Shown here one piece after another: positions 1-64,000 of a DNA stretch of 64,000 nt (the first letter of the stretch is position 1; every line of letters starts with the position of its first letter). Under the pieces are notes generated by a model, which had not been told where the DNA came from, made no database searches, and worked only from the letters and a program-made list of their open reading frames with translations. Origin of the DNA: Acidimicrobiaceae bacterium (GTDB lineage: Bacteria; Actinomycetota; Acidimicrobiia; Acidimicrobiales; Aldehydirespiratoraceae); the NCBI GenBank assembly GCA_028819005.1, contig JAPPMP010000042.1, positions 1-64,000 of the forward strand. The letters are read 5' to 3'. The translations under genes and the position numbers were made by a program.

Positions 1-75
1 CCGCCGCCCCCCCCAAAACCCCCCCCCCCCCCCCCAAACCCCCCCCACCCCCCCACCCCCCCGGGGGGGGGGGGG
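1..75. repeat. Low-complexity poly-C tract followed by poly-G tract at window edge (possible contig-end artefact)
   Basis: Nearly pure C/A run, then 'ccgggggggggggggg'. Confidence 0.8.
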
Positions 76-280
76 TTCGCAGCAGACACCGACACCGACC
101 GCGCCGCAGCCGCGTCTGTTCCCGCAGGAACCCTGCCCGTCGCCTTTGATGCGTCCATCACAACCACCTGCTCCCTGCGCTGCATTTACGACGATGCCCG
201 GCGCACGCCGACCTGCACACAACATACCAAAACCATCGATCCGCACGCAACACACCAAACCGCAGACAACGCCCACCCCG

Positions 281-680
281 CACACCCGCGGTAGCGCACC
301 CCGAGTACTCGACGCGCTCGACCTCGACGCCCCCACCCCGGCACACCCGCGGCAGCGCACCCCGAGTACTCGACGCGCTCGACCTCGACGCCCCCACCCC
401 GGCACACCCGCGGCAGCGCCCCCGAGGATCAGCAGCTTCTCGCGTTTGCGGTGCTCACTCCCGCACACCCGGGGCAGCGCACCCGCGCTCGCATCAGCTC
501 CGTCGCCGTGTCCCGCCCCACCTCCGCCCACTCCCGTACACCGCGGCAGCGCCCCCGAGGATCAGCAGCTTCTCGCGTTTGCGGTGCTCACTCCCGCACA
601 CCCGCGGTAGCGCCCTGCAATGGGCGCACCCCGCTGTCGTATGGGAGCGCCCACCCGCATACCCGCGGCGGCACCGCTGT
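281..680. repeat. GC-rich array of a short motif (CACACCCGCGGYAGCGC) at ~61-bp spacing
   Basis: Motif starts at 281, 342, 403, 464, 537 (variant with 1-bp deletion), 597, 658; spacing 61,61,61,73,60,61. Spacer 1 = spacer 2, and spacer 3 = spacer 5. Confidence 0.85.
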
Positions 681-800
681 GAAGCGGACGCTGTCCGCCA
701 ACCCCCGCCGCAGCGAACCCGCAGCGGCAAAGACCCCGCAGCCAGGCACAGCGGCCCGCGGGCGGCACGTCGAGAATCGGCCTCTGCGACCCGCCTGCGG

Positions 801-905
801 CCGAGCGGCCGGTGAGCGCAGCGAACAAGAGCGGGAGTGGCGCGAAGCGAGCCAAGAGCGGGGCGCAGAGGCCGCAACTCGAAGGCCTGCCTATTCGCGT
901 GCGCC
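801..905 (+). repeat. Dispersed ~105-bp repeat, inverted copy at 30878-30982
   Basis: 'ccgagcggccggtgagcgcagcgaacaagagcggg...caactcgaaggcctgcctattcgcg' matches the reverse complement of 30878-30982, roughly 88% by eye. Confidence 0.85.
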
Positions 906-910
906 CTTAG

Positions 911-1029
911 CCGGGCGCAGCCGGAGCCGCGGGGGCTGGTATCCCACACATCCAACCGCGCCGTGGTCAACCCGGGCGCAGCCGGAGCCGCGGGGCTGGT
1001 AAGCGGTCTCGGCCGGGCGCAGCCGGAGC
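911..1029 (+). repeat. Three copies of CCGGGCGCAGCCGGAGC motif
   Basis: Copies start at 911, 972, 1013 (spacing 61 and 41). Confidence 0.85.
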
Positions 1030-1030
1030 G

Positions 1031-2245
1031 TTACTGCGACTCTTGGGCGAGGCGGGAGAAACCGTCGCGGGTTTGGGGGAGTTTCATATCCAATACCCGG
1101 GAAGCGACGACCGTGCGCAAGATTTGAGCGGTCCCGCCGCCGATGGTGAACATGCGAACATCGCGGTACATCCGCTCCAGGGGGTTGCGCCGTGAATATC
1201 CGGCAGCACCGAACAGCTGCAGAGCGTCGCTCACCACCGAGATCGACGTCTCGGCTGTGAAGAGCTTGGCTTGGGCGGCAAGAGTGGGATCAGGAAAGGA
1301 ACTGTTGTTGGGACCGCGGGACTCGGCGGCCCGATAGGTGAGACTTCTGGCAGCCTCAAGTTGAGTGGCCATATCCGCGACCATCCACTGCAAGCCTTGG
1401 AACTCTGCGATCGGTCTCCCGAACTGTCGGCGTTGTTTCACAAAATCCACGCCAAGTTCGCAAGCACCGGCTGCCAAGCCCAGCGCCACAGTTCCCGCTC
1501 CCACACGCTGGCTGTTGTAGGCGTCCATCAGCTCGGCGAAACCGCGCCGAAACCCAGACGGCGGCAACAGCACCATGTCGTCTTGGACTTCCATGTCCTC
1601 GAAGATCACCTCGCGTTCGGGAATCCCCCGCAAGCCCATGGTCGGTTCGCGCCGGCCGAAGGAGAGACCAGGAGTCTCGTCCCGGACGGCCAGAAACCCG
1701 CCGATTCCCTGTTCACTGCCGTCCTCATCGAAGACTCGAGCGAAGACCAGGTGGAGTTTCGATACGCCGGCTCCGGTGATCCAGTGTTTCTTGCCGTTGA
1801 CCACGTAGCGATCACCGCGCTGGTCAGCTCGGGTGGTCATCTCCGAAGCAGCACTGCCGGCATCGGGTTCGGTGATGCAGATTGCCGGTTTGTCACCGGC
1901 CAGCACCAACGCAGCGGCCCGTTCACGCTGGTAGTCGGTGCCGTAGGCCATGACCGCTGAAATCGCGCCCATGTTGCACTCGACAGCGATACGGCCGGTG
2001 ACCCCGCAAACCTTGGCCATCTCCTCGACTACGAGCACTGCATCGAACAGTGACAAGCCCGGACCGCCGAACTGCTTGGGAATGGTCATGCCCGCGAGAC
2101 CCGCATCAGTCAGCGCTGCCACATTGCCCCACGGATACTCTTCGGACTGGTCGATCTCAGCGGCGCGGGGAGCGATCACCTCTTTTGCCAGATCGCGGGC
2201 TCGGCGCTGTAGAGCCAGTTGATCGTCGGTGAGCGTCGAGGTCAT
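1031..2245 (-). CDS. Acyl-CoA dehydrogenase
   Basis: 404 aa; acyl-CoA DH features (ITEPDAGSAASEMTTRA, GKKHWITGAG, QRRQFGRPIAEFQGLQWMVADM). Confidence 0.93.
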   Translation of the reverse strand: MTSTLTDDQLALQRRARDLAKEVIAPRAAEIDQSEEYPWGNVAALTDAGLAGMTIPKQFGGPGLSLFDAVLVVEEMAKVCGVTGRIAVECNMGAISAVMAYGTDYQRERAAALVLAGDKPAICITEPDAGSAASEMTTRADQRGDRYVVNGKKHWITGAGVSKLHLVFARVFDEDGSEQGIGGFLAVRDETPGLSFGRREPTMGLRGIPEREVIFEDMEVQDDMVLLPPSGFRRGFAELMDAYNSQRVGAGTVALGLAAGACELGVDFVKQRRQFGRPIAEFQGLQWMVADMATQLEAARSLTYRAAESRGPNNSSFPDPTLAAQAKLFTAETSISVVSDALQLFGAAGYSRRNPLERMYRDVRMFTIGGGTAQILRTVVASRVLDMKLPQTRDGFSRLAQESQ

Positions 2246-2330
2246 ATTGATGTTGCCTTGGTAGGCGCTGGATGCTGGCTACAGCCTGTCACGTGCTGAG
2301 GAGTGAGCGTCGAGGTCATTGTTTGTGAAG

Positions 2331-3578
2331 TCATCGTGATGCTGCCTTGGTATTGCCTTGGTTGTGGGACAGAGATCGGGCGGAAGCGTCTCGGGTCAGG
2401 GTGAATATCTCGTGTTGGGCATGGCTGCCGCCGATGCGATGAATGTCGGGGCTCAGACGGTCGAGTTCGGAGACCGCAACAGCGTGATCCCCGTCGACAT
2501 GAGCGCGGACTGCTCCAAGCAGCGGTCGTACGACCTCGCCGAATGCGCGCGCGTTCTCCGAAACGGGAGCGGGGTGAGCGGCCGCAAGCCCGGCAAAGAA
2601 CGGCGCCGCTCCGGGATGCTCAGAACGGCGAAGAAACACCAGACAGGCATGCATATCAATGAAGCCGCAAGTATGGCGCTCGGCGATTGTGGCCCAGCGA
2701 TCAGCCAGCAGCGACCAACGGTCGGCCACATCAACACCGACGAGTTCGAGCCGCCAAAGCAGCGATGTCAGATCACACAAACGAAACGCGGTGTTGGCGA
2801 CCGCCAACTCCTGATCGTGGATGGACAGCACCCGCTGGTACTCGCCAGCCGAGATGAGCCTGAGCGCCAGATGCCACCAGATATGGGTTGAGAGCGCGTC
2901 CTGGTCGTGCCACAGTGCGCCAGGCCCATCTAGGAGGCCCAGCGCGCCCTGTTGGTCATCTGCGGTCTCATAGACGTGCGCGAGAGCGTGACGAGCCCAC
3001 AGGTCGTGCGGATCGAGATCCAGAGCCGCGCGCCCGACCTGCTCGGCTTCGTCGAGACGACCGGACTCCTCGAGGGCGAAGGCGAGCTGGCCCTGCACAA
3101 ATCCATAACCGTGATCGTCGGGCCGCCAGCTGTCTGCCGCTGCCCGCGAAGACCTCATCCGACCCTCGGAGTCTCCGACGTGAAGATAGACGTCGTGCGC
3201 TATCCGAACCGCGGCGAAGTCGTGGCTCGTCGCAGCGATTTCGTCCCACGCCTCTGCAGCCCTGCTGTAGTCGCCGGCCAACATGCGTTTCAAAGCCCTC
3301 GCGTGGGCCTGTTCTCGTTCACCTGCGGCGTCCACCCGCTGCTCGACCCGTTCAACTTCAGATCGCAGAGGCGCCGCGTCAGGGGGAGTCCCGCAGAGAA
3401 CGTAGTACGCAGCGTTGAACACCGGGCCGAGAACGAACGCAGGATCATCCCGGTTGGCCTCTTCGAGTTCGGTCATGGGGTCGCCCCGATAGTGCAGCAG
3501 CCTGGCCCAGGCCCGGTCCCAACAGGCAACGCTGTCGGCCGTTCCGCTGACCGGTTCGCCCCAGGAGTCGACATTCAT
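2331..3578 (-). CDS. TPR-repeat protein, TTC38-like
   Basis: 415 aa with TPR-type helices (FALEESGRLDEAEQVGRAALDLDPHDLWARHALAHVYE); start overlaps P450 stop. Confidence 0.75.
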   Translation of the reverse strand: MNVDSWGEPVSGTADSVACWDRAWARLLHYRGDPMTELEEANRDDPAFVLGPVFNAAYYVLCGTPPDAAPLRSEVERVEQRVDAAGEREQAHARALKRMLAGDYSRAAEAWDEIAATSHDFAAVRIAHDVYLHVGDSEGRMRSSRAAADSWRPDDHGYGFVQGQLAFALEESGRLDEAEQVGRAALDLDPHDLWARHALAHVYETADDQQGALGLLDGPGALWHDQDALSTHIWWHLALRLISAGEYQRVLSIHDQELAVANTAFRLCDLTSLLWRLELVGVDVADRWSLLADRWATIAERHTCGFIDMHACLVFLRRSEHPGAAPFFAGLAAAHPAPVSENARAFGEVVRPLLGAVRAHVDGDHAVAVSELDRLSPDIHRIGGSHAQHEIFTLTRDASARSLSHNQGNTKAASR

Positions 3579-5011
3579 TGGATTCGGACCTCGACATGCT
3601 CGATTCCGTTCACGAAGTTCGAACGGACGAACTCCGGCTCACCGACCACCTCGATTGTCAGATTCCGCGCGGCGATCTCGTCGAGCAGAATGGCGAGCTC
3701 CAAGCGTGCCAGTGGGGCGCCGAGACAGAAGTGCGCTCCGCCGCCGCCGAAGGCGACGCTGGCGGGGGGAACCGGTCTGCTCAGGTCGAACCGGTGGGGA
3801 TCGTCGAAAACTGTCTCGTCGAAGTTGGCGGCCGCATACCACATGACAACCTTGTCTCCTTCTTTGAGCGGGGTCCCGGAGAGCTCGGCGTCGCGGGTGA
3901 CGGTTCGCCGGAAATACAGGATCGGCGACGAGTAGCGGATCACCTCCTCGGCCCCGGACTCGATCAGACTGCGGTCGTCGGTGAGGCGGGCGAACTCCTC
4001 ACCGAAGCGATGACACAACAGGGCCAGGTGGCCGATCGCGGAACGAGTGGTCTCGTTGCCGGCGAAGATCATCAGCCGGAAGAAGTTGGTGAACTCGTTG
4101 TCGCTGAGCCGCTCGCCGTCGACCTCAGTGTTGATGAGCTTGGTGATCAGATCATCGGCGGGCTGCCGACGCCGCTGTTCGCCCAGTTCACGTGCGTATT
4201 CGTTGATGCCGTGCGCGGCGGGGCTGTTGAAGGGGAGCAGGCGGAGCTCGGTGGTGTTGCCGTAGGCGTCGGGTTCAAGTGGTTCGTTGGAGGTTCCAGC
4301 CACGAGGTAGTCCGAAAGTTCGATCATGTAGTCGTGATCGGCTTCGGGCACGCCCATCAGGTCGCAGATGACCGAGATCGGGATCGGCTTGGCGACGGCG
4401 GCTATCCAGTCGCCTCCCCCGGTTGCAGTGATGTCGTCGAGACACCGACGGACTCTGTCGCGGATCATGCGCTGGTATTCGAGGACATGCCGAGGTGTGA
4501 AAGCGGAACTCACAAGGCGCCGCAGCCGGGTGTGGACCGGGGGATCCATGTCGATCATCGAAGCCCTGGCTTCGAGAGCGTCTTCGTCGATGTCGTATAT
4601 CTGAATGTGGCCGACCGCTGACGAATAGGTCGTGGCGTCGCGCGAGATCTCGACCACGTCCGCGTATCGAGTGACTGCCCAGAACCCGTTGCTGTCGCCG
4701 GGCGCTCTGCTGTTGCCGGGCGTAGCCGGAGCCGCCGAAGCTTGTGCGGTGCCCACGCCGGGCGCTGTGTTGTTGCCGGGCGTAGCCGGAGCCGCGGAAG
4801 CTTGTGCGGTGCCCACGCCGGGCGTAGCCGGAGCCGTTGCAGCTTGTGCGGTGCCCACGCCGGGCGTAGCCGGAGCTTGATCACTTCCGGTGATTTGGTT
4901 CCAACAGAGACCTGGTGTGGCTCTGACCGCGGCGAACACCTCGTGTGGAATCCCCTGTGAATACAGGTCGACGTCGGCGAGGTCGACAGGGGTTCGGGCC
5001 GCGGTCGCCAA
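3575..5011 (-). CDS. Cytochrome P450 with ~64-aa repetitive insertion near N-terminus
   Basis: FAGNETTRSAIGHLA, EEVIRYSSPILYFRRT, FGGGGAHFCLGAPLARLE heme motif; insertion of APATPGVGTAQ-type repeats. Confidence 0.95.
   Translation of the reverse strand: MATAARTPVDLADVDLYSQGIPHEVFAAVRATPGLCWNQITGSDQAPATPGVGTAQAATAPATPGVGTAQASAAPATPGNNTAPGVGTAQASAAPATPGNSRAPGDSNGFWAVTRYADVVEISRDATTYSSAVGHIQIYDIDEDALEARASMIDMDPPVHTRLRRLVSSAFTPRHVLEYQRMIRDRVRRCLDDITATGGGDWIAAVAKPIPISVICDLMGVPEADHDYMIELSDYLVAGTSNEPLEPDAYGNTTELRLLPFNSPAAHGINEYARELGEQRRRQPADDLITKLINTEVDGERLSDNEFTNFFRLMIFAGNETTRSAIGHLALLCHRFGEEFARLTDDRSLIESGAEEVIRYSSPILYFRRTVTRDAELSGTPLKEGDKVVMWYAAANFDETVFDDPHRFDLSRPVPPASVAFGGGGAHFCLGAPLARLELAILLDEIAARNLTIEVVGEPEFVRSNFVNGIEHVEVRIQ
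4698..4876 (-). repeat. In-frame intragenic repeat array (CCGGGCGTAGCCGGAGC on + strand)
   Basis: Motif starts 4716, 4776, 4818, 4860 (spacing 60, 42, 42), encoding APATPG on the minus strand inside the P450. Confidence 0.9.
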
Positions 5012-5014
5012 CGT

Positions 5015-6499
5015 TCAGCCGATCACGAACGGGTCGCGGGTCTTGCCGCTCAACTCGACCCAGACAACCTTGGTGTTGACGAATCCATCGACCGCCTCAA
5101 TCCCGTTGTCCTTGCCGTGACCCGACTGTTTGAAGCCGCCGAACGGCGTGTTGTAACTGACGGTGCGGTAGGAGTTGATCCAGACCGTGCCAACATCGAG
5201 CGCACGTGCCACTCGATGAGCGCGGCGAATGTCGGTGGTCCAGATTCCTGCCGCCAATCCGAAGTCTGAATCGTTCGCCAAGCCGATCACCTCGTCTTCG
5301 TCGCGGAAGGTCATCACTGCCAGAACCGGACCGAACACCTCTTCGCGCACGATCGTGGTCTCGTTGCTGACATCAACGATCACAGTCGGCCTGACGAAAC
5401 GTCCGCCGAGTTCGGGATCGACCACACCGCCGGTGGCGACCGTCGCGCCTTCGGTTCGGGCCACCTCGATCATCTCCAGGATCCGGTCGCGTTGTGCGTC
5501 GGACGCGGCCGGCCCCATTTCGGTGGCAGGGTCGCCGGGATCGCCGAGAACCAGGCTCTCGGCTCGCGCGACCACTCTGGCGATCACCTCATCGGCGATG
5601 TCTTCGTGGATGTACGCACGGGAGCCGGCAACGCAGGTCTGGCCGCTCGCGGCGAAGATACCTGAGAGCAGACCATTGGTCACGGCCTCTGGATCGACGT
5701 CGTCGAAGATGATCTGAGGCGATTTGCCGCCGAGCTCAAGCACTGTGGGGGTCAAGTTGTCCGCCGCGGCGCGAGCCACGTGGCGTGCGGTCGCCCCGCC
5801 GCCGGTGAAAGTGATCTTGTCGATACCTGGGTGCGAGGTGATGGCTGCGCCGACAGCCGCTCCGCCCGTCACCACGTTTATCACGCCGGGAGGGAAGCCT
5901 GCCTCGGCGGCCCGCCGGGCCAGCAGCAGCGACGTGACCGGGGTTATGTCGGAGGGTTTGACCACCGCGGTACACCCGGCTGCAAGCAACGGTCCGAGCT
6001 TCCAGGTGAGCAGCATCAACGGCGAGTTCCAGGGCACGATCACGCCCACCACACCGACCGGCACCTTCTCGGTGTAGACCAAGAAATCCGGTGAGGGGTT
6101 CGGCAGTTGCTCGCCGTGGATCTTGTCCGCTACGCCCGCAAAGTAATCGAGATAGCTGCTCAACGCCGCGGTTTGCGCCGACGTCTCGCGAATGATCTTG
6201 CCGTTGTCGCGAGTTTCGATAACAGCTAGCTCTTTCGCGTCGCGGGCCAGCGAGTCGCCCAGCGCGCGCATCAACCGGCCTCGCTCCACCGCTGACATCG
6301 TGGCCCAAGGCCCGGTTTCAAAAGCCTTGCGTGCGGCGGCGACCGCAGCGTCGACGGCCCCGGGATCGTCTGGCACTTCTGCCCAGACCCTGCCGGTGAA
6401 CGGGTTGCTCGTCTGCATTCGCTTCCCGCTGACAGGGGGTACGAAAGCACCGTCTATGAAGTTGTCGAAGCTCTCAACAGAGCCTGTGGGGTCGGTCAT
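5015..6499 (-). CDS. Aldehyde dehydrogenase (NAD-dependent)
   Basis: VLELGGKSPQIIFDDVD, ASGQTCVAGSR catalytic Cys, EVFGPVLAV; start at internal ATG overlapping ferredoxin stop (ATGA). Confidence 0.95.
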   Translation of the reverse strand: MTDPTGSVESFDNFIDGAFVPPVSGKRMQTSNPFTGRVWAEVPDDPGAVDAAVAAARKAFETGPWATMSAVERGRLMRALGDSLARDAKELAVIETRDNGKIIRETSAQTAALSSYLDYFAGVADKIHGEQLPNPSPDFLVYTEKVPVGVVGVIVPWNSPLMLLTWKLGPLLAAGCTAVVKPSDITPVTSLLLARRAAEAGFPPGVINVVTGGAAVGAAITSHPGIDKITFTGGGATARHVARAAADNLTPTVLELGGKSPQIIFDDVDPEAVTNGLLSGIFAASGQTCVAGSRAYIHEDIADEVIARVVARAESLVLGDPGDPATEMGPAASDAQRDRILEMIEVARTEGATVATGGVVDPELGGRFVRPTVIVDVSNETTIVREEVFGPVLAVMTFRDEDEVIGLANDSDFGLAAGIWTTDIRRAHRVARALDVGTVWINSYRTVSYNTPFGGFKQSGHGKDNGIEAVDGFVNTKVVWVELSGKTRDPFVIG

Positions 6500-6753
6500 T
6501 GCCTTTCCTCCTCGCAGATTGAGATAGCGCTGCTGGGGCATTTTTCCACGACGATCTCAGCTTTTCGGCGCGGGAGCCGGCCATCTCCGATCACCGTGGA
6601 GATGCCCTCGTCGTCGTCGAGTCGGAAGACTCCGCTTTCGAGCAGTTCGCACTGTCCGACGCCGACACAGACGTCCTGGTCGAGTTCGACGGTCACGAGC
6701 CCGTCGGTAACGTCGGCAACGTCGGCAACGTCGGCCGGGTGAGCTTCAGCCAC
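6496..6753 (-). CDS. Small [3Fe-4S]-type ferredoxin, P450-associated
   Basis: VAEAHPADVADVADVTDGLVTVELDQDVCVGVGQCELLESGVF...VEKCPSSAI; GTG start overlapping the upstream P450 stop; C-x5-C...CP pattern. Confidence 0.88.
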   Translation of the reverse strand: MAEAHPADVADVADVTDGLVTVELDQDVCVGVGQCELLESGVFRLDDDEGISTVIGDGRLPRRKAEIVVEKCPSSAISICEEERQ

Positions 6754-8026
6754 GAGAAGCCTCCATCTCGACCGAGAGCACGCCATGGACGAAGTTCGAA
6801 GGCGCATGCACCGCCTCGCCTCGGCGCTCGAGCACCATGGAGCGCTTGCGCATCTCAGACACAAGCACCGATATCTCCATGCGAGCCAGAAAGGCCCCGA
6901 GGCAGAAGTGGGGGCCGCCGCCTCCGAACGCGAAATGGGGATTGTCCTGTCGACCGACGTCGAACACGAACGGATCATCGAAAACTGTCTCGTCGCGGTT
7001 GGCCGACACATACCACATCACGACCTTGTCTCCCGCCGAGATCGGAGTGCCCGACAATTCGGCGTCTGTTGCGGCAGTTCGGCGCATGTGCAGCACCGGC
7101 GTCGCCCAGCGAAGCACCTCCTCGACGCCGGATTCGAGCAGCGTCTCGTCGGCGAGGATCCGCTGCCACTGGTCGGGACAGTCGGCGAATGCCATGGCCC
7201 CGTGGGTGATGGCAGTTCGGGTGGTCTCGTTCCCCGCGAACACGAGGACGTGAAAGAAATTGCGGTACTCGTCGTGAGACAGGCGGTCGCCGTCTTCGGA
7301 GGCTTGTATCAGCATCGTGACCATGTCGTCACGGGGATCGTCACGACGTTTCGCGCCCAGGTTCTCGCCGTACTCGTACAACGCGTGGCTCGCCGGACTG
7401 CCGAAGGGCAGAAGCCGCAGATCGGTTGTGTTCCCGTAAGCATCGGGCGGCAGAGAAGGCCCCTCGCCGGTTCCCTCCACCAGGTGGTTCGACAGTTCGA
7501 CCAGAAAATCCGCGTCTTCGGCGGGAACGCCCAGGATCGCCAGAATCACCCTGATCGGCAGGGGAGCGGCGACCATCTCCACCCAGTCGCCTCCCCCCGA
7601 CGCCAGGTAGTCGTCGAGCAATTCCTCGGTGATCTCACGGGTGAGGTTCTCCCACTGTCGAATGTTGCGCGGGGTGAAGGCCTTGCTGACCAGTCGGCGC
7701 AATCTCGTGTGGTCGGGAGGGTCGGTGTCGATGATGGAGCGGCGAGCTTCCAGGGCGTCGGGTTCAAGATCCCAGAGATTGGTGTGGCCAAGTCCTGAGG
7801 AGAACTCCTTGGCCCGCTTGGACGCTTCTTTGACGTCGGCGTGGCGAGTCACCGCCCAGAATCCCGAAGCTTCGTAGGGGTGCCAGGTGAGACCCGGTCG
7901 CTCCCGCATCTCCGCGAAGCGATCATGTGGCGCTCCGTTGAGATACAGCGACGGGGTGGTGACGTCCACCCGCGCACTGTCGGCAGAGCTGGTGATGGCA
8001 GCGGCGGAGTCGGCGGCGGCGGTCAT
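6746..8026 (-). CDS. Cytochrome P450
   Basis: FAGNETTRTAITHGAM, FGGGGPHFCLGAFLARME. Confidence 0.96.
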   Translation of the reverse strand: MTAAADSAAAITSSADSARVDVTTPSLYLNGAPHDRFAEMRERPGLTWHPYEASGFWAVTRHADVKEASKRAKEFSSGLGHTNLWDLEPDALEARRSIIDTDPPDHTRLRRLVSKAFTPRNIRQWENLTREITEELLDDYLASGGGDWVEMVAAPLPIRVILAILGVPAEDADFLVELSNHLVEGTGEGPSLPPDAYGNTTDLRLLPFGSPASHALYEYGENLGAKRRDDPRDDMVTMLIQASEDGDRLSHDEYRNFFHVLVFAGNETTRTAITHGAMAFADCPDQWQRILADETLLESGVEEVLRWATPVLHMRRTAATDAELSGTPISAGDKVVMWYVSANRDETVFDDPFVFDVGRQDNPHFAFGGGGPHFCLGAFLARMEISVLVSEMRKRSMVLERRGEAVHAPSNFVHGVLSVEMEASRG

Positions 8027-8032
8027 CGGGGT

Positions 8033-9367
8033 TCAGCAGTGCTCGATGAAGCGGTCCCGCTCCCATTGGCTGACATGGTCGGGGTCATCGGATTCGGAGT
8101 TCTCGGCTTCGAGTGCCACTTCGGCGGCAGCGATGCTCGCGTAACTGCGTGAGAACATGTCTCCGAGCTGCTGCGCCAGCGTGCTCGACTCGTACGCGGC
8201 GACAGCCCCGGAGAGGTCTGTGGGCAGCGGCGTGCAATCGCCGGGGTTGGTGTACATGTCGCCCTGGCTCATCGGCGGGGGGACAAGGCTCCGCTCCACG
8301 CCGTCGGCGCCCGCAGCCAGAACACCGGCGATGATCAGGTAGGGGTTGGCGTCTGCGCCCGCGGGCCGGAACTCCACGCGGTTTGCCGATGATCCCGATT
8401 CGGTGATGCAACGGGCCAGAACCGTGCGGTTGTCGAGTCCCCAGTGAACGTGTGTGGGAGCGAAGGTGTAGGGCCGGATCCGCTTTGGACCGTTGGATGT
8501 GGGCGAACCGAGCAGGGTCAGCGGCAACGTGTGTTCCAAGAGCCCGGCGAGCCATTTTGACATCAACTCGTTCGGCTCCTCGTCGGAGTCGGCAAAGGCG
8601 TTGGCTCCGTCGACGTTGAGGCTGGTATGAACGTGCATCCCCGAACCTGAGGCCTCGGTCCAGGGTTTCGGCATGAACGTTGCTCGCAGGCCGTGTTGCA
8701 CCGCAACCTGCTTGATGATGCTCTTGTACAACACGGTGTTGTCGGCCGCGGTCATTGCATCAGCGGGACCGGTGTTGAGTTCTATCTGGCCGGGTCCGTA
8801 CTCCGCGTTGGACGACTCAACCTCGATACCCGCCCCGGCGATTGCATGGCGCATGTCGCGCAGAACCTCTTCGAGTTCGAGCGCGTCGGTGAGCGAGCTG
8901 TACTGGATGTGGTTCTGCACCGGCTCCCAGTCCGGAGTGCAGAGATAGAACTCCATCTCGGTCGCCACAAGGGGGTCGAGTCCTTGTTCTCGGCAGCGTT
9001 CGATCTGGTTCGCCAGGACTGATCGAGGCGCCAGCGGGTGCGGTTCGTTGTTGGGATCGAACGCGTCCGCGAAGACGAGCGCGTATCCGGGGCGGTACGT
9101 CAAGATCCGCATGGACTGGAGATCCGGCACCAGGCGACAGTCGAGGTAGCCGGTGTCCATGTTGACGAACTCGTTGTCGGGCAGGTCGTCTTGCATGTCG
9201 AAGACGAACATGGCGTCGGCGATGCTCACACCGCTCTCCGCGACGCTCGTGAAGAAGCGGTCGACGGGTACACGCTTGCCGCGCAGTCGACCCTGCGTGT
9301 CGGGAGCTCCGACTTCAACTGTGTGGATGTCGTGCTCGGCGGCTTTCTCTCGGAGTTCGCTGATCAT
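8033..9367 (-). CDS. Glutamine synthetase family protein (gamma-glutamyl-amine ligase-like)
   Basis: GS catalytic-domain motifs (EMEFYL, YGPGQIELN, FMPKPWTEASGSGMHVHTSL, NRVEFRPAGADANPYL). Confidence 0.9.
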   Translation of the reverse strand: MISELREKAAEHDIHTVEVGAPDTQGRLRGKRVPVDRFFTSVAESGVSIADAMFVFDMQDDLPDNEFVNMDTGYLDCRLVPDLQSMRILTYRPGYALVFADAFDPNNEPHPLAPRSVLANQIERCREQGLDPLVATEMEFYLCTPDWEPVQNHIQYSSLTDALELEEVLRDMRHAIAGAGIEVESSNAEYGPGQIELNTGPADAMTAADNTVLYKSIIKQVAVQHGLRATFMPKPWTEASGSGMHVHTSLNVDGANAFADSDEEPNELMSKWLAGLLEHTLPLTLLGSPTSNGPKRIRPYTFAPTHVHWGLDNRTVLARCITESGSSANRVEFRPAGADANPYLIIAGVLAAGADGVERSLVPPPMSQGDMYTNPGDCTPLPTDLSGAVAAYESSTLAQQLGDMFSRSYASIAAAEVALEAENSESDDPDHVSQWERDRFIEHC

Positions 9368-9415
9368 GTGAAGTCCCTTTCACTGATTGGATGTTGACTG
9401 GTTTCTTGGTTGGGT

Positions 9416-10417
9416 CTACAACTCGGTCGGGTTGGGACCGTGGTTGGGATTGGCAATAAGGACGATACGGCCGCGAGCCTCTCCGGCTCGGAGCCGGTCG
9501 TGGGCTTGTTGAGCTTCGGCAAGCGGCAGGGTCTCGACCGGTTGAATGATCGAAGGCTCGCGACGGGCAAGGTCCAACAGTTCGTCGAGTTGGCTGCGGC
9601 TGCCCCAAATGCTGGACAAGAAACGGGCTTCGTGGGGCACCGCGCCGAAACCGAAGGGAATGCGCCCGCCTCGGAGTCCGACGACTGCGACCATGCCGCG
9701 CCTGGCGACGACCGCAGCGGCAGTGGTGAGAGTGGCTCGCGCACCGACGAAATCGATCACGACGTCGGCTGCAGAGAGGTCATCATCGGGTGAAGCAGCA
9801 GCGTGTGCCCCTATCTCGAGTGCTGTTGCTCGCTTGTGGTCCGAGGAGTCCAGAGCGGTCACATGGGCATCGCTCAGCAAACGCAGAAAGCGAACGGCGA
9901 ACTGGCCCAGCCCGCCTGCCCCGATGACCAGAGCACGACCGGCCGGCCCGCGCTCTGCCAGGATGCCCAGCCCGTGGTTGACGGCCCGATATGCAGTCAG
10001 TCCACCGCAGGCCAGCGGAGCGGAGGCCACAGGATCCAAGTCGCCGAGCGGTGCCAGATAACGGCGGTTTCTCACCCACATTCGCTCACAGTAGCCACCG
10101 TCGACCAACAGGCCGGCTTCGGTGCTGTTGCTGCAGATCATCTCAAGGTCGGCGTCGCACTCAGCGCAGTCACGGCAGCCCCAGGGAGCGTAGACCATCA
10201 CGGCGCCGAGTTCGGGGTGCTGTCCGGTGACCTCGTGGCCCAGCACGATCGGGTAGCTGCTCGCGTACTCCCCGTCGACGACATGAAGATCTGAGCGGCA
10301 CACACCACAGGCCGTGACCTCGATGATCTCCCCGCCCGCCTTGCCGGCTCCCGGCTCAGGGTGGAGTTCATCGACTTCCAGGGCTTGGCCCGGCGCGGGC
10401 AGAACTACGGCGCGCAT
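9416..10417 (-). CDS. Zinc-type alcohol dehydrogenase
   Basis: GHEVTG, C-x2-C-x2-C-type structural Zn site (GCRDCAECDADLEMIC), Rossmann GAGGLGQFAVRF; ATG at MRAVVLPAPG. Confidence 0.92.
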   Translation of the reverse strand: MRAVVLPAPGQALEVDELHPEPGAGKAGGEIIEVTACGVCRSDLHVVDGEYASSYPIVLGHEVTGQHPELGAVMVYAPWGCRDCAECDADLEMICSNSTEAGLLVDGGYCERMWVRNRRYLAPLGDLDPVASAPLACGGLTAYRAVNHGLGILAERGPAGRALVIGAGGLGQFAVRFLRLLSDAHVTALDSSDHKRATALEIGAHAAASPDDDLSAADVVIDFVGARATLTTAAAVVARRGMVAVVGLRGGRIPFGFGAVPHEARFLSSIWGSRSQLDELLDLARREPSIIQPVETLPLAEAQQAHDRLRAGEARGRIVLIANPNHGPNPTEL

Positions 10418-11619
10418 CAGTAACTCTTGGGTAGGCCGAGGCACTTCTGTGCGACGAAAGCGAGGACGAGATTGTTGTTGACCGGGGCCACCTGGTAGAG
10501 GCGGGTCTCGCGAAGCTTGCGCTCGATGTCGTATTCGACCGCGAACCCGAATCCGCCGTGAGTGTTGAGAGCCGCGTTGCCGGCTTCCCACGAAGCCTCA
10601 GAAGCGAGCATCTTCGCCATGTTGGCCTCGACTCCGCACGGCAGGTGAGCGTCGAACAGGTTGGCTGCTTTCCAGCGCATCAGGTCTGCGGCAGCGAGGT
10701 TGGTGTGCGCCTTGGCGAGGGGGAATTGCACACCCTGGTTCATGCCGATGGGGCGACCGAACACCTCCCGCTCGCGGGCGTAGGCGCTGGCCCGTTCCAA
10801 GAAGAAGCGGCCATCACCGATGCACTCGGCCGCGATCAGGATCCGTTCGGCGTTCATCCCGGTGAGAATGTGTCGAAAGCCGTTGCCCTCGCTTCCTACC
10901 AGGGCGTTCGCGGGAATCACCACATCGTCGAAGAACACTTCGGTGGTGTTGTGATTCATCCAGGTCGGTATGGGGTTGATGGTCAGTCCGTCGATGATTT
11001 CGCCGTTGCCGTCCCTCAATTCGAAGATGAACACCGACAGGCCGTCAAGTCGGCCCTCTGTTTGGCCGGTCGGGGTCGTGCGTGCGAGGAGGATCATCAG
11101 ATCCGAATGGAACGCTCGGGAAGTCCAGATTTTCTGACCGTTGATCAACCAGTTGTCGCCGCGGCGCTCTGCTCGGGTGCGAATGGCCGATGTCTCCGAA
11201 CCGGCGACCGGTTCGGTGACGCCGAAGGCCTGAAGGCGCTTGCGGCCATCGGCGATCTGCGGAAGGTAATGCCGTTTCTGTTCCTCAGAACCGTGGCGCA
11301 GCAGCGTGCCCATCACATACATCTGGGCATGGCAGACCGCTGGATTCCCGCCGCTGGCAGAAATCTCCTCGAGGATGACCGATGCTCCGGCGAGACTGAG
11401 ACCGCCGCCCCCGTACTCCTCGGGAATCAGCGAACCCAGCCACCCCTGGGCAGTGAGCTCCTCAACGAACTCCTCGGGATAGCGGTCGGGTTCGAGTCCG
11501 CGCCAGTATTCGTTGCCGTACTTGTCGCATAGCCGTCGCACCTCTGTGCGGATCACTTCGAAGTCCTCAGGCGCCTGGGCGACATGGGCGGCGTCGGTGG
11601 TCGTGTGCGTCGCGGCCAT
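10417..11619 (-). CDS. Acyl-CoA dehydrogenase
   Basis: LIPEEYGGGGLSLAGASVILEEI, VTEPVAGSETSAIRTRA, INGQKIWTS. Confidence 0.94.
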   Translation of the reverse strand: MAATHTTTDAAHVAQAPEDFEVIRTEVRRLCDKYGNEYWRGLEPDRYPEEFVEELTAQGWLGSLIPEEYGGGGLSLAGASVILEEISASGGNPAVCHAQMYVMGTLLRHGSEEQKRHYLPQIADGRKRLQAFGVTEPVAGSETSAIRTRAERRGDNWLINGQKIWTSRAFHSDLMILLARTTPTGQTEGRLDGLSVFIFELRDGNGEIIDGLTINPIPTWMNHNTTEVFFDDVVIPANALVGSEGNGFRHILTGMNAERILIAAECIGDGRFFLERASAYAREREVFGRPIGMNQGVQFPLAKAHTNLAAADLMRWKAANLFDAHLPCGVEANMAKMLASEASWEAGNAALNTHGGFGFAVEYDIERKLRETRLYQVAPVNNNLVLAFVAQKCLGLPKSY

Positions 11620-11621
11620 GG

Positions 11622-12317
11622 TCAGTTCATTCCCCCCTCGTCGCTCCAGAATCCCTGCCTCCGCAGTGCTTCGGTGGCAGCGACGCCGCTTTCGTGCAGG
11701 TGGGTCTCCATCGCTTGTCGGGCTCCCTCAGCGTCGCGTTCGACTATCGCGTTGAGGATCTTGCGGTGATGTTCGACAGCTTTCTCGTCCCAACCATCGG
11801 CGAACTCGTAGTAGTTGGCGGGAACCGATCGAACCAGCAATCGCAGCAGCCAGCGGGTCCGGCGCGGCGCGGCGGCGTTGACGACCCGGTGGAACTCCTC
11901 GTTGAGCGACGACAGGTTCTCGTCCGAGTCCGCAACGAAGCGCTCCTGTATCGCTTCGAGCTCGGCGATCTGTTCGTCTTTGAGGGTGTCTGCGGCCATC
12001 GCCGCGGCTCTGCCCGAGACCACTCCGTAGAGTTCGTAGTGATCGATGATGTCGTCGGGGGTCAGGCGAGCGACGAAGAAGCCGCGCCTCGGCGCCACAT
12101 CGAGAAGGCCTTCCTGGCCAAGCACAATGAGCGCTTCACGGATCGGGCTGCGACTCACATCAAGCGCACCGGCGATGGCGTCCTGATCGATCTTCGCGCC
12201 GGGTTTCAGCGCACCGGTGAGGATCAAGTCTCGGACGCAGCCGGCGACCTCGTCGGCGAGTCCACCACGGCGCCGCGACTGCGGCTCTATCCGGAAATAG
12301 GGGTTGTCGTCGGTCAT
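11622..12317 (-). CDS. GntR family transcriptional regulator, FadR/FCD type
   Basis: N-terminal wHTH (GALKPGAKIDQDAIAGALDVSRSPIREALIVLGQEGLL) plus all-helical C-terminal domain. Confidence 0.92.
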   Translation of the reverse strand: MTDDNPYFRIEPQSRRRGGLADEVAGCVRDLILTGALKPGAKIDQDAIAGALDVSRSPIREALIVLGQEGLLDVAPRRGFFVARLTPDDIIDHYELYGVVSGRAAAMAADTLKDEQIAELEAIQERFVADSDENLSSLNEEFHRVVNAAAPRRTRWLLRLLVRSVPANYYEFADGWDEKAVEHHRKILNAIVERDAEGARQAMETHLHESGVAATEALRRQGFWSDEGGMN

Positions 12318-12347
12318 AGTGCCTGCTTAGAGGTTGTTTCGTCCATA

Positions 12348-14234
12348 TCAGACCGTTCTCTCGGTTCCGAGGTAAGCGGCCCGTACCAGTGGATCTGCCT
12401 GTACCTCTTCTGCTGAGCCGTGAGCTATCACTTCGCCGTGATCGAATACGTAGATCCGGTCGGAGACGCCGGTGATGAAGTTCAGGTCATGGTCGATGAC
12501 CAGCACTCCGGCGCCGACTGTCGCTGCCATGTGGCGGACCTGCTCGATCATCTCGGCGGACTCGAGGTCGCTCATTCCGCTGGTCGGTTCGTCGAGAAGC
12601 AGGAACGAGGGGGCGAGAGCTGCGGCGCGGGCCAGTTCCAGCCGTCGGGAATTGCCGTAGTCGAGTTCACGGGCTCGCCGATCGCGGTACTCCCACAGAT
12701 CGGCTTCGGCGATCACCGAGTCGACGTCGATCAGTGTTCGACCCTGCCGATGACTCGCCGCGATCAAAGCCGATACCTCCACGTTCTCGCGCACTGTGAG
12801 AGCCGCGAAGAGTCGGAGGTTCTGGAACGTTCGCACGACGCCGAGCCGAGCGAGTCGATACGTCGGGGTGGAGGTGACGTCGTCGCCGTTGAGAGAGAAC
12901 TTCCCCGACGACGGTTCGACCAGCCCGGTGATGACGTTGACCATGGTCGTCTTTCCGGCTCCGTTCGGGCCGATGATGCCTATGACTTCGCCGCTTCTGG
13001 CGATCAAGCCGACGTCGCTGAGGGCTTTGAAGCCACCGAATGAGACGTCGATCCCGTGTGCTTCAAGGACTGACGGCTCAACCGATTCAAGCTCGGGCAG
13101 CGGTTCCGGTCTGCTCTCGGCTGCAGCCGCCTTGGCTCTGCCTCCGGCTCGAAAGCGCCCGAAGCGTGAACGGAGCCATTCGTCGAACTCCCAGTCGCCG
13201 AGCAGTCCGGAGGGTCGAAGGATCATGAACCCCAACATCGAGGCGCCCAGGAAGACCGTCTGCAGATTCTCGCGGAACACCCAGTCGAGCGGTTCCCCGT
13301 CGAGTCCGATGCCGAATATCTCGAATCCGTCCTGTCCGAGCCGGCGGGCGAGCTCCCGGCCTGCTGTCATCACCGCCACTCCCAGCAGTGCGCCCGTCAC
13401 GCTGTTGCGGCCGCCCACGATCAGCATCACCAGCGTGAGCAACGTGTAGTTGAAGAAGAAATTCTGGGGTAGCAGCGAGCCGTCCTCATAGACCCGCAAA
13501 CTGGCGCCGACACTCACGACTGCCACCGAGATCAACAGGGCGGCCATCTGTTGGACCAGCGGGTTGACCCCCATGGCGCGGGCGGCGAGATTGTCTTCAC
13601 GGGCAGCTGCTGCGAGGCGTCCGCTGCGACTTTGGGCATAGACGCGAGCCACGACCAAAGCCCCGAACAAGGCAATATAGATCGGCGCCCGCGTATCGAG
13701 TTTCCCGCCGATCGGGAAGAACAGTCCTGCTCGTTCCCCGCCGGTCAGTTCGGGCCAGTTGCGGGCCACCTCGTGGGTGACGAAGAGCAAGGCGAGAGTG
13801 ATGACAGTGGCCGAGACCGCCCCGGACTGGGCGCCGGAACGTGCGAGTCCCACCCCGATGACGAAAGCGACAGCGACGGTCAACAGCACCGCTATCAGAA
13901 CCGCGGCGGTGGAGCTGACATCGACTTCAGCCAGGCCGAAAGGTGCGTCCGGGATTCGTTTGGCCTTCTCTGCCGGAGAGATCGCGAAGACGGCGAACGT
14001 GTAACCCGCAATGGCGCCGAATCCGATGTGGCCGAAGGACAGCACACCGGTGTTGCCGACGTAGATCTGGATTCCGAGCACGATCACCGCGTCGATCAAC
14101 ATCACCGTGACGAGCCTCTCCGCGGCCCCGCCCAGCCAGTTCTGATAGATCAGACCAGCACCGACGAACGCGCTGAAGAGCAGCACCGAACCGATCACCG
14201 GAAAGGCCACGTCCCGACCGAGGCTTGGGAACAT
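12348..14234 (-). CDS. Branched-chain-type ABC transporter: permease (LivM-like) fused to ATPase (LivG-like)
   Basis: N-terminal multi-TM permease; C-terminal Walker A GPNGAGKTT and LLLDEPTSGMSDLE in one 628-aa frame. Confidence 0.93.
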   Translation of the reverse strand: MFPSLGRDVAFPVIGSVLLFSAFVGAGLIYQNWLGGAAERLVTVMLIDAVIVLGIQIYVGNTGVLSFGHIGFGAIAGYTFAVFAISPAEKAKRIPDAPFGLAEVDVSSTAAVLIAVLLTVAVAFVIGVGLARSGAQSGAVSATVITLALLFVTHEVARNWPELTGGERAGLFFPIGGKLDTRAPIYIALFGALVVARVYAQSRSGRLAAAAREDNLAARAMGVNPLVQQMAALLISVAVVSVGASLRVYEDGSLLPQNFFFNYTLLTLVMLIVGGRNSVTGALLGVAVMTAGRELARRLGQDGFEIFGIGLDGEPLDWVFRENLQTVFLGASMLGFMILRPSGLLGDWEFDEWLRSRFGRFRAGGRAKAAAAESRPEPLPELESVEPSVLEAHGIDVSFGGFKALSDVGLIARSGEVIGIIGPNGAGKTTMVNVITGLVEPSSGKFSLNGDDVTSTPTYRLARLGVVRTFQNLRLFAALTVRENVEVSALIAASHRQGRTLIDVDSVIAEADLWEYRDRRARELDYGNSRRLELARAAALAPSFLLLDEPTSGMSDLESAEMIEQVRHMAATVGAGVLVIDHDLNFITGVSDRIYVFDHGEVIAHGSAEEVQADPLVRAAYLGTERTV

Positions 14235-14295
14235 CACACACTCTCCGCGCGGTGACGGGAAGCAATATCGTGCTCGGCGGGTCCGTGCCCCGACA

Positions 14296-15183
14296 TCACA
14301 CACGCTCCGCGTGGGCGACGGTGATCAGACCCTGAGGCCTGAAGATGAACAACAGTGCGATCAACACGAAGACCACGCCTTCGGTGAGGCTCGCTATCGA
14401 GTCGGGCAGCCGGCTGCGCAGCAGCACCTCGGCCAGCCCCAGCGCGAAGCCTCCGAGCACCGCCCCGCGCAAGCTTCCGAGTCCGCCGATGAGGGCTGCC
14501 AGAACGCCTTTGAGCATCGGATCGATGCCGGCGGAGGGGGTGGTGCTGCCAGAGCGCATCAGCCAGAAGACGCCTGCGATGCCTGCCAGCAGGCCGGACA
14601 GGGCGAACGCCCCGCGGATCACCGAATCAGATTTCACGCCCATGAGTCGGGCTGTGTCGAAGTCAGCCGATGCTGCGCGCAACGCCAGACCGAACATGGT
14701 CCGCTGCAGGAGCATCGTGGTGGCGATCAGGGTGATGATCGTGACCACGATTACCACGGTGTCGAACACCTCGATGTTGAGCGGCCCCAGCGAATAGGTG
14801 TTCGTGACCCACCCCGGACGCGGATACGTCTTGACGGACGCGGAGACGTACAGAAGGAAGACCGCCGACACCACGAAATGCACCCCGAAGGAGGTGAGCA
14901 GCAATGTGAAGTCGGATTCTCCGCGTACTCGACTGAAGGCAACCCGCTCGATCACCAACGATGAAACCACCGCGCAGACAACGATCAGAGGTGCGATGAT
15001 GTACCACGACCAGCCTTGTTGCCCCGCAGCGTAAGCCGCGTAGCCGCTGATGGTGATGAGTTCACCGTGCGCGAAGTTGAGAAGGTGCATGACGCCGAAC
15101 ACCACCGCCACGCCGAGGGCCAGCAGTGCATAGATGCTTCCTCTTCCGAGACCGTCGATGAGGTTCTGGAGCAGTTCGATCAT
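14296..15183 (-). CDS. livH: Branched-chain-type ABC transporter permease (LivH-like)
   Basis: LIDGLGRGSIYALLALGVAVVFGVMHLLNFAHGE. Confidence 0.93.
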   Translation of the reverse strand: MIELLQNLIDGLGRGSIYALLALGVAVVFGVMHLLNFAHGELITISGYAAYAAGQQGWSWYIIAPLIVVCAVVSSLVIERVAFSRVRGESDFTLLLTSFGVHFVVSAVFLLYVSASVKTYPRPGWVTNTYSLGPLNIEVFDTVVIVVTIITLIATTMLLQRTMFGLALRAASADFDTARLMGVKSDSVIRGAFALSGLLAGIAGVFWLMRSGSTTPSAGIDPMLKGVLAALIGGLGSLRGAVLGGFALGLAEVLLRSRLPDSIASLTEGVVFVLIALLFIFRPQGLITVAHAERV

Positions 15184-15185
15184 CC

Positions 15186-15887
15186 TCAGCCGCCGATGAA
15201 CGTGCCGAACAGGTCGTCGTGCTTGCCCAGTTCGCCGCCTGCGCCTTCCGCGACGATTTCGCCACTCCGCAAGACGTAGGCCCGGTCAGCGATCTCGAGC
15301 ATTCGGGTGGCGTTCTGCTCGACCACGAGGAGTGTTCGTCCCTGCTGCCGAAGGGAGTCAATGAGTTCAAACACGGCGTCGACAAGAATTGGCGCAAGAC
15401 CGAGCGACGGTTCGTCCATCATCAGCAGCCGAGGCCTTGACATCAGGGCTCGGGCGATTGCCAGTTGTTGCGCTTCGCCTCCAGAGAGAAAGCCTGCTGC
15501 TGTGTTCCATTTCGAGCGCAACACCGTGAAGAGTTCCGCCATCTCGTTCAGGTCTTGGGTGCGGTTCGCGCCCGACTGGGTGCTCCCGCCGATCTTGAGA
15601 TTCTCTTCCACGGTCATGTCGGTGAAGATGCGGCGGTGCTCTGGGACCAGGGCGAGCCCCGAAAGCAGGAGCCTCTCCGGAGGGTGCCCAGTGACGTCTC
15701 TGCCTTCGAAAGAAATCCTGCCCGCTGACGGTTTCAGGAGTCCCGCGATCGAGTTGAGCAGAGTCGTTTTGCCCGCACCGTTGGGTCCGATGAGGCCTAC
15801 CACCTCACCGGACCCGACGGTCAGCGTTGCATCTCGAAGTGCCGCAATCGCACCGTACTTGGTTGTCAACCCCGTGACTTCGAGCAC
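15186..15887 (-). CDS. livF: Branched-chain-type ABC transporter ATPase (LivF-like)
   Basis: GPNGAGKTTLLNSIAG, LSGGEAQQLAIARALM, MDEPSLGLAPILVD. Confidence 0.94.
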   Translation of the reverse strand: MLEVTGLTTKYGAIAALRDATLTVGSGEVVGLIGPNGAGKTTLLNSIAGLLKPSAGRISFEGRDVTGHPPERLLLSGLALVPEHRRIFTDMTVEENLKIGGSTQSGANRTQDLNEMAELFTVLRSKWNTAAGFLSGGEAQQLAIARALMSRPRLLMMDEPSLGLAPILVDAVFELIDSLRQQGRTLLVVEQNATRMLEIADRAYVLRSGEIVAEGAGGELGKHDDLFGTFIGG

Positions 15888-15894
15888 GGTTTGA

Positions 15895-17235
15895 TCAGCT
15901 GCGAGTGTCGACTAGGACATCCTCGCCGTTGACGATCCGGTTGATCGGGACTGCCTTGGGCGGAATGCCGTTCGTGCCCGCGTAGGTGATCTCGCCGGAC
16001 ATGCCCTGGAATCCAGAGATCTGTTGGACTGCTTCGCCTATCCGGGCGGGTTCGTCACAACCGCAGTCGAGCATTCCCTGGATGCCGAGGAACATGGAGT
16101 CGACGTAGAGGGCCATGAAGCCGCGGCTCTCAAGCGCTTCCCCGTTGACAGCCTCGTAGTGGGCGAGCAGCGAGTCGATCGGGTCGCCTGCACTGATGCT
16201 GGTGTGCGGGGTGTGGGCGATGCCCTCGTTGTTGTCCTCGGATTGGATTCCGGTCGCGTCGAGCGCGTCGGTGCCGATATAGGTGAGTCCGTCGAGTCCC
16301 TGCCCCTCCAGCTGGCCCCGCAGAGCGGTGACCTGGTAGCCGAGAGCGGCGGAGAATACGGCCTCGGTGTTGTCGGAGATGCCGGCGATCTCGTTTACCT
16401 GGGCGGAGAAGTCTGTGTCTTCGAACCATACGTAGGTCTGTGTGCTGACGACTTCGCCGCCACCCGCAATGAACGCCGCGGCGAACGCGTCCGGGTTGAC
16501 GCCGGTGTAGGGGACGCCTTCGCCTTCGGTGAACAGGATTGCCCTGGTTATTCCCTGGTCGAGTGCCCAGTTGGCAGCTGCGGAAGACATCTGGTGGTCG
16601 TCGAAGGTGACCAGATAGGAGTTGATCGAGGCGTCAGCCAGTGTCGGCTCTGTGGACGCAGCGACGAACAGCGGAACCCGTCCTTCGGTGGTCTGCAGAA
16701 TCGGCAGGGCGAAGTCGGCAAACGGTGGCCCGATCAAGAAGTGGGCACCCCAGTCGAGCAGTTCTTCGGCGGCGAGAGCGGCGTCGTCACCGACTTCTGC
16801 CACTCGGACTTCCACGGGACGGCCGTTGACGCCGCCAGCGCAGTTTGCGAGGTCGGCCACGAAAGGCACCAGGTTGGAACCGGGGATGTCGACGAATCCG
16901 ACAACATCGCTGAAGTCCATGGCCATGCCAACCCGGATCGGGTCGCCACTCGGCGCGTCGGCGCAGTCGTCGAGGTCGGCGGCGAGGATGCCGGCAATAT
17001 CGACCGTGTCGTCCATGTGTGGTTCGTCGGCCATGTCGTCGCCGTCGTCGTCCATGTCGCCGTCGTCCATGTGTGGTTCGTCGTCCATATCATCACCGTC
17101 GCCGCCATTGTCATCGTCGCTTTCGTCAACCATGTCGTCAGCGTCGACAGAAGCGTCGTCGCCGTCGTCATCGCCACAGGCCGCGGCAAACAGCGTGAAG
17201 ATCGCGAACAGTGCGATCAGGGTCTTTAGTTTCAT
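15895..17235 (-). CDS. ABC transporter substrate-binding lipoprotein with Asp-rich linker
   Basis: Lipobox-like signal (MKLKTLIALFAIFTLFAAACGDD), Asp/Met-rich low-complexity linker, then periplasmic-binding fold (RVGMAMDFSD, FLIGPPFADFALPIL). Confidence 0.9.
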   Translation of the reverse strand: MKLKTLIALFAIFTLFAAACGDDDGDDASVDADDMVDESDDDNGGDGDDMDDEPHMDDGDMDDDGDDMADEPHMDDTVDIAGILAADLDDCADAPSGDPIRVGMAMDFSDVVGFVDIPGSNLVPFVADLANCAGGVNGRPVEVRVAEVGDDAALAAEELLDWGAHFLIGPPFADFALPILQTTEGRVPLFVAASTEPTLADASINSYLVTFDDHQMSSAAANWALDQGITRAILFTEGEGVPYTGVNPDAFAAAFIAGGGEVVSTQTYVWFEDTDFSAQVNEIAGISDNTEAVFSAALGYQVTALRGQLEGQGLDGLTYIGTDALDATGIQSEDNNEGIAHTPHTSISAGDPIDSLLAHYEAVNGEALESRGFMALYVDSMFLGIQGMLDCGCDEPARIGEAVQQISGFQGMSGEITYAGTNGIPPKAVPINRIVNGEDVLVDTRS

Positions 17236-17293
17236 CTGGAGTCCCCCTCTAGGACGATGATCGGAGCACGGCTCGGAAGCCGTTTCCATTGGT

Positions 17294-17303
17294 TTGTATA
17301 CAA
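17294..17303. promoter_or_regulatory. Candidate operator: perfect palindrome TTGTATACAA upstream of substrate-binding protein gene
   Basis: 10-bp perfect palindrome ~60 bp upstream of the ATG at 17235 (minus strand). Confidence 0.4.
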
Positions 17304-17373
17304 TACACAATATTCATCTGGTGCCAAGTTGTTGGGCCCGCCCGCCGTTCTCAGTATTAGTACGCTCTGAAAC

Positions 17374-17634
17374 ATGAATGATGAGGCAGAAGGCCATCAC
17401 TTGACCGTGCGCCAAAAGATGCGCAACCCACTGAGGGTGTTCCGCTCGAATTGGCCGCTTGCCATCGGTGGTTCGTTCGGGGTAGCCATTCCCACGGCTT
17501 GGAGCGCTCGCGACGAGAGTTTGCTTCACCTGGTCGGCGTGACAGCGTTGACGATGGTCTTCGTCTTGTTTGTTGCCTGGCTAGGGGTAATCGCCCTACA
17601 GCGCTATCACCCTGAGCCAGGCAGCAAACTGTAG
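17374..17634 (+). CDS. Hypothetical small membrane protein
   Basis: 86 aa with hydrophobic segments (LLHLVGVTALTMVFVLFVAWLGVIAL). Confidence 0.5.
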   Translation: MNDEAEGHHLTVRQKMRNPLRVFRSNWPLAIGGSFGVAIPTAWSARDESLLHLVGVTALTMVFVLFVAWLGVIALQRYHPEPGSKL

Positions 17635-17687
17635 GGTCACGAGCTTGCGCAGTTGACGCGGAGTAACCGGCACCCACGAACGGCTTG

Positions 17688-17709
17688 AATCGTTTGGTGC
17701 CAAACGATT
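17688..17709. promoter_or_regulatory. 22-bp perfect palindrome AATCGTTTGG-TG-CCAAACGATT, candidate operator
   Basis: 10-bp perfect arms, ends 11 bp before the ATG at 17721. Confidence 0.7.
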
Positions 17710-17720
17710 AGGGTTCGGCT

Positions 17721-18533
17721 ATGGCTGAACTGCAGGGGTTCATGTACCCGCGCACCCCGACGGGCGCCGCGGGGATACTCCCGGGACCGCCGTGGCACTA
17801 CTCGGGAGAGATGCTCACCATCGAGTTCCGCACCGATCCGGCCAATGTGGCGGAGCTTCTGCCGGCGCCTTTGCAACTGGCCGAAACCGACCCCGGAGCA
17901 GTCGCTTTGATCTGGGCCGATTGGCAGAGTTGCAGCGACAGCTTTGAAGAACTGCTCGACCCTGCGCGGGCCCAGTACAAGGAGGTCTTCTTGGTCGTGC
18001 GCTGCCAGTATCAAGACAAGACCTACAGCCGAGCTGCCTACATCTGGGTCGACAAGGACTTCGCCATGGCCCGAGGCGTCGTCCAGGGCTACCCCAAGAA
18101 ACTCAGCGAGATCTGGATGACCCGGGCTGTGAGTTTCGGGAAAGCCGGCCCACGGCTGGAGCCCGGCGGGCGATTCGGCGCCACCGTCAGCACTTGGGGA
18201 AGACGCATCGCCGATGCCGTTTTCACCATTACCGGCACGGCTGAAACCCCCGGGTTCGTAAACGCTCACCCCATGCTGCACAGCAGACAGATGCCCGCAA
18301 TCGAAATGGACGGACGCGACTCGCTCGACGAACTGGTAACCATGCGCGGCTTCGACGTTGAACTGGGTCCGGTCTACGCGGGAGACGCCGAACTGGAGAT
18401 ACACGACAACCCGACCGAGGAACTTGATCGTTTGAAACCCTTCGAGATCATCGGCGGCTACTACCGACAAGTGGGCAACTCCATGGCCGGCGGCACAACC
18501 GTATGGGCAGCCGGCAACCCGATGGCGAAATGA
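17721..18533 (+). CDS. Acetoacetate decarboxylase (ADC) family protein
   Basis: MLTIEFRTDPANVAELLPAPL, GVVQGYPKKLSEIWMTR. Confidence 0.85.
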   Translation: MAELQGFMYPRTPTGAAGILPGPPWHYSGEMLTIEFRTDPANVAELLPAPLQLAETDPGAVALIWADWQSCSDSFEELLDPARAQYKEVFLVVRCQYQDKTYSRAAYIWVDKDFAMARGVVQGYPKKLSEIWMTRAVSFGKAGPRLEPGGRFGATVSTWGRRIADAVFTITGTAETPGFVNAHPMLHSRQMPAIEMDGRDSLDELVTMRGFDVELGPVYAGDAELEIHDNPTEELDRLKPFEIIGGYYRQVGNSMAGGTTVWAAGNPMAK

Positions 18534-19801
18534 GCGCCGCAACCTTCGTCGACGGCTACCTGGCTGACATGGGTCCGGACGACGCTGATATAACCAGCCA
18601 CGACGCCTACACAAACGGCGTTCCCCACGCCACCTTCAACCGCCTCCGCTCATGCGACCCGGTCCACTGGACCGCAGAGACCGACGGGTCGGGATTCTGG
18701 TCGATCCTGCGCTATGACGACGCCCTCGCGGTGAGCCGCGACTACGACACGTTCACCTCGACCAAGGGCATCCGGCTCGAGGAGATGGACGAGGAGCAGC
18801 TCCTCGCCCGGCGCACGATGATGGAACTCGACCCGCCCGAACACACCCGCTACCGGCGGCTCGTCAACAAGGGTTTCACCCGACGCACGGTCGACACCTT
18901 TGAAGATGTGATCCGCCAGCTTGCAGCCGAAGTCGTGGAAGCCGCTCTCCTCAAGGGCGAGTTCGACTTCGTCGCCGAAATCTCAGAACAGCTGCCGATG
19001 CGGATGCTCGGACGGTTGCTCGGCACCAGCGACGAACACGGCCACCAACTAGTGGCATGGGGAGACGCACTGCTGGGAAACACCGATCCCGATTTCACCG
19101 ACTTCCCCGTAGACCTCACCGACACCGAACAGTACCGAATGGTCCCATTCCGCAGTCCCGCCGCGCTGGAGATCTTCCAGTTCGCCCAACAGCAGGCCAA
19201 AGAGAGGCGCAGTTGCCCACGCGACGACGTCATCACCAAGCTGCTCGAACCGACCCGCGACGGCGACCCGCTCAGCGATCTCGAGTTCAACAACTTCTTC
19301 ACTCTGCTGGTGGCTGCAGGCAATGACACCACCCGCTACACGATGACCCACGGTGTGTGGAACATGATGAACCATCCCCAGTTGTGGAACGCCCTGCGTG
19401 AACGCCCGGAGCTGATGACGTCTGGTGTGGAGGAGGTGCTGCGCACCAGTTCTGTCACGATGCACTTCCGTCGTACTGCCACTCGCGACATCGAGATGCG
19501 GAGCCGCAGGATCAAAGCCGGTGACAAGGTTGTTATCTGGTTCAACTCCGCCAACCACGATCCGGACGGTTTTCCGATCCCCTTCCGGTTCGACCTCGCC
19601 CGAGAGAAGAACGACCACATGGCGTTCGGCCGCAACGGTCCCCATTTCTGTCTTGGAGCCTGGTTGGCTCGGATGGAGGTCAGACTGGTATTCGAAGAAC
19701 TCATGAAGCGCATCGACCACCTGGAACCTGCCGGGCCGATCGAGCGATTGCGGTCCAACTTCATCTCCGGAATCAAGCGCCTGCCCGTGAAGGTCGTATG
19801 A
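18530..19801 (+). CDS. Cytochrome P450
   Basis: VAAGNDTTRYTMTHGV, EEVLRTSSVTMHFRRTATRD, FGRNGPHFCLGAWLARME; ATGA overlap with upstream gene. Confidence 0.96.
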   Translation: MSAATFVDGYLADMGPDDADITSHDAYTNGVPHATFNRLRSCDPVHWTAETDGSGFWSILRYDDALAVSRDYDTFTSTKGIRLEEMDEEQLLARRTMMELDPPEHTRYRRLVNKGFTRRTVDTFEDVIRQLAAEVVEAALLKGEFDFVAEISEQLPMRMLGRLLGTSDEHGHQLVAWGDALLGNTDPDFTDFPVDLTDTEQYRMVPFRSPAALEIFQFAQQQAKERRSCPRDDVITKLLEPTRDGDPLSDLEFNNFFTLLVAAGNDTTRYTMTHGVWNMMNHPQLWNALRERPELMTSGVEEVLRTSSVTMHFRRTATRDIEMRSRRIKAGDKVVIWFNSANHDPDGFPIPFRFDLAREKNDHMAFGRNGPHFCLGAWLARMEVRLVFEELMKRIDHLEPAGPIERLRSNFISGIKRLPVKVV

Positions 19802-19852
19802 GAATGCGACGGCATCTGCTAATGAAAGGCATCTACTGATGAAGGCAACAGC

Positions 19853-20713
19853 ATGGGAGAGATAGTCGGCGCCGCTCTGGTATCGCATGTGCCGCCGTTG
19901 GTGATGCCCGAAAGCGAGCGACGGGAAATGAACAACGGTCAAGACACGACGCTGTTCGCCGGTCTCCATCAGCTCGCGTCCGAAAAGTTGTGGCCCGCGG
20001 GACCAGACACCGTGGTGGTGATCGACACACACTGGTTCACCACCATCGAGCACATTGTCAGTTCCCACGGCGTCAGGCAGGGCCTGTTCACCTCCGACGA
20101 ACTGCCCCGCGGAATGGCGCAGATGCCCTACAAGATCGTTGGTGACCCTGAACTGGCCGAGACTTGGGCCGCATGTGCCGACGACCGCGACGACACCTGG
20201 ATCACGGCCATCGACGATCCTCATCTGCCGATCCACTATCCCACCGTCAACCTGCTCGAGTTTCTCCAGACAAACCAGAGATGGGTCTCAGCAGGCGTCT
20301 GCCAGACCGCTGACCCCCAGGATTTTCTGCTGTTCGGCGAGCTGCTAGCTGCCGCGGTACGCGGAATCGACCGGAGGGTCGTGGTACTGGCCAGCGGCGG
20401 ACTGAGCCACCGTTTCTGGCCGTTGCGCGAGTTCCGCTCACACGAGGCCGCCGACCCCGACCGCCATATTCGAACGCCACAAGCCGCCGTTGCCGACCGT
20501 CAGGTCATCGAATGGCTCAAAGCCGGGAACCACGCCGCAGTGCTCGACTTCGTGCCCGAGTATCGCAGTCACGCGCCAGAAGGCTATTTCGGTCACTATC
20601 TGACAATGCTCGGCGCACTCGGGGCGGCGGGTTGCACAGCTCGCGGGACACAGTTCGGCGAATACGAATCTGTGTCCGGCACCGGCCAAGTCCACATATG
20701 GTTTGACCTGTGA
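19853..20713 (+). CDS. LigB-type (class III) extradiol ring-cleavage dioxygenase-like protein
   Basis: ALVSHVPPLVMPE, VVVIDTHWFTT, VVLASGGLSHRF. Confidence 0.85.
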   Translation: MGEIVGAALVSHVPPLVMPESERREMNNGQDTTLFAGLHQLASEKLWPAGPDTVVVIDTHWFTTIEHIVSSHGVRQGLFTSDELPRGMAQMPYKIVGDPELAETWAACADDRDDTWITAIDDPHLPIHYPTVNLLEFLQTNQRWVSAGVCQTADPQDFLLFGELLAAAVRGIDRRVVVLASGGLSHRFWPLREFRSHEAADPDRHIRTPQAAVADRQVIEWLKAGNHAAVLDFVPEYRSHAPEGYFGHYLTMLGALGAAGCTARGTQFGEYESVSGTGQVHIWFDL

Positions 20714-20720
20714 GCCCAAT

Positions 20721-21446
20721 ATGGTTCGACCTGTGAGCAACGCCCCGCAAGCACTCATCATCGTGCATGAACCCGACGGCGTCGGCTGTCAGATTGAAGC
20801 GAGGCTCAGCGAAATCGGCTGGGATGTCCACAACCATGTCGTCACCGCCGACTACGAGCGTCCCAACGATCCCGCGCCCTGGCCGGACTTCGATGACTAC
20901 GACGTCATCGTGCCGATGGGCTCGATCCGCTCACTCACCGACAAGGACGAGATCTCCAACTGGATCTACGCCGAACTCGAGTTGTTGAGAGCTGCTCACG
21001 AGCGTGGCACGCCGATCCTCGGAGTGTGCTTCGGGGGTCAACTGCTGGCCGAAGCGCTGGGCGGTTCAGTGGAGGCGTCGCCCGTGACTGAGATCGGCTG
21101 GTATGAGATCGATGCGGTGGACGGCGTTGAGAACCCGGTCGGCCCGGGGCCTTGGTTCGAATGGCATCATGACCGTTTCACCGTGCCGCCCGGCGCTGAG
21201 GTTCTGGCCGTCAACGAGAACGCCGTCCAACTCTTCCGAATCGGTCGCTCGGTCGGCACCCAGTTTCACCCCGAGGTCGACCCGGGCCATGTGGCAGGTT
21301 TCCTGGCGGGATCGGCTGAAGAATACCTCGCCTCGTTGAACCTCGACCGCAAGCAGATGATGGACGAGATGCACTTTCACGAAACGCGCAACACCAAACA
21401 GTGCCACGCCCTCGTCGACTGGTTCCTCGAACTGTCACAGCCTTGA
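20721..21446 (+). CDS. Class I glutamine amidotransferase-like protein (GATase1)
   Basis: GTPILGVCFGGQLLAEALGG nucleophile elbow; GTQFHPEVDPGHV His/Glu. Confidence 0.9.
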   Translation: MVRPVSNAPQALIIVHEPDGVGCQIEARLSEIGWDVHNHVVTADYERPNDPAPWPDFDDYDVIVPMGSIRSLTDKDEISNWIYAELELLRAAHERGTPILGVCFGGQLLAEALGGSVEASPVTEIGWYEIDAVDGVENPVGPGPWFEWHHDRFTVPPGAEVLAVNENAVQLFRIGRSVGTQFHPEVDPGHVAGFLAGSAEEYLASLNLDRKQMMDEMHFHETRNTKQCHALVDWFLELSQP

Positions 21447-21460
21447 CAGGCAATCGTGGA

Positions 21461-21883
21461 TCAGCGGTGAACGACGAAGGCTTGGTGCAGTCCGGGTCCG
21501 AAGCGGTACACGGAGAAGTCGATGTCGAAGGCCACTGCCTCGGTGATCCCGCAGCGCTCCATGACGGCCCAGCTCGTCCTGTCGACTATTGAGAAGTCCT
21601 GGTCGGCGAAGGTCTCGCTGATACGCAGCGCAGCCAGAATGTCTTGGGGGGTGGCGGTGAGCACTTCGGCGACGCGGTGGTCGATGATCGTGGACACGAG
21701 TTCGTCCGCGGCGGCGCGATGTCGTCGGTTTCGTGCAACCGCCCAGGTCTCGACGAGCACATGGTCGGTGGTCGCCAGTCGACCTTGGTGCTCGCCAAGA
21801 AGGCGTACGGCGCGCTGATGTGAGACATCGTCTGCCGCCACCAGCGCGTACCAAGCGCTGGTGTCGACGAAGACGCGGCTCAC
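21461..21883 (-). CDS. PIN-domain toxin, VapC family
   Basis: VFVDTSAWYALV, TTDHVLVETWAVARNR, FSIVDRTSWAVMERCGITEAVAFDIDF. Confidence 0.92.
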   Translation of the reverse strand: MSRVFVDTSAWYALVAADDVSHQRAVRLLGEHQGRLATTDHVLVETWAVARNRRHRAAADELVSTIIDHRVAEVLTATPQDILAALRISETFADQDFSIVDRTSWAVMERCGITEAVAFDIDFSVYRFGPGLHQAFVVHR

Positions 21884-22161
21884 TCGTGGCCTGTTCGGGC
21901 CCGCCGCTTGGAGTCGAGGTCCTGGCTGAAAGCCTGCTGGACCATCTCGTGTTTGTGGCGGGCGATGTCGGTGGGTTCGGCTCCGGTGCCGAGCATGCCG
22001 ATCAAAGGAGCGATTTCGCCGCTGGTGGCGCTGGTTGCTTCATCGTCGGAGCGGATCAGCTCGCGGATGTAGGCGGAGACGCTGAGGCCGCGTTCGTTGG
22101 CGCGGCGCTTGGCCACGGCTCGCAGGGCGGGGCTCAGCAACACGTTGGTAGGTTTGGCCAT
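21880..22161 (-). CDS. VapB-type antitoxin (ribbon-helix-helix-like)
   Basis: LLSPALRAVAKRRANERGLSVSAYIRELIRSD; overlaps toxin by 4 bp. Confidence 0.82.
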   Translation of the reverse strand: MAKPTNVLLSPALRAVAKRRANERGLSVSAYIRELIRSDDEATSATSGEIAPLIGMLGTGAEPTDIARHKHEMVQQAFSQDLDSKRRARTGHE

Positions 22162-22181
22162 GCCGCCACACTAGATGTGCA

Positions 22182-22196
22182 TGCGCAATATGCGCA
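22182..22196. promoter_or_regulatory. Candidate TA operator TGCGCA-ATA-TGCGCA
   Basis: Two self-palindromic hexamers 20-35 bp upstream of the antitoxin ATG. Confidence 0.45.
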
Positions 22197-22363
22197 ACAC
22201 TATATACGCATTGCCGAACGACTGCTCAACCCCGGCCAGGTCCGGCTCCGGTCGCGCGGTTCAGCCACCCGCACGACCAGAACAGAACCTTGCGGCCCTG
22301 TCTGTGGCAGTGCATGCCTTTCTCGCTACTGTTTGACACCTGACGAATCGTGGAGCGAATGAC

Positions 22364-23074
22364 ATGACCACCCGTCCTTTGATCGGACTGCCCGGTCGTC
22401 GCAAGGCTGGACGCGACGTAGCCGGAATGTTGACGACCTTCGCTGATATGCAGATCGACTTGTATTTCGCGAACTACGCGAAGGGTGTGATCGCTGCCGG
22501 CGGGCTCCCCGTTCATCTGCCCATCGACGTCGATCCGCTGTTGATCATCGACCGGCTCGACGGATTAGTCCTCACGGGAGGGACCGACATCGAGCCGAGC
22601 CTCTACGGCGCGGAGTCGGAAACAGATATCTACCCTCCCGAACCCGAGCGAGACGACCTCGAGCTCGGCCTGTACAAGGGAGCGCTTCATCGCCGGATTC
22701 CTGTGCTGGGCATCTGCCGTGGACAACAGATCGTCAACGTCGGCGCCGGGGGCACCTTGCACCAGGACGTGCCACCCCATTCCGGCGTCGGACATGCTGC
22801 TGACCACGAGCTCCACGAGGTCCGGCTCGAACCGAATTCAGTATTGAGAGAGCTGTACGGCGCAACGGTCTGGGTCAACTCGCTCCATCATCAGGCGGTA
22901 GACGCCGTGGGGGAGGACCTCCGCGTGACCGGATGGTCTGAAGATGGGATTGCAGAGGGACTTGAACACACGAGCCTGCCGATCGTCTGTGTGCAGTGGC
23001 ACCCCGAGATGATGTCCACTCGTGACACCGACCCGGCCTTCAGCTGGCTTGTCGAGGCCGCCGGCCGTGGATAG
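22364..23074 (+). CDS. Gamma-glutamyl-gamma-aminobutyrate hydrolase-like (PuuD/peptidase C26) protein
   Basis: VLTGGTDIEPSLYG, PVLGICRGQQIVNVGAGGTLHQD, VNSLHHQAV, VQWHPEM. Confidence 0.92.
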   Translation: MTTRPLIGLPGRRKAGRDVAGMLTTFADMQIDLYFANYAKGVIAAGGLPVHLPIDVDPLLIIDRLDGLVLTGGTDIEPSLYGAESETDIYPPEPERDDLELGLYKGALHRRIPVLGICRGQQIVNVGAGGTLHQDVPPHSGVGHAADHELHEVRLEPNSVLRELYGATVWVNSLHHQAVDAVGEDLRVTGWSEDGIAEGLEHTSLPIVCVQWHPEMMSTRDTDPAFSWLVEAAGRG

Positions 23075-24248
23075 GCCGCTCGACGGGGTTGCCGTTGTAG
23101 CTCTCGAACAGGCAGTAGCGGCTCCCTTCGCCACGCGTCAATTGGCTGATCTCGGTGCGACAGTGCTCAAGGTCGAGCGACCGGGCGAGGGCGACTTTGC
23201 GCGTGACTACGACTCCGCGATGGGCGGCACGTCGGCGTTCTTCGTCTGGTCCAACCGCGGAAAGCAGAGCATCGAGCTGGACCTGAAGGATCCGCAACAG
23301 CGGTCGACGTTCGACCAGTTGGTGGCCGGCGCCGACGTTTTCATTCAGAACCTGTCGCCTGCAGCGGCTCAACGCGCCGGGATCCTTGCCGAGCAGCTGC
23401 GAGCAGAGCAACCCCAACTCATCGCCTGCGACGTCTCGGGGTATGGACTCGGCGGGCCTCGAACCGATGACAAGGCATACGACCTCGCGGTGCAGGCCGA
23501 AGCCGGCGCGGTCGCCCTCACCGGTACTGTCGATCAAGCCTGCAAAGTCGGGTTCTCGGTGGCGGACGTGTCGGCGGCCATGTACGCGTTCTCGTCGATT
23601 CTGGCTGCTCTGTACCGCAAGCAGGCGACGGGTGAGGGTGCCACAATCGAAGTGTCGATGCTCGAGAGCCTCGCGGAATGGACGTCGGCGCCGACCTTCG
23701 CGGCCGTGGGCACAGGGGTGATTCCGCCGAGAGCGGGTCATCGCCACACGATGATCGCGCCTTACGGGCTGTATCAGATGAGCAACGGAGAGAACATCAT
23801 GATCGGCTGTCAAAGCAACCGGGAATGGGTGTCGTTTGCAACCCATGTGCTCGGTGATCAGAGCCTTTGCGAGGACCCGCGGTTTTTCGACAACGTTGAT
23901 CGGGTCGCAAACATCGACGATCTCGAACTGTTGATCAACAGCGTGTTCGCAGCACTTTCGCCCGAGGAGCTACTTGAAAGGCTCGAGCGCGGCCGTGTGG
24001 CGCACAGCTCGGTCCGCGACCCGCACTCGCTGTGGCAGCACGAACAGCTTCGGGCCAGAGACAGGTTCATGACCGTGACCACGCCCACCGGTACCGCAGA
24101 GGTGTACCGCCCGCCGTTCAACATCAGCGGAATCGGTGACCCGGTCGCCTCAGTCCCCGAACTCGGAGCCCACGACCCCGCCTTCGTCCAACACCTCCTC
24201 AGCCGCGCCAAAACCCGACGGGCCGAGAACGGATCGATGCAGCGCTGA
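23067..24248 (+). CDS. CaiB/BaiF family (type III) CoA transferase
   Basis: ADLGATVLKVERPGEGDFARDYD, NRGKQSIELDLKDPQ; probable GTG start overlapping the upstream gene. Confidence 0.93.
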   Translation: MDRPLDGVAVVALEQAVAAPFATRQLADLGATVLKVERPGEGDFARDYDSAMGGTSAFFVWSNRGKQSIELDLKDPQQRSTFDQLVAGADVFIQNLSPAAAQRAGILAEQLRAEQPQLIACDVSGYGLGGPRTDDKAYDLAVQAEAGAVALTGTVDQACKVGFSVADVSAAMYAFSSILAALYRKQATGEGATIEVSMLESLAEWTSAPTFAAVGTGVIPPRAGHRHTMIAPYGLYQMSNGENIMIGCQSNREWVSFATHVLGDQSLCEDPRFFDNVDRVANIDDLELLINSVFAALSPEELLERLERGRVAHSSVRDPHSLWQHEQLRARDRFMTVTTPTGTAEVYRPPFNISGIGDPVASVPELGAHDPAFVQHLLSRAKTRRAENGSMQR

Positions 24249-24277
24249 GCGCCGTGGTCGTCTCCCGCATCGACCGG

Positions 24278-25423
24278 TTACTCGGTGGCGTCGTCGGCGA
24301 GGATGTCAAGGAAGGGCGAGTAGCGATAGACGCGGTTGCGTCGGTGGCCAGTGATTTCAACAACCAACCCCAATTCGACTAATCGATCGAACAGGCTGCC
24401 GATGGTCGTGGAGGTCGCGCCCAGTTTGGCTGTTGCATACTTGATCGTCAGGATCGGCTGTTCGGCCAGCAGGTTCAGCAGCGGCCAACCGTACTTGCCG
24501 AAGTTCTCAGACGTAGCGATTCGGCGGTGCTCGTCGGTCAGCGCTGACAGTTCACCCGCGACTCGCACCGCATCGCTTGCGGTGGAGTTGACCCCGGTGA
24601 GGAAGAACTTGAGCCAGCCCTCCCAGTCACCGTGGGTTCTGACGGCGTTGAGCCGGTCGTAGTACTCGAGTCGGTTCTGCTTCAAGAAGAGGCTCAGGTA
24701 CAGCAGTGGGCGAGACAGCGCACCACGTTGCACCAACAACAGGGTGATGAGCAATCGGCCGATACGACCATTTCCGTCGAGGAACGGGTGGATTGTCTCG
24801 AATTGTGCGTGAGCAAGTCCGGCCAGCACGAGCGGCGGATCGTCGCTGTCGTTCAAGTAGACCTCCAAATCACGAATGGCTGTTCCGAGGTCGTCAGGCG
24901 ACGGCGGAACGAATGCCGCGGTTTCCAGCGTGCAACCCGCGGGACCGACCCAGTTCTGTGACTTGCGAAACTCTCCGGGCGTGCGTTCTTGGCCCCGCGT
25001 CCCGGTCATTAGTTCTTGGTGAACGTTGCGGATGAGCCGACCCGAAAGCGGCAACTCGCTGAGGAGTTCAAGCCCTAGACGCATTGCACGCACGTAGTTG
25101 ACTGTCTCGTGGATGTCGGCCACCGGGCTGGTCACACGTGCCTGCACCTCGTGGGCGAACAAGTCGTCGAGGCTCGACTGGGTGCCTTCGATTTGCGAGC
25201 TGAGCACTGCTTCCCGCCGAACATACGATGCGACGAACCAATCGGGATCGGGCAAGGTACCTGCCATCCCGTCCAAACGCCCCAGAGCTGTGGTGGCGTC
25301 AGACAGCAGACCAAGAAGTTCAGCGTCCCATTGAAGAGGTGGATCGGGTGGCAAGGGTTTCGGCATGAACGCGTTGTATCCGGTTATTTGTGGTCGGAAC
25401 CTGCCCGCTCGTTCGCTGGTCAT
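24278..25423 (-). CDS. Fic family protein (class II, N-terminal inhibitory helix) with C-terminal winged helix
   Basis: HPFLDGNGRIGR motif; SSQIEGTQSSLDDL matching [S/T]xxxE[G/N]; C-terminal wHTH-like segment. Confidence 0.93.
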   Translation of the reverse strand: MTSERAGRFRPQITGYNAFMPKPLPPDPPLQWDAELLGLLSDATTALGRLDGMAGTLPDPDWFVASYVRREAVLSSQIEGTQSSLDDLFAHEVQARVTSPVADIHETVNYVRAMRLGLELLSELPLSGRLIRNVHQELMTGTRGQERTPGEFRKSQNWVGPAGCTLETAAFVPPSPDDLGTAIRDLEVYLNDSDDPPLVLAGLAHAQFETIHPFLDGNGRIGRLLITLLLVQRGALSRPLLYLSLFLKQNRLEYYDRLNAVRTHGDWEGWLKFFLTGVNSTASDAVRVAGELSALTDEHRRIATSENFGKYGWPLLNLLAEQPILTIKYATAKLGATSTTIGSLFDRLVELGLVVEITGHRRNRVYRYSPFLDILADDATE

Positions 25424-25432
25424 CTCGCTCCT

Positions 25433-25501
25433 TATTCCATTCGTTGGAGATTGTAGCCAGCGGATTGCCTCTTATTCTATTATTACGTAAAAAATGGAAT
25501 A
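25433..25501. promoter_or_regulatory. AT-rich Fic promoter with inverted repeat TATTCCATT...AATGGAATA
   Basis: 9-bp perfect arms at 25433-25441 and 25493-25501; CTTATTCYAT direct repeats at 25431 and 25471. Confidence 0.45.
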
Positions 25502-25577
25502 GATGTGCTCGCGGGAACTCGCCGCCTCATATTCTAGTATTTGTTCGGGTCCGTTGGTAGCCCGTGCTAGTCGCCGA

Positions 25578-26018
25578 TCAGGTGTCAAACGACAGGCCTG
25601 CGTTGGTCACCTCGACGCGCAGATTCTCGGCGCGCAGGGCTTCTTCCAGTCGAGGGGATTCGGCGGCCAGGAACACGTCGGCATGTAGATGAACAGCGGC
25701 AGCAAGTGCTTCAGCACCGAGCAGGTTCAAACTATGGCGCCGCTTGAGATCACCTATGAGAGGTCCCAAGGTTCGCATGCTCAGCAGGCCGATGTCTTCA
25801 GGCAAGTCCAACAACTTGCTCAATGCCTGTCGGCGGATCATCGGCGGCTGTTTTGCGAAGGGCCCGGAGAGAACACCGGCTCGGTCGGCCCCGTTCATCG
25901 CCGCTTGGCACAGGCGCACATACCAGCAACCGGTGGTGAAGACAGGTTCGTCAAGGTTCGGGGGCTCATTGCCACGCAGCAACGAGCCAAGGATCTGGTC
26001 GTCTACTAGTTGTGTCAC
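25578..26018 (-). CDS. Divergent PIN-like protein (putative toxin)
   Basis: C-terminal LGAEALAAAVHLHADVFLAAESPRLEEALRAENLRV resembles the PIN C-terminal half; paired with AbrB-like gene. Confidence 0.6.
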   Translation of the reverse strand: MTQLVDDQILGSLLRGNEPPNLDEPVFTTGCWYVRLCQAAMNGADRAGVLSGPFAKQPPMIRRQALSKLLDLPEDIGLLSMRTLGPLIGDLKRRHSLNLLGAEALAAAVHLHADVFLAAESPRLEEALRAENLRVEVTNAGLSFDT

Positions 26019-26257
26019 TCGGTGGCCAGTTCCGGATCCCCGAAGCCTCGGCTTGAGTTCTCCCAGTCTGCGTCGGTGATCGATGCCAGCACCTCGGCAC
26101 GCAGATCCGCTATCCGGCCAGGGAGTAGGAGCATCGCGTCGCCCAGGTCAAGGTAGGCCACATCGCCGCCGTCATGGAGGCCCCAACGCCGCCGCGGTGC
26201 CGCGGGCAGGCTCATCTGTCCCCGGTGCGATACGCGCAGGTCGCCTGTGTTCGTCAT
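26015..26257 (-). CDS. AbrB/SpoVT-type antitoxin-like protein
   Basis: LRVSHRGQMSLPAAPRRRWGLHDGGDVAYLDLGDAMLLLPG swapped-hairpin pattern; 4-bp overlap with downstream gene. Confidence 0.75.
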   Translation of the reverse strand: MTNTGDLRVSHRGQMSLPAAPRRRWGLHDGGDVAYLDLGDAMLLLPGRIADLRAEVLASITDADWENSSRGFGDPELATE

Positions 26258-26442
26258 ACGATCACCCTACAAGGAGCTTCGGGATTCTACAAGGCGTGTC
26301 GAGATGTGGGCGTCTGCCACGGGTCGTCGGCAAAGAAACGGCGGCAACTCGAAGGGATGGAAGATACACGCGCCCGGCCCCAACAAGTATTACCTGAGGC
26401 GGCATATCCTTGGGGCTGGCACCGAATCAGAAAGCGGCAAGA

Positions 26443-27330
26443 ATGAACACAGAGCAGTTCAACAAGATCAAGCAGGCAGACGGTTTCGTTGCCGCGCTCG
26501 ACCAGAGCGGTGGGAGCACGCCCAAGGCCCTGAAGCTCTACGGAGTCGCCGAAGACACTTATCAGGGTGACGCTGAGATGTTTGACCTCGTGCACGAGAT
26601 GCGCAGCCGCATAGTGACCAGCTCCAGCTTCAACGGTGACCGGATCCTCGGCGCGATCCTCTTCGAGATGACGATGGATCGCGATATCTCAGGGCAACCG
26701 AGCGCCTCCTACCTGTGGGAAGAGAAGCGTGTGGTGCCGTTTCTCAAGGTGGACAAGGGTCTGGACACGGAATCCAACAGCACCCAGATCATGAAGCCGA
26801 TGCCCGCACTCGGCGAACTGCTCGAGCGGGCCACTGACAAGGGCGTTTTCGGCACCAAGATGCGCTCGGTCATCAACGAAGCTGACCAGGCCGGCGTCGA
26901 TGCGGTTGTCGAGCAGCAATTCGAGGTAGGCGAGCAGATCCTCGCGGCCGGCCTGATGCCGATCATCGAGCCCGAAGTCAACATCAACAGCTCCACCAAA
27001 GCGGAAGCCGAAATGATGCTGAAGGCGGCGATTCTCGCGCATCTCGACCAACTGGGCGAAGACCAGTCGGTGATGCTGAAGCTCACCCTGCCCTCCGAGG
27101 ACGGGTTCTACAGCGACGTGATCGCCCATCCGCGGGTCCTGCGGGTCGTGGCCCTGTCAGGCGGATACAGCCGTCAAGAATCCAACGAACGGCTCTCCCG
27201 CCAGCATGGAATGGTCGCCAGTTTCTCACGGGCGCTCACCGAGGGGCTCAACGCTCAGCAGAGCAAAGAAGAGTTCGACGCCATGCTCGACTCCTCTATC
27301 GGAAGCATCTTCGAAGCTTCCTGCACATGA
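26443..27330 (+). CDS. Class I fructose-bisphosphate aldolase
   Basis: GFVAALDQSGGSTPKALKLYG, VPFLKVDKGL, GLMPIIEPEVNI, VMLKLTLP. Confidence 0.92.
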   Translation: MNTEQFNKIKQADGFVAALDQSGGSTPKALKLYGVAEDTYQGDAEMFDLVHEMRSRIVTSSSFNGDRILGAILFEMTMDRDISGQPSASYLWEEKRVVPFLKVDKGLDTESNSTQIMKPMPALGELLERATDKGVFGTKMRSVINEADQAGVDAVVEQQFEVGEQILAAGLMPIIEPEVNINSSTKAEAEMMLKAAILAHLDQLGEDQSVMLKLTLPSEDGFYSDVIAHPRVLRVVALSGGYSRQESNERLSRQHGMVASFSRALTEGLNAQQSKEEFDAMLDSSIGSIFEASCT

Positions 27331-27404
27331 CCCCCACGGACGCGACCGGGACGACCGGATTGAGTGTCAGGCGGGTCGGCGCATAGACAAATTGGAGGCA
27401 CATC

Positions 27405-27557
27405 ATGGGTCGAATCGGTGACTGCTATGACGACATAGCCCCTGTTGCGGTGTTCTTGGCGAGTGAGGGTTGCGGCTATATGACAGGCAACACCCTGTTC
27501 GTCGATGGCGGAGGCCACATCAACGGCTCGTCATGGGCCCCCGACCTCGGCGAGTGA
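27405..27557 (+). pseudogene. C-terminal remnant of an SDR-family dehydrogenase
   Basis: MGRIGDCYDDIAPVAVFLASEGCGYMTGNTLFVDGGGHINGSSWAPDLGE*; only the SDR C-terminus remains (below ORF-track cutoff). Confidence 0.75.
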
Positions 27558-27583
27558 ACGGGCCGCGGCTAGTTGACGCGGGG

Positions 27584-29152
27584 CTAGTTGACGCCTCTGC
27601 CGTGGTCTTCCCAGTAAGGCGCTCGTAGCTCCCGTTTGAGAACTTTCATCGCACCCGAAAGGGGCAGCGGCTCGCTGCGGAACTCCACAGACTTCGGGAC
27701 TTTGTAGCCCGCGATCGACTCCCTCGCGAAGGCTTGGATCTCTTCTTCGCTCGTCTCGGTCCCCTCGGCACAGACCACGACTGCGTGGACCTGTTCTCCC
27801 CAGGTGTCGTGCGGGATGCCGATCACAGCGACCTGCGCTACCGCTGGATGTTTGGAAATGGCACTCTCGACCTCGGCCGAGTAGACGTTCTCACCGCCGG
27901 TGACGATCATGTCCTTGACACGGTCGACGAGGAACAGATAACCGTCTTCATCGAGATATCCGGCGTCCCCCGTGTGGTACCAGCCGCCTTCGAAGGCTTC
28001 CGCGGTCGCGGTCGGCTTCTGCCAGTACTCCTGCATGAAGTTGCCGCCCTTGGCCCACACTTCGCCCGTTTCACCTCGTGCGACTTCGTTGCCGGATTCG
28101 TCGCGGATCGACAGCAGAACTCCAGGGACGGCCCTGCCCGCGGAACGTAGACGATCACCGCCATCTCGGTGTTCCTTGGCTCCGAGCATGGTGAGCACCG
28201 CAGAACACTCGGTCATCCCGTAGCCCTGCAGAACCTCCATCTCGGGCCAGGTCGACAGGATGGTGTCGAGGATGGCCGCAGGCATGGGACTCGCGCCGTA
28301 GAGGAGTTGTTTCACGGAGTTGAGACGGTCCGGTGAGAAATCGGGATGTTGCAGCATCATTCCGATCATGGTGGGGACCATCACGGTCTGGGTCACGCCG
28401 TGGGCCTCGATCAGAGCCATGGCGCCCGCGGGATCGAACATCGGGATGCTGACAGCGGTGCCCCCGCTTGACGGCGTCCCCAAAATTGCGCCCATCGTTG
28501 CCGCGTGGAACATCGGTGTTTGGACGAGGTTGACGGCATCGTCGTCGAACCCGAACACGATGGCGATGTGGTACAGGTTGAGCATCTCAGCCCGGTTGTC
28601 GACAAGAACACCCTTGGGCAGCCCTGTGGTTCCGCCGGTATACATGAGCACGACGGGATCTTCTTCCTCGGGTTCTTCGGGCACAGATGAGTCGGCACCG
28701 TCGATCAAGTCCTCGTAGGTGAGGTCGTGGGGAACGTCACCCTCGCCGATGAGCACGACGCTGCGAACGCTGTGCGGTTCTTCGCTCGACTCGAGGACCT
28801 GTTGTATTGCGGCCGCGAAGTAAGCGTCGGCGAAGATCACTTCGGTACCGGAGTTGCGAAGGATGTAGTCGAGTTCCGCACCGGCGAGACGCAGGTTGAG
28901 CGGGTTGATGATCCCGGCGCCGAGGAAGGCAGCGTGGTACAGCTCCAGGTACTGGTGGCTGTTGAGCGCCATCACCGCGAATCGGTCGGAGCGGGTTACG
29001 CCCAGGCGGTCTTTGAGTGCGTTGCTCAGTCGGAAGACACGATCAGCGTGCTCGGCGTAGCCGGCTCGGTACCCCCCGTCGATGATCAGGGTCTTGTCGG
29101 CGTAGCGGTCCACTGCGGGAAGCAGGCTGCGGTGATAGATGAGCTCTTTCAT
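27584..29152 (-). CDS. Acyl-CoA synthetase / AMP-dependent ligase
   Basis: VLMYTGGTTGLPKGVLV, QGYGMTECSAVLT, YHTGDAGYLDEDGYLFLVDRVKDMIVTGGENVYS. Confidence 0.96.
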   Translation of the reverse strand: MKELIYHRSLLPAVDRYADKTLIIDGGYRAGYAEHADRVFRLSNALKDRLGVTRSDRFAVMALNSHQYLELYHAAFLGAGIINPLNLRLAGAELDYILRNSGTEVIFADAYFAAAIQQVLESSEEPHSVRSVVLIGEGDVPHDLTYEDLIDGADSSVPEEPEEEDPVVLMYTGGTTGLPKGVLVDNRAEMLNLYHIAIVFGFDDDAVNLVQTPMFHAATMGAILGTPSSGGTAVSIPMFDPAGAMALIEAHGVTQTVMVPTMIGMMLQHPDFSPDRLNSVKQLLYGASPMPAAILDTILSTWPEMEVLQGYGMTECSAVLTMLGAKEHRDGGDRLRSAGRAVPGVLLSIRDESGNEVARGETGEVWAKGGNFMQEYWQKPTATAEAFEGGWYHTGDAGYLDEDGYLFLVDRVKDMIVTGGENVYSAEVESAISKHPAVAQVAVIGIPHDTWGEQVHAVVVCAEGTETSEEEIQAFARESIAGYKVPKSVEFRSEPLPLSGAMKVLKRELRAPYWEDHGRGVN

Positions 29153-29185
29153 CTATTGACTATGCCCGAGCATCGACGGAAAACG

Positions 29186-29222
29186 GCACAGGCGACCACC
29201 CGAAACGGGCGGTCGCCTGTGC
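29186..29222 (-). terminator. Rho-independent-like hairpin downstream of substrate-binding protein
   Basis: gcacaggcgaccaccc-gaaac-gggcggtcgcctgtgc (one mismatch), followed on the minus strand by cgTTTTcc. Confidence 0.75.
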
Positions 29223-29259
29223 TTGTGTTCAGTTATGAAGCCCGTGGGCTATTCCCGGT

Positions 29260-30756
29260 CTAGGGGAAGACGTCGATGAGGTCAGTCACCGGTACGGTCT
29301 GGCCGTCGCCCTCGGTGTGGTCGTAGGCGGCGAGCCGCACCAGATCATCTGCACCGAGCTTGGTGGCGCTGAGCGAGGCAGCACCGCCAGGAAGCGTGAA
29401 GTCGGTGAGGCTCTCAGCCCCTGCCTTGAAACTGTCGTGGGTGAGGTTGACCCCGGCAGCGGTGGCAATCTCCACGAACAGCGCCAGATGGCGACAGTAG
29501 CGTCGGACCGGGTTGAACCAGTTCTCCTCGCCTTCGGCGTAGTCGGTCGGCGGCCGGAGGTCGGCGTCGGGCATGGCTGCTGCGACCACGTCGTTGCATG
29601 CCGATTGATAGAGCGGGTGCTCGTATATCTCGGTGTCGGTCGGGCCGAGCGAAGTGAGCACCCCGTCGGCGATCGACTTGTCGGTGATCGTCTCGCCGAG
29701 GTTGTTGAGCCCACCGGGGTTGTTGTTCCACACCGGGACCTGCCCGTTGAGGCCCGCCAATCCGATACCGCGGATTGTGGCTGCGGGATTGCCCGGGATC
29801 ATGATTGCTTCGGCGCCTGACTCCTTGAAGCGCTCCAGAATAACTTCCAGCTGCTGGTTCTGAGCAAGGGTCTCGCCGTCGTTGGCCTCGATGATCGAGC
29901 GACCGACCACGTTGGCGCCGCGCGCTTCGAAAGCTGCGATAACCGGGTCGACAGTGGCCTCGGCGGCCCGTCCGGCGATTACGTAGACCGGCATCCCCTC
30001 GGTCAGGCGACCGGTCTCGACCAGCAGTCCGAGAAGGTTTTCAGTCGAGAATTCGATGGTGGGGCCGGGGTGATACCAAGGAGCCCGGGACTGTTCGAGT
30101 TCGGCCGCGTTGATTTCGCCTCCGATGAGGATGGTCTCGTTCAGGCCGGTGATGCAGGGGTCCGCGGTTCCAGCGAGTGGTCCGACGAAACCGCCGAGCA
30201 CAGCGAATGTCTCGTTGTCCTCGGTGAGAGCAGTGCATACGCGTTCGGCGTCCACAGGGTCGATCGGGCTGTAATACTCATACACCGCTTCAACAGTTCG
30301 GCCGTTGATGCCGCCGTTGGCGTTGAGGTTGGCGATCAGAGCTTCCCAGACGCCCTGCTGGTCTCCCCAGCCTGCTGGTGACAGGTTGATATCGACAAGA
30401 AGCTCAAAGTTGAGCATTGCGACGCCGACGGTGATCGTGTCTTCGGTGACGCCTCTCCATGAGGCGGTACGAGGTTCGGGTTCGGGCTCTGGTTCGGCCA
30501 TGTCGTCGCCGTCGTCTGCCATGTCGCCGTCGTCGTCGCTGTCTGCCATGTCATCGCTGTCGGCCATGTCATCGTCGTCTGCCATGTCGTCGCTGTCGTC
30601 GGCCATGTCATCGTCGTCTGCCATGTCGCCGCCGCCGTCACCGCTCACTGGTTCGGCGTCGTCGCCGTCGTCGCCTCCGCAGGCAGCGGCCAGCAAAAGG
30701 AAGCTGAGCAGAAGCGCCAGAAGGCGCAAGATCGTGTTCGGTCGCTTGCGAGTCAT
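29260..30756 (-). CDS. ABC transporter substrate-binding lipoprotein with Asp/Met-rich linker
   Basis: Signal with LLLAAACGGD lipobox; (DDMADDD)n linker; periplasmic-binding fold. Confidence 0.9.
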   Translation of the reverse strand: MTRKRPNTILRLLALLLSFLLLAAACGGDDGDDAEPVSGDGGGDMADDDDMADDSDDMADDDDMADSDDMADSDDDGDMADDGDDMAEPEPEPEPRTASWRGVTEDTITVGVAMLNFELLVDINLSPAGWGDQQGVWEALIANLNANGGINGRTVEAVYEYYSPIDPVDAERVCTALTEDNETFAVLGGFVGPLAGTADPCITGLNETILIGGEINAAELEQSRAPWYHPGPTIEFSTENLLGLLVETGRLTEGMPVYVIAGRAAEATVDPVIAAFEARGANVVGRSIIEANDGETLAQNQQLEVILERFKESGAEAIMIPGNPAATIRGIGLAGLNGQVPVWNNNPGGLNNLGETITDKSIADGVLTSLGPTDTEIYEHPLYQSACNDVVAAAMPDADLRPPTDYAEGEENWFNPVRRYCRHLALFVEIATAAGVNLTHDSFKAGAESLTDFTLPGGAASLSATKLGADDLVRLAAYDHTEGDGQTVPVTDLIDVFP

Positions 30757-30877
30757 TCTCCCCCCAGGGTGTCAGTACAAACTCAAGCTCGCAGTATAAA
30801 GGTGTCGCGGATCACAGGCGAAATCGGCCTGCCCGGTTGGCTTGTCTATCGCGGTCGAACGATCGAATCACCGTTAG

Positions 30878-30982
30878 AGCGCGCGCAAATAGGCAGGCCT
30901 TCGAGTTGCAGCCCGTTGTCCCCGCTCTTGGCTCGCTTCGCTCCACCCCCGCTCTTGTTCGCCGCGCTCACCGGCCGCTCGG
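30878..30982 (-). repeat. Dispersed ~105-bp repeat (inverted copy of 801-905)
   Basis: See 801-905. Confidence 0.85.
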
Positions 30983-31265
30983 GCGCGGGCGGGCCAGCGT
31001 GGCCGTGACCTGCACCTGCACCTGCACCTGCACCTGCACCTGCACCTGGTCCTTCACCGGCCGCTCGGGCGCGGGCGGGCCCAGTAGCCTGAACAACGCC
31101 GAAGGGGGAGCCAGGACGCGGCTGCTCGGGCGCGGGCGGGCCTAGTCCGTAACCCTGCACATGTGCTCGTCTCCTTCACCGGCTGCTCGGGCGCGGGCGG
31201 GCACAGTCCGCAACCCTGCACATGTGCTCGTCTCGTTCACCGGCCGCTCGGGCCACGGCCCCGCA
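30967..31265. repeat. GC-rich array of CACCGGCYGCTCGGGCGCGGGCGGGC at 61-bp spacing with internal CTGCAC hexamer expansion
   Basis: CTCGGGCG cores at 30978, 31064, 31125, 31186, 31247 (spacing 86, 61, 61, 61); (cctgca)n at ~31010-31048. Confidence 0.88.
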
Positions 31266-31313
31266 AATCAAGCCGTTCGCACTCGGAATCCTCTGTCTGT
31301 TTGCGGGGCCTCA

Positions 31314-32615
31314 TCAGTTGTCGCGATTGGCCAACAACGCGATGCCGCGGACGGTTGTTTCGTGATCTGGAGCAGGGTGAATCTCCAGAGCGGTCGTCTC
31401 CCGGACGGCTTCAAGCAGCACCTGCGACTGGCTCAATCCGCCGTCCACCAACAGCGTGCCGGTTACGTCCATGTGGGCGGTCAACTCAGCTACCCGAGTG
31501 GCGATCCCTCTCAGAGCGCCAAGGACGACGTCGGCGGCCGTGGTCTCCAGCCCGATCCCGCGGATCGTACCCCGAGCTTCAGGATCCTGGTGAGGCGAAC
31601 CGAGTCCCGCCAATGAGGGGACGAACTCCACTCCGGGCGAACCGGAGCGGGCGACTTCATCGAGATGTTCGACGCGATCCAGCAAACCAGCCCTGACCAG
31701 CCATTCGATCACCGAACCCGCGGTCAGGATCGAGCCCTCCACCAAGAACTCGTCGACGAGCACTCCGTCGACGGTGCGGCGCCACAACGGCAAGGCGTAA
31801 CAACCGGTTGGGGCATCGGCAATGGTCGAGCCGGTGCCGACATCGAGCATGCCTGAGCTACCGAGCGTGAGTTTTGCAGTCCCGTCGACCATGCCGTGAG
31901 CCGCACACGCGGCCATCTGATCCCCACACCGGGCCGCTAGCGGGACAGCCGCACCGACGAGTTCCGGGTCGCAATGACCGACGGTCTCATCTGACGCCGC
32001 AACGGTTGCCATCGCTTCGCGAGGCACCCCGAACAAGGCCAGCACATCGTTCGACCAGTCACCGCCGTACAGGTCGTACAAGCCCGTTGCCCCTGCATTC
32101 GAAGGATCCGTGACGCAAACCGCTCCACCGCTCAACGCCCAAGTCAGCCAGGTATCGACGGTTCCGAAGCGAAGGGCACCCGTCGAATGAGCGTGGGCGA
32201 CAGAGTCGTCATTGGCCATCAGCCACTCGAGTTTGGTGCACGAGGCCGAAGTGTTGAGGGGGATTCCGGCAGACACGAACTCCGCGACCCGCTCTTTGGT
32301 GCGAGTGTCCTGCCAGCCGATCAGCGGCCGCAGAGCGTGCCCGGTGTCTCCGTCCCAGGCGACAACGCTGGACCGTTGGTTGGTGATACCCAACGCGTCA
32401 ATATCGGCTGCTTGGAGGTCGGCCTCCGCCAAACTCCTGCGGAACACGGTCAAGGAGGTACTGACAAGCTCGTCGGGGTCCTGTTCGACGGCTCCGGCGA
32501 AAGGATGCCGAGAACCAAGAGTGGCACGGGCGATGCTGAGGCGTTCGCCGTTCCCGTCGAACACCGCTGAACGAACCGTGGTGGTGCCGACGTCGATCGC
32601 AGCTGTCAGACTCAT
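31314..32615 (-). CDS. FGGY-family carbohydrate kinase (glycerol kinase-like)
   Basis: AAIDVGTTTVRSAVFD, GITNQRSSVVAWD, LLVDGGLSQSQVLLE. Confidence 0.92.
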   Translation of the reverse strand: MSLTAAIDVGTTTVRSAVFDGNGERLSIARATLGSRHPFAGAVEQDPDELVSTSLTVFRRSLAEADLQAADIDALGITNQRSSVVAWDGDTGHALRPLIGWQDTRTKERVAEFVSAGIPLNTSASCTKLEWLMANDDSVAHAHSTGALRFGTVDTWLTWALSGGAVCVTDPSNAGATGLYDLYGGDWSNDVLALFGVPREAMATVAASDETVGHCDPELVGAAVPLAARCGDQMAACAAHGMVDGTAKLTLGSSGMLDVGTGSTIADAPTGCYALPLWRRTVDGVLVDEFLVEGSILTAGSVIEWLVRAGLLDRVEHLDEVARSGSPGVEFVPSLAGLGSPHQDPEARGTIRGIGLETTAADVVLGALRGIATRVAELTAHMDVTGTLLVDGGLSQSQVLLEAVRETTALEIHPAPDHETTVRGIALLANRDN

Positions 32616-34054
32616 GGTTCCGGCACTTTCAAGGGGATGGTTGCGCCGAGGAAATCGCTGTCGTCGACGGGGGGATACTCGCCGACTCGCAATCGGTACT
32701 CCCCTGGCTCAAGGTCGTCGATCGTGAACACGAAGGTGCCCCAGGACTCGAGCCAGCCGGTGGCGGTCAGGCCCCAACGGCTGCCGACACCCGGATTGAA
32801 CACTTGCGGTCCGGTGACCGTGGCGGCCGTTCCCGTTCCGTCGGAGTGCTGGATCTCAACAATGCCCGAAGATTCGAACCAACGGGAGTAGCCGCGCACG
32901 GTCAGAGGCAGCGTGACCTCGGTGGGGTTTTCGTAGTCGAGTTCGCCGGGCCAGACCACAAAGCTGCCTGAACGGGCGTGGAGTTGCGGGGCGGCCGAAG
33001 CCGACGGGTCGTCGTTGGCGCCTTGAGCGGGAATCACGTCGACCAGCAGACGAGCGGGGTCGCTCAACCTCTGTGCTGCGAACAGTGACGGCTGAGGTGC
33101 GTAGACGTCGATTACGAACTTGCCATCGGGGGCCCGCGCCACGATGGAAGCGAGGTTCCAACTGTCCTCGGATGCGGCGTCGAGACGCGCTCCCTCAAGT
33201 CCTGCGACGCTGATCCTTGCCCAGGTACCGAAGGCGTCGATAGTCAGATCTTCGGGCAGATCCGCGGCCAGCAGCCCACCGCTGTCGTAGTCCCACGCGC
33301 TGCCGAAAGCGATGTGCAAACGATCGCATCCCGGCCCGAGCAGGTGCCACATCTGTGCCACATGGTCGACTCGCGCCTCGCCGTGGCTGACTCCGGTCTC
33401 CCCGTTTATCGGTGCGGGGCCGACGGCTGTGCCGACTGTGGCGCAGGGGTCGTCGAAATAGGAGGTCTGCGCGGCGAAGTTGATTTCCAATCGGTCCGCT
33501 TCCACCCAACCGGTTAGTCGGCGACCCACCTTCAGCTCGCGCCAGGCACCCTCCTGCTCATCGGTTCGTATTGCGCCTGTGCCCTCGATGGCCACCCTTG
33601 GCACGGCGATCATAGCGACCCCGTCGTGTTCGACGCCCGGACCGGAGCGCAAGGTTGCGCGCAGCATGTCGCCCGCAGTCCCCGGATACCACTCGCCGTC
33701 TGCCACGAGGAGGTCGAACAGCAGTGGCGCTTCCTCGTGTCGTTCCGGTGCTGTGGTGGTGGGCGGCTCTGTGGTGGTGGGCGGTGCTGTGGTGGTGGGC
33801 GGTGCTGTGGTGGTGGGCGGTGCTGTTGTCGTGGTGATGGGTGGTGCCGCTGTTGTTGTCGTGGTGGCCGGCTCCGGGGCGGTCGTGTCGGGCGACACAG
33901 TTGTATCGATCGACACGGTCGCATCGGGTGCTGATGGAGAACTGTCATCGGGGCGGTCGGCGGAGTCGCCTCCGCAACCAGATATCAGCAGGGTCGCGCC
34001 GACGACCAGAGCCGCACCGCACCGCACGGACCAGGGTGCATCCGCGAGGCTCAC
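32612..34054 (-). CDS. Secreted lipoprotein with Thr/Pro-rich linker and C-terminal Ig/Gmad2-like domain; AMIN-like middle region
   Basis: LLISGCGGD lipobox; (PPTTTA)n linker from an 18-bp DNA repeat; RSGSFVVWPGELDYENPTEVTLPLTVRGYSRWFES C-terminus. Confidence 0.75.
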   Translation of the reverse strand: MSLADAPWSVRCGAALVVGATLLISGCGGDSADRPDDSSPSAPDATVSIDTTVSPDTTAPEPATTTTTAAPPITTTTAPPTTTAPPTTTAPPTTTEPPTTTAPERHEEAPLLFDLLVADGEWYPGTAGDMLRATLRSGPGVEHDGVAMIAVPRVAIEGTGAIRTDEQEGAWRELKVGRRLTGWVEADRLEINFAAQTSYFDDPCATVGTAVGPAPINGETGVSHGEARVDHVAQMWHLLGPGCDRLHIAFGSAWDYDSGGLLAADLPEDLTIDAFGTWARISVAGLEGARLDAASEDSWNLASIVARAPDGKFVIDVYAPQPSLFAAQRLSDPARLLVDVIPAQGANDDPSASAAPQLHARSGSFVVWPGELDYENPTEVTLPLTVRGYSRWFESSGIVEIQHSDGTGTAATVTGPQVFNPGVGSRWGLTATGWLESWGTFVFTIDDLEPGEYRLRVGEYPPVDDSDFLGATIPLKVPEP

Positions 34055-35445
34055 GGCACCAGGACCCCGGGGTTCATGAGGCCGTGGGGGTCAATCGCCT
34101 TTTTGACCGAACGCAGCATCGACAGGCCGCCGATTCCCAGTTCCTCGCGCATCCAGTCGCGGCGAACTCGTCCCACACCATGGTGATGGGCCAGACCTGC
34201 TCCTATGCCTGCGGCTGCGTTCATGGCTGCTGACCAGAATGCATCATAGGTCGATGTGTAGTCCTCGGGTGCTGCGGGTGTGGCCGCCACCGTGAAATAG
34301 AGATTCGCCCCCGAGCGATATGCGTGCGAGGAATGAGCGCTTGCTGCAACAACACCATCCACTGCTTCGAGAGCATCGATCACCGCGCGGTAGAGCTTCG
34401 GAAGCCGAGTCCAATCACCGGCGATCTCGATTGTGTCTGCGACGATCCCCTGAGCCAGCAACTCGTCCCAGGTGGGAACCGTGTTGCGATGTTCGAACCA
34501 GCCGTTCACGACCTCGGCTGAGGCTTTGGCGCCGCGGCTGGATTCACAGATGGTCGATACGGCGTCCACTTCGACCGCGGTCAATGCCGCTGGGCCCATG
34601 TGAGCCAAGATGAGCATCGCGTCGCCCTTGGGCAGGCGTTCGCGGAAATGCCGCCAGGATTCGCGACCGTCGTAGAGTCGCAGCACCGCGGGACGCCAAC
34701 CGGCTCGCATGAGCTTGCGGGCCGCTTCGAGTCCTGCCTCGAAGTCGCCGAAATGAAATGCCTGACGCGCTTCGGATTCAGGCTGTTGACGAACCGAGAA
34801 CGTGACCTCGGTGATCACCCCCAGAGTGCCCTCGCTGCCCATCAGAAGATGGCGCAGGTCCGGTCCCGCGCCGGCGCGCGGAGTGTCACGACTGCGATAG
34901 ATCGACCCGTCAGCGAGCACGGCTTCCAGCGAATACACCATGTCTTCAATGTTGCCGAAAGCGGTCGAGTACTGGCCCGAGGCTCTTGTCGCCACCCAAC
35001 CTCCAACCGTGGACAGCTCGATCGACTGGGGCCAGTGTCCGATGCTGAGGCCTTCGGACTGCATGCGTTTCTCTGCTTCTAGGCCGTTGGTGCCGGCGCC
35101 GAAAGCAGCGAGGAGATCGCTGGAAGAAAAAGCTCTCAACCCAGTCATCCGTTCCGTGCTCAACACGACCGCGTCGGCGCCGGCCAGCACTCCGCCAACC
35201 ACTCCTGATCCTCCGCCGCGCGGAATCATTGCTGTGTCGTGAGCGGAACAGGCGCGGACCACCTCGGCCAACTCTTCACTGCTGGTCGGGGCGCACACCG
35301 CCATCGGCGCAATGACTGGAGATCCCGCGGTGATCGGAATCTGTGATCGCATCCACGTATCACGAGCGCGGGCGCTGCGTTCGACTTCGGTTTGCAACAG
35401 GCCGTCGCCCAAGATCGCGGCCAGGTCATCTATGAGCTTGCTCAT
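34051..35445 (-). CDS. FAD-binding oxidase (alkyl-DHAP synthase/glycolate oxidase-like, PCMH-type FAD domain)
   Basis: MIPRGGGSGVVGGVL, IELSTVGGWVATRASGQYSTAFGNIEDMV, LMGSEGTLGVITEVT. Confidence 0.9.
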   Translation of the reverse strand: MSKLIDDLAAILGDGLLQTEVERSARARDTWMRSQIPITAGSPVIAPMAVCAPTSSEELAEVVRACSAHDTAMIPRGGGSGVVGGVLAGADAVVLSTERMTGLRAFSSSDLLAAFGAGTNGLEAEKRMQSEGLSIGHWPQSIELSTVGGWVATRASGQYSTAFGNIEDMVYSLEAVLADGSIYRSRDTPRAGAGPDLRHLLMGSEGTLGVITEVTFSVRQQPESEARQAFHFGDFEAGLEAARKLMRAGWRPAVLRLYDGRESWRHFRERLPKGDAMLILAHMGPAALTAVEVDAVSTICESSRGAKASAEVVNGWFEHRNTVPTWDELLAQGIVADTIEIAGDWTRLPKLYRAVIDALEAVDGVVAASAHSSHAYRSGANLYFTVAATPAAPEDYTSTYDAFWSAAMNAAAGIGAGLAHHHGVGRVRRDWMREELGIGGLSMLRSVKKAIDPHGLMNPGVLVP

Positions 35446-37070
35446 CGGGAAGCCCCGGACGCGCTTGCCGTCCGTGACGCGTCCGCCGCCTGAGACGCGA
35501 ATGCGAGTTCGTCGTCGAAATGACAGCGCACACTCGCCAGTTCGGCGCTGAGTCGTTCATCTGACCAACCAACCTGCACGGCCATCCGCTCAGCAATCGC
35601 GGTTGCCAGTTCCCAGCGGTGCTGGGGTACGAACCAGGCAACTCTCAGCCGACGATAAACGACGTCCACCAGCGTTATTGCCGCCTCAACTCGCACGGCC
35701 CAGTCAATTTCGCCTCCAACCACGGGCGCATCATCGACTAGGCGCCCGGGATCAAGTGAACGGATCTCTTCGGCCTCGCTGCCGTACAGGCGCCACAGCC
35801 GCAGAGCCTCTTGATCTCCAGGGTCGACAGACGTTGGATCGCCGCCGGGAATCGGGGCCGTACCGGGACCTTCCGGCAGGTCCTTGCCGAGTTGCTCGCC
35901 CACGACCTTGAGGACGTCTTCGGCCATGCGGCGAAAGCCTGTGAGTTTGCCGCCCGCAATGGAGATCATCCGACTGCGGCCGACTGTCACCTCGTCTTTG
36001 CGGGACAGCTCTTCTGGGGCCTTGCCTTTTGTGGCGATCAGCGGGCGCACTCCGGCCCAAGCTGCCACAACGTCGCTGGGTGTGAGAGGCTCGGCGTTGA
36101 AATAGCGGGTCAGAGGCTCCAACAGGTACTCAACGTCGTCCAGGTCGATCTCTGGCCACAGAGGACGGTCGCCGTAATAGCTGGTGTCAGTGGTGCCGAT
36201 GTACACGACATCGCCGCGGGGAATTGCAAAGATCGAACGCCGGTCCGGGGTGTTGCAGATGACCAGGTGGTTGATCGAGAACCGTTCGCGGGGCACGACC
36301 ACGTGGATCCCCTTTGAGAGGTGCAGCAGCGCTGCGGGCGGGTCTTGTTCCATGCGAGCGATCTCGTCGACCCATGGACCTGCGGCGTTGACCACGACGT
36401 CTGCGGCCACGCGCACTTCTCGCCCGGTGATCGAGCATTCGGCAGTCACCCCGTTGATCTGTCCGTTCCGGTCGTTGAGATCAGTCACCTTCAGACGGGA
36501 GGCCACGGCCGCACCAGACTGCGCCGCGGCCCGGAGAACCGCGAGCACGAGCCGAGCGTCGTCGGTCAGATATTCGCGGTAAGCGACCGCAGAATCGTAG
36601 ACGTCCGTCCGCAGAAGCGGTTCGCGGGCGTGGATCTCGTCCCGGCGCCAGAGTTGATGCCGATCTTCGCCGGCAACTGCACCCAACCGTTCGTAGGTTG
36701 TGATACCGGCACGAAACTTGGTGGCGGTCACACGGTTGCGAGCGGGTACGACCATCCAACACGGCTCAGCCAGATGGGGTGCCATGGCGTGGACCGCGGT
36801 GCGTTCGGTAACGGTCTTGCGGACCAGATCAACCTCCCCGCCGGCCAGGTACCGGAGCCCGCCGTGAATGAGTTTCGAGGATCGCCCGGAGGTGCCCGCG
36901 GCGAAGTCGTCGGCTTCCACAAGGGCTGTTCGCAATCCCCTGCCGGCAGCTTCGCGGGCGATCCCCGCACCTGTGATTCCCCCGCCGACCACAACCACGT
37001 CGTAGGCGTCCGACTCGAGTTCATCGAGCAGATCCGCTCGGCTCGCGGGGGTAAGGCGGGGATTGCTCAC
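35442..37070 (-). CDS. glpD: Glycerol-3-phosphate dehydrogenase
   Basis: DVVVVGGGITGAGIAREAAGRGLRTALVEADDFAAGTSGRSSKLIHGGLRYL. Confidence 0.95.
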   Translation of the reverse strand: MSNPRLTPASRADLLDELESDAYDVVVVGGGITGAGIAREAAGRGLRTALVEADDFAAGTSGRSSKLIHGGLRYLAGGEVDLVRKTVTERTAVHAMAPHLAEPCWMVVPARNRVTATKFRAGITTYERLGAVAGEDRHQLWRRDEIHAREPLLRTDVYDSAVAYREYLTDDARLVLAVLRAAAQSGAAVASRLKVTDLNDRNGQINGVTAECSITGREVRVAADVVVNAAGPWVDEIARMEQDPPAALLHLSKGIHVVVPRERFSINHLVICNTPDRRSIFAIPRGDVVYIGTTDTSYYGDRPLWPEIDLDDVEYLLEPLTRYFNAEPLTPSDVVAAWAGVRPLIATKGKAPEELSRKDEVTVGRSRMISIAGGKLTGFRRMAEDVLKVVGEQLGKDLPEGPGTAPIPGGDPTSVDPGDQEALRLWRLYGSEAEEIRSLDPGRLVDDAPVVGGEIDWAVRVEAAITLVDVVYRRLRVAWFVPQHRWELATAIAERMAVQVGWSDERLSAELASVRCHFDDELAFASQAADASRTASASGASR

Positions 37071-37110
37071 GCACTGTTTCTAGTCCAGTTCGCGGTGGTA
37101 GTATCGGCGA

Positions 37111-37605
37111 ATGATCTTGACCAGACAAGTTGATTCGCCGATCGGACGCCTGCGTCTGGTTGCGACTGACCAAGGCTTGAGTCATCTGCTGTTCGAGCAG
37201 CAGGCGGGTGACGACACAGGTTCGGACGGCGACTCGGCCGAGGCCGATAACCATCCGGTGCTTGTTGCCGCAACCGCTCAACTCGAGGAGTACTTCGCGG
37301 GGCAACGCCAAGAATTTGATATTCCCCTCGATCTATCCGGGACCGAGTTCCAGAGGGCTGCCTGGTCGGCTCTGGCAGGTGTGCCCTTCGGTGAGACCCG
37401 GTCCTATCGGCAGCAAGCCGAGGCCGTCGGCCGCCCGGAAGCTGTTCGCGCGATCGGCGCGGCCAACGGCCGCAATCCGGTTCCGATAGTTCTGCCGTGC
37501 CATCGCATCGTCGGTTCCGACGGATCGCTCACTGGCTACGGCGGCGGTTTGCCGATCAAGGAATTCCTCTTGAACCACGAGCAGTCGCAGTCAAAAAAGC
37601 ACTGA
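37111..37605 (+). CDS. ogt: Methylated-DNA--protein-cysteine methyltransferase
   Basis: Active site PIVLPCHRIVGSDGSLTGYGGGLPIKEFLLNHE. Confidence 0.95.
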   Translation: MILTRQVDSPIGRLRLVATDQGLSHLLFEQQAGDDTGSDGDSAEADNHPVLVAATAQLEEYFAGQRQEFDIPLDLSGTEFQRAAWSALAGVPFGETRSYRQQAEAVGRPEAVRAIGAANGRNPVPIVLPCHRIVGSDGSLTGYGGGLPIKEFLLNHEQSQSKKH

Positions 37606-37621
37606 CGCCGCGCACCGTTGC

Positions 37622-39790
37622 CTATGCAGTCGCTTTCATGCGGAGGCGATTGTTGCGCAGGATTCGCTCGGTGTAGCCGTTCGGTTCGTCGCGGCCCCCG
37701 AACACGAGTGATAAAGCTGCTTGATAGGGGATCGAGGCGTCGGGGTCCGGGGCCATCGGCTGGTAGCTCGGGTCGTCGGCGTTCTGCTGGTCTACCTGGG
37801 CAGCTATGCGGGTCATGGTCGCTCGGACCTGCGCCTCGTCGAGGATTCCGTGGTGCAGCCAGTTGGCGACGTGTTGACTGGAGATCCGCAGCGTGGCGAG
37901 GTCTTCCATGAGGCCCACATTGTGGATGTTGGGCACGGTGGAGCAGCCGACGCCGCTCCCGACCCAGCGCACGATGTATCCGAGGATGCTCTGGGCGTTG
38001 TTGTCGAGCTCGGTCTGGATCTCCTCGGCGCTGAGATCACGATCAAGCAGCGGGATGGCGGTCAGGTCTTCAGTGGTGCGCCGCGGTCGGCTTGACAATT
38101 CGTCTTGACGCGCAGCCACATCGACCTCGAAGTAGTGCGTGGCGTGGAGAGTGGCGGCAGTCGGCGACGGCACCCAGGCGCAAGTGGCGCCGCCGTTCGG
38201 GTGGTCGATCTTGGAGGCGAGCATCTCGGCCATGTCGGACGGTTGTGCCCACATTCCCTTGCCGATTTGGGCTCGATTCGCGAAGCCGCATGCCAGGCCC
38301 GCATCGACGTTGTTGTCTTCGTAGGCCGAGAACCAGGTGGCGCCCTTTATCTCGGCCTTGGGAAGAACCGGCCCGGCTTCCATGTCGGTGTGGATCCCGT
38401 CTCCTGTGCGGTCGAGGAAACCGGTGTTGATGAACACGACCCGTTCTTCGGCTCGGTCGACAGCGGCCGCAAGGTTGAGCGACATGCGCCGTTCTTCGTC
38501 CATGATCCCCATCTTGAGGGTATGGCGCTCGAGCTTGAGGGCGTCCTCGACGCGGTCGAACAAATCGCAGGCCAACGCCACCTCATCGGGGCCGTGGAGC
38601 TTGGGTTTGACGATGTAGACCGATCCAGTGTGGCTGTTGCGGTACTTGCCGTTGCCGTCGAGATCGTGTTTGGCCGCCAGGGAGGTGACCATGGTGTCGA
38701 GAATGGTCTCGAAGACGGGTTCACCGTCGAAGGCGACCGCATCCGTGCGAATGTGGTGCCCGGTGTTGCGCACGAGCATCAGGGCGCGACCCGCCATCGG
38801 CAGCGGAGACCCGTCGGGAGCGGTGAAGCTCCTGTCCGGGTTGAGGCGGCGATTGATCGTCTCGCCTGCCCTTTCAAAAGAGCTCGTGAGGGTGCCCTTC
38901 AACAGCCCCAACCAGTTTCGGTAGACGACCACCCTGTCCTGGGCGTCAACGGCAGCCACAGAGTCCTCGCAGTCCATAATGGTGGTGACCGCAGCCTCGA
39001 GCAGAAGGTCGCTGACGCCTGCGGCGTCGTCTCGGCCGATGCTGTCGGACCGGTCAATCTCAATCGACAGATGCAGACCGTGCTTGCGCAGCAGCACCGA
39101 GGTCGGCGTGTCGGGGTCGCCCATGTACCCCACGAACTGGGAAGGGTCTTCGAGCGCGGTGGGTTTCTTGTCGGCGAGGGTGACGGTGAGCGATCCGTGG
39201 GTGACGGTGTAGGCGGTGGCGTCGGCGTGGCTGCCGGCTTCCAAGGGCATATGGCGGTCGAGAAATGCTCGGGCGTAGGCGATGACCCTGCTGCCGCGGA
39301 CGGGGTTGTAGCTTTTTTTGGCCTCCGCGCCGCCCTCGTCACCGATCACGTCGGTCCCGTAGAGCGCATCGTAGAAGCTGCCCCAGCGGGCGTTGGCTGC
39401 GTTGAGTGCGTAGCGGGCGTTGTCGAGGGGCACGACGAGCTGAGGTGCGGCGATCGAGGTGATCTCGGAATCGACGTTGCGGGTCTTGATCGCGACGCCG
39501 CGTGGTTCGTCCTGCAGGTAGCCGATCTCGCGCAGGAACTCGATGTATGCACTCGAGTCATAGTGCCCGCGGTTGGCATTCTCACGGTTTGCAACGTGCC
39601 AAGAGTCGATCTTGTGTTGAAGCTCTTCGCGCCGGTCCAGCAGCGCCGCGTAGCGGGGACCGAGATCGGTCGCAATCGTTTCAAAGGATGCCCAGAACTC
39701 TTCGGCGGTGACGCCCGAGTCCGGTGTCAACTCATTTGCAACGAAGTCGATAAGCGCGGCCGTCACCTCGAGTCGACCGACGTCTGCCAT
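37622..39790 (-). CDS. glcB: Malate synthase G
   Basis: 722 aa; TTIMDCEDSVAAVDAQDRVVVYRNWLGLLKG, KMGIMDEERRMSLNLAAAV, FINTGFLDRTGDGIHTDMEAG. Confidence 0.97.
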   Translation of the reverse strand: MADVGRLEVTAALIDFVANELTPDSGVTAEEFWASFETIATDLGPRYAALLDRREELQHKIDSWHVANRENANRGHYDSSAYIEFLREIGYLQDEPRGVAIKTRNVDSEITSIAAPQLVVPLDNARYALNAANARWGSFYDALYGTDVIGDEGGAEAKKSYNPVRGSRVIAYARAFLDRHMPLEAGSHADATAYTVTHGSLTVTLADKKPTALEDPSQFVGYMGDPDTPTSVLLRKHGLHLSIEIDRSDSIGRDDAAGVSDLLLEAAVTTIMDCEDSVAAVDAQDRVVVYRNWLGLLKGTLTSSFERAGETINRRLNPDRSFTAPDGSPLPMAGRALMLVRNTGHHIRTDAVAFDGEPVFETILDTMVTSLAAKHDLDGNGKYRNSHTGSVYIVKPKLHGPDEVALACDLFDRVEDALKLERHTLKMGIMDEERRMSLNLAAAVDRAEERVVFINTGFLDRTGDGIHTDMEAGPVLPKAEIKGATWFSAYEDNNVDAGLACGFANRAQIGKGMWAQPSDMAEMLASKIDHPNGGATCAWVPSPTAATLHATHYFEVDVAARQDELSSRPRRTTEDLTAIPLLDRDLSAEEIQTELDNNAQSILGYIVRWVGSGVGCSTVPNIHNVGLMEDLATLRISSQHVANWLHHGILDEAQVRATMTRIAAQVDQQNADDPSYQPMAPDPDASIPYQAALSLVFGGRDEPNGYTERILRNNRLRMKATA

Positions 39791-39851
39791 GGACTGAAGC
39801 TAACGCCACAACGATTGATCTCAACAGTCGGGCGGTTCTGGCCGCCGTCGG

Positions 39852-40391
39852 CTAAAGGGCGTCTGCGAACTCCGTGGTTGCGTCGTGGATCGCGTCGTAC
39901 AGATATTGTCCGAAAGAACGATCGGCGAGCAGCAGATATGAGGGCTCGCCATCGATGTCGTCGCGGATCAGGTCGGAACTGACCTTGGCCACCGAAGCGG
40001 AGCCGGTCGCTCCGTCGGGAAACATCGTGTCGTCGAAGTCGAGACTGCAGACTTTTTCAAGAGCAGACGCGCTGCGCGCCCCGGTCAAACGCAGGCACAG
40101 GCGACTGTGCGTGATGTCGATCCGGTTCACGGACGCATCGAACCGGGCCGTGGCCAGCAGAGCCTCCACGTCGTTCGCACTGCCCAACAGCAGCCATTCG
40201 TCGGGACGGATGGCTGCGATTAGAACGCCGTCGCGCTTAGCCGTGCGAGTGAAGTCGACGCCGAGCGGCGAGGCCCCAACTTGAGCTCTCACGCTGGCCT
40301 TGGTCAGCGCAGACTCGTCGGTCAACGCCGGTGCGCCTGCGGGCGTAGCAGTGAGCGTCGTTACAGAGCTTCGGAACTCGGGTTCAGCCAC
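39852..40391 (-). CDS. soxG: Sarcosine oxidase gamma subunit
   Basis: Position in soxBDAG order; SoxG-like (IAAIRPDEWLLLG, VNRIDITHSRLCLRLTGARSASALEKVCSLDF). Confidence 0.85.
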   Translation of the reverse strand: MAEPEFRSSVTTLTATPAGAPALTDESALTKASVRAQVGASPLGVDFTRTAKRDGVLIAAIRPDEWLLLGSANDVEALLATARFDASVNRIDITHSRLCLRLTGARSASALEKVCSLDFDDTMFPDGATGSASVAKVSSDLIRDDIDGEPSYLLLADRSFGQYLYDAIHDATTEFADAL

Positions 40392-43239
40392 GGAGACGCA
40401 CCCCCTCGGGGTCGAAGTGGGCGTGATGCTCCATCACCTTGGCCGTGGCGTCGGAACCGTCACACAGGCGCACGGTCAGTGTGGTGCCGGCCGCAGCGAA
40501 TTCGGGCGTCACCTGGCCCAGGCAGATTGAGCGCTGCAGGCTGGGTGAGAAACGGGAACTGGTGATGCGTCCGACAATCTCGGTTGTGCCTTCACGCAGA
40601 ATCTGACAGGCCTCGTCGGGTACGAGGCGGGGGTCTGTCGGAGTGATGGCGACCAGCACGGGCAACTCGGGCGCCTCGGGAGCGAGCGCCCATTCGAGCT
40701 CGGGTTTGCCGGCGAAGTCGTCCTTGTCGAGTTTGATAAGCGCCCTCAGGCCCGTGGTCGGGGCCTTGGTCAGCCCGTCGGTGTCCTGGCCGACGATGAA
40801 ATGCCCCTTCTCCAGCCGCATGATCCTCTGCGCTTCGAGACCGAAAGGTCCGATTCCGAGGTCCGCACCCTTTTCGATCAGCTGCTCCCAGACATGCAGG
40901 CCGAAACCGGCCGGCACATGAACTTCGAAGCTGAGCTCACCGGTGAAGCCGATGCGCCACATGAAGCAGTCAGGAACTCCGGCGATTGTGCCGGTGCGGA
41001 CGTTCATGTACTCGAACGCCTCCGCGCTGAGGTCCACGTCGTCGACCAGGCGCATCAGCAGCTCACGGGACTTGGGTCCGGCGATGTTGATGCTTGTGAG
41101 CCCTGTCGTGACCGGAGTGACATGCACCTGCCAGTCGGGGTGCTCGGTTTGGAGCCACATTTCGACCCATTGCCAGATCTGCCCGGCGCCGGAACTGGTG
41201 GTGGTCATCAGATAGTGGTCTTCGCCCAGTCGGCCGGTCACGCCGTCGTCGAGGACCACACCGTCCTCGGCGCACATCATGCCGTAGCGGACTCGACCGA
41301 CAGGCAGTTTCGACCACTTGTTGGTGTAGAGCAGGTTGAGCAGTTTGGGAACGTCGGGCCCCCGCAGATCCAGCTTCCCGAGCGGGGTCACGTCGATGAT
41401 TCCGACGTTGGTCCGCACGTTGGTGACTTCGGCGCCGGGATCGCCGTAGTGCTCGGGCCGGATCCATTGGCCTGCGAGAATGGGAGTCATGTTGTGGGCG
41501 GTGTGCCACTCGTGAAGCGACGACACTCGCACCGGTTCAAAGACTCGACCGGCCAGCGCACCGAGACTGATCGGAGCGTAAGGGGGGCGCCACACGGTGG
41601 TTCCGACCTCCTCGATGGTTTCACCGCGTGCCTCAGCAAGAACAGCGACCGTGTTGACGGTCTCGAGCTTGCCCTGCGACGGTCCCATCGTGGCAGTGGT
41701 GAAGCGCTTGACGAGCTCGACCGAGTCGAAGCCTTCAGCGGCCGCGCTCACGAGGTCTTTCGAGCTGACGTCTTCGGAGAAGTCGACCATTCCGTGAGTG
41801 TCGGACCGGTACAACTCGGGGTGCGGAGCGCGTGACAGGCCAATGCGGCGGTCCGGTTGCACGGGCGGTTCCGGGCCCTGCGGGTTCTGGGCGCGGGTGA
41901 CCGTGGAGCGCAACCTGTGTTTGACGGCTGCCGCTCGCTGCGCGGCCAATTCTCCGCTGCTGATGCCGTGGGCGATCAGTTCGTCGAGGCTTCCGTCACC
42001 CACGAGACCCCCGGTGGCGATCACATTGTCGGGCAGTGCGGTGGGGAAGAAGCGTGCCGCGGCCGGGTCGTAGCTCGGTCGATCGCCTGACATGTTGAGC
42101 AGGGAGGTGGGGGCAGTCCAGCCTGCCGCGGTGACCAACAGGTCGGCTTTGACTGTCGAGCCGTCTGCCAAGGTGACCGAACCGAGTTGTTTTGAACTGC
42201 CGGCGGCCTTCGATATCGTCTCGCCGGCTCGGGCGTCCACCACGCGAGCCACCTCGACGCCGGCGCGTTCGAGATCGGCGACAGCGGCGTCGCCTTCGGC
42301 GTTGGCCGTGAGCACAACTGCACGATTCCCGGGACGGACGGCATACATGTTGATCAGCCGTCGGACTGCTCCGGACAGCATCACCCCGGGCAGGTCGTTG
42401 CCCGAGAACACATAGGGCCGCTCGACCAGTCCGGCGGCCACCACCAGGGTCTTGGCTCGAGCCTTGATGAGCCGTTCGACCACGCCGGGATGGTCTCGTT
42501 GGGAGATCGCGATCCAATTGTCGTCGTAGCGCCCGGTCACCGCAGAGTCGGTCAGGATCTCCACTCCCGCGTCCCGTGCGGACTCTTCAAGGTCATCGGC
42601 GGTCTCTCGATCTTGGTCGGTTCCCCAGCGGAGATGACCCCCGAGACGGTGGTTCTGTTCGACGAGCATCACGCTCATGCCCGCCTTGGCAGCGCTGATG
42701 GCCGCGGCAAGCCCCGCCGGGCCACCGCCGGCGACGACAACATCAGGGTGCGCGTAGCGCTTGTCGTGATAGCCGTGAGGCGTGTTGAGATCGACGACTC
42801 CTCCGGGGGCGAAACGGGCCAGCACCTTCTCGTACAGCGGCCAGAGTCGCTGCGGTTTGATGAAGGTCTTGTAGTAGAAGCCCGCGGTCAGGAATCGGCC
42901 GAACAGCCCGTTGGCCGCTTTGATATCGAAATCGAGTGACGGCCAGGCGTTTTGCGCCGAAACCTTCATGTCGGCCTCAAGCAGGCGGTGCGCTCCTCGT
43001 ACATTGGGTTCGGTTCCGACCTGTACGGTCGTGTTCGGGTCCCAATAGTCGGCGGTCAGCACCCCCCGAGGCCGGTGGTACTTCATCGAGCGGGAGAAGA
43101 CCTGCCGGTTGTTGGCCAGCAGGGCCGAAACGATGGTGTCACCCGCGTAGCCGACGTATTTCTTGGAGTTCCAGGTGAACTTGAGTGGGCTCTCGCGATC
43201 AATGACTTCACCGGATTGGGGTTCGAGTCGGCGGATCAC
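40384..43239 (-). CDS. soxA: Sarcosine oxidase alpha subunit
   Basis: 951 aa; DVVVAGGGPAGLAAAISAAKAGMSVMLVEQ; C-terminal aminomethyltransferase-like domain. Confidence 0.96.
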   Translation of the reverse strand: MIRRLEPQSGEVIDRESPLKFTWNSKKYVGYAGDTIVSALLANNRQVFSRSMKYHRPRGVLTADYWDPNTTVQVGTEPNVRGAHRLLEADMKVSAQNAWPSLDFDIKAANGLFGRFLTAGFYYKTFIKPQRLWPLYEKVLARFAPGGVVDLNTPHGYHDKRYAHPDVVVAGGGPAGLAAAISAAKAGMSVMLVEQNHRLGGHLRWGTDQDRETADDLEESARDAGVEILTDSAVTGRYDDNWIAISQRDHPGVVERLIKARAKTLVVAAGLVERPYVFSGNDLPGVMLSGAVRRLINMYAVRPGNRAVVLTANAEGDAAVADLERAGVEVARVVDARAGETISKAAGSSKQLGSVTLADGSTVKADLLVTAAGWTAPTSLLNMSGDRPSYDPAAARFFPTALPDNVIATGGLVGDGSLDELIAHGISSGELAAQRAAAVKHRLRSTVTRAQNPQGPEPPVQPDRRIGLSRAPHPELYRSDTHGMVDFSEDVSSKDLVSAAAEGFDSVELVKRFTTATMGPSQGKLETVNTVAVLAEARGETIEEVGTTVWRPPYAPISLGALAGRVFEPVRVSSLHEWHTAHNMTPILAGQWIRPEHYGDPGAEVTNVRTNVGIIDVTPLGKLDLRGPDVPKLLNLLYTNKWSKLPVGRVRYGMMCAEDGVVLDDGVTGRLGEDHYLMTTTSSGAGQIWQWVEMWLQTEHPDWQVHVTPVTTGLTSINIAGPKSRELLMRLVDDVDLSAEAFEYMNVRTGTIAGVPDCFMWRIGFTGELSFEVHVPAGFGLHVWEQLIEKGADLGIGPFGLEAQRIMRLEKGHFIVGQDTDGLTKAPTTGLRALIKLDKDDFAGKPELEWALAPEAPELPVLVAITPTDPRLVPDEACQILREGTTEIVGRITSSRFSPSLQRSICLGQVTPEFAAAGTTLTVRLCDGSDATAKVMEHHAHFDPEGVRLRG

Positions 43240-43559
43240 TTCTCACCCCCCTGCTGGTCGGTTCCGGCGCCTGCCTCGGCGGTTTTGGACAAAGGCAGCG
43301 CGGTCTTGGATCCGGGCAGCGGCGGCTCGCGGAACTCAGATGTGACGGTGTGGCGCTCGACGGTGAAGAAGCGACGGCAGCCGCTGCTGCAGTACCAATT
43401 CTCCCTCAGCCAACCTGCGGGGTTGTGCTCCATGTAGAGGTAGTCACGCCACTGGGCGGGCGTTGTCGATGCTGGATCGGGACGGCTCGACGCCTCGCCC
43501 CGGTAGGACATGTCGGCGGAGTTCCGGGGACCGCAATGAGGACAGGGGACCAACAACAT
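43236..43559 (-). CDS. soxD: Sarcosine oxidase delta subunit
   Basis: MLLVPCPHCGPRNSADMSYRGEA...YLYMEHNPAGWLRENWYCSSGCRRFFTVERHT. Confidence 0.95.
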   Translation of the reverse strand: MLLVPCPHCGPRNSADMSYRGEASSRPDPASTTPAQWRDYLYMEHNPAGWLRENWYCSSGCRRFFTVERHTVTSEFREPPLPGSKTALPLSKTAEAGAGTDQQGGEK

Positions 43560-44854
43560 CAGTGGCCCACCGCCGCTGCGCCCTTTTCGCCCACGAGGAC
43601 GCCGTCGTCAAAACGTGACAGCGCAAAGGGAGAGATCAAATCGGGTGTGGCCTGGTCCGCGACGCATTTCGCCATCTGTTCACCCGAAACCGGCCCGGCT
43701 TTGAAGCCGTACGTCCCCCAGCCGACGTCGCAGAGGAAGCCTTCGACGGGAGTGAAGCCCATCACCGGGGAGTAGTCGGGGGTGATGTCGCAAAGGCCGG
43801 CCCACTGCCGCAGAAGCCGCATTTGAGACACGGCAGGCATCAACTCAAGGACGTGACCTGCAAGTTCTTCGGTGAAGTCGAGGGTTCCGCGCATGTCGTA
43901 GGTAGCGAACGGGTCGACCGACGCTCCGAATACGAGTTCTCCGCGGTCGGTTTGGCTGACGTACACGTGCAGCGAACCGGAGACGACCACCGTCGGCAGG
44001 AAGACCTTGACCGGTTCTGTGACCGCGGCCTGCAGCGGATGTGTGGTGATCGGGAGTTGGATTCCGGCCATCGCGGCGATGAGACTGGCCCAGCCGGCCG
44101 TGCAGTTGATCACCACCGGAGTGGAGATATCTCCCTTTGAAGTCCGAACTCCTGTGACCTTTGCGCCGGGACCTTTGCCGTCGGGGCCGTCGCCGCCTTC
44201 GCAGACGACGTCGACCACCTCGGTTTTCTGGTGCATGTCCACGCCGTAGGCATCGGCGGCTCGGGCGTAGGCCCAGACGACCGCGTCGTGGCGAATCGTT
44301 CCACCGGGAGGGTGGTACAACGCCGCGAGGATCGGGTAGCGGGTGTTGGGCGAGGTGTCGAGGCTCGGGGCGATCTTTTTGATCTCGTCGGGGCCGATGA
44401 CGCTGGAGTCGATGTTCTGCAGTTTGTTGACCTCGGCCCGCCAGCGCATCGTGCGCACCGCCGAATCCGTGTGGGCGAGGGTCAGGTGGCCGCGTTCGGA
44501 GAACATGACGTTCAGGTTCAGGTCCGCCGACATCGTGTTGTAGAGATCGAGCGAGCGGTCGTAGAAGGCCACGCCCTCCGGAGTCAGGTAGTTCGAGCGA
44601 ACGATTGCGGTGTTGCGTCCGGAGCCGCCGCTTCCGAGGTATGCCTTGTCGAGAACCGCCACATTCTTGATGCCGTGGTTTGCGGCCAGATAGTAGGCAG
44701 TCGCGAGCCCGTGCACGCCTCCACCGACAACGACCACGTCGTACGACTTCTTGAGCGCCGGGTCACGCCATACGCGCGGCCAACTGTCGTTGCGAGCGCC
44801 TCGCCATAGCAGTGCTGCAGCGGAGTAGCGCGGAGCCCGGTTCCTGCGGATCAC
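43559..44854 (-). CDS. soxB: Sarcosine oxidase beta subunit
   Basis: YDVVVVGGGVHGLATAYYLAANHGIKNVAVLDKAYLGSGGSGRNTAIVRSNY. Confidence 0.95.
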   Translation of the reverse strand: MIRRNRAPRYSAAALLWRGARNDSWPRVWRDPALKKSYDVVVVGGGVHGLATAYYLAANHGIKNVAVLDKAYLGSGGSGRNTAIVRSNYLTPEGVAFYDRSLDLYNTMSADLNLNVMFSERGHLTLAHTDSAVRTMRWRAEVNKLQNIDSSVIGPDEIKKIAPSLDTSPNTRYPILAALYHPPGGTIRHDAVVWAYARAADAYGVDMHQKTEVVDVVCEGGDGPDGKGPGAKVTGVRTSKGDISTPVVINCTAGWASLIAAMAGIQLPITTHPLQAAVTEPVKVFLPTVVVSGSLHVYVSQTDRGELVFGASVDPFATYDMRGTLDFTEELAGHVLELMPAVSQMRLLRQWAGLCDITPDYSPVMGFTPVEGFLCDVGWGTYGFKAGPVSGEQMAKCVADQATPDLISPFALSRFDDGVLVGEKGAAAVGH

Positions 44855-44884
44855 GGGTGCTAGTTTGACAGACTTTTCAGATAA

Positions 44885-44912
44885 CTTAATTACTTGTTTT
44901 CTAATAATTAAG
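44885..44912. promoter_or_regulatory. Inverted repeat CTTAATTA...TAATTAAG in the sox/lysR divergent promoter region
   Basis: 8-bp perfect arms at 44885-44892 and 44905-44912. Confidence 0.45.
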
Positions 44913-44934
44913 ATGTTGTGATTATGGATCTGCG

Positions 44935-45855
44935 GTGACTATGGATATACAGGCGTTGACCCTCCGGCGGTTGAACTATTTCGTTACCGTCGCCGACGAA
45001 CTGCACTTCGGTCGTGCCGCTGAGATCCTTCATGTCGCCCAACCCGCTTTGAGCCAACAGATTCGTCAACTCGAGTCGGATCTCGGACTGCAGCTCTTCC
45101 AACGCACGACCCGGCGAGTCGCCCTGACTCCTCCGGGTGCGGCATTGGTTCCCCATGTTCGGCAACTGCTCGTCACCGCGCAGGGGGTGGCTCGGGCCGC
45201 TGCGGAACTGCGAGCCGGCCGGCGTGGACACCTGCGTGTCGGTTTCGTCGACTCGGCCGCATATGAGTTCGTGCCGCGCTTCCTGCATCGGTTCCGGCAG
45301 GTGAGTCCTGCGGTGACACTGCAACTCCACACGATGTCCTCCGATGAACAGGCCGAAGCGCTGGTGGCCGGAAGAATCGACATCGGGATTGCCCGAATCA
45401 CCCTCGACAATGCCGGCTTGGAGGCGACGGTCCTCGACAATGAACCGCTGGTCGCGGCGATGCCGAGCAGCCATCGACTGGCGAGCGAGTCCTCGGTCCG
45501 GCTCGGCGACCTGCGCAACGACGAGTTCGTCGGGTTCTCGCGGGAGCAATCCCCGACGCTTCACGCCAGGCTGCGCGTTATGTTGGCACCCCATGGAGTC
45601 GACTACTCACCTGCGATCGAAGCCACTGAATACACGACCATCCTGGGCCTCGTTGCGGCAGGCGAAGGTGTGGCGCTTGTTCCCGCGGGCGTGCAGTCCC
45701 TGCGGTTACCGGGTCTGACATTCGTGTCGATCTCCGATCCGGAGGCCGGCGTGCAACTCCTTTGCCTGACCCGCGTTGATGAACCGTTGGCCATCGTCGC
45801 CGGCGCGCTCAAAGAACTGATCGACACAGTCTTCGCACCGATGCAGCAATCGTGA
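44935..45855 (+). CDS. LysR family transcriptional regulator
   Basis: LRRLNYFVTVADELHFGRAAEILHVAQPALSQQIRQLESDLGLQLFQRT. Confidence 0.95.
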   Translation: MTMDIQALTLRRLNYFVTVADELHFGRAAEILHVAQPALSQQIRQLESDLGLQLFQRTTRRVALTPPGAALVPHVRQLLVTAQGVARAAAELRAGRRGHLRVGFVDSAAYEFVPRFLHRFRQVSPAVTLQLHTMSSDEQAEALVAGRIDIGIARITLDNAGLEATVLDNEPLVAAMPSSHRLASESSVRLGDLRNDEFVGFSREQSPTLHARLRVMLAPHGVDYSPAIEATEYTTILGLVAAGEGVALVPAGVQSLRLPGLTFVSISDPEAGVQLLCLTRVDEPLAIVAGALKELIDTVFAPMQQS

Positions 45856-45883
45856 CCGAACCCGTCTCCGTGCCGGTGCTGTA

Positions 45884-46093
45884 AGCGGCCCGTTCATCGC
45901 CGGTTTCAACATGGCTGCGGGCGTCGGCAGCCTGCTCGGGCCGGTAATCGTCGGATGGGCGGCGCAATCGATAGGACTGGGCGCCTCGGCCGTCGCACTT
46001 GCCATCACCTTGGAATTCGGGCTCTCATGGATCGTGTTCGTGATCGGAGAGACAGGAAGGCCGAACCGTGCGGGCGGTTCAGCTTGGTCTTGA
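45884..46093 (+). pseudogene. C-terminal remnant of an MFS-type transporter
   Basis: SGPFIAGFNMAAGVGSLLGPVIVGWAAQSIGLGASAVALAITLEFGLSWIVFVIGETGRPNRAG: last TM helices only, no upstream start. Confidence 0.6.
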
Positions 46094-46226
46094 CGAGTCG
46101 AAACTGCGAGACGACTTCTCTGAACTACATAGACCACTACGGCGTCGCCCTCGACGCCTGATGGAGGCCGTCCACGTAGAATCGCCGAATTCTCACCGGT
46201 TCCCTGGTAGAGATAGGCTGGCACCC

Positions 46227-47102
46227 ATGGGGTCATCGTCTGTGGCAACACCCGCCCAACTCGAGGTGCGACCGATCGCCGGCTCGCTCGGAGCCGAAGT
46301 CATCGGGCTCGATTTCAGTGCGGTCAATGCGGTTGCCGACGAGTTGAAGAAGGCATTGAACGAGAATCTGGTCCTCTTCATGCCGGGGTTGGATCCGACC
46401 GCCGAGGGTCTTCGCGACATTGCGGCGGCGTTCGGCCCACTTGAGGTTCACCCCTACCTCGACAAGGTCGATCCTGAGATTCCCGAAGTAATCGTGCTGG
46501 ACACCTCGACGACCCCCAAAGCCGATGTCTGGCACACCGACTTCACGTGCTCGGACCATCCTCCCGTCGCCGCGCTGCTGCACATGGTCGAATCCCCGCC
46601 GTGGGGTGGCGACACGATGTGGATCAACTGCTACGAGGTCTACGACTCGTTGTCGGTGGCAATGAAGCAGTTCCTCGAAGGGTTGACCTGCCTGCATGAG
46701 GACACGCGCACCGGCGGAGCACCCGCGGCGGAGCATCCCGTAGTGCGGGTGCATCCGGATACGGGGCGCAGGAGCCTGTATGTCAACAAGCAGTTCAGTC
46801 GGCGAATCCCGCAGCTCTCGAGGCCCGAATCGCAGAATCTCCTGTCTTTCCTGTTCCGCTGGGAAGAGCAGGTGAAGTTCAGTTGTCGCTGGCGTTGGAA
46901 CGTGGGCGATGTGGTGCTCTGGGATGAACGGGTCACTTTGCACTCAGTGGTTGACGACACGTCCGAGCGTAGGGTTCTGCGACGCGCCACGGTGCTCGGC
47001 GACGATCCTGCTCCGCCTGATGACGTGAAGATCCTGCCCCGTCACCGCACCCCCAAGACAGCCTCGAGCGGCTTCTACGGCATCGGCGGCTACGAGTTCT
47101 AA
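46227..47102 (+). CDS. TauD/TfdA family Fe(II)/2-oxoglutarate dioxygenase
   Basis: WHTDFTCSDHPPVAALLHM, GGDTMWINCYEVYDSL, VVLWDERVTLHSVVDD; start set at ATG MGSSSVATPAQ. Confidence 0.94.
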   Translation: MGSSSVATPAQLEVRPIAGSLGAEVIGLDFSAVNAVADELKKALNENLVLFMPGLDPTAEGLRDIAAAFGPLEVHPYLDKVDPEIPEVIVLDTSTTPKADVWHTDFTCSDHPPVAALLHMVESPPWGGDTMWINCYEVYDSLSVAMKQFLEGLTCLHEDTRTGGAPAAEHPVVRVHPDTGRRSLYVNKQFSRRIPQLSRPESQNLLSFLFRWEEQVKFSCRWRWNVGDVVLWDERVTLHSVVDDTSERRVLRRATVLGDDPAPPDDVKILPRHRTPKTASSGFYGIGGYEF

Positions 47103-48814
47103 GTTTGGCGCAGATCGTCGCGGAGATCAGTGACCAAAGCAGCTAGGTCCGCGATAGTTCCATCCCGGGCGACTCGTCGGACGGTGTATCCGAGCGCGGC
47201 GTCGTCGAAGATCTGTTCCTTGGCGTACTCGATCGCGTCGTCGACTTTGATTCCTCGGTCTAACGGTATGGGTTTGAGTTTGCGCTCATCCCGGCTGTCT
47301 GGTTTGGCTAGCCTGTTGGTGTCTCTTTTCCTTGGAGGTTGGGGCGGGGTGAATTTGTTGCCAGCCTCTAGGAAGATGATTTGAGGGCGGCGCTTGATCA
47401 ACAGCGTCTGGCCAAAGTGGGCCTTTACCCACTCCCAAGCGAAGTCCTTCCGTGGAGTGTAGATCGCGCTTTCAGCCAGTTGAGTCGCTGGTCCGAGACC
47501 CTCCACCGCTAAAGCACCATTATCGTTGACTAAGGCGTCTGCCTGAGTCCTGGGTGCAGTCCAAGTGAGGATGTCCGGATAGCGATGGCTCTCGACCCGG
47601 TGGCCTAGGGAGATGGCCGTCAACCGCTCGGCCTCTTGCAGAAGATACTCGCTGTCTAAGGGCTTCTCGGGCGGATCTGCTGCCGCGTCGCACGCGCCCA
47701 CGAGGGCTCCAACCATGGTGGCGATCGTGTCGGTGTCGGTGCCGATAGCGTTCGCGGCCACAACTACGCCTTCGTGAGCCTTCGAAGCTGTAGCTGCTGC
47801 AGCGACAGCGGCAACAGTTGTCAGAATCCCGCTGCCCTGCTGTTTTGGACTCTTGAGACCCAGACGGGCGACGATTTCTGGGTAAGACGTTTCGAGCGTC
47901 GCTGTGATTTCTGCGACTGCGCCGATTGCGCCAATCAACTCATCAACCGTTTTCCTCCATGTGTCGCCGAACCGCTCTCCGATAGCTTGATCCCACAGAT
48001 CGATCCAAATTGATCCCAGAATTGCGTGCTCCTCGATCAAGCGAAGCGCCTTAACGCCGATTCTGCCTGCGATGTTCACGCATGTTTCGGGGTCCGGAAC
48101 AGTGCCGTAGCGGAGGCAATGAGCCAACGTCTCAGCGTGGAAGCATGCTCCGACGATGGCCCGGGGATGTCCGTGGGTGCAGACGCTGTTTGCGATCACG
48201 TCGTTCAAGTAGCCGCCCTCAAGATCAGGCGAGGCCCATACGTGAGGTTGAATGCGCATGGCGGCGCCGTTGCCGCCAGCGCTTGTCCATCCGCGGAAGG
48301 TGTTTGCGTACCACAGCGTCCGTGGCTTTCCGAGGTTCATAGCTGCTGCTTTGGAAGCCCGTCCGCCACCGAGGGCGTATGACAACCATACCGGAAGTTC
48401 GATCTGGGAGAATGTGTCAATATCGAAGCCGTGGTTGCCGATAGAACGGCTCACTGCCATGCGCAGTTGAGTGTCGTCAGACCAGCATCCCGCGGGAAGT
48501 GTCACGTTGACACCCGATTTGCCGCCGACCCGTCGTTGCCAGTCCATGAGGTGGTCCAGAGGCGCACCGTGTGTCCGCTGCTCGAGACGCTTGCAGTCCA
48601 CTAACTCGCTGATGAAGCCGAGCGCATCGCCGTACGCCGCCCACAGCATCGAGTTGCGGGTTCGCGCCGCTCGTTTGTCGTCCGTGCTGCAGTCGGCGAC
48701 ATCGAGGCCCGCGTGCTGCTGGCGCGACAAGTCCCGAGTCTCGACCGGTTGGTTGTCGCTGTCGCTGGCGAACAGATCCGGTTGCTCGTGATCTGCAGTG
48801 CTTGGGTCGGTCAT
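47099..48814 (-). CDS. ADP-ribosylglycohydrolase (ARH/DraG) family protein with C-terminal extension; putative immunity/antitoxin
   Basis: AAYGDALGF, CWSDDTQLRMAV, AIGTDTDTIATMVGALVGA match the ARH metal-binding motifs; ~170-aa extension after the ARH core. Confidence 0.88.
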   Translation of the reverse strand: MTDPSTADHEQPDLFASDSDNQPVETRDLSRQQHAGLDVADCSTDDKRAARTRNSMLWAAYGDALGFISELVDCKRLEQRTHGAPLDHLMDWQRRVGGKSGVNVTLPAGCWSDDTQLRMAVSRSIGNHGFDIDTFSQIELPVWLSYALGGGRASKAAAMNLGKPRTLWYANTFRGWTSAGGNGAAMRIQPHVWASPDLEGGYLNDVIANSVCTHGHPRAIVGACFHAETLAHCLRYGTVPDPETCVNIAGRIGVKALRLIEEHAILGSIWIDLWDQAIGERFGDTWRKTVDELIGAIGAVAEITATLETSYPEIVARLGLKSPKQQGSGILTTVAAVAAAATASKAHEGVVVAANAIGTDTDTIATMVGALVGACDAAADPPEKPLDSEYLLQEAERLTAISLGHRVESHRYPDILTWTAPRTQADALVNDNGALAVEGLGPATQLAESAIYTPRKDFAWEWVKAHFGQTLLIKRRPQIIFLEAGNKFTPPQPPRKRDTNRLAKPDSRDERKLKPIPLDRGIKVDDAIEYAKEQIFDDAALGYTVRRVARDGTIADLAALVTDLRDDLRQT

Positions 48815-49503
48815 CGGAATGCCTTTGGATCCAGCTTGATCTTAGGCTCATCAGGCAGGTTCCACAGATTTGCCAGGAGCGCGTCGACAGCATCGCGAGT
48901 GCTGTCTTCGTCCGCTGTGATCGTATGGAGGTGTTGCAGAGAAAGTTCGAATGGGTAGAGCACTTCGGCCTGAGGATCGGTTGTCTCGTGGGGCTGACGC
49001 CCGTCTCGCGTGTTCGTGCTCCCGTGGTAACCCCAGGGGACTTCAGGAGCGAACATCTGCTCAAAGCCGGCGGAGCCAATGGCCCGATGCACAGTCGGAT
49101 AGGCGTTGTTGGTCGTGCAGAACACGACACCGTCGTCGCTGAGGATCTCCGGGCCGAACTCCAAGATCACCCACTTATCGTCTTTGTGCCATCTCTTCGA
49201 ATGTTTGAACATGTGGAGATTGATGATTGAAATAGAGAGATTAACGTAAGTGTGCCATGGCCAGTCACGGCTACGGTCGGCGGCGTTCGGTTCGTACACG
49301 TGTTTGACGTAGGCGTCCTCTGGAAGGTCGTCTCGGCTTTTGATTGCTGAACTAGCCAGAATTCCCTTGAGTCCGTTGATTCGAGTGAAGTGTACGACGC
49401 TCGTAATGCCGCGCTCCCGTGCTGCGTCTGCGAGCTCGGGGCACGTCACGGAACCATGCTCTTCCCGGCGGATTTGCGGCGCGGCTTCGGGCGCCCACTT
49501 CAC
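48811..49503 (-). CDS. DarT-like (DUF4433-type) ADP-ribosyltransferase, putative toxin
   Basis: ITSVVHFTRINGLKGILASSAI N-terminal motif; PQAEVLYPFELSLQHLHTI resembling the DarT catalytic-Glu 'QAEFL' motif; GTGA and ATGA overlaps with neighbours. Confidence 0.8.
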   Translation of the reverse strand: MKWAPEAAPQIRREEHGSVTCPELADAARERGITSVVHFTRINGLKGILASSAIKSRDDLPEDAYVKHVYEPNAADRSRDWPWHTYVNLSISIINLHMFKHSKRWHKDDKWVILEFGPEILSDDGVVFCTTNNAYPTVHRAIGSAGFEQMFAPEVPWGYHGSTNTRDGRQPHETTDPQAEVLYPFELSLQHLHTITADEDSTRDAVDALLANLWNLPDEPKIKLDPKAFR

Positions 49504-50951
49504 GGTTCTCGTACCTTCACCAGTTCGTAGGTGTTTGAATCGAGTAATCCGATCAGTGATGACTCCTCTCCCGGTTTGTATCCGACCATCACGGAATTGC
49601 GGGCTCGCCCGACAGCCATCGCCAGCATCCGGCGGAGTCGTTCAAGGTCGGCGTCGCCGGCTTCGGGTCCGTGTGGCGTTACTTGTTGGCTGAGTCCGGG
49701 CAGCAGAACATGGTCGAACTCAAGCCCCTTCGCTGAGTGGATTGTGCATAGCGCGACGACCTCTGGACCGGTGGGCCACTCGTTCTGCCGGGTCAATTCG
49801 CAGTAGGGGATTCCTCGGTTGTGCAGTTCGGTTCGAACCTTGTCGAACCAGCCGCCGCCGCGAGGCTTCAGTATTGCTACGGACTCACGCTTCAGGTCGG
49901 CGGTGCTCTCCAGCCTGTCCAGCATCACTTCGAGTTGTTCGCCGTATTTTCCGGCCACAACCAGCGGTTTTGCTCCCAATCGATGGCATGCCGAGAAGTC
50001 CGGCAACGTACCGTCGTCCTCAGAAGGGAGCTCGTTCACCAGGGGGTAGGCGAACGAAGCGATCTCCGCGGTGTTGCGGTAGTTCTCTTTGAGCGTGTAG
50101 ATGACCTCGGGTCGGGCCTGAATGCCGACTTCGGACCATTTGAAGAATCGTGGATAGATGCGTTGAATTGCGTCGAGCACGAACGTGGTATTGTGTCGGT
50201 CCTGCAGATGTTTGAGGATGGCGCGGACCTGGTTGGCCGAAAAGTCTTGCGCTTCGTCCACGACCACGACATCGTAAAGAAGGTCTGGCCCAGTCTTGGC
50301 GGCAAGCAGGGCAAGGTCGTCCCAGTCGATCTTGCCGCGCTTCTGCTTGGTGTTCACGTAGGCGGGTATGACTTCCCAGATCAACTTTTCGCGGGTTGGC
50401 CGAGCCATGCGGGGCGCGGAGCCTCGGCCTTCTCGGACAACCGTCAGATACTCCGACAGGCTTTCTGGCTCAAAGTTATCGGGGTCGTACGCGAAGCGAC
50501 CCAATATGTATTGGATCTCGTCGAATAGAAACTCATGTTGGCGCGATGTCGCGAAGTCATTTAGGTGCGGCCGTAGCATTGCTGAGGTTTCGTCGCCCCC
50601 AGCAATGTCAACATCGCCGACGAGAGACCTCGCCCAGCTACTGAATGTGCTGATCTCCAACTGGAGCGCATCATGTTCGGGTGCGGAACTGCGGGCGAGT
50701 TCTGTTATGTAGCCCCTGAGGGTTTGATTGAATGTCAACACCAACATCCGCACGGGGGCGACGTGTTCTGAGCGTTCGCGGCGTTTTTCTCGGACTCGGA
50801 TCTGTTCACGCAGTCGCAGCAGGGCGGTCGTAGTCTTGCCGCTTCCAGCAGCCCCTCTGATTATTCGGAACCCCGGCTTCACATCGGCCAGCACCTTCAA
50901 CTGCTCGGGCGTTGGATTGACCTTCGGCAAGAGGCGCATCTCGGACTCCAC
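49500..50951 (-). CDS. SF1 UvrD/Rep-like helicase
   Basis: Walker A IRGAAGSGKTTTALLRL, VVVDEAQDFSANQ, TLKENYRNTAEIASFAY, CTIHSAKGLEFDHVLLPG. Confidence 0.93.
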   Translation of the reverse strand: MESEMRLLPKVNPTPEQLKVLADVKPGFRIIRGAAGSGKTTTALLRLREQIRVREKRRERSEHVAPVRMLVLTFNQTLRGYITELARSSAPEHDALQLEISTFSSWARSLVGDVDIAGGDETSAMLRPHLNDFATSRQHEFLFDEIQYILGRFAYDPDNFEPESLSEYLTVVREGRGSAPRMARPTREKLIWEVIPAYVNTKQKRGKIDWDDLALLAAKTGPDLLYDVVVVDEAQDFSANQVRAILKHLQDRHNTTFVLDAIQRIYPRFFKWSEVGIQARPEVIYTLKENYRNTAEIASFAYPLVNELPSEDDGTLPDFSACHRLGAKPLVVAGKYGEQLEVMLDRLESTADLKRESVAILKPRGGGWFDKVRTELHNRGIPYCELTRQNEWPTGPEVVALCTIHSAKGLEFDHVLLPGLSQQVTPHGPEAGDADLERLRRMLAMAVGRARNSVMVGYKPGEESSLIGLLDSNTYELVKVREP

Positions 50952-51040
50952 ATGTTGTCGGTCCCACTGCCTGGGACCACGTGGAAATCATCTTAGCGGA
51001 TTGTGCACCGTCGGATGAGCATCCTCCGGCGCTCGGGCCT

Positions 51041-51745
51041 CTAGGCGTTCAGGTGGGTTTTCAGGAACGCTGACGTGCGGGCCCAGGAAGCGGCCGCGGC
51101 CGACGGGTTGGCGAACATCGGGTTCTTGTCGTTGTCGAAAGCATGGCCAGCCCCCTCTTGCACCAGGATCTCAACGTTGTCCATCCCCTCGGTGGCTGCG
51201 CGAAGGCCGTCCACGTGCTCGTTGGGCAGGAAAGGATCGTCATCGCCGAAGTGGAACAAGATCGGGCAGGTGATCCCAGAGGCCTTGTCGAGGTTCTCGC
51301 CGATCATCGATCCGTAGTACGACACAGCGCAGGTCGGCTCGTGAGCTGCTGCGGCCAGGTAGGTCATCGAGCCGCCGAAGCAGAACCCCATCACCGCAAC
51401 GCCGCCCCGTACCTCGGAGCGGCTCGACAGATGATCCAGTGCAGCGCCGATGTCGGCGACGCCGTCTTCAGGAGCATGCTGATTGGCGATTTCGAAGGCC
51501 GGCCCCAAGTCCTCCGGGCCTCGGGCGTCGACGCGGAACGGGTGCTGGATCCGCCAGTACATGTGGGGCGCCAGTACGACGTAGCCCTCGTTGGCGAGAC
51601 GCTCGGCAACGCTGCGGATGTAGTCGTTGATCCCGAAGATCTCCTGGATCAGCACGACACCGGGTCCGCTGCCGCTGTCGGGAGTACACAAGATTGAGGG
51701 AATGTCGCCTGAGGCACTGGATATTGCTTGGTCTGTTGTTGGCAT
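51041..51745 (-). CDS. Dienelactone hydrolase family protein
   Basis: VVLIQEIFGINDYIRSVAERLANEGYVVLAPHMYWR, VMGFCFGGSMTYLAA, GAGHAFDN. Confidence 0.94.
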   Translation of the reverse strand: MPTTDQAISSASGDIPSILCTPDSGSGPGVVLIQEIFGINDYIRSVAERLANEGYVVLAPHMYWRIQHPFRVDARGPEDLGPAFEIANQHAPEDGVADIGAALDHLSSRSEVRGGVAVMGFCFGGSMTYLAAAAHEPTCAVSYYGSMIGENLDKASGITCPILFHFGDDDPFLPNEHVDGLRAATEGMDNVEILVQEGAGHAFDNDKNPMFANPSAAAASWARTSAFLKTHLNA

Positions 51746-51806
51746 GGCTCGGAGTTTATGGGCGTTAGGGTGCTGGCGCAGGTCTGCGGATCGTTAAGGA
51801 GTTCTC

Positions 51807-52622
51807 ATGGACGTCAATCGGATCACTTCACTGTTCGGGCTACAGGGTCGGCGTGCCGTTGTCACAGGCGGCAGTCGCGGTATCGGCAGGATGATCGCGG
51901 AGGGGTTGCTCGACGCCGGATGTGAGGTGATCATCACCGCTCGCAAAATCGAACAGGTCACGTCGGCCGCTGATGAGATGTCAACGAAAGGCACCTGCAT
52001 CGCAGTTCCCAGCGACCTCTCCACTGACGAGGGCATCGATCATCTTGCCGCCGCTGTCAACGAACGCTGGGATTCGCTGGACATTCTGGTCAACAACGCG
52101 GGCGCGTCGTGGGGTCAACCTCTGGACGACTTCAGCGCGCAGGGTTGGGACAAGGTCATGAACGTGAATGTCCGAGGAGTGTTCTTTCTCACCCAACGGT
52201 TGCTGCCGCTGCTTCGCGCTGCTGCCCTAGAGTCACATCCAGCCCGAATTATCAACACCGGTTCGGTCAACGGTCTGACTCCACCGGAGATGGACACGTT
52301 CTCTTATTCGTCGTCGAAAGCAGCGGTGCACATGCTGACCCGCCACCTTGCCAAACAACTGGCCGGTGAGCACATCACGGTCAACGCCATCGCCCCCGGG
52401 CCCTTCGATTCCCAGATGATGGCCTTTGCCCTCAACGATCCCAAGGCTCGTGCCGGTATTGCCCGAGACGTGCCCCTCGGCAGGATCGGCATGCCTGATG
52501 ACATGGCCGGAGTAGCGATTTACCTGGCGTCTGCTGCCGCCTCCTATGTCACCGGCGCGGTCGTACCCGTCGGCGGCGGCCTGTCCACCGTCGCCGAGAA
52601 CACTGCGTGGGGGCGGGACTAG
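51807..52622 (+). CDS. SDR-family oxidoreductase
   Basis: AVVTGGSRGIGRMIAEGLLDAG, VNNAGASWG, YSSSKAAVHMLTRHLA. Confidence 0.95.
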   Translation: MDVNRITSLFGLQGRRAVVTGGSRGIGRMIAEGLLDAGCEVIITARKIEQVTSAADEMSTKGTCIAVPSDLSTDEGIDHLAAAVNERWDSLDILVNNAGASWGQPLDDFSAQGWDKVMNVNVRGVFFLTQRLLPLLRAAALESHPARIINTGSVNGLTPPEMDTFSYSSSKAAVHMLTRHLAKQLAGEHITVNAIAPGPFDSQMMAFALNDPKARAGIARDVPLGRIGMPDDMAGVAIYLASAAASYVTGAVVPVGGGLSTVAENTAWGRD

Positions 52623-53851
52623 CGAACCAGGCGGACCGGGAGGTGTTTCAGGGAGTTGTTGAGGTTCGACTGCTGGCGTCTCGGCTCGCCGGTCAACTCG
52701 ATGTGTGACCAGCGTTTGAGGACCTCGTCGAAGAAGACTCGACCCTCGAGGCGCGCCAGGTGAACTCCAAGGCAGAAATGGGTGCCGAAGCCGAAGGAGA
52801 GATGATGGTTGGGGTCTCGGGTGATGTCGAACGCCTGCGGGTTCTCGAACACCGCCTCGTCGCGGTTGGCGGACGTGTAGATCATCGCGACCTTGTCGCC
52901 CGCGGCAATTGACTTGCCGCCGAGTTCGGTGTCGACAAGCGCTGTGCGCCGGAAATAGTGCAGAGGGTTGGCCCATCGCAAGATCTCCTCGACTGCCTTG
53001 GCTGTCAGTGCCCTGTCGTCGCGCAGGAGTTGCAACTGCTCGGGATGTTGCAGCAGTGCGAGCAGACCGCTCGACAACATTGTGCGGGTGGTGTCGTTGC
53101 CTGCGGTGACCAACTGCACGAAGAAACGACCGAAGTCGACGTCGGTCATCAACTTGCCGTCGAACTCCGTTCCCAGAAGCAGGTCGGTCAGATCACCCTG
53201 CAATGGTTCGTTCCGACGTTTGGCTGCGAACGCCATGGCGTACATGGCCATGTCGATGCTCGATGAGCCGCGTTCCTCTGCGGCGGCTATATCGGGGTCC
53301 TGACCGCCGCTGTTGCGTTCGGCCATGGCGTGGATCTCGGGCCAATCCTCTTGTGGCAACCCCATGAGTTCGCCGACGACCTGGCTGGGCAGATGGGCGC
53401 AAACGTCGTGGACGAACTCGACCTCGCGACCCTCTGCTTGTTCAGCCAGAACCTCGGCGCGGTCGAGGATCTCTATTGTGATGGTGCGGATTCGCTCTTC
53501 CATAGCGCCGATCACCCGGGCTTTGAACTCTGGAGAGATGGGTCGTCGGTAGGCGGTGTGACGAGGCGGATCCATGGCCAACAACATGTCCCGCATCTGC
53601 GCGAGACCGGGCGGGTCCAGGTTCTCGATCACCACTCCGCCCTCGTGGGCTGAGAAGATCTCAGGGTGTTTGGCGACGTGCATCACATCGGCGTGCCGCA
53701 GCACCGCCCAGTAGCCGGGCTCGTCCTCCATCTCTTGAAAAACCACAGGTTCCTCACGGCGCAGACGCGTGAAAAGGTCGTGCGGCGGCGCGTCGACGTA
53801 TGTTTCCGGCCGGTGCAGCGCCAGTTGATCTGGGTTCGCGTCGATGCTCAC
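52619..53851 (-). CDS. Cytochrome P450
   Basis: VTAGNDTTRTMLSSGLLAL, FGFGTHFCLGVHLARLE. Confidence 0.96.
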   Translation of the reverse strand: MSIDANPDQLALHRPETYVDAPPHDLFTRLRREEPVVFQEMEDEPGYWAVLRHADVMHVAKHPEIFSAHEGGVVIENLDPPGLAQMRDMLLAMDPPRHTAYRRPISPEFKARVIGAMEERIRTITIEILDRAEVLAEQAEGREVEFVHDVCAHLPSQVVGELMGLPQEDWPEIHAMAERNSGGQDPDIAAAEERGSSSIDMAMYAMAFAAKRRNEPLQGDLTDLLLGTEFDGKLMTDVDFGRFFVQLVTAGNDTTRTMLSSGLLALLQHPEQLQLLRDDRALTAKAVEEILRWANPLHYFRRTALVDTELGGKSIAAGDKVAMIYTSANRDEAVFENPQAFDITRDPNHHLSFGFGTHFCLGVHLARLEGRVFFDEVLKRWSHIELTGEPRRQQSNLNNSLKHLPVRLVR

Positions 53852-53954
53852 ACCGACAACTTATCGCGGCCCTTCGTTGGAGAATGGGCATCGGTGCTCG
53901 TACCCTCAACAGTCGGTCCAGGTCAATGCGTCGTCGACCGGAGAGGAGCCCGCA

Positions 53955-54227
53955 ATGGCAACCGGACGATCCAGTTTTGCGAAACGGCAGCGTGACATGG
54001 CCAAGAAGGCCAAGGCACAGGCCAAGAGGGAGAAGCGTCTCGACAAGAGCGAGTATGGCGACGACTCTGACAGCGAAGTAGTCGACGACGACGTCCCCGC
54101 GTTGTCGAACGATGATGTGATGGCTCGTATCGAGGATCTGCACCGCCGCTACGACGACGGTCAGATGGATCTCGACACTTTCGATGAACAGCGGGCCGCG
54201 TTGATGGCCCAGATTTCTGTCGACTGA
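53955..54227 (+). CDS. Conserved-looking hypothetical protein with Lys-rich N-terminus
   Basis: MATGRSSFAKRQRDMAKKAKAQAKREKR...; acidic helical C-terminus. Confidence 0.7.
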   Translation: MATGRSSFAKRQRDMAKKAKAQAKREKRLDKSEYGDDSDSEVVDDDVPALSNDDVMARIEDLHRRYDDGQMDLDTFDEQRAALMAQISVD

Positions 54228-54325
54228 CTCAGTACCGCAGGCCGGACCCGCAGATCGAGCGGTTTTGACTGTCGGAGAGGCAGTTGGTCTCGCTGCCTGA
54301 TGGCATGCACTTGAACGCACGGGTT

Positions 54326-54649
54326 CTAGATGCCTTGGATCGCCCCTACGATCAAGACAATGAAGAGCAGTGGGACCGTCCAGCGGTTGTGTTTGCCCCA
54401 TGTTGGCCGGGGAGGCATAGCACGGTGCCTGATTCGATATATCGCCAGATCACCGAGCACCCAGACCACGTAAAGCCCCAGCGATATGGCGTTCCGCAGA
54501 GGGGACTGGGTCAGGGCTATCCAAGCCCACGCCAGCAAGGGCAAACCGAAGAGGTAGTCCGAGGTCAGAACATCGACAGAAAGCAGCCGTGGTCTTTGGT
54601 CTACCGGCTCGGTCTGTGTGGCTTCTTCGGTTGATTCTGTTTGTGTCAT
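54326..54649 (-). CDS. Small membrane protein, paralog A1 of repeated cassette
   Basis: 107 aa, shares RIRHRAMPPRPTWGKHNRWTVPL...IQGI with two neighbouring paralogs. Confidence 0.75.
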   Translation of the reverse strand: MTQTESTEEATQTEPVDQRPRLLSVDVLTSDYLFGLPLLAWAWIALTQSPLRNAISLGLYVVWVLGDLAIYRIRHRAMPPRPTWGKHNRWTVPLLFIVLIVGAIQGI

Positions 54650-54769
54650 TAGATTGTCATCCTAACTGCCAGCCTGGTTCGGCGCAGACCGGTCGGTTTG
54701 CGGGCGTGGTGTTCGTGTGAGCGCTTGTGTCAACGGTGAGTCGTCTGACGGGCATCGGCTCGACTTTCC

Positions 54770-54820
54770 TAGCCGCCGGGGCAGTCGGTGCGGGCCCATA
54801 TCCAGCAGGGGAAGGTCCCT
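54770..54820 (-). pseudogene. Truncated 3' end of cassette gene B (copy 1)
   Basis: 'ctagccgccggggcagtcggtgcgggcccatatcc' matches the 3' end of gene B in copies 2 and 3. Confidence 0.55.
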
Positions 54821-54835
54821 ACCCAACCGGGATGT

Positions 54836-55159
54836 CTAGATGCCTTGGATCGCCCTTACGATGAAGACGGTAAAGAGCAGCGGGACTGTCCAGCGGTTGT
54901 GTTTGCCCCATGTTGGCCGGGGAGGCATAGTACGGTGTCTGATTCCATATATCGCCAGATCGCCAAGTATCCCGACCACGTAACCCCCCAGCGATATGGC
55001 GTTCGACAGGGGGGAGTGAGTCGCTGTTATCCAAGCCCACACCAACAGGGGCAAACCAAAGAAGAAGTCCGAGGCCAAAGCTTCAATAAAGAACAGACGC
55101 GGCCTTTCGTCTGTCGGCCCGGTCTGTGCGGGTACTTCGGTCGTATCCGTATGTGTCAT
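54836..55159 (-). CDS. Small membrane protein, paralog A2 of repeated cassette
   Basis: 107 aa, aligned end to end with A1 and A3. Confidence 0.75.
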   Translation of the reverse strand: MTHTDTTEVPAQTGPTDERPRLFFIEALASDFFFGLPLLVWAWITATHSPLSNAISLGGYVVGILGDLAIYGIRHRTMPPRPTWGKHNRWTVPLLFTVFIVRAIQGI

Positions 55160-55283
55160 TTGATTGTCATCCTAACTGCCCTCCTGGGTTTGCGCAGACC
55201 GGTCGGTTTGCGGGTGTGGTGTTCGTGTTGGTTGGGCGTTTGTGTCATCGGTGAGTCGTCTGACGGGCATCGGCTCGGCTTTC

Positions 55284-55529
55284 CTAGCCGCCGGGGCAGT
55301 CGGCGTAGGTCCATACCCAGCCGGAGTGTTTAGACGCTCCCACCGAGGAGACCAGCACGAGGTTGCTTGAGCGCGAGACGGTTTTTGACACTGAGTAGCT
55401 CCCCGGTACCTGGGGAATCGGGTTGTCTGCTGGAATCGACCCCCAGGAACCACCCAGGTAGTACCGGTAAGACTCGATGGGTGTCGGTGAAGTTTTTTCG
55501 GGGAGCTTGGTGTGTATGTGTACCGGCAT
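55284..55529 (-). CDS. Small hypothetical protein, paralog B2 of repeated cassette
   Basis: 81 aa MPVHIHTKLPEKTSPTPIESYRYYLGGSWGS...; 65/81 identical to B3, with several conservative replacements. Confidence 0.55.
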   Translation of the reverse strand: MPVHIHTKLPEKTSPTPIESYRYYLGGSWGSIPADNPIPQVPGSYSVSKTVSRSSNLVLVSSVGASKHSGWVWTYADCPGG

Positions 55530-55534
55530 CGGTT

Positions 55535-55717
55535 TCTGCCGCCGCTGCCACGGTTGAGCCCTGTGCTCTTCGCGCTGGTAGCCTCGTGGCTTTCATGACG
55601 GTACGAGCTTGGCCAATCCTGTCCTAACCTTCCGAAGCCTCTCGGCCTTCCGTTCAGTTCTTTTTCAAGCGCTGGTTCGCGCCACTCTCCGGCACTCCGA
55701 GTTGCTGCAACCAGAGG
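55535..55717 (-). repeat. Near-identical leader block upstream of cassette copy 2 (matches 58073-58254)
   Basis: About 180 bp with one mismatch seen by eye. Confidence 0.85.
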
Positions 55718-56040
55718 TTGATAAGCCCAGTGATTCTCGTTGTTGTTGAACTTGTAGTCTTTGCTGACACACGTGTAGGGGCCTGATCGTTGCGATGCCA
55801 GCGGACCTCGTAACGTGTCGTGCTAGGCGCATGAAACGGCCGTTCCCAAGAGATCTCAATAACAGAATCACCAGAACTCACCAACAAATTGCGGGGTTCT
55901 CGTTTCGGGACTGCAACAGGTGTAGCGCTCGCTTCGACGTACGCGCTTTTCCGGCTTTTCGCGAATGAGGTTGGAGTAGGGGTTTGTGGGGTGTCCGCGG
56001 TTGGGTGGGTGGGGTCCTCCGGAGTCGGGGTTGTGATCAC
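55718..56040 (-). pseudogene. Fibronectin type III domain remnant with Pro/Thr linker
   Basis: TPVAVPKREPRNLLVSSGDSVIEISWERPFHAPSTTRYEVRWHRNDQAPTRVSAKTTSSTTTRITGL: single FN3 domain, truncated on both sides. Confidence 0.65.
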
Positions 56041-56077
56041 GCCTGAGCCTGGAGGAACCCCTGTGGGACGTGACCCT

Positions 56078-57272
56078 ATGCGTATGTGTGAGTTGTTGGC
56101 AGGTCTCGGCGAGGTCGACGTGTTGGGCGTCGACCACGGTGTGGGCGGCGAGCCGTTGATGTTGCATGTGCGTTGCCGGGCGCCGCGGCCGTTGTGTGCA
56201 GGGTGCGGGGGAGGGTTGTGGTCCGACGGCGGCCGGGCGGTGGTGCTGGTGGATCTGCCGGTGTTCGGCCGGCCGGTGAGGTTGGTGTGGCGCAAAGGTC
56301 GATGGAGACGCCCCGACAGAGGCTGCGGGACGGGCTCGGTGACACAGCAGAACCCTCAGATCGCGCCGCGGCGGGCGTTGTTGACGACGCGGGCCGCGAG
56401 GTGGGCGACCCGTCAAGTCGGTCGGGGTCGCCCTGTCGGCGATGCCGCAGCAGAGTTGGGGTGTTGCCGGTCAGCGGCGAGCCAATCGGTTCTGGTGTGG
56501 GGTCAAGGGTTGCTCGACGCTGATGTAGAACGGATCGGCGCAACGAACGCGGCAGGTCTTGACGAGACGCTGTTTTGCCGTGGGGGCCGTTATAGACGCA
56601 AAGAGTGGCGCGCCAGCATCGTTGACGCGTCCGGGGGCAGGTTGTTGGACGTCGCTGCCGGCAGAACCGCTAAAGCGCCCGCGCAGTGGCTGCTTGATCA
56701 ACCACAACACTGGCGTGATGGCGTTCGATGGGCCGCTTTGGACCTGTCCGGGCCGTATCGGGCGGCGCTGGACACTGTGCTGCCGCACGCAGCTCAAGTC
56801 GCGGATCCGTTCCATGTGATCAGGCTCGCCGACAACACGCTTGACGACGCTGAGGCGCCGGGCGCAGAACCAGACTCTGAGACATCGGGGCCGCGAAGGC
56901 GGCCCCCTGTATCGCAGTCGGAAACTGCTGTTGTGCGCCCACGAAACCGTCAACGCTGCCGCCGAGACGAAACTGCTCAGCCTGTTGGAGGCCGGCGACC
57001 CCCGCGGGGAGGCCCGCGACGCCTGGCACGCCAAAGAGACCCTGCGCGGGATCTACGACATCTCAGACCCCGAACTCGGCAAGATCACCGTCGATCAGCT
57101 CGCTGACGAGTTCTGCGACCCCTGCCTTCCCAAAGAAGTCAACCGGCTAAGACGCACCCTGGCCCGTTGGCGCACCCAAATCTCGAACTGGCACCACGCC
57201 CGGGTCGCCAACGCCGCCACCGAAACCGCTGACAACCCGATCAAACGAGTCAAACGCGCCGCCTTCGAGTGA
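56078..57272 (+). mobile_element. ISL3-family-like transposase, frameshifted and with premature stop
   Basis: VDVLGVDHGVG...RCRAPRPLCAGCGG Zn-finger region; AADVERIG...LDETLFCRGGRYRRKEWRASIVD; ADPFHVIRLADNTLDD then frame change near 56840-56850; ends RVKRAAFE*, followed by in-frame TDFNNHRTRALLYAAKPNWNLL. Confidence 0.85.
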
Positions 57273-57375
57273 ACCGACTTCAACAACCACCGGACCAGAG
57301 CACTCCTATACGCCGCCAAACCCAACTGGAACCTGCTCAACACCCTCACCCCGACCCAAAACGCGAAGACCCCCT

Positions 57376-57699
57376 TTAGATGCCTTGGATCGCTCGGATG
57401 GTCAAGACGAGGAAATACAGCGGGACGGTCCAACGGCTATGCCTGCCCCATGCTGGCCGGGGAGGCATAGCGTGGTGTCTTATTCGATATATCGCTAGAT
57501 CGCCGATTACCCAAACTGCGTAAGCTCCAAGCGCCAGAGCACTCCAGACTGGAGCGGTGTTTGCTGCTATCCAAACCCAAACCAGCAGAGACAGGCCGGA
57601 GAGGTAGTCCACAGTCAATGCATCCACAGAGTACAGCCGTGGTCTTTGGTCTACCGGCTCGGTCTGTTTGGCCGCGTCGGTTGATTCTGTTTGTGCCAT
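57376..57699 (-). CDS. Small membrane protein, paralog A3 of repeated cassette
   Basis: 107 aa, paralogous to A1 and A2. Confidence 0.75.
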   Translation of the reverse strand: MAQTESTDAAKQTEPVDQRPRLYSVDALTVDYLSGLSLLVWVWIAANTAPVWSALALGAYAVWVIGDLAIYRIRHHAMPPRPAWGRHSRWTVPLYFLVLTIRAIQGI

Positions 57700-57822
57700 T
57701 AGGTTGTCATCCTAACTGCCGTCCTGGTTCGGCGCAGACCGGTCGGCATGCGGGTGTGATGTTTGTGTCGAATGGGCGTTTGTGTCAGTGGTGAGTCGCC
57801 TACGGGCATCGGCTCGACTTCT

Positions 57823-58068
57823 CTAGCTGCCGGTGCAGTCGGCGCGAGTCCATGCCCAGCCGGAGCGTCGAGACGCTCCCTGAGAGGAGACCAGCACGAG
57901 CGTGTTCGAGCGCGGGACGGTTTTTGACACTGTGTAGCTCCCCGGTACCTGGGGAATCGGGTTGTCCGCTGGAACCGATCCCCAGACGCCGCCTATGTAG
58001 TACCGGTAAGACTTGATGGGTGTCGGTGAAGTTTTTTCGGGGAGCTTGGTGTGTATGTGTGCCGGCAT
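57823..58068 (-). CDS. Small hypothetical protein, paralog B3 of repeated cassette
   Basis: 81 aa MPAHIHTKLPEKTSPTPIKSYRYYIGGVWGS... Confidence 0.55.
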   Translation of the reverse strand: MPAHIHTKLPEKTSPTPIKSYRYYIGGVWGSVPADNPIPQVPGSYTVSKTVPRSNTLVLVSSQGASRRSGWAWTRADCTGS

Positions 58069-58072
58069 CGGT

Positions 58073-58254
58073 TTCTGCCGCCGCTGCCACGGTTGAGCCC
58101 TGTGCTCTTCGCGCTGGTAGCCTCGTGGCTTTCATGACGGTACGAGCTTGGCCAATCCTGTCCTAACCTTCCGAAGCCTCTCGGCCTTCCGTTCAGTTCT
58201 TTTTCAAGCGCTGGTTCGCGCCACTCTCCGGCACTCCGAGTTGCTGCGACCAGA
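58073..58254 (-). repeat. Near-identical leader block upstream of cassette copy 3
   Basis: See 55535-55717. Confidence 0.85.
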
Positions 58255-58300
58255 GACAGCCACAGCAGTCGTGTGGTGTTCCTGCAAGCGCGGAAGCCAA

Positions 58301-58900
58301 CTAGCCGCGAATCCCGAGAAGGTCGCTGATGCGGGTGCGCAGCTCGGCGATGCCGGTGCCCTTGTTGGCGCTGACCCAGGTGATTTCGGACTTGTCGACC
58401 CCGAGTTTTTGAGCCAGGTCGATTCGGCGCCTTTTGGATTTGGCGGGCCGGACCTTGTCCGCTTTGGTCGCGACGAAACAGATTTGACGGTTGAGATGCT
58501 CAAGCCACTGGCAGGTTTGCAAGTCGAGAGCGGTGGGCCCGACCTCGGAATCAATGAGCAGCAGGACCGAGACGAGGTTCTCCCGTTCTTCGATGTAGGT
58601 GTTGAGCATCTCAGCCCATCTCTGCTGTTCGGTCTTGGACACCTTCGCGAAGCCGTAGCCGGGCAGGTCCATCAGCCAACGCCCCGAATCTGAGGCCCCG
58701 ACTTCAAAGGCGTTCAACAGCCGGGTCGCGCCCGGCGACTTCGATGTCCTGGCGAGGGATTTTCGTTGTGCCAGTGCGTTGATCAGTGACGACTTTCCGA
58801 CATTGCTGCGACCCACCAAAGCGATTTCTGCATGCACATGCGGAAGATCGGCCGCCCGCGTGTACGAGCGCAGGAAACGCATGGGGAGTGGGCCTGCCAT
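58301..58900 (-). CDS. engB: Ribosome biogenesis GTP-binding protein YihA/YsxC
   Basis: EIALVGRSNVGKSSLINALAQRKSLARTSKSPGATRLLN, DLPGYGFAKV, VATKADK. Confidence 0.96.
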   Translation of the reverse strand: MAGPLPMRFLRSYTRAADLPHVHAEIALVGRSNVGKSSLINALAQRKSLARTSKSPGATRLLNAFEVGASDSGRWLMDLPGYGFAKVSKTEQQRWAEMLNTYIEERENLVSVLLLIDSEVGPTALDLQTCQWLEHLNRQICFVATKADKVRPAKSKRRRIDLAQKLGVDKSEITWVSANKGTGIAELRTRISDLLGIRG

Positions 58901-59096
58901 CCCGCAAGGTTACGTGCGTGACAGTCGAGCCGAGCGCAGACACCGATGAGTGAAGCAGTCACTGAGGGTTTTCGCATGCCAAGAGTTGCGCCGATCATCG
59001 GGCTCAGTCCAGCGGGCACCCCTTGTTCGCTCATACGCAAATCGCTGCGTAGGCTATGGTATGGCACCGCGTAGCGCCGTAGACGGGGAGTAGGCG

Positions 59097-60242
59097 ATGG
59101 CAGAAGTGGTTCTTGAGAAGGTCACCAAGGTCTACGAAAACGGATTTCAAGCCGTTACGGACCTTGATCTCAATATCGAGGACGGGGAGTTCCTGGTGCT
59201 GGTCGGTCCGTCCGGTTGTGGCAAGTCCACTGCTCTGCGCATGATCGCGGGTCTTGAGGAGATCTCCGGTGGTGAGATGCGGATCGGTGACCGTGTCGTG
59301 AACGATGTGGAGTCCAAAGATCGCGATATCGCGATGGTGTTCCAGAATTACGCGTTGTATCCCCATATGACGGTCTACGACAACATTGGTTTTGCTCTCA
59401 AACTCGCCAAGACGCCGAAGGCCGAGCTGGATCAACGCGTGCGTGAAGCCGCCAAGATCCTTGAGTTGGACGATTATCTCGATCGCAAGCCGGGCCAGCT
59501 TTCAGGTGGTCAGCGTCAACGGGTGGCAATGGGTCGAGCCATCGTGCGCCAGCCCGCCGCTTTCCTGATGGACGAGCCGCTGTCGAACCTCGACGCCAAG
59601 CTCCGTGTCCAGATGCGAGCTGAGATCGCCAAACTGCAGAGAGAACTGGGAGTCACCACGTTTTATGTGACCCACGATCAGGTCGAGGCGATGACCATGG
59701 GAGATCGGGTAGCGGTCATCAAAGACGGCTTCCTTCAACAGGTGGACACCCCGCAGAATCTGTACGATCACCCCGAGAACATCTTTGTCGCCGCCTTCAT
59801 CGGTTCGCCCTCGATGAACCTCTACGAGGCCACCGTGACCGGCTCGACAATGCAGCTGGGCAGCCACAGCATTGAGCTGGGACATGTTCCGGCAGGGGTC
59901 GCCGCCCGCGAAGGCCAAACGGTGGTGGTGGGTATTCGTCCTGAAGACATGGATGACGCGAACCTTGTGGATGGCGACACCCACGGCCACGTCATCACGG
60001 CCACCGCATCACTGGTCGAGTCGCTCGGTGCGGAAATCATGGTCCACTTCGAAATTGACGCGCGAGCGGTGGACGCCGGCGATCCAGATGTGCTCGAGGA
60101 GTTGTCCGACGAAGAGGTTGCAGATGCGGTGGCCCGTTTCAACCCGCGCAGCGGCGCTCGGGCCGGTGAGACGATCTCGGCAGTGATCGACATCGAACGT
60201 CTGCATTTCTTCGACCTCGAAACCGGTCTGGCACTGCGTTGA
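59097..60242 (+). CDS. Sugar-type ABC transporter ATPase (UgpC/MalK-like)
   Basis: [58 protein letters not shown]-like C-terminus. Confidence 0.95.
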
Positions 60243-60286
60243 AAGCAGGTCTGGCACTGCGCTGACTGCAGGGCCGGAACGAGGCG

Positions 60287-61216
60287 CTAACCCTTGACAG
60301 AACCTGCCAGGATCCCTCGCACGAAGAAGCGTTGCAGGGCGAAGAACACGACTAGCGGGAAGAATGCCTGTACGAACGCGGCCGCGGGCAGCAAGTGCTC
60401 ATTTCGGCCGAAGTCGCCGGCGAGGTTGGCAATTCGGATTGTTGTCGCGATCGCGTCCGGGTTGGTTCCAGCCATCGTGTTGGCGATCAGGAAGTCATTC
60501 CAGGTCCATAGAAACTGGAAAATGGCGAAGGCTGCGAGGACCGGGATCGACAGCGGCAGCACCAGCCGCCAGAAGATCGTGAAGTGGTCGGCGCCGTCGA
60601 TGCGTGCGGCTTCGAACAGATCACTGGGCAGTTCAGAGATGTAGTTGTGAAGCAGGAAGATGGCGAATGGAAGCGCGAAACCGGTGTGGGTGAGCCAGAC
60701 CGCGGTCGTGGTGTTCACCAGATCGAAATCGGGAATCAGGGTGACGGTCTTCTCAAGGAAGGGAATGGTCCAGTGAGAGCCGAAGTTGTAGAGCCTCAAC
60801 AGCGGGATCAACGCGACTTGGAGCGGTATCGCCAGCAGCGAAACGGTGGCGATGAACAGCCATTTGCGGCCCTTGAAATCGATCCATGCGAAGGCATAGG
60901 CAGCGAAGGCGGCGAAGGCGATCGGAATGACCGTTGCGGGGATGGCAATGGCGAAGGAGTTGAGCAACGACTCCTTGAGACCGGCGGTGGCGCTGGCCGA
61001 GAAGACCACATCGTAGTTCTCCAGCGTCAGGCCGTCGTCGCGCCAGACATTCCACCAGCCGGCATTGCGCTGGTTGTCGCGGGTTCGAAACGAGTTCACC
61101 GCGAGGCCCAATGTCGGCAAGCTCCACAGCAGCACGATCAGCCAGAGCACACCGGTCGGGATACGGCGCAGGAATCCATAGATTGCGGTGTCTACTCCAG
61201 GGCGGTTGCTGCCCAT
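60287..61216 (-). CDS. Sugar ABC transporter permease (MalG-like)
   Basis: EAARIDGADHFTIFWRLVLPLSIPVLAAFAIFQFLWTWNDFL EAA loop. Confidence 0.94.
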   Translation of the reverse strand: MGSNRPGVDTAIYGFLRRIPTGVLWLIVLLWSLPTLGLAVNSFRTRDNQRNAGWWNVWRDDGLTLENYDVVFSASATAGLKESLLNSFAIAIPATVIPIAFAAFAAYAFAWIDFKGRKWLFIATVSLLAIPLQVALIPLLRLYNFGSHWTIPFLEKTVTLIPDFDLVNTTTAVWLTHTGFALPFAIFLLHNYISELPSDLFEAARIDGADHFTIFWRLVLPLSIPVLAAFAIFQFLWTWNDFLIANTMAGTNPDAIATTIRIANLAGDFGRNEHLLPAAAFVQAFFPLVVFFALQRFFVRGILAGSVKG

Positions 61217-61217
61217 C

Positions 61218-63167
61218 TCAGGCCTCCCGCTGCATGCGACGAATGTTCAAGACCATCACTGGCAGAACCGAGACGAACAGAATCACCGCGAGAGCGGCTC
61301 CAACGCCGGTGTTCGAGAACAAGAAGGCTTCCTCGAACATGTCGTTGGCGAGAACTTGGGATCCGAAGTTTCCGTTGGTGACCACCTTCACGATGTCGTA
61401 CACCTTCATGACCAACACGATGAGCGTGGTGACGACCACCCCTATGGTCGTGCGGATCTGAGGCAACGTCACCCGCCAGAACACCTGAGACTCGGTGGCG
61501 CCGTCGACCTTCGCCGCCTCGATGAGTTCGGTGGGCACGGCCTTGATTGCAGCCGACATGATCACCATCGCGAACCCGGTCTGAATCCAGATCAGGATCA
61601 CCATCAGCCAGACGTTGTTGAAGGGTTGATCCTGAACGAAGAAGATCGTGTCGGACACGGTTTCGCCGGCGGAGTTGGTCCTGAATCCGCCGATCCCGTC
61701 GAAGGTGAAGCGGTAGGCGATCCACAGCAGAACTATTGTTGCCAAAGCTCGGAGCGGGACCTTGTCGTAGGCTCTCGATGTCAGGGATCGGCTGATCGAC
61801 GCCACCCCCAACGCAACCAATACCCAGACGAGGACGGTGCCGAGCACCGTGGGTATTCCGCTTCCGGTGCTCCAACGCCCGAGTTCAACCCAGACCGCAT
61901 TCATCAAACCCGTTTGAGACTTGCTGGTGTCTCGAGCCACGTACACCAAGCGCCAGATGATCGAAGCACCGACCAGTGAAATGGCCATGGGCATGAAGAT
62001 GATCGACTTGGCCACCGATTCGAGCTTCGCGCGGTCGGCGAGCACTGCGATTGCCAATCCCAGTCCGGTGGAGAACACGGTCACCGTGAAGACCCACCAG
62101 AGGTTGTTCATGATCGTGCCGCGCAACACCGACAGCACTCCGAAGACGATCATGACCATGGCGATCATCAGGGGAGCGAAAGCCGGCCCCCCGGCCGAGA
62201 AGCCATCGCCGGTGCGTTTGCGCAACACCAGACCGATTGCAAGCCCGCCGAGTCCGATCAGCACGCCCAGGATGAACAACAAGCTGGTGAAGATGTTGGT
62301 CCAGTCACCGACATCGAAAGAGTTGACGTCGGTGAACACCGAGCCGTAGTTCTCGAACCAGACGAAGTCCACCGAGTCTTCGTCCTTGAGCGAGAGCCAG
62401 ATCGTGGTCAGCGTCGGCGCGATCAGCGAGACCGTGACGAAGAACAGGGCGGGAACCAGGAAGATGGCGCCCCTGGACTTCGCGTCGATGCGGGCCCGGC
62501 CGGCCACATCGGCGTTCTTGCTGAGCCCGATGCGAGCCCCGAACGCCAGGCCTGGAACCGCTGCCGCGATCGCAGATTCAACGGCCGATCCGTCGCCCAG
62601 CTCGGGCACTCCGAAACCACCGATCAGCCAGCCGAGCGCGGCGCCGATGAGGGCTGCGGGCACCGGGTTGCGGCTACGAAGCAGCGCGACGCCCGCGCTG
62701 AGTGCGGCGATGACGATTGTCGAAAGCAGCAGCGGCAGGATTTCCAGTTCCGGGCGGGCGTCTTCGGCAAGTCGGATCCCGATGAAACCGCCGAGCAGCA
62801 GGCCCGAGCCCGAGGTGATCCAGAGGCGTTGGGCCTGGTCGTCGTTGTTCGCGAGAATGACCGCCAGGGCCGAGAATATCAGGGCGCCGAGCAGGGGAGT
62901 CCACAGCAGCTCTCCGAGCCGCGTGATCGAGTCGGCGTCGGGGCCGTGCGGTTTGAGAAGCCGGTTCCCCTGAAGCAGCAGCAGCAGCAAGAAGCCGACT
63001 GCGTAGCCTGCGAGCGCGTTGAACCGAGTCCAACTTGTACGGACCTGGTTGAAGAGCAGGTTGACGCCTATCCACAGAATCGCGCTGGCGCCCACGGCGA
63101 CCACGATCAGGACCAAGGTGCTGATGATCTTGCTGAGGTCGTCCCCGCTGAGGATCGCTCCCTGCAC
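61218..63167 (-). CDS. Sugar ABC transporter permease (MalF-like) with large extra N-terminal membrane region
   Basis: EAA loop LIEAAKVDGATESQVFWRVTLPQIRTTIGVVV; ~230-aa multi-TM N-terminal extension. Confidence 0.93.
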   Translation of the reverse strand: MQGAILSGDDLSKIISTLVLIVVAVGASAILWIGVNLLFNQVRTSWTRFNALAGYAVGFLLLLLLQGNRLLKPHGPDADSITRLGELLWTPLLGALIFSALAVILANNDDQAQRLWITSGSGLLLGGFIGIRLAEDARPELEILPLLLSTIVIAALSAGVALLRSRNPVPAALIGAALGWLIGGFGVPELGDGSAVESAIAAAVPGLAFGARIGLSKNADVAGRARIDAKSRGAIFLVPALFFVTVSLIAPTLTTIWLSLKDEDSVDFVWFENYGSVFTDVNSFDVGDWTNIFTSLLFILGVLIGLGGLAIGLVLRKRTGDGFSAGGPAFAPLMIAMVMIVFGVLSVLRGTIMNNLWWVFTVTVFSTGLGLAIAVLADRAKLESVAKSIIFMPMAISLVGASIIWRLVYVARDTSKSQTGLMNAVWVELGRWSTGSGIPTVLGTVLVWVLVALGVASISRSLTSRAYDKVPLRALATIVLLWIAYRFTFDGIGGFRTNSAGETVSDTIFFVQDQPFNNVWLMVILIWIQTGFAMVIMSAAIKAVPTELIEAAKVDGATESQVFWRVTLPQIRTTIGVVVTTLIVLVMKVYDIVKVVTNGNFGSQVLANDMFEEAFLFSNTGVGAALAVILFVSVLPVMVLNIRRMQREA

Positions 63168-63238
63168 CGCCCCTCCCTTTGATGCACGCGCGGCATCGGC
63201 TGAAACCTAGCTGATCTTGAAGCTGCTCGCAGAACCAG

Positions 63239-63268
63239 AGTGGGGGTGGCCCGGAAGCCACCCCCACT
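63239..63268. other. Intercistronic hairpin between substrate-binding protein and permease genes
   Basis: agtgggggtggc-ccggaa-gccacccccact perfect 12-bp stem. Confidence 0.7.
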
Positions 63269-63316
63269 TCATTGGATTTCAATTGTGAGAGTCTCAGTTG
63301 CGAGACCCGTCGACCA

Positions 63317-64000
63317 TTAGGGCCAACTGGCCTCGATGCGGTCAGCTGCTTCTTGGGCGGTGATGTCACCGTTCACTGCTGAAGTGCCTTCGGTCCAGAA
63401 GGTTCCTGCACCCACATCTGGGGGCATCAGGTCAGAAGCGTCGAAGCGGACGATGGCCGCGGTTTCGAGCACGTTGAGGAACGACTGCTCGAGCGGCTGA
63501 TAGACGCTCGGATCCTGGCCCTGAGCGGCTGACAGGAACCCGGAGAGGGTCGCACCGCCGCCCTTGCGGGTCGCCTGAGCAATCTGGCGGGCCTCCGCAT
63601 AGTCAGGGGTTGACAGGTAGGCGAGAAGCGCCATGGTTGCATCGTTGTCGTTGAATGCGGCAGCAAGGGTGCCGGCACCGAGCACAGGACGGTCACCGTT
63701 GATGTCGGGGAAGTAGAAGACGTTCACTTCGCCTTCACCGTCACCGAAGGCTGTGCCCTCAGGCATGAATGCGCTGAAGAAGCTGGCCTGGCGGTGCATG
63801 AAGCAGTCACCGTCCACGAGCGGCTGGCCATTGTCCTGGAAAGCCGTTGCAGCGATCGAACCAGAGGAGGCGAAGACGTTGTCCTCGGTCCACAGATCGA
63901 GCACCGCCTGCATCGTCGAAACGATGCGCTCATCGTTGAACGGGATTTCATGGGCTACCCATTGGTCGTACACGTCGGGACCGTGCTGACGCAGCAACAT
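63317..64000 (-). CDS. Extracellular sugar-binding protein (5' end outside window)
   Basis: 227-aa C-terminal part in operon with permeases; type 1 solute-binding features (FMHRQASFFSAFMPEG...FYFPDINGDRPVLGAGTLAAAFND). Confidence 0.88.
   Translation of the reverse strand: MLLRQHGPDVYDQWVAHEIPFNDERIVSTMQAVLDLWTEDNVFASSGSIAATAFQDNGQPLVDGDCFMHRQASFFSAFMPEGTAFGDGEGEVNVFYFPDINGDRPVLGAGTLAAAFNDNDATMALLAYLSTPDYAEARQIAQATRKGGGATLSGFLSAAQGQDPSVYQPLEQSFLNVLETAAIVRFDASDLMPPDVGAGTFWTEGTSAVNGDITAQEAADRIEASWP

Follow-up and report, generated by a model that had tools for sequence, protein, structure and literature searches.

A short genus-specific repeat forms in-frame tandem arrays in a cytochrome P450 gene and in other genes of uncultured marine Acidimicrobiia

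Results

A repeat array within an intact cytochrome P450 gene

The stretch of DNA analyzed here, hereafter the window, covers contig C50 of a 3.06 Mb Acidimicrobiaceae genome from its start to 64 kb. Near its start lie two genes on the reverse strand, and copies of one short motif occur both within the second gene and in the non-coding DNA that follows the stop codon of the first:

911..927, + strand: intergenic motif copy CCGGGCGCAGCCGGAGC, third from the acyl-CoA dehydrogenase stop codon (exact match)
972..988, + strand: intergenic motif copy, second from the acyl-CoA dehydrogenase stop codon (exact match)
1013..1029, + strand: intergenic motif copy directly after the acyl-CoA dehydrogenase stop codon (exact match)
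1031-2245, - strand: acyl-CoA dehydrogenase gene (ORF call)
3575..5011, - strand: cytochrome P450 gene, CYP125/CYP124-like, 478 aa, TTG start (ORF call, Pfam p450)
4688..4879, - strand: in-frame insert QAPATPGVGTAQAATAPATPGVGTAQASAAPATPGNNTAPGVGTAQASAAPATPGNSRAPGDSN, about 60-65 codons (alignment with relatives)
4716..4732, + strand: motif core copy CCGGGCGTAGCCGGAGC, coding strand reading APATPG (exact match)
4776..4792, + strand: motif core copy in the P450 gene (exact match)
4818..4834, + strand: motif core copy in the P450 gene (exact match)
4860..4876, + strand: motif core copy in the P450 gene (exact match)

All seven exact copies that the first-pass annotation had listed were recovered, as were its spacings of 60/42/42 within the P450 gene and 61/41 outside it. 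Shuffled windows gave 0.09 matches each at up to two mismatches, and no shuffle reached seven. The P450 array also contains half-units (GCGCCCGGC..., translated as NNTAPG/NSRAPG), which account for the 60-bp spacing as 42+18. The non-coding region around 911-1029 holds a second, unrelated tandem family at 272-642 (CACACCCGCGGCAGCGC..., units of 61 and 133 bp), and the contig start (1-75) is a C/A and G homopolymer run that probably reflects low complexity at the end of the assembly. Further tandem repeats, their periods 18 bp or related to it, lie at 17008-17119, 30505-30631 and 33746-33871; these are built of triplets such as GTC/GCC/ATG and are possible coding repeats.

The P450 reading frame scores 73.9 bits against the PF00067 profile (curated cut-off 22.8), and its translation retains all core motifs: FAGNETTR, EEVIR and the heme-binding motif FGGGGAHFCLG. 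Its best PDB relative is 8vxi, CYP125MRCA (E 1.8e-106, residues 105-477), and the database matches at high identity are labeled Acidimicrobiaceae or Acidimicrobiia, every one of them metagenome-assembled. Alignment with relatives gave an insert of about 60-65 residues between GLCWNQ.. and GFWAVTRY, where some 64 had been proposed. The alternative of an ancestral domain was checked against P450 relatives at 45-72% identity, none of which carries the insert; the neighboring P450 (6746-8026) is insert-free, as the annotation had stated. Positioned between predicted strands E36-39 and E109-113, the insert occupies the turn between strands beta1-1 and beta1-2. The AlphaFold model assigns pLDDT values below 50 to residues 42-99, predicting the insert to be disordered in line with the earlier suggestion of a tolerated loop, and most of the core is confident. 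As modeled, the disordered extension of the beta1-1/beta1-2 turn most likely leaves the enzyme undisturbed.

Copy number at the P450 locus differs between sister species

The insert is present at the same P450 site on contig L031 of a sister species (SB0670_bin_1), with two motif copies compared with four here. The DNA surrounding the insert is 93-95% identical between the two genomes, in the same gene order; the differences within it amount to 33 bp plus 60 bp, both in frame, and explain the whole 31-residue difference in length. In the spacer after the same acyl-CoA dehydrogenase stop codon, L031 possesses one GTA-type copy as compared with the three-copy array at 911-1029, which shows the same divergence, free of frame restriction (61/41). 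A refined reading of the P450 array emerges from this sequence comparison: rather than arriving as a block fitted to the frame, the array descends from a shared seed copy that was tandemly duplicated in place, with length changes persisting only when in frame.

A dispersed repeat confined to one genus

Aligning 113 copies from this genome defined a repeat unit of ~33 bp, CGCG-GCTCCGGCTRCGCCCGG-CGAMAGCAACGC in the orientation in which the P450 gene is read, with the core CCGGGCGYARCCGGAGC and often with half-units GCGCCCGGCGAMAGCAAC after it. The 33-bp unit corresponds to 11 codons, and its consensus is stop-free in five of six frames; QASAAPATPGNNTAPGVGTAQ is an example of a peptide encoded by repeat DNA. 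The genome contains 92 exact cores, so the motif is not confined to the window, and 160 sites (78+82) match with up to two mismatches, against 14 (7+7) for a reversed control; this bears out the annotation's view of a dispersed repeat rather than a P450 domain. Exact cores number 92/128/30/66/66 in five genomes of the genus and zero in the sixth, G002, though these look like metagenome-assembled genomes, in which copy numbers may be collapsed. Among 395 genomes sampled across Acidimicrobiia, the ~390 beyond the genus have 0-1 exact cores each. The carriers belong to one genus of uncultured marine actinobacteria, in which the repeat is found in spacers and in dozens of unrelated genes. The motif-free G002 is also the most distant member by GltB identity to this genome (86%), and the simplest history, we infer, is that the spread began after the G002 lineage had split off. 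A phage origin was dropped, as a 24-base stretch of the repeat had no exact match in a viral contig collection. We found no earlier description of such a repeat in Acidimicrobiia in the open-access literature.

Scaffold gaps of 10 N fall exactly within the arrays of nuoG, gltB and a histidine kinase gene (L297, L299, L302), and contigs C20 and C131 of genome G004 terminate inside the nuoG array, indicating that the arrays break short-read assemblies.

The first-pass annotation had likened the repeat to palindromic elements, a label that was not supported. Folding of the element was no better than that of dinucleotide shuffles (z from +0.3 to -0.6), and the mini-hairpin-type sequence GCGNAGC within the core is broken in roughly a quarter of copies; the palindrome or hairpin idea was rejected on both grounds. 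Mobilization by a RAYT was likewise rejected: Y1_Tnp (PF01797), the family screened, was detected in none of the six genomes of the genus, while the same search was positive in five of 14 control genomes. The GTAG of the element is internal, and about half of the copies have GCAG, GCAA or GTGG in its place. As to the terminal inverted repeats and target-site duplications typical of MITEs, the consensus has only CGCG at both ends, and the sites offered no clean empty counterpart for a duplication test.

Array spacing preserves the reading frame in genes

We compared array spacings in genes and in spacers using stretches around motif matches in three genomes (G000, G001 and G004), with genes called by a simple home-made codon model with array-masked codon scores. 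All 62 spacings in genes are divisible by three, compared with 28 of 81 in spacers (Fisher 7e-19), and only multiples of three occur in 29 of 29 in-gene arrays as against 13 of 39 intergenic ones (1.9e-9), exactly the random third; these p-values are indicative, since neither the arrays of one genome nor orthologous arrays, which are related by descent across species, are fully independent of one another, and the comparison carries a risk of circularity in that a gene-breaking array would be scored as spacer. The frame-preserving spacing that had been pointed out in the P450 gene is thus real and general. Three G001 arrays that seem to break this rule (in gltB, nuoG and a histidine kinase gene) each contain a 10-N assembly gap, and frameshifting arrays in these genes were rejected for this reason. 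Hidden pseudogenes at spacer arrays were also rejected: the co-directional gene pairs that were checked on either side of such arrays belong to distinct, complete families (CoaE with UvrB in one case, an SMC-type protein followed by CTP synthase in another), so those arrays hide no broken genes. About two thirds of the motif clusters in the three genomes are located in spacers. Among spacer copies less than 100 bp from a gene 5' end, the APATPG strand is the sense strand in 23 cases and the antisense strand in 8.

Reading frames are biased and the repeat is conserved as DNA

Two neutral, flexible frames, APATPG or PGVAGA, are used in 25 of 35 cases deduplicated by gene and frame (p 4.6e-6), with p 4e-7 for the APATPG frame alone; the TAG-containing frame is used once, with a CAG variant. 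In other genes the same DNA is translated as SGYAR, LRLRP, PGVAGA or GRSRS. Across 79 AP[ATVS][ATVPS]PG hexapeptides, the first alanine is encoded by GCT in 79/79 instances and the following proline by CCG in 79/79, an invariance somewhat inflated by the choice of genes for carrying the motif; GCT makes up 14% of alanine codons elsewhere. No synonymous variant of GCT CCG was present among the 79, even in degenerate copies. Because the codons do not vary, it is the DNA and not the peptide that is conserved.

Host genes and orthologous sites

The hosts encode GltB, NuoL, NuoG, a Mur ligase, CoxA, CoxC, SdhC and an aminotransferase, together with an ABC transporter, a histidine kinase and a B12-binding protein; typically essential genes are among them. 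In glutamate synthase (GltB), the element lies inside the amidotransferase domain. Motif-free orthologues are variable in length at the same loops. Inserts occupy orthologous sites across species in the P450, GltB, NuoG, SdhC, HisC-like and hydantoinase genes (G000 together with G001 or others). Of the G000 sites that could be compared with an orthologous stretch, nearly all are also motif-bearing in G001 or G004; they give no sign of recent transposition, which weighs against the explanation that we favor below.

The NuoL loop (L170 3588 compared with L200, L198, L199 and L203) is of near-equal length in motif-bearing G000 and motif-free G002, and shorter in G001, G003 and G004. Given the match with G002, the element may have replaced sequence in NuoL rather than inserted. 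NuoL was rejected as a clean empty site, and the orthologous sites compared yielded no clean pair of filled and empty sites with exact boundaries. In the linker of the B12-binding protein (L166, L277), the element has opposite orientations in G000 and G001, suggestive of a tolerant site struck more than once. At L135 3396-3540, the element is present in both the C-terminus of CoxA and the N-terminus of CoxC, on either side of the gene boundary, with a spacing of 33 within CoxA and 95 across the CoxA/CoxC boundary.

Discussion

Taken together, a model emerges, to which we assign a probability of roughly 0.8, of a genus-specific dispersed ~33-bp repeat that grew in place as tandem arrays and was frame-filtered in genes. 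The repeat would have spread within the genus after the motif-free G002 lineage split, landing in gene-flanking spacers and in genes, where the lack of a stop in five of six frames would make many landings translatable. Tandem duplication and deletion of a copy with its adjoining DNA would follow, probably through slippage during replication or through unequal recombination; spacers would tolerate any unit length, and genes would retain only multiples of three. Under purifying selection the element would persist chiefly where indels are tolerated, in loops, linkers and termini, and chiefly in frames giving flexible uncharged peptides (APATPG, PGVAGA). Its effects on the proteins are presumably near-neutral, and the element itself is putatively selfish. 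In the P450, the outcome would be the disordered extension of the beta1-1/beta1-2 turn.

Movement in trans of a REP- or MITE-type element by a RAYT or another transposase would fit a copy-number burst specific to one genus and copies near gene ends, and intragenic REPs are known in other bacteria (PMC3733652). We nonetheless consider it unlikely, given the absence of Y1_Tnp from all six genomes, folding at the level of shuffles and the lack of a terminal GTAG/CGTC tag. The core is strongly conserved as DNA whatever the coding frame, and sense orientation is slightly over-represented close to gene 5' ends; both could instead reflect the retention, within and between genes, of a functional DNA signal, for instance an uptake sequence or a site bound by a protein. 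Clustering in tandem arrays that each have their own period and an entirely motif-free species within the genus make such a signal improbable, and the copy count is far below that of known uptake sequences.

Most in-gene copies read APATPG or APAAPG, a reasonable flexible linker, as would be expected if an Ala/Pro-rich module were selected as peptide and spread by recombination between genes. That account is largely refuted, and we regard it as very improbable: most clusters lie in spacers, the codons are frozen, and the same DNA is read as quite different peptides in other genes. Ordinary coding minisatellites that originated independently in each gene, with no dispersed element, would explain why every array has its own period and includes local sequence, and why copy number changes in place; yet a single 17-33 bp core is common to dozens of unrelated loci across five genomes and missing from the sixth, leaving independent origins barely credible. 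The dispersed, frame-filtered repeat remains our preferred reading.

The repeat has counterparts among known systems. The palindromic elements of Rickettsia (RPEs; Ogata et al. 2000, 2002, as cited in PMC10969869 and PMC3767692) are ~100-150 bp palindromes of obligate intracellular bacteria (PMC10969869, PMC3767692). Like them, the present element is a genus-typical small repeat that resides in spacers and in frame in unrelated, often essential protein genes, with inserts at orthologous sites across species; it differs in its conserved length of ~33 bp, the lack of excess folding, its in-gene tandem arrays and its Acidimicrobiia host. No dedicated transposase has been identified for the CGTC class, which includes RPE sequences (PMC3733652). 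In REPs a stem-loop bears GTAG or CGTC as a terminal tag; the GTAG type is associated with RAYT genes and known from Proteobacteria, Cyanobacteria, Chloroflexi and the PVC phyla (PMC3733652). With intragenic GTAG/CGTC REPs the element shares short length, high copy number, a position mainly near gene ends, presence in some ORFs and clusters in some species (PMC3733652), but it has neither a stable stem-loop with a terminal tag nor a RAYT. PARCEL is likewise a tandem repeat coding element spread among unrelated genes, but as a 25-residue amphipathic domain it is conserved as protein and horizontally transferred across phyla (PMC2996958), whereas the present repeat is conserved as DNA and limited to one genus. 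Tandem copies, in-place copy change and multiples of three within genes are shared with coding VNTRs or minisatellites, from which the element departs in having one dispersed seed sequence common to many loci. It is RPE-like in action and resembles intragenic REPs; we file it under neither class, since it is not palindromic by folding, is much shorter than RPEs, and lacks both the tag and a RAYT.

Selfish repeats lying in frame within protein genes are known above all from Rickettsia, in which host reduction was a plausible reason for tolerance. Here the hosts are Acidimicrobiia with 3-Mb genomes and the repeat is far shorter and not palindromic, yet the outcome is the same. It is possible, if doubtful, that this represents a transposase-independent route by which translation-compatible 33-bp selfish DNA repeatedly enters essential genes, expands, and supplies disordered segments proteome-wide. 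The genus provides a natural control in its motif-free species, and species pairs differ in copy number at the same loci; spread without a known transposase, and filtering by selection on frame, peptide and site, are testable here. Short, genus-specific, array-forming repeats that are frame-filtered inhabit genes and spacers alike, and their in-frame tandem copies add floppy loops or tails to proteins, a cytochrome P450 among them.
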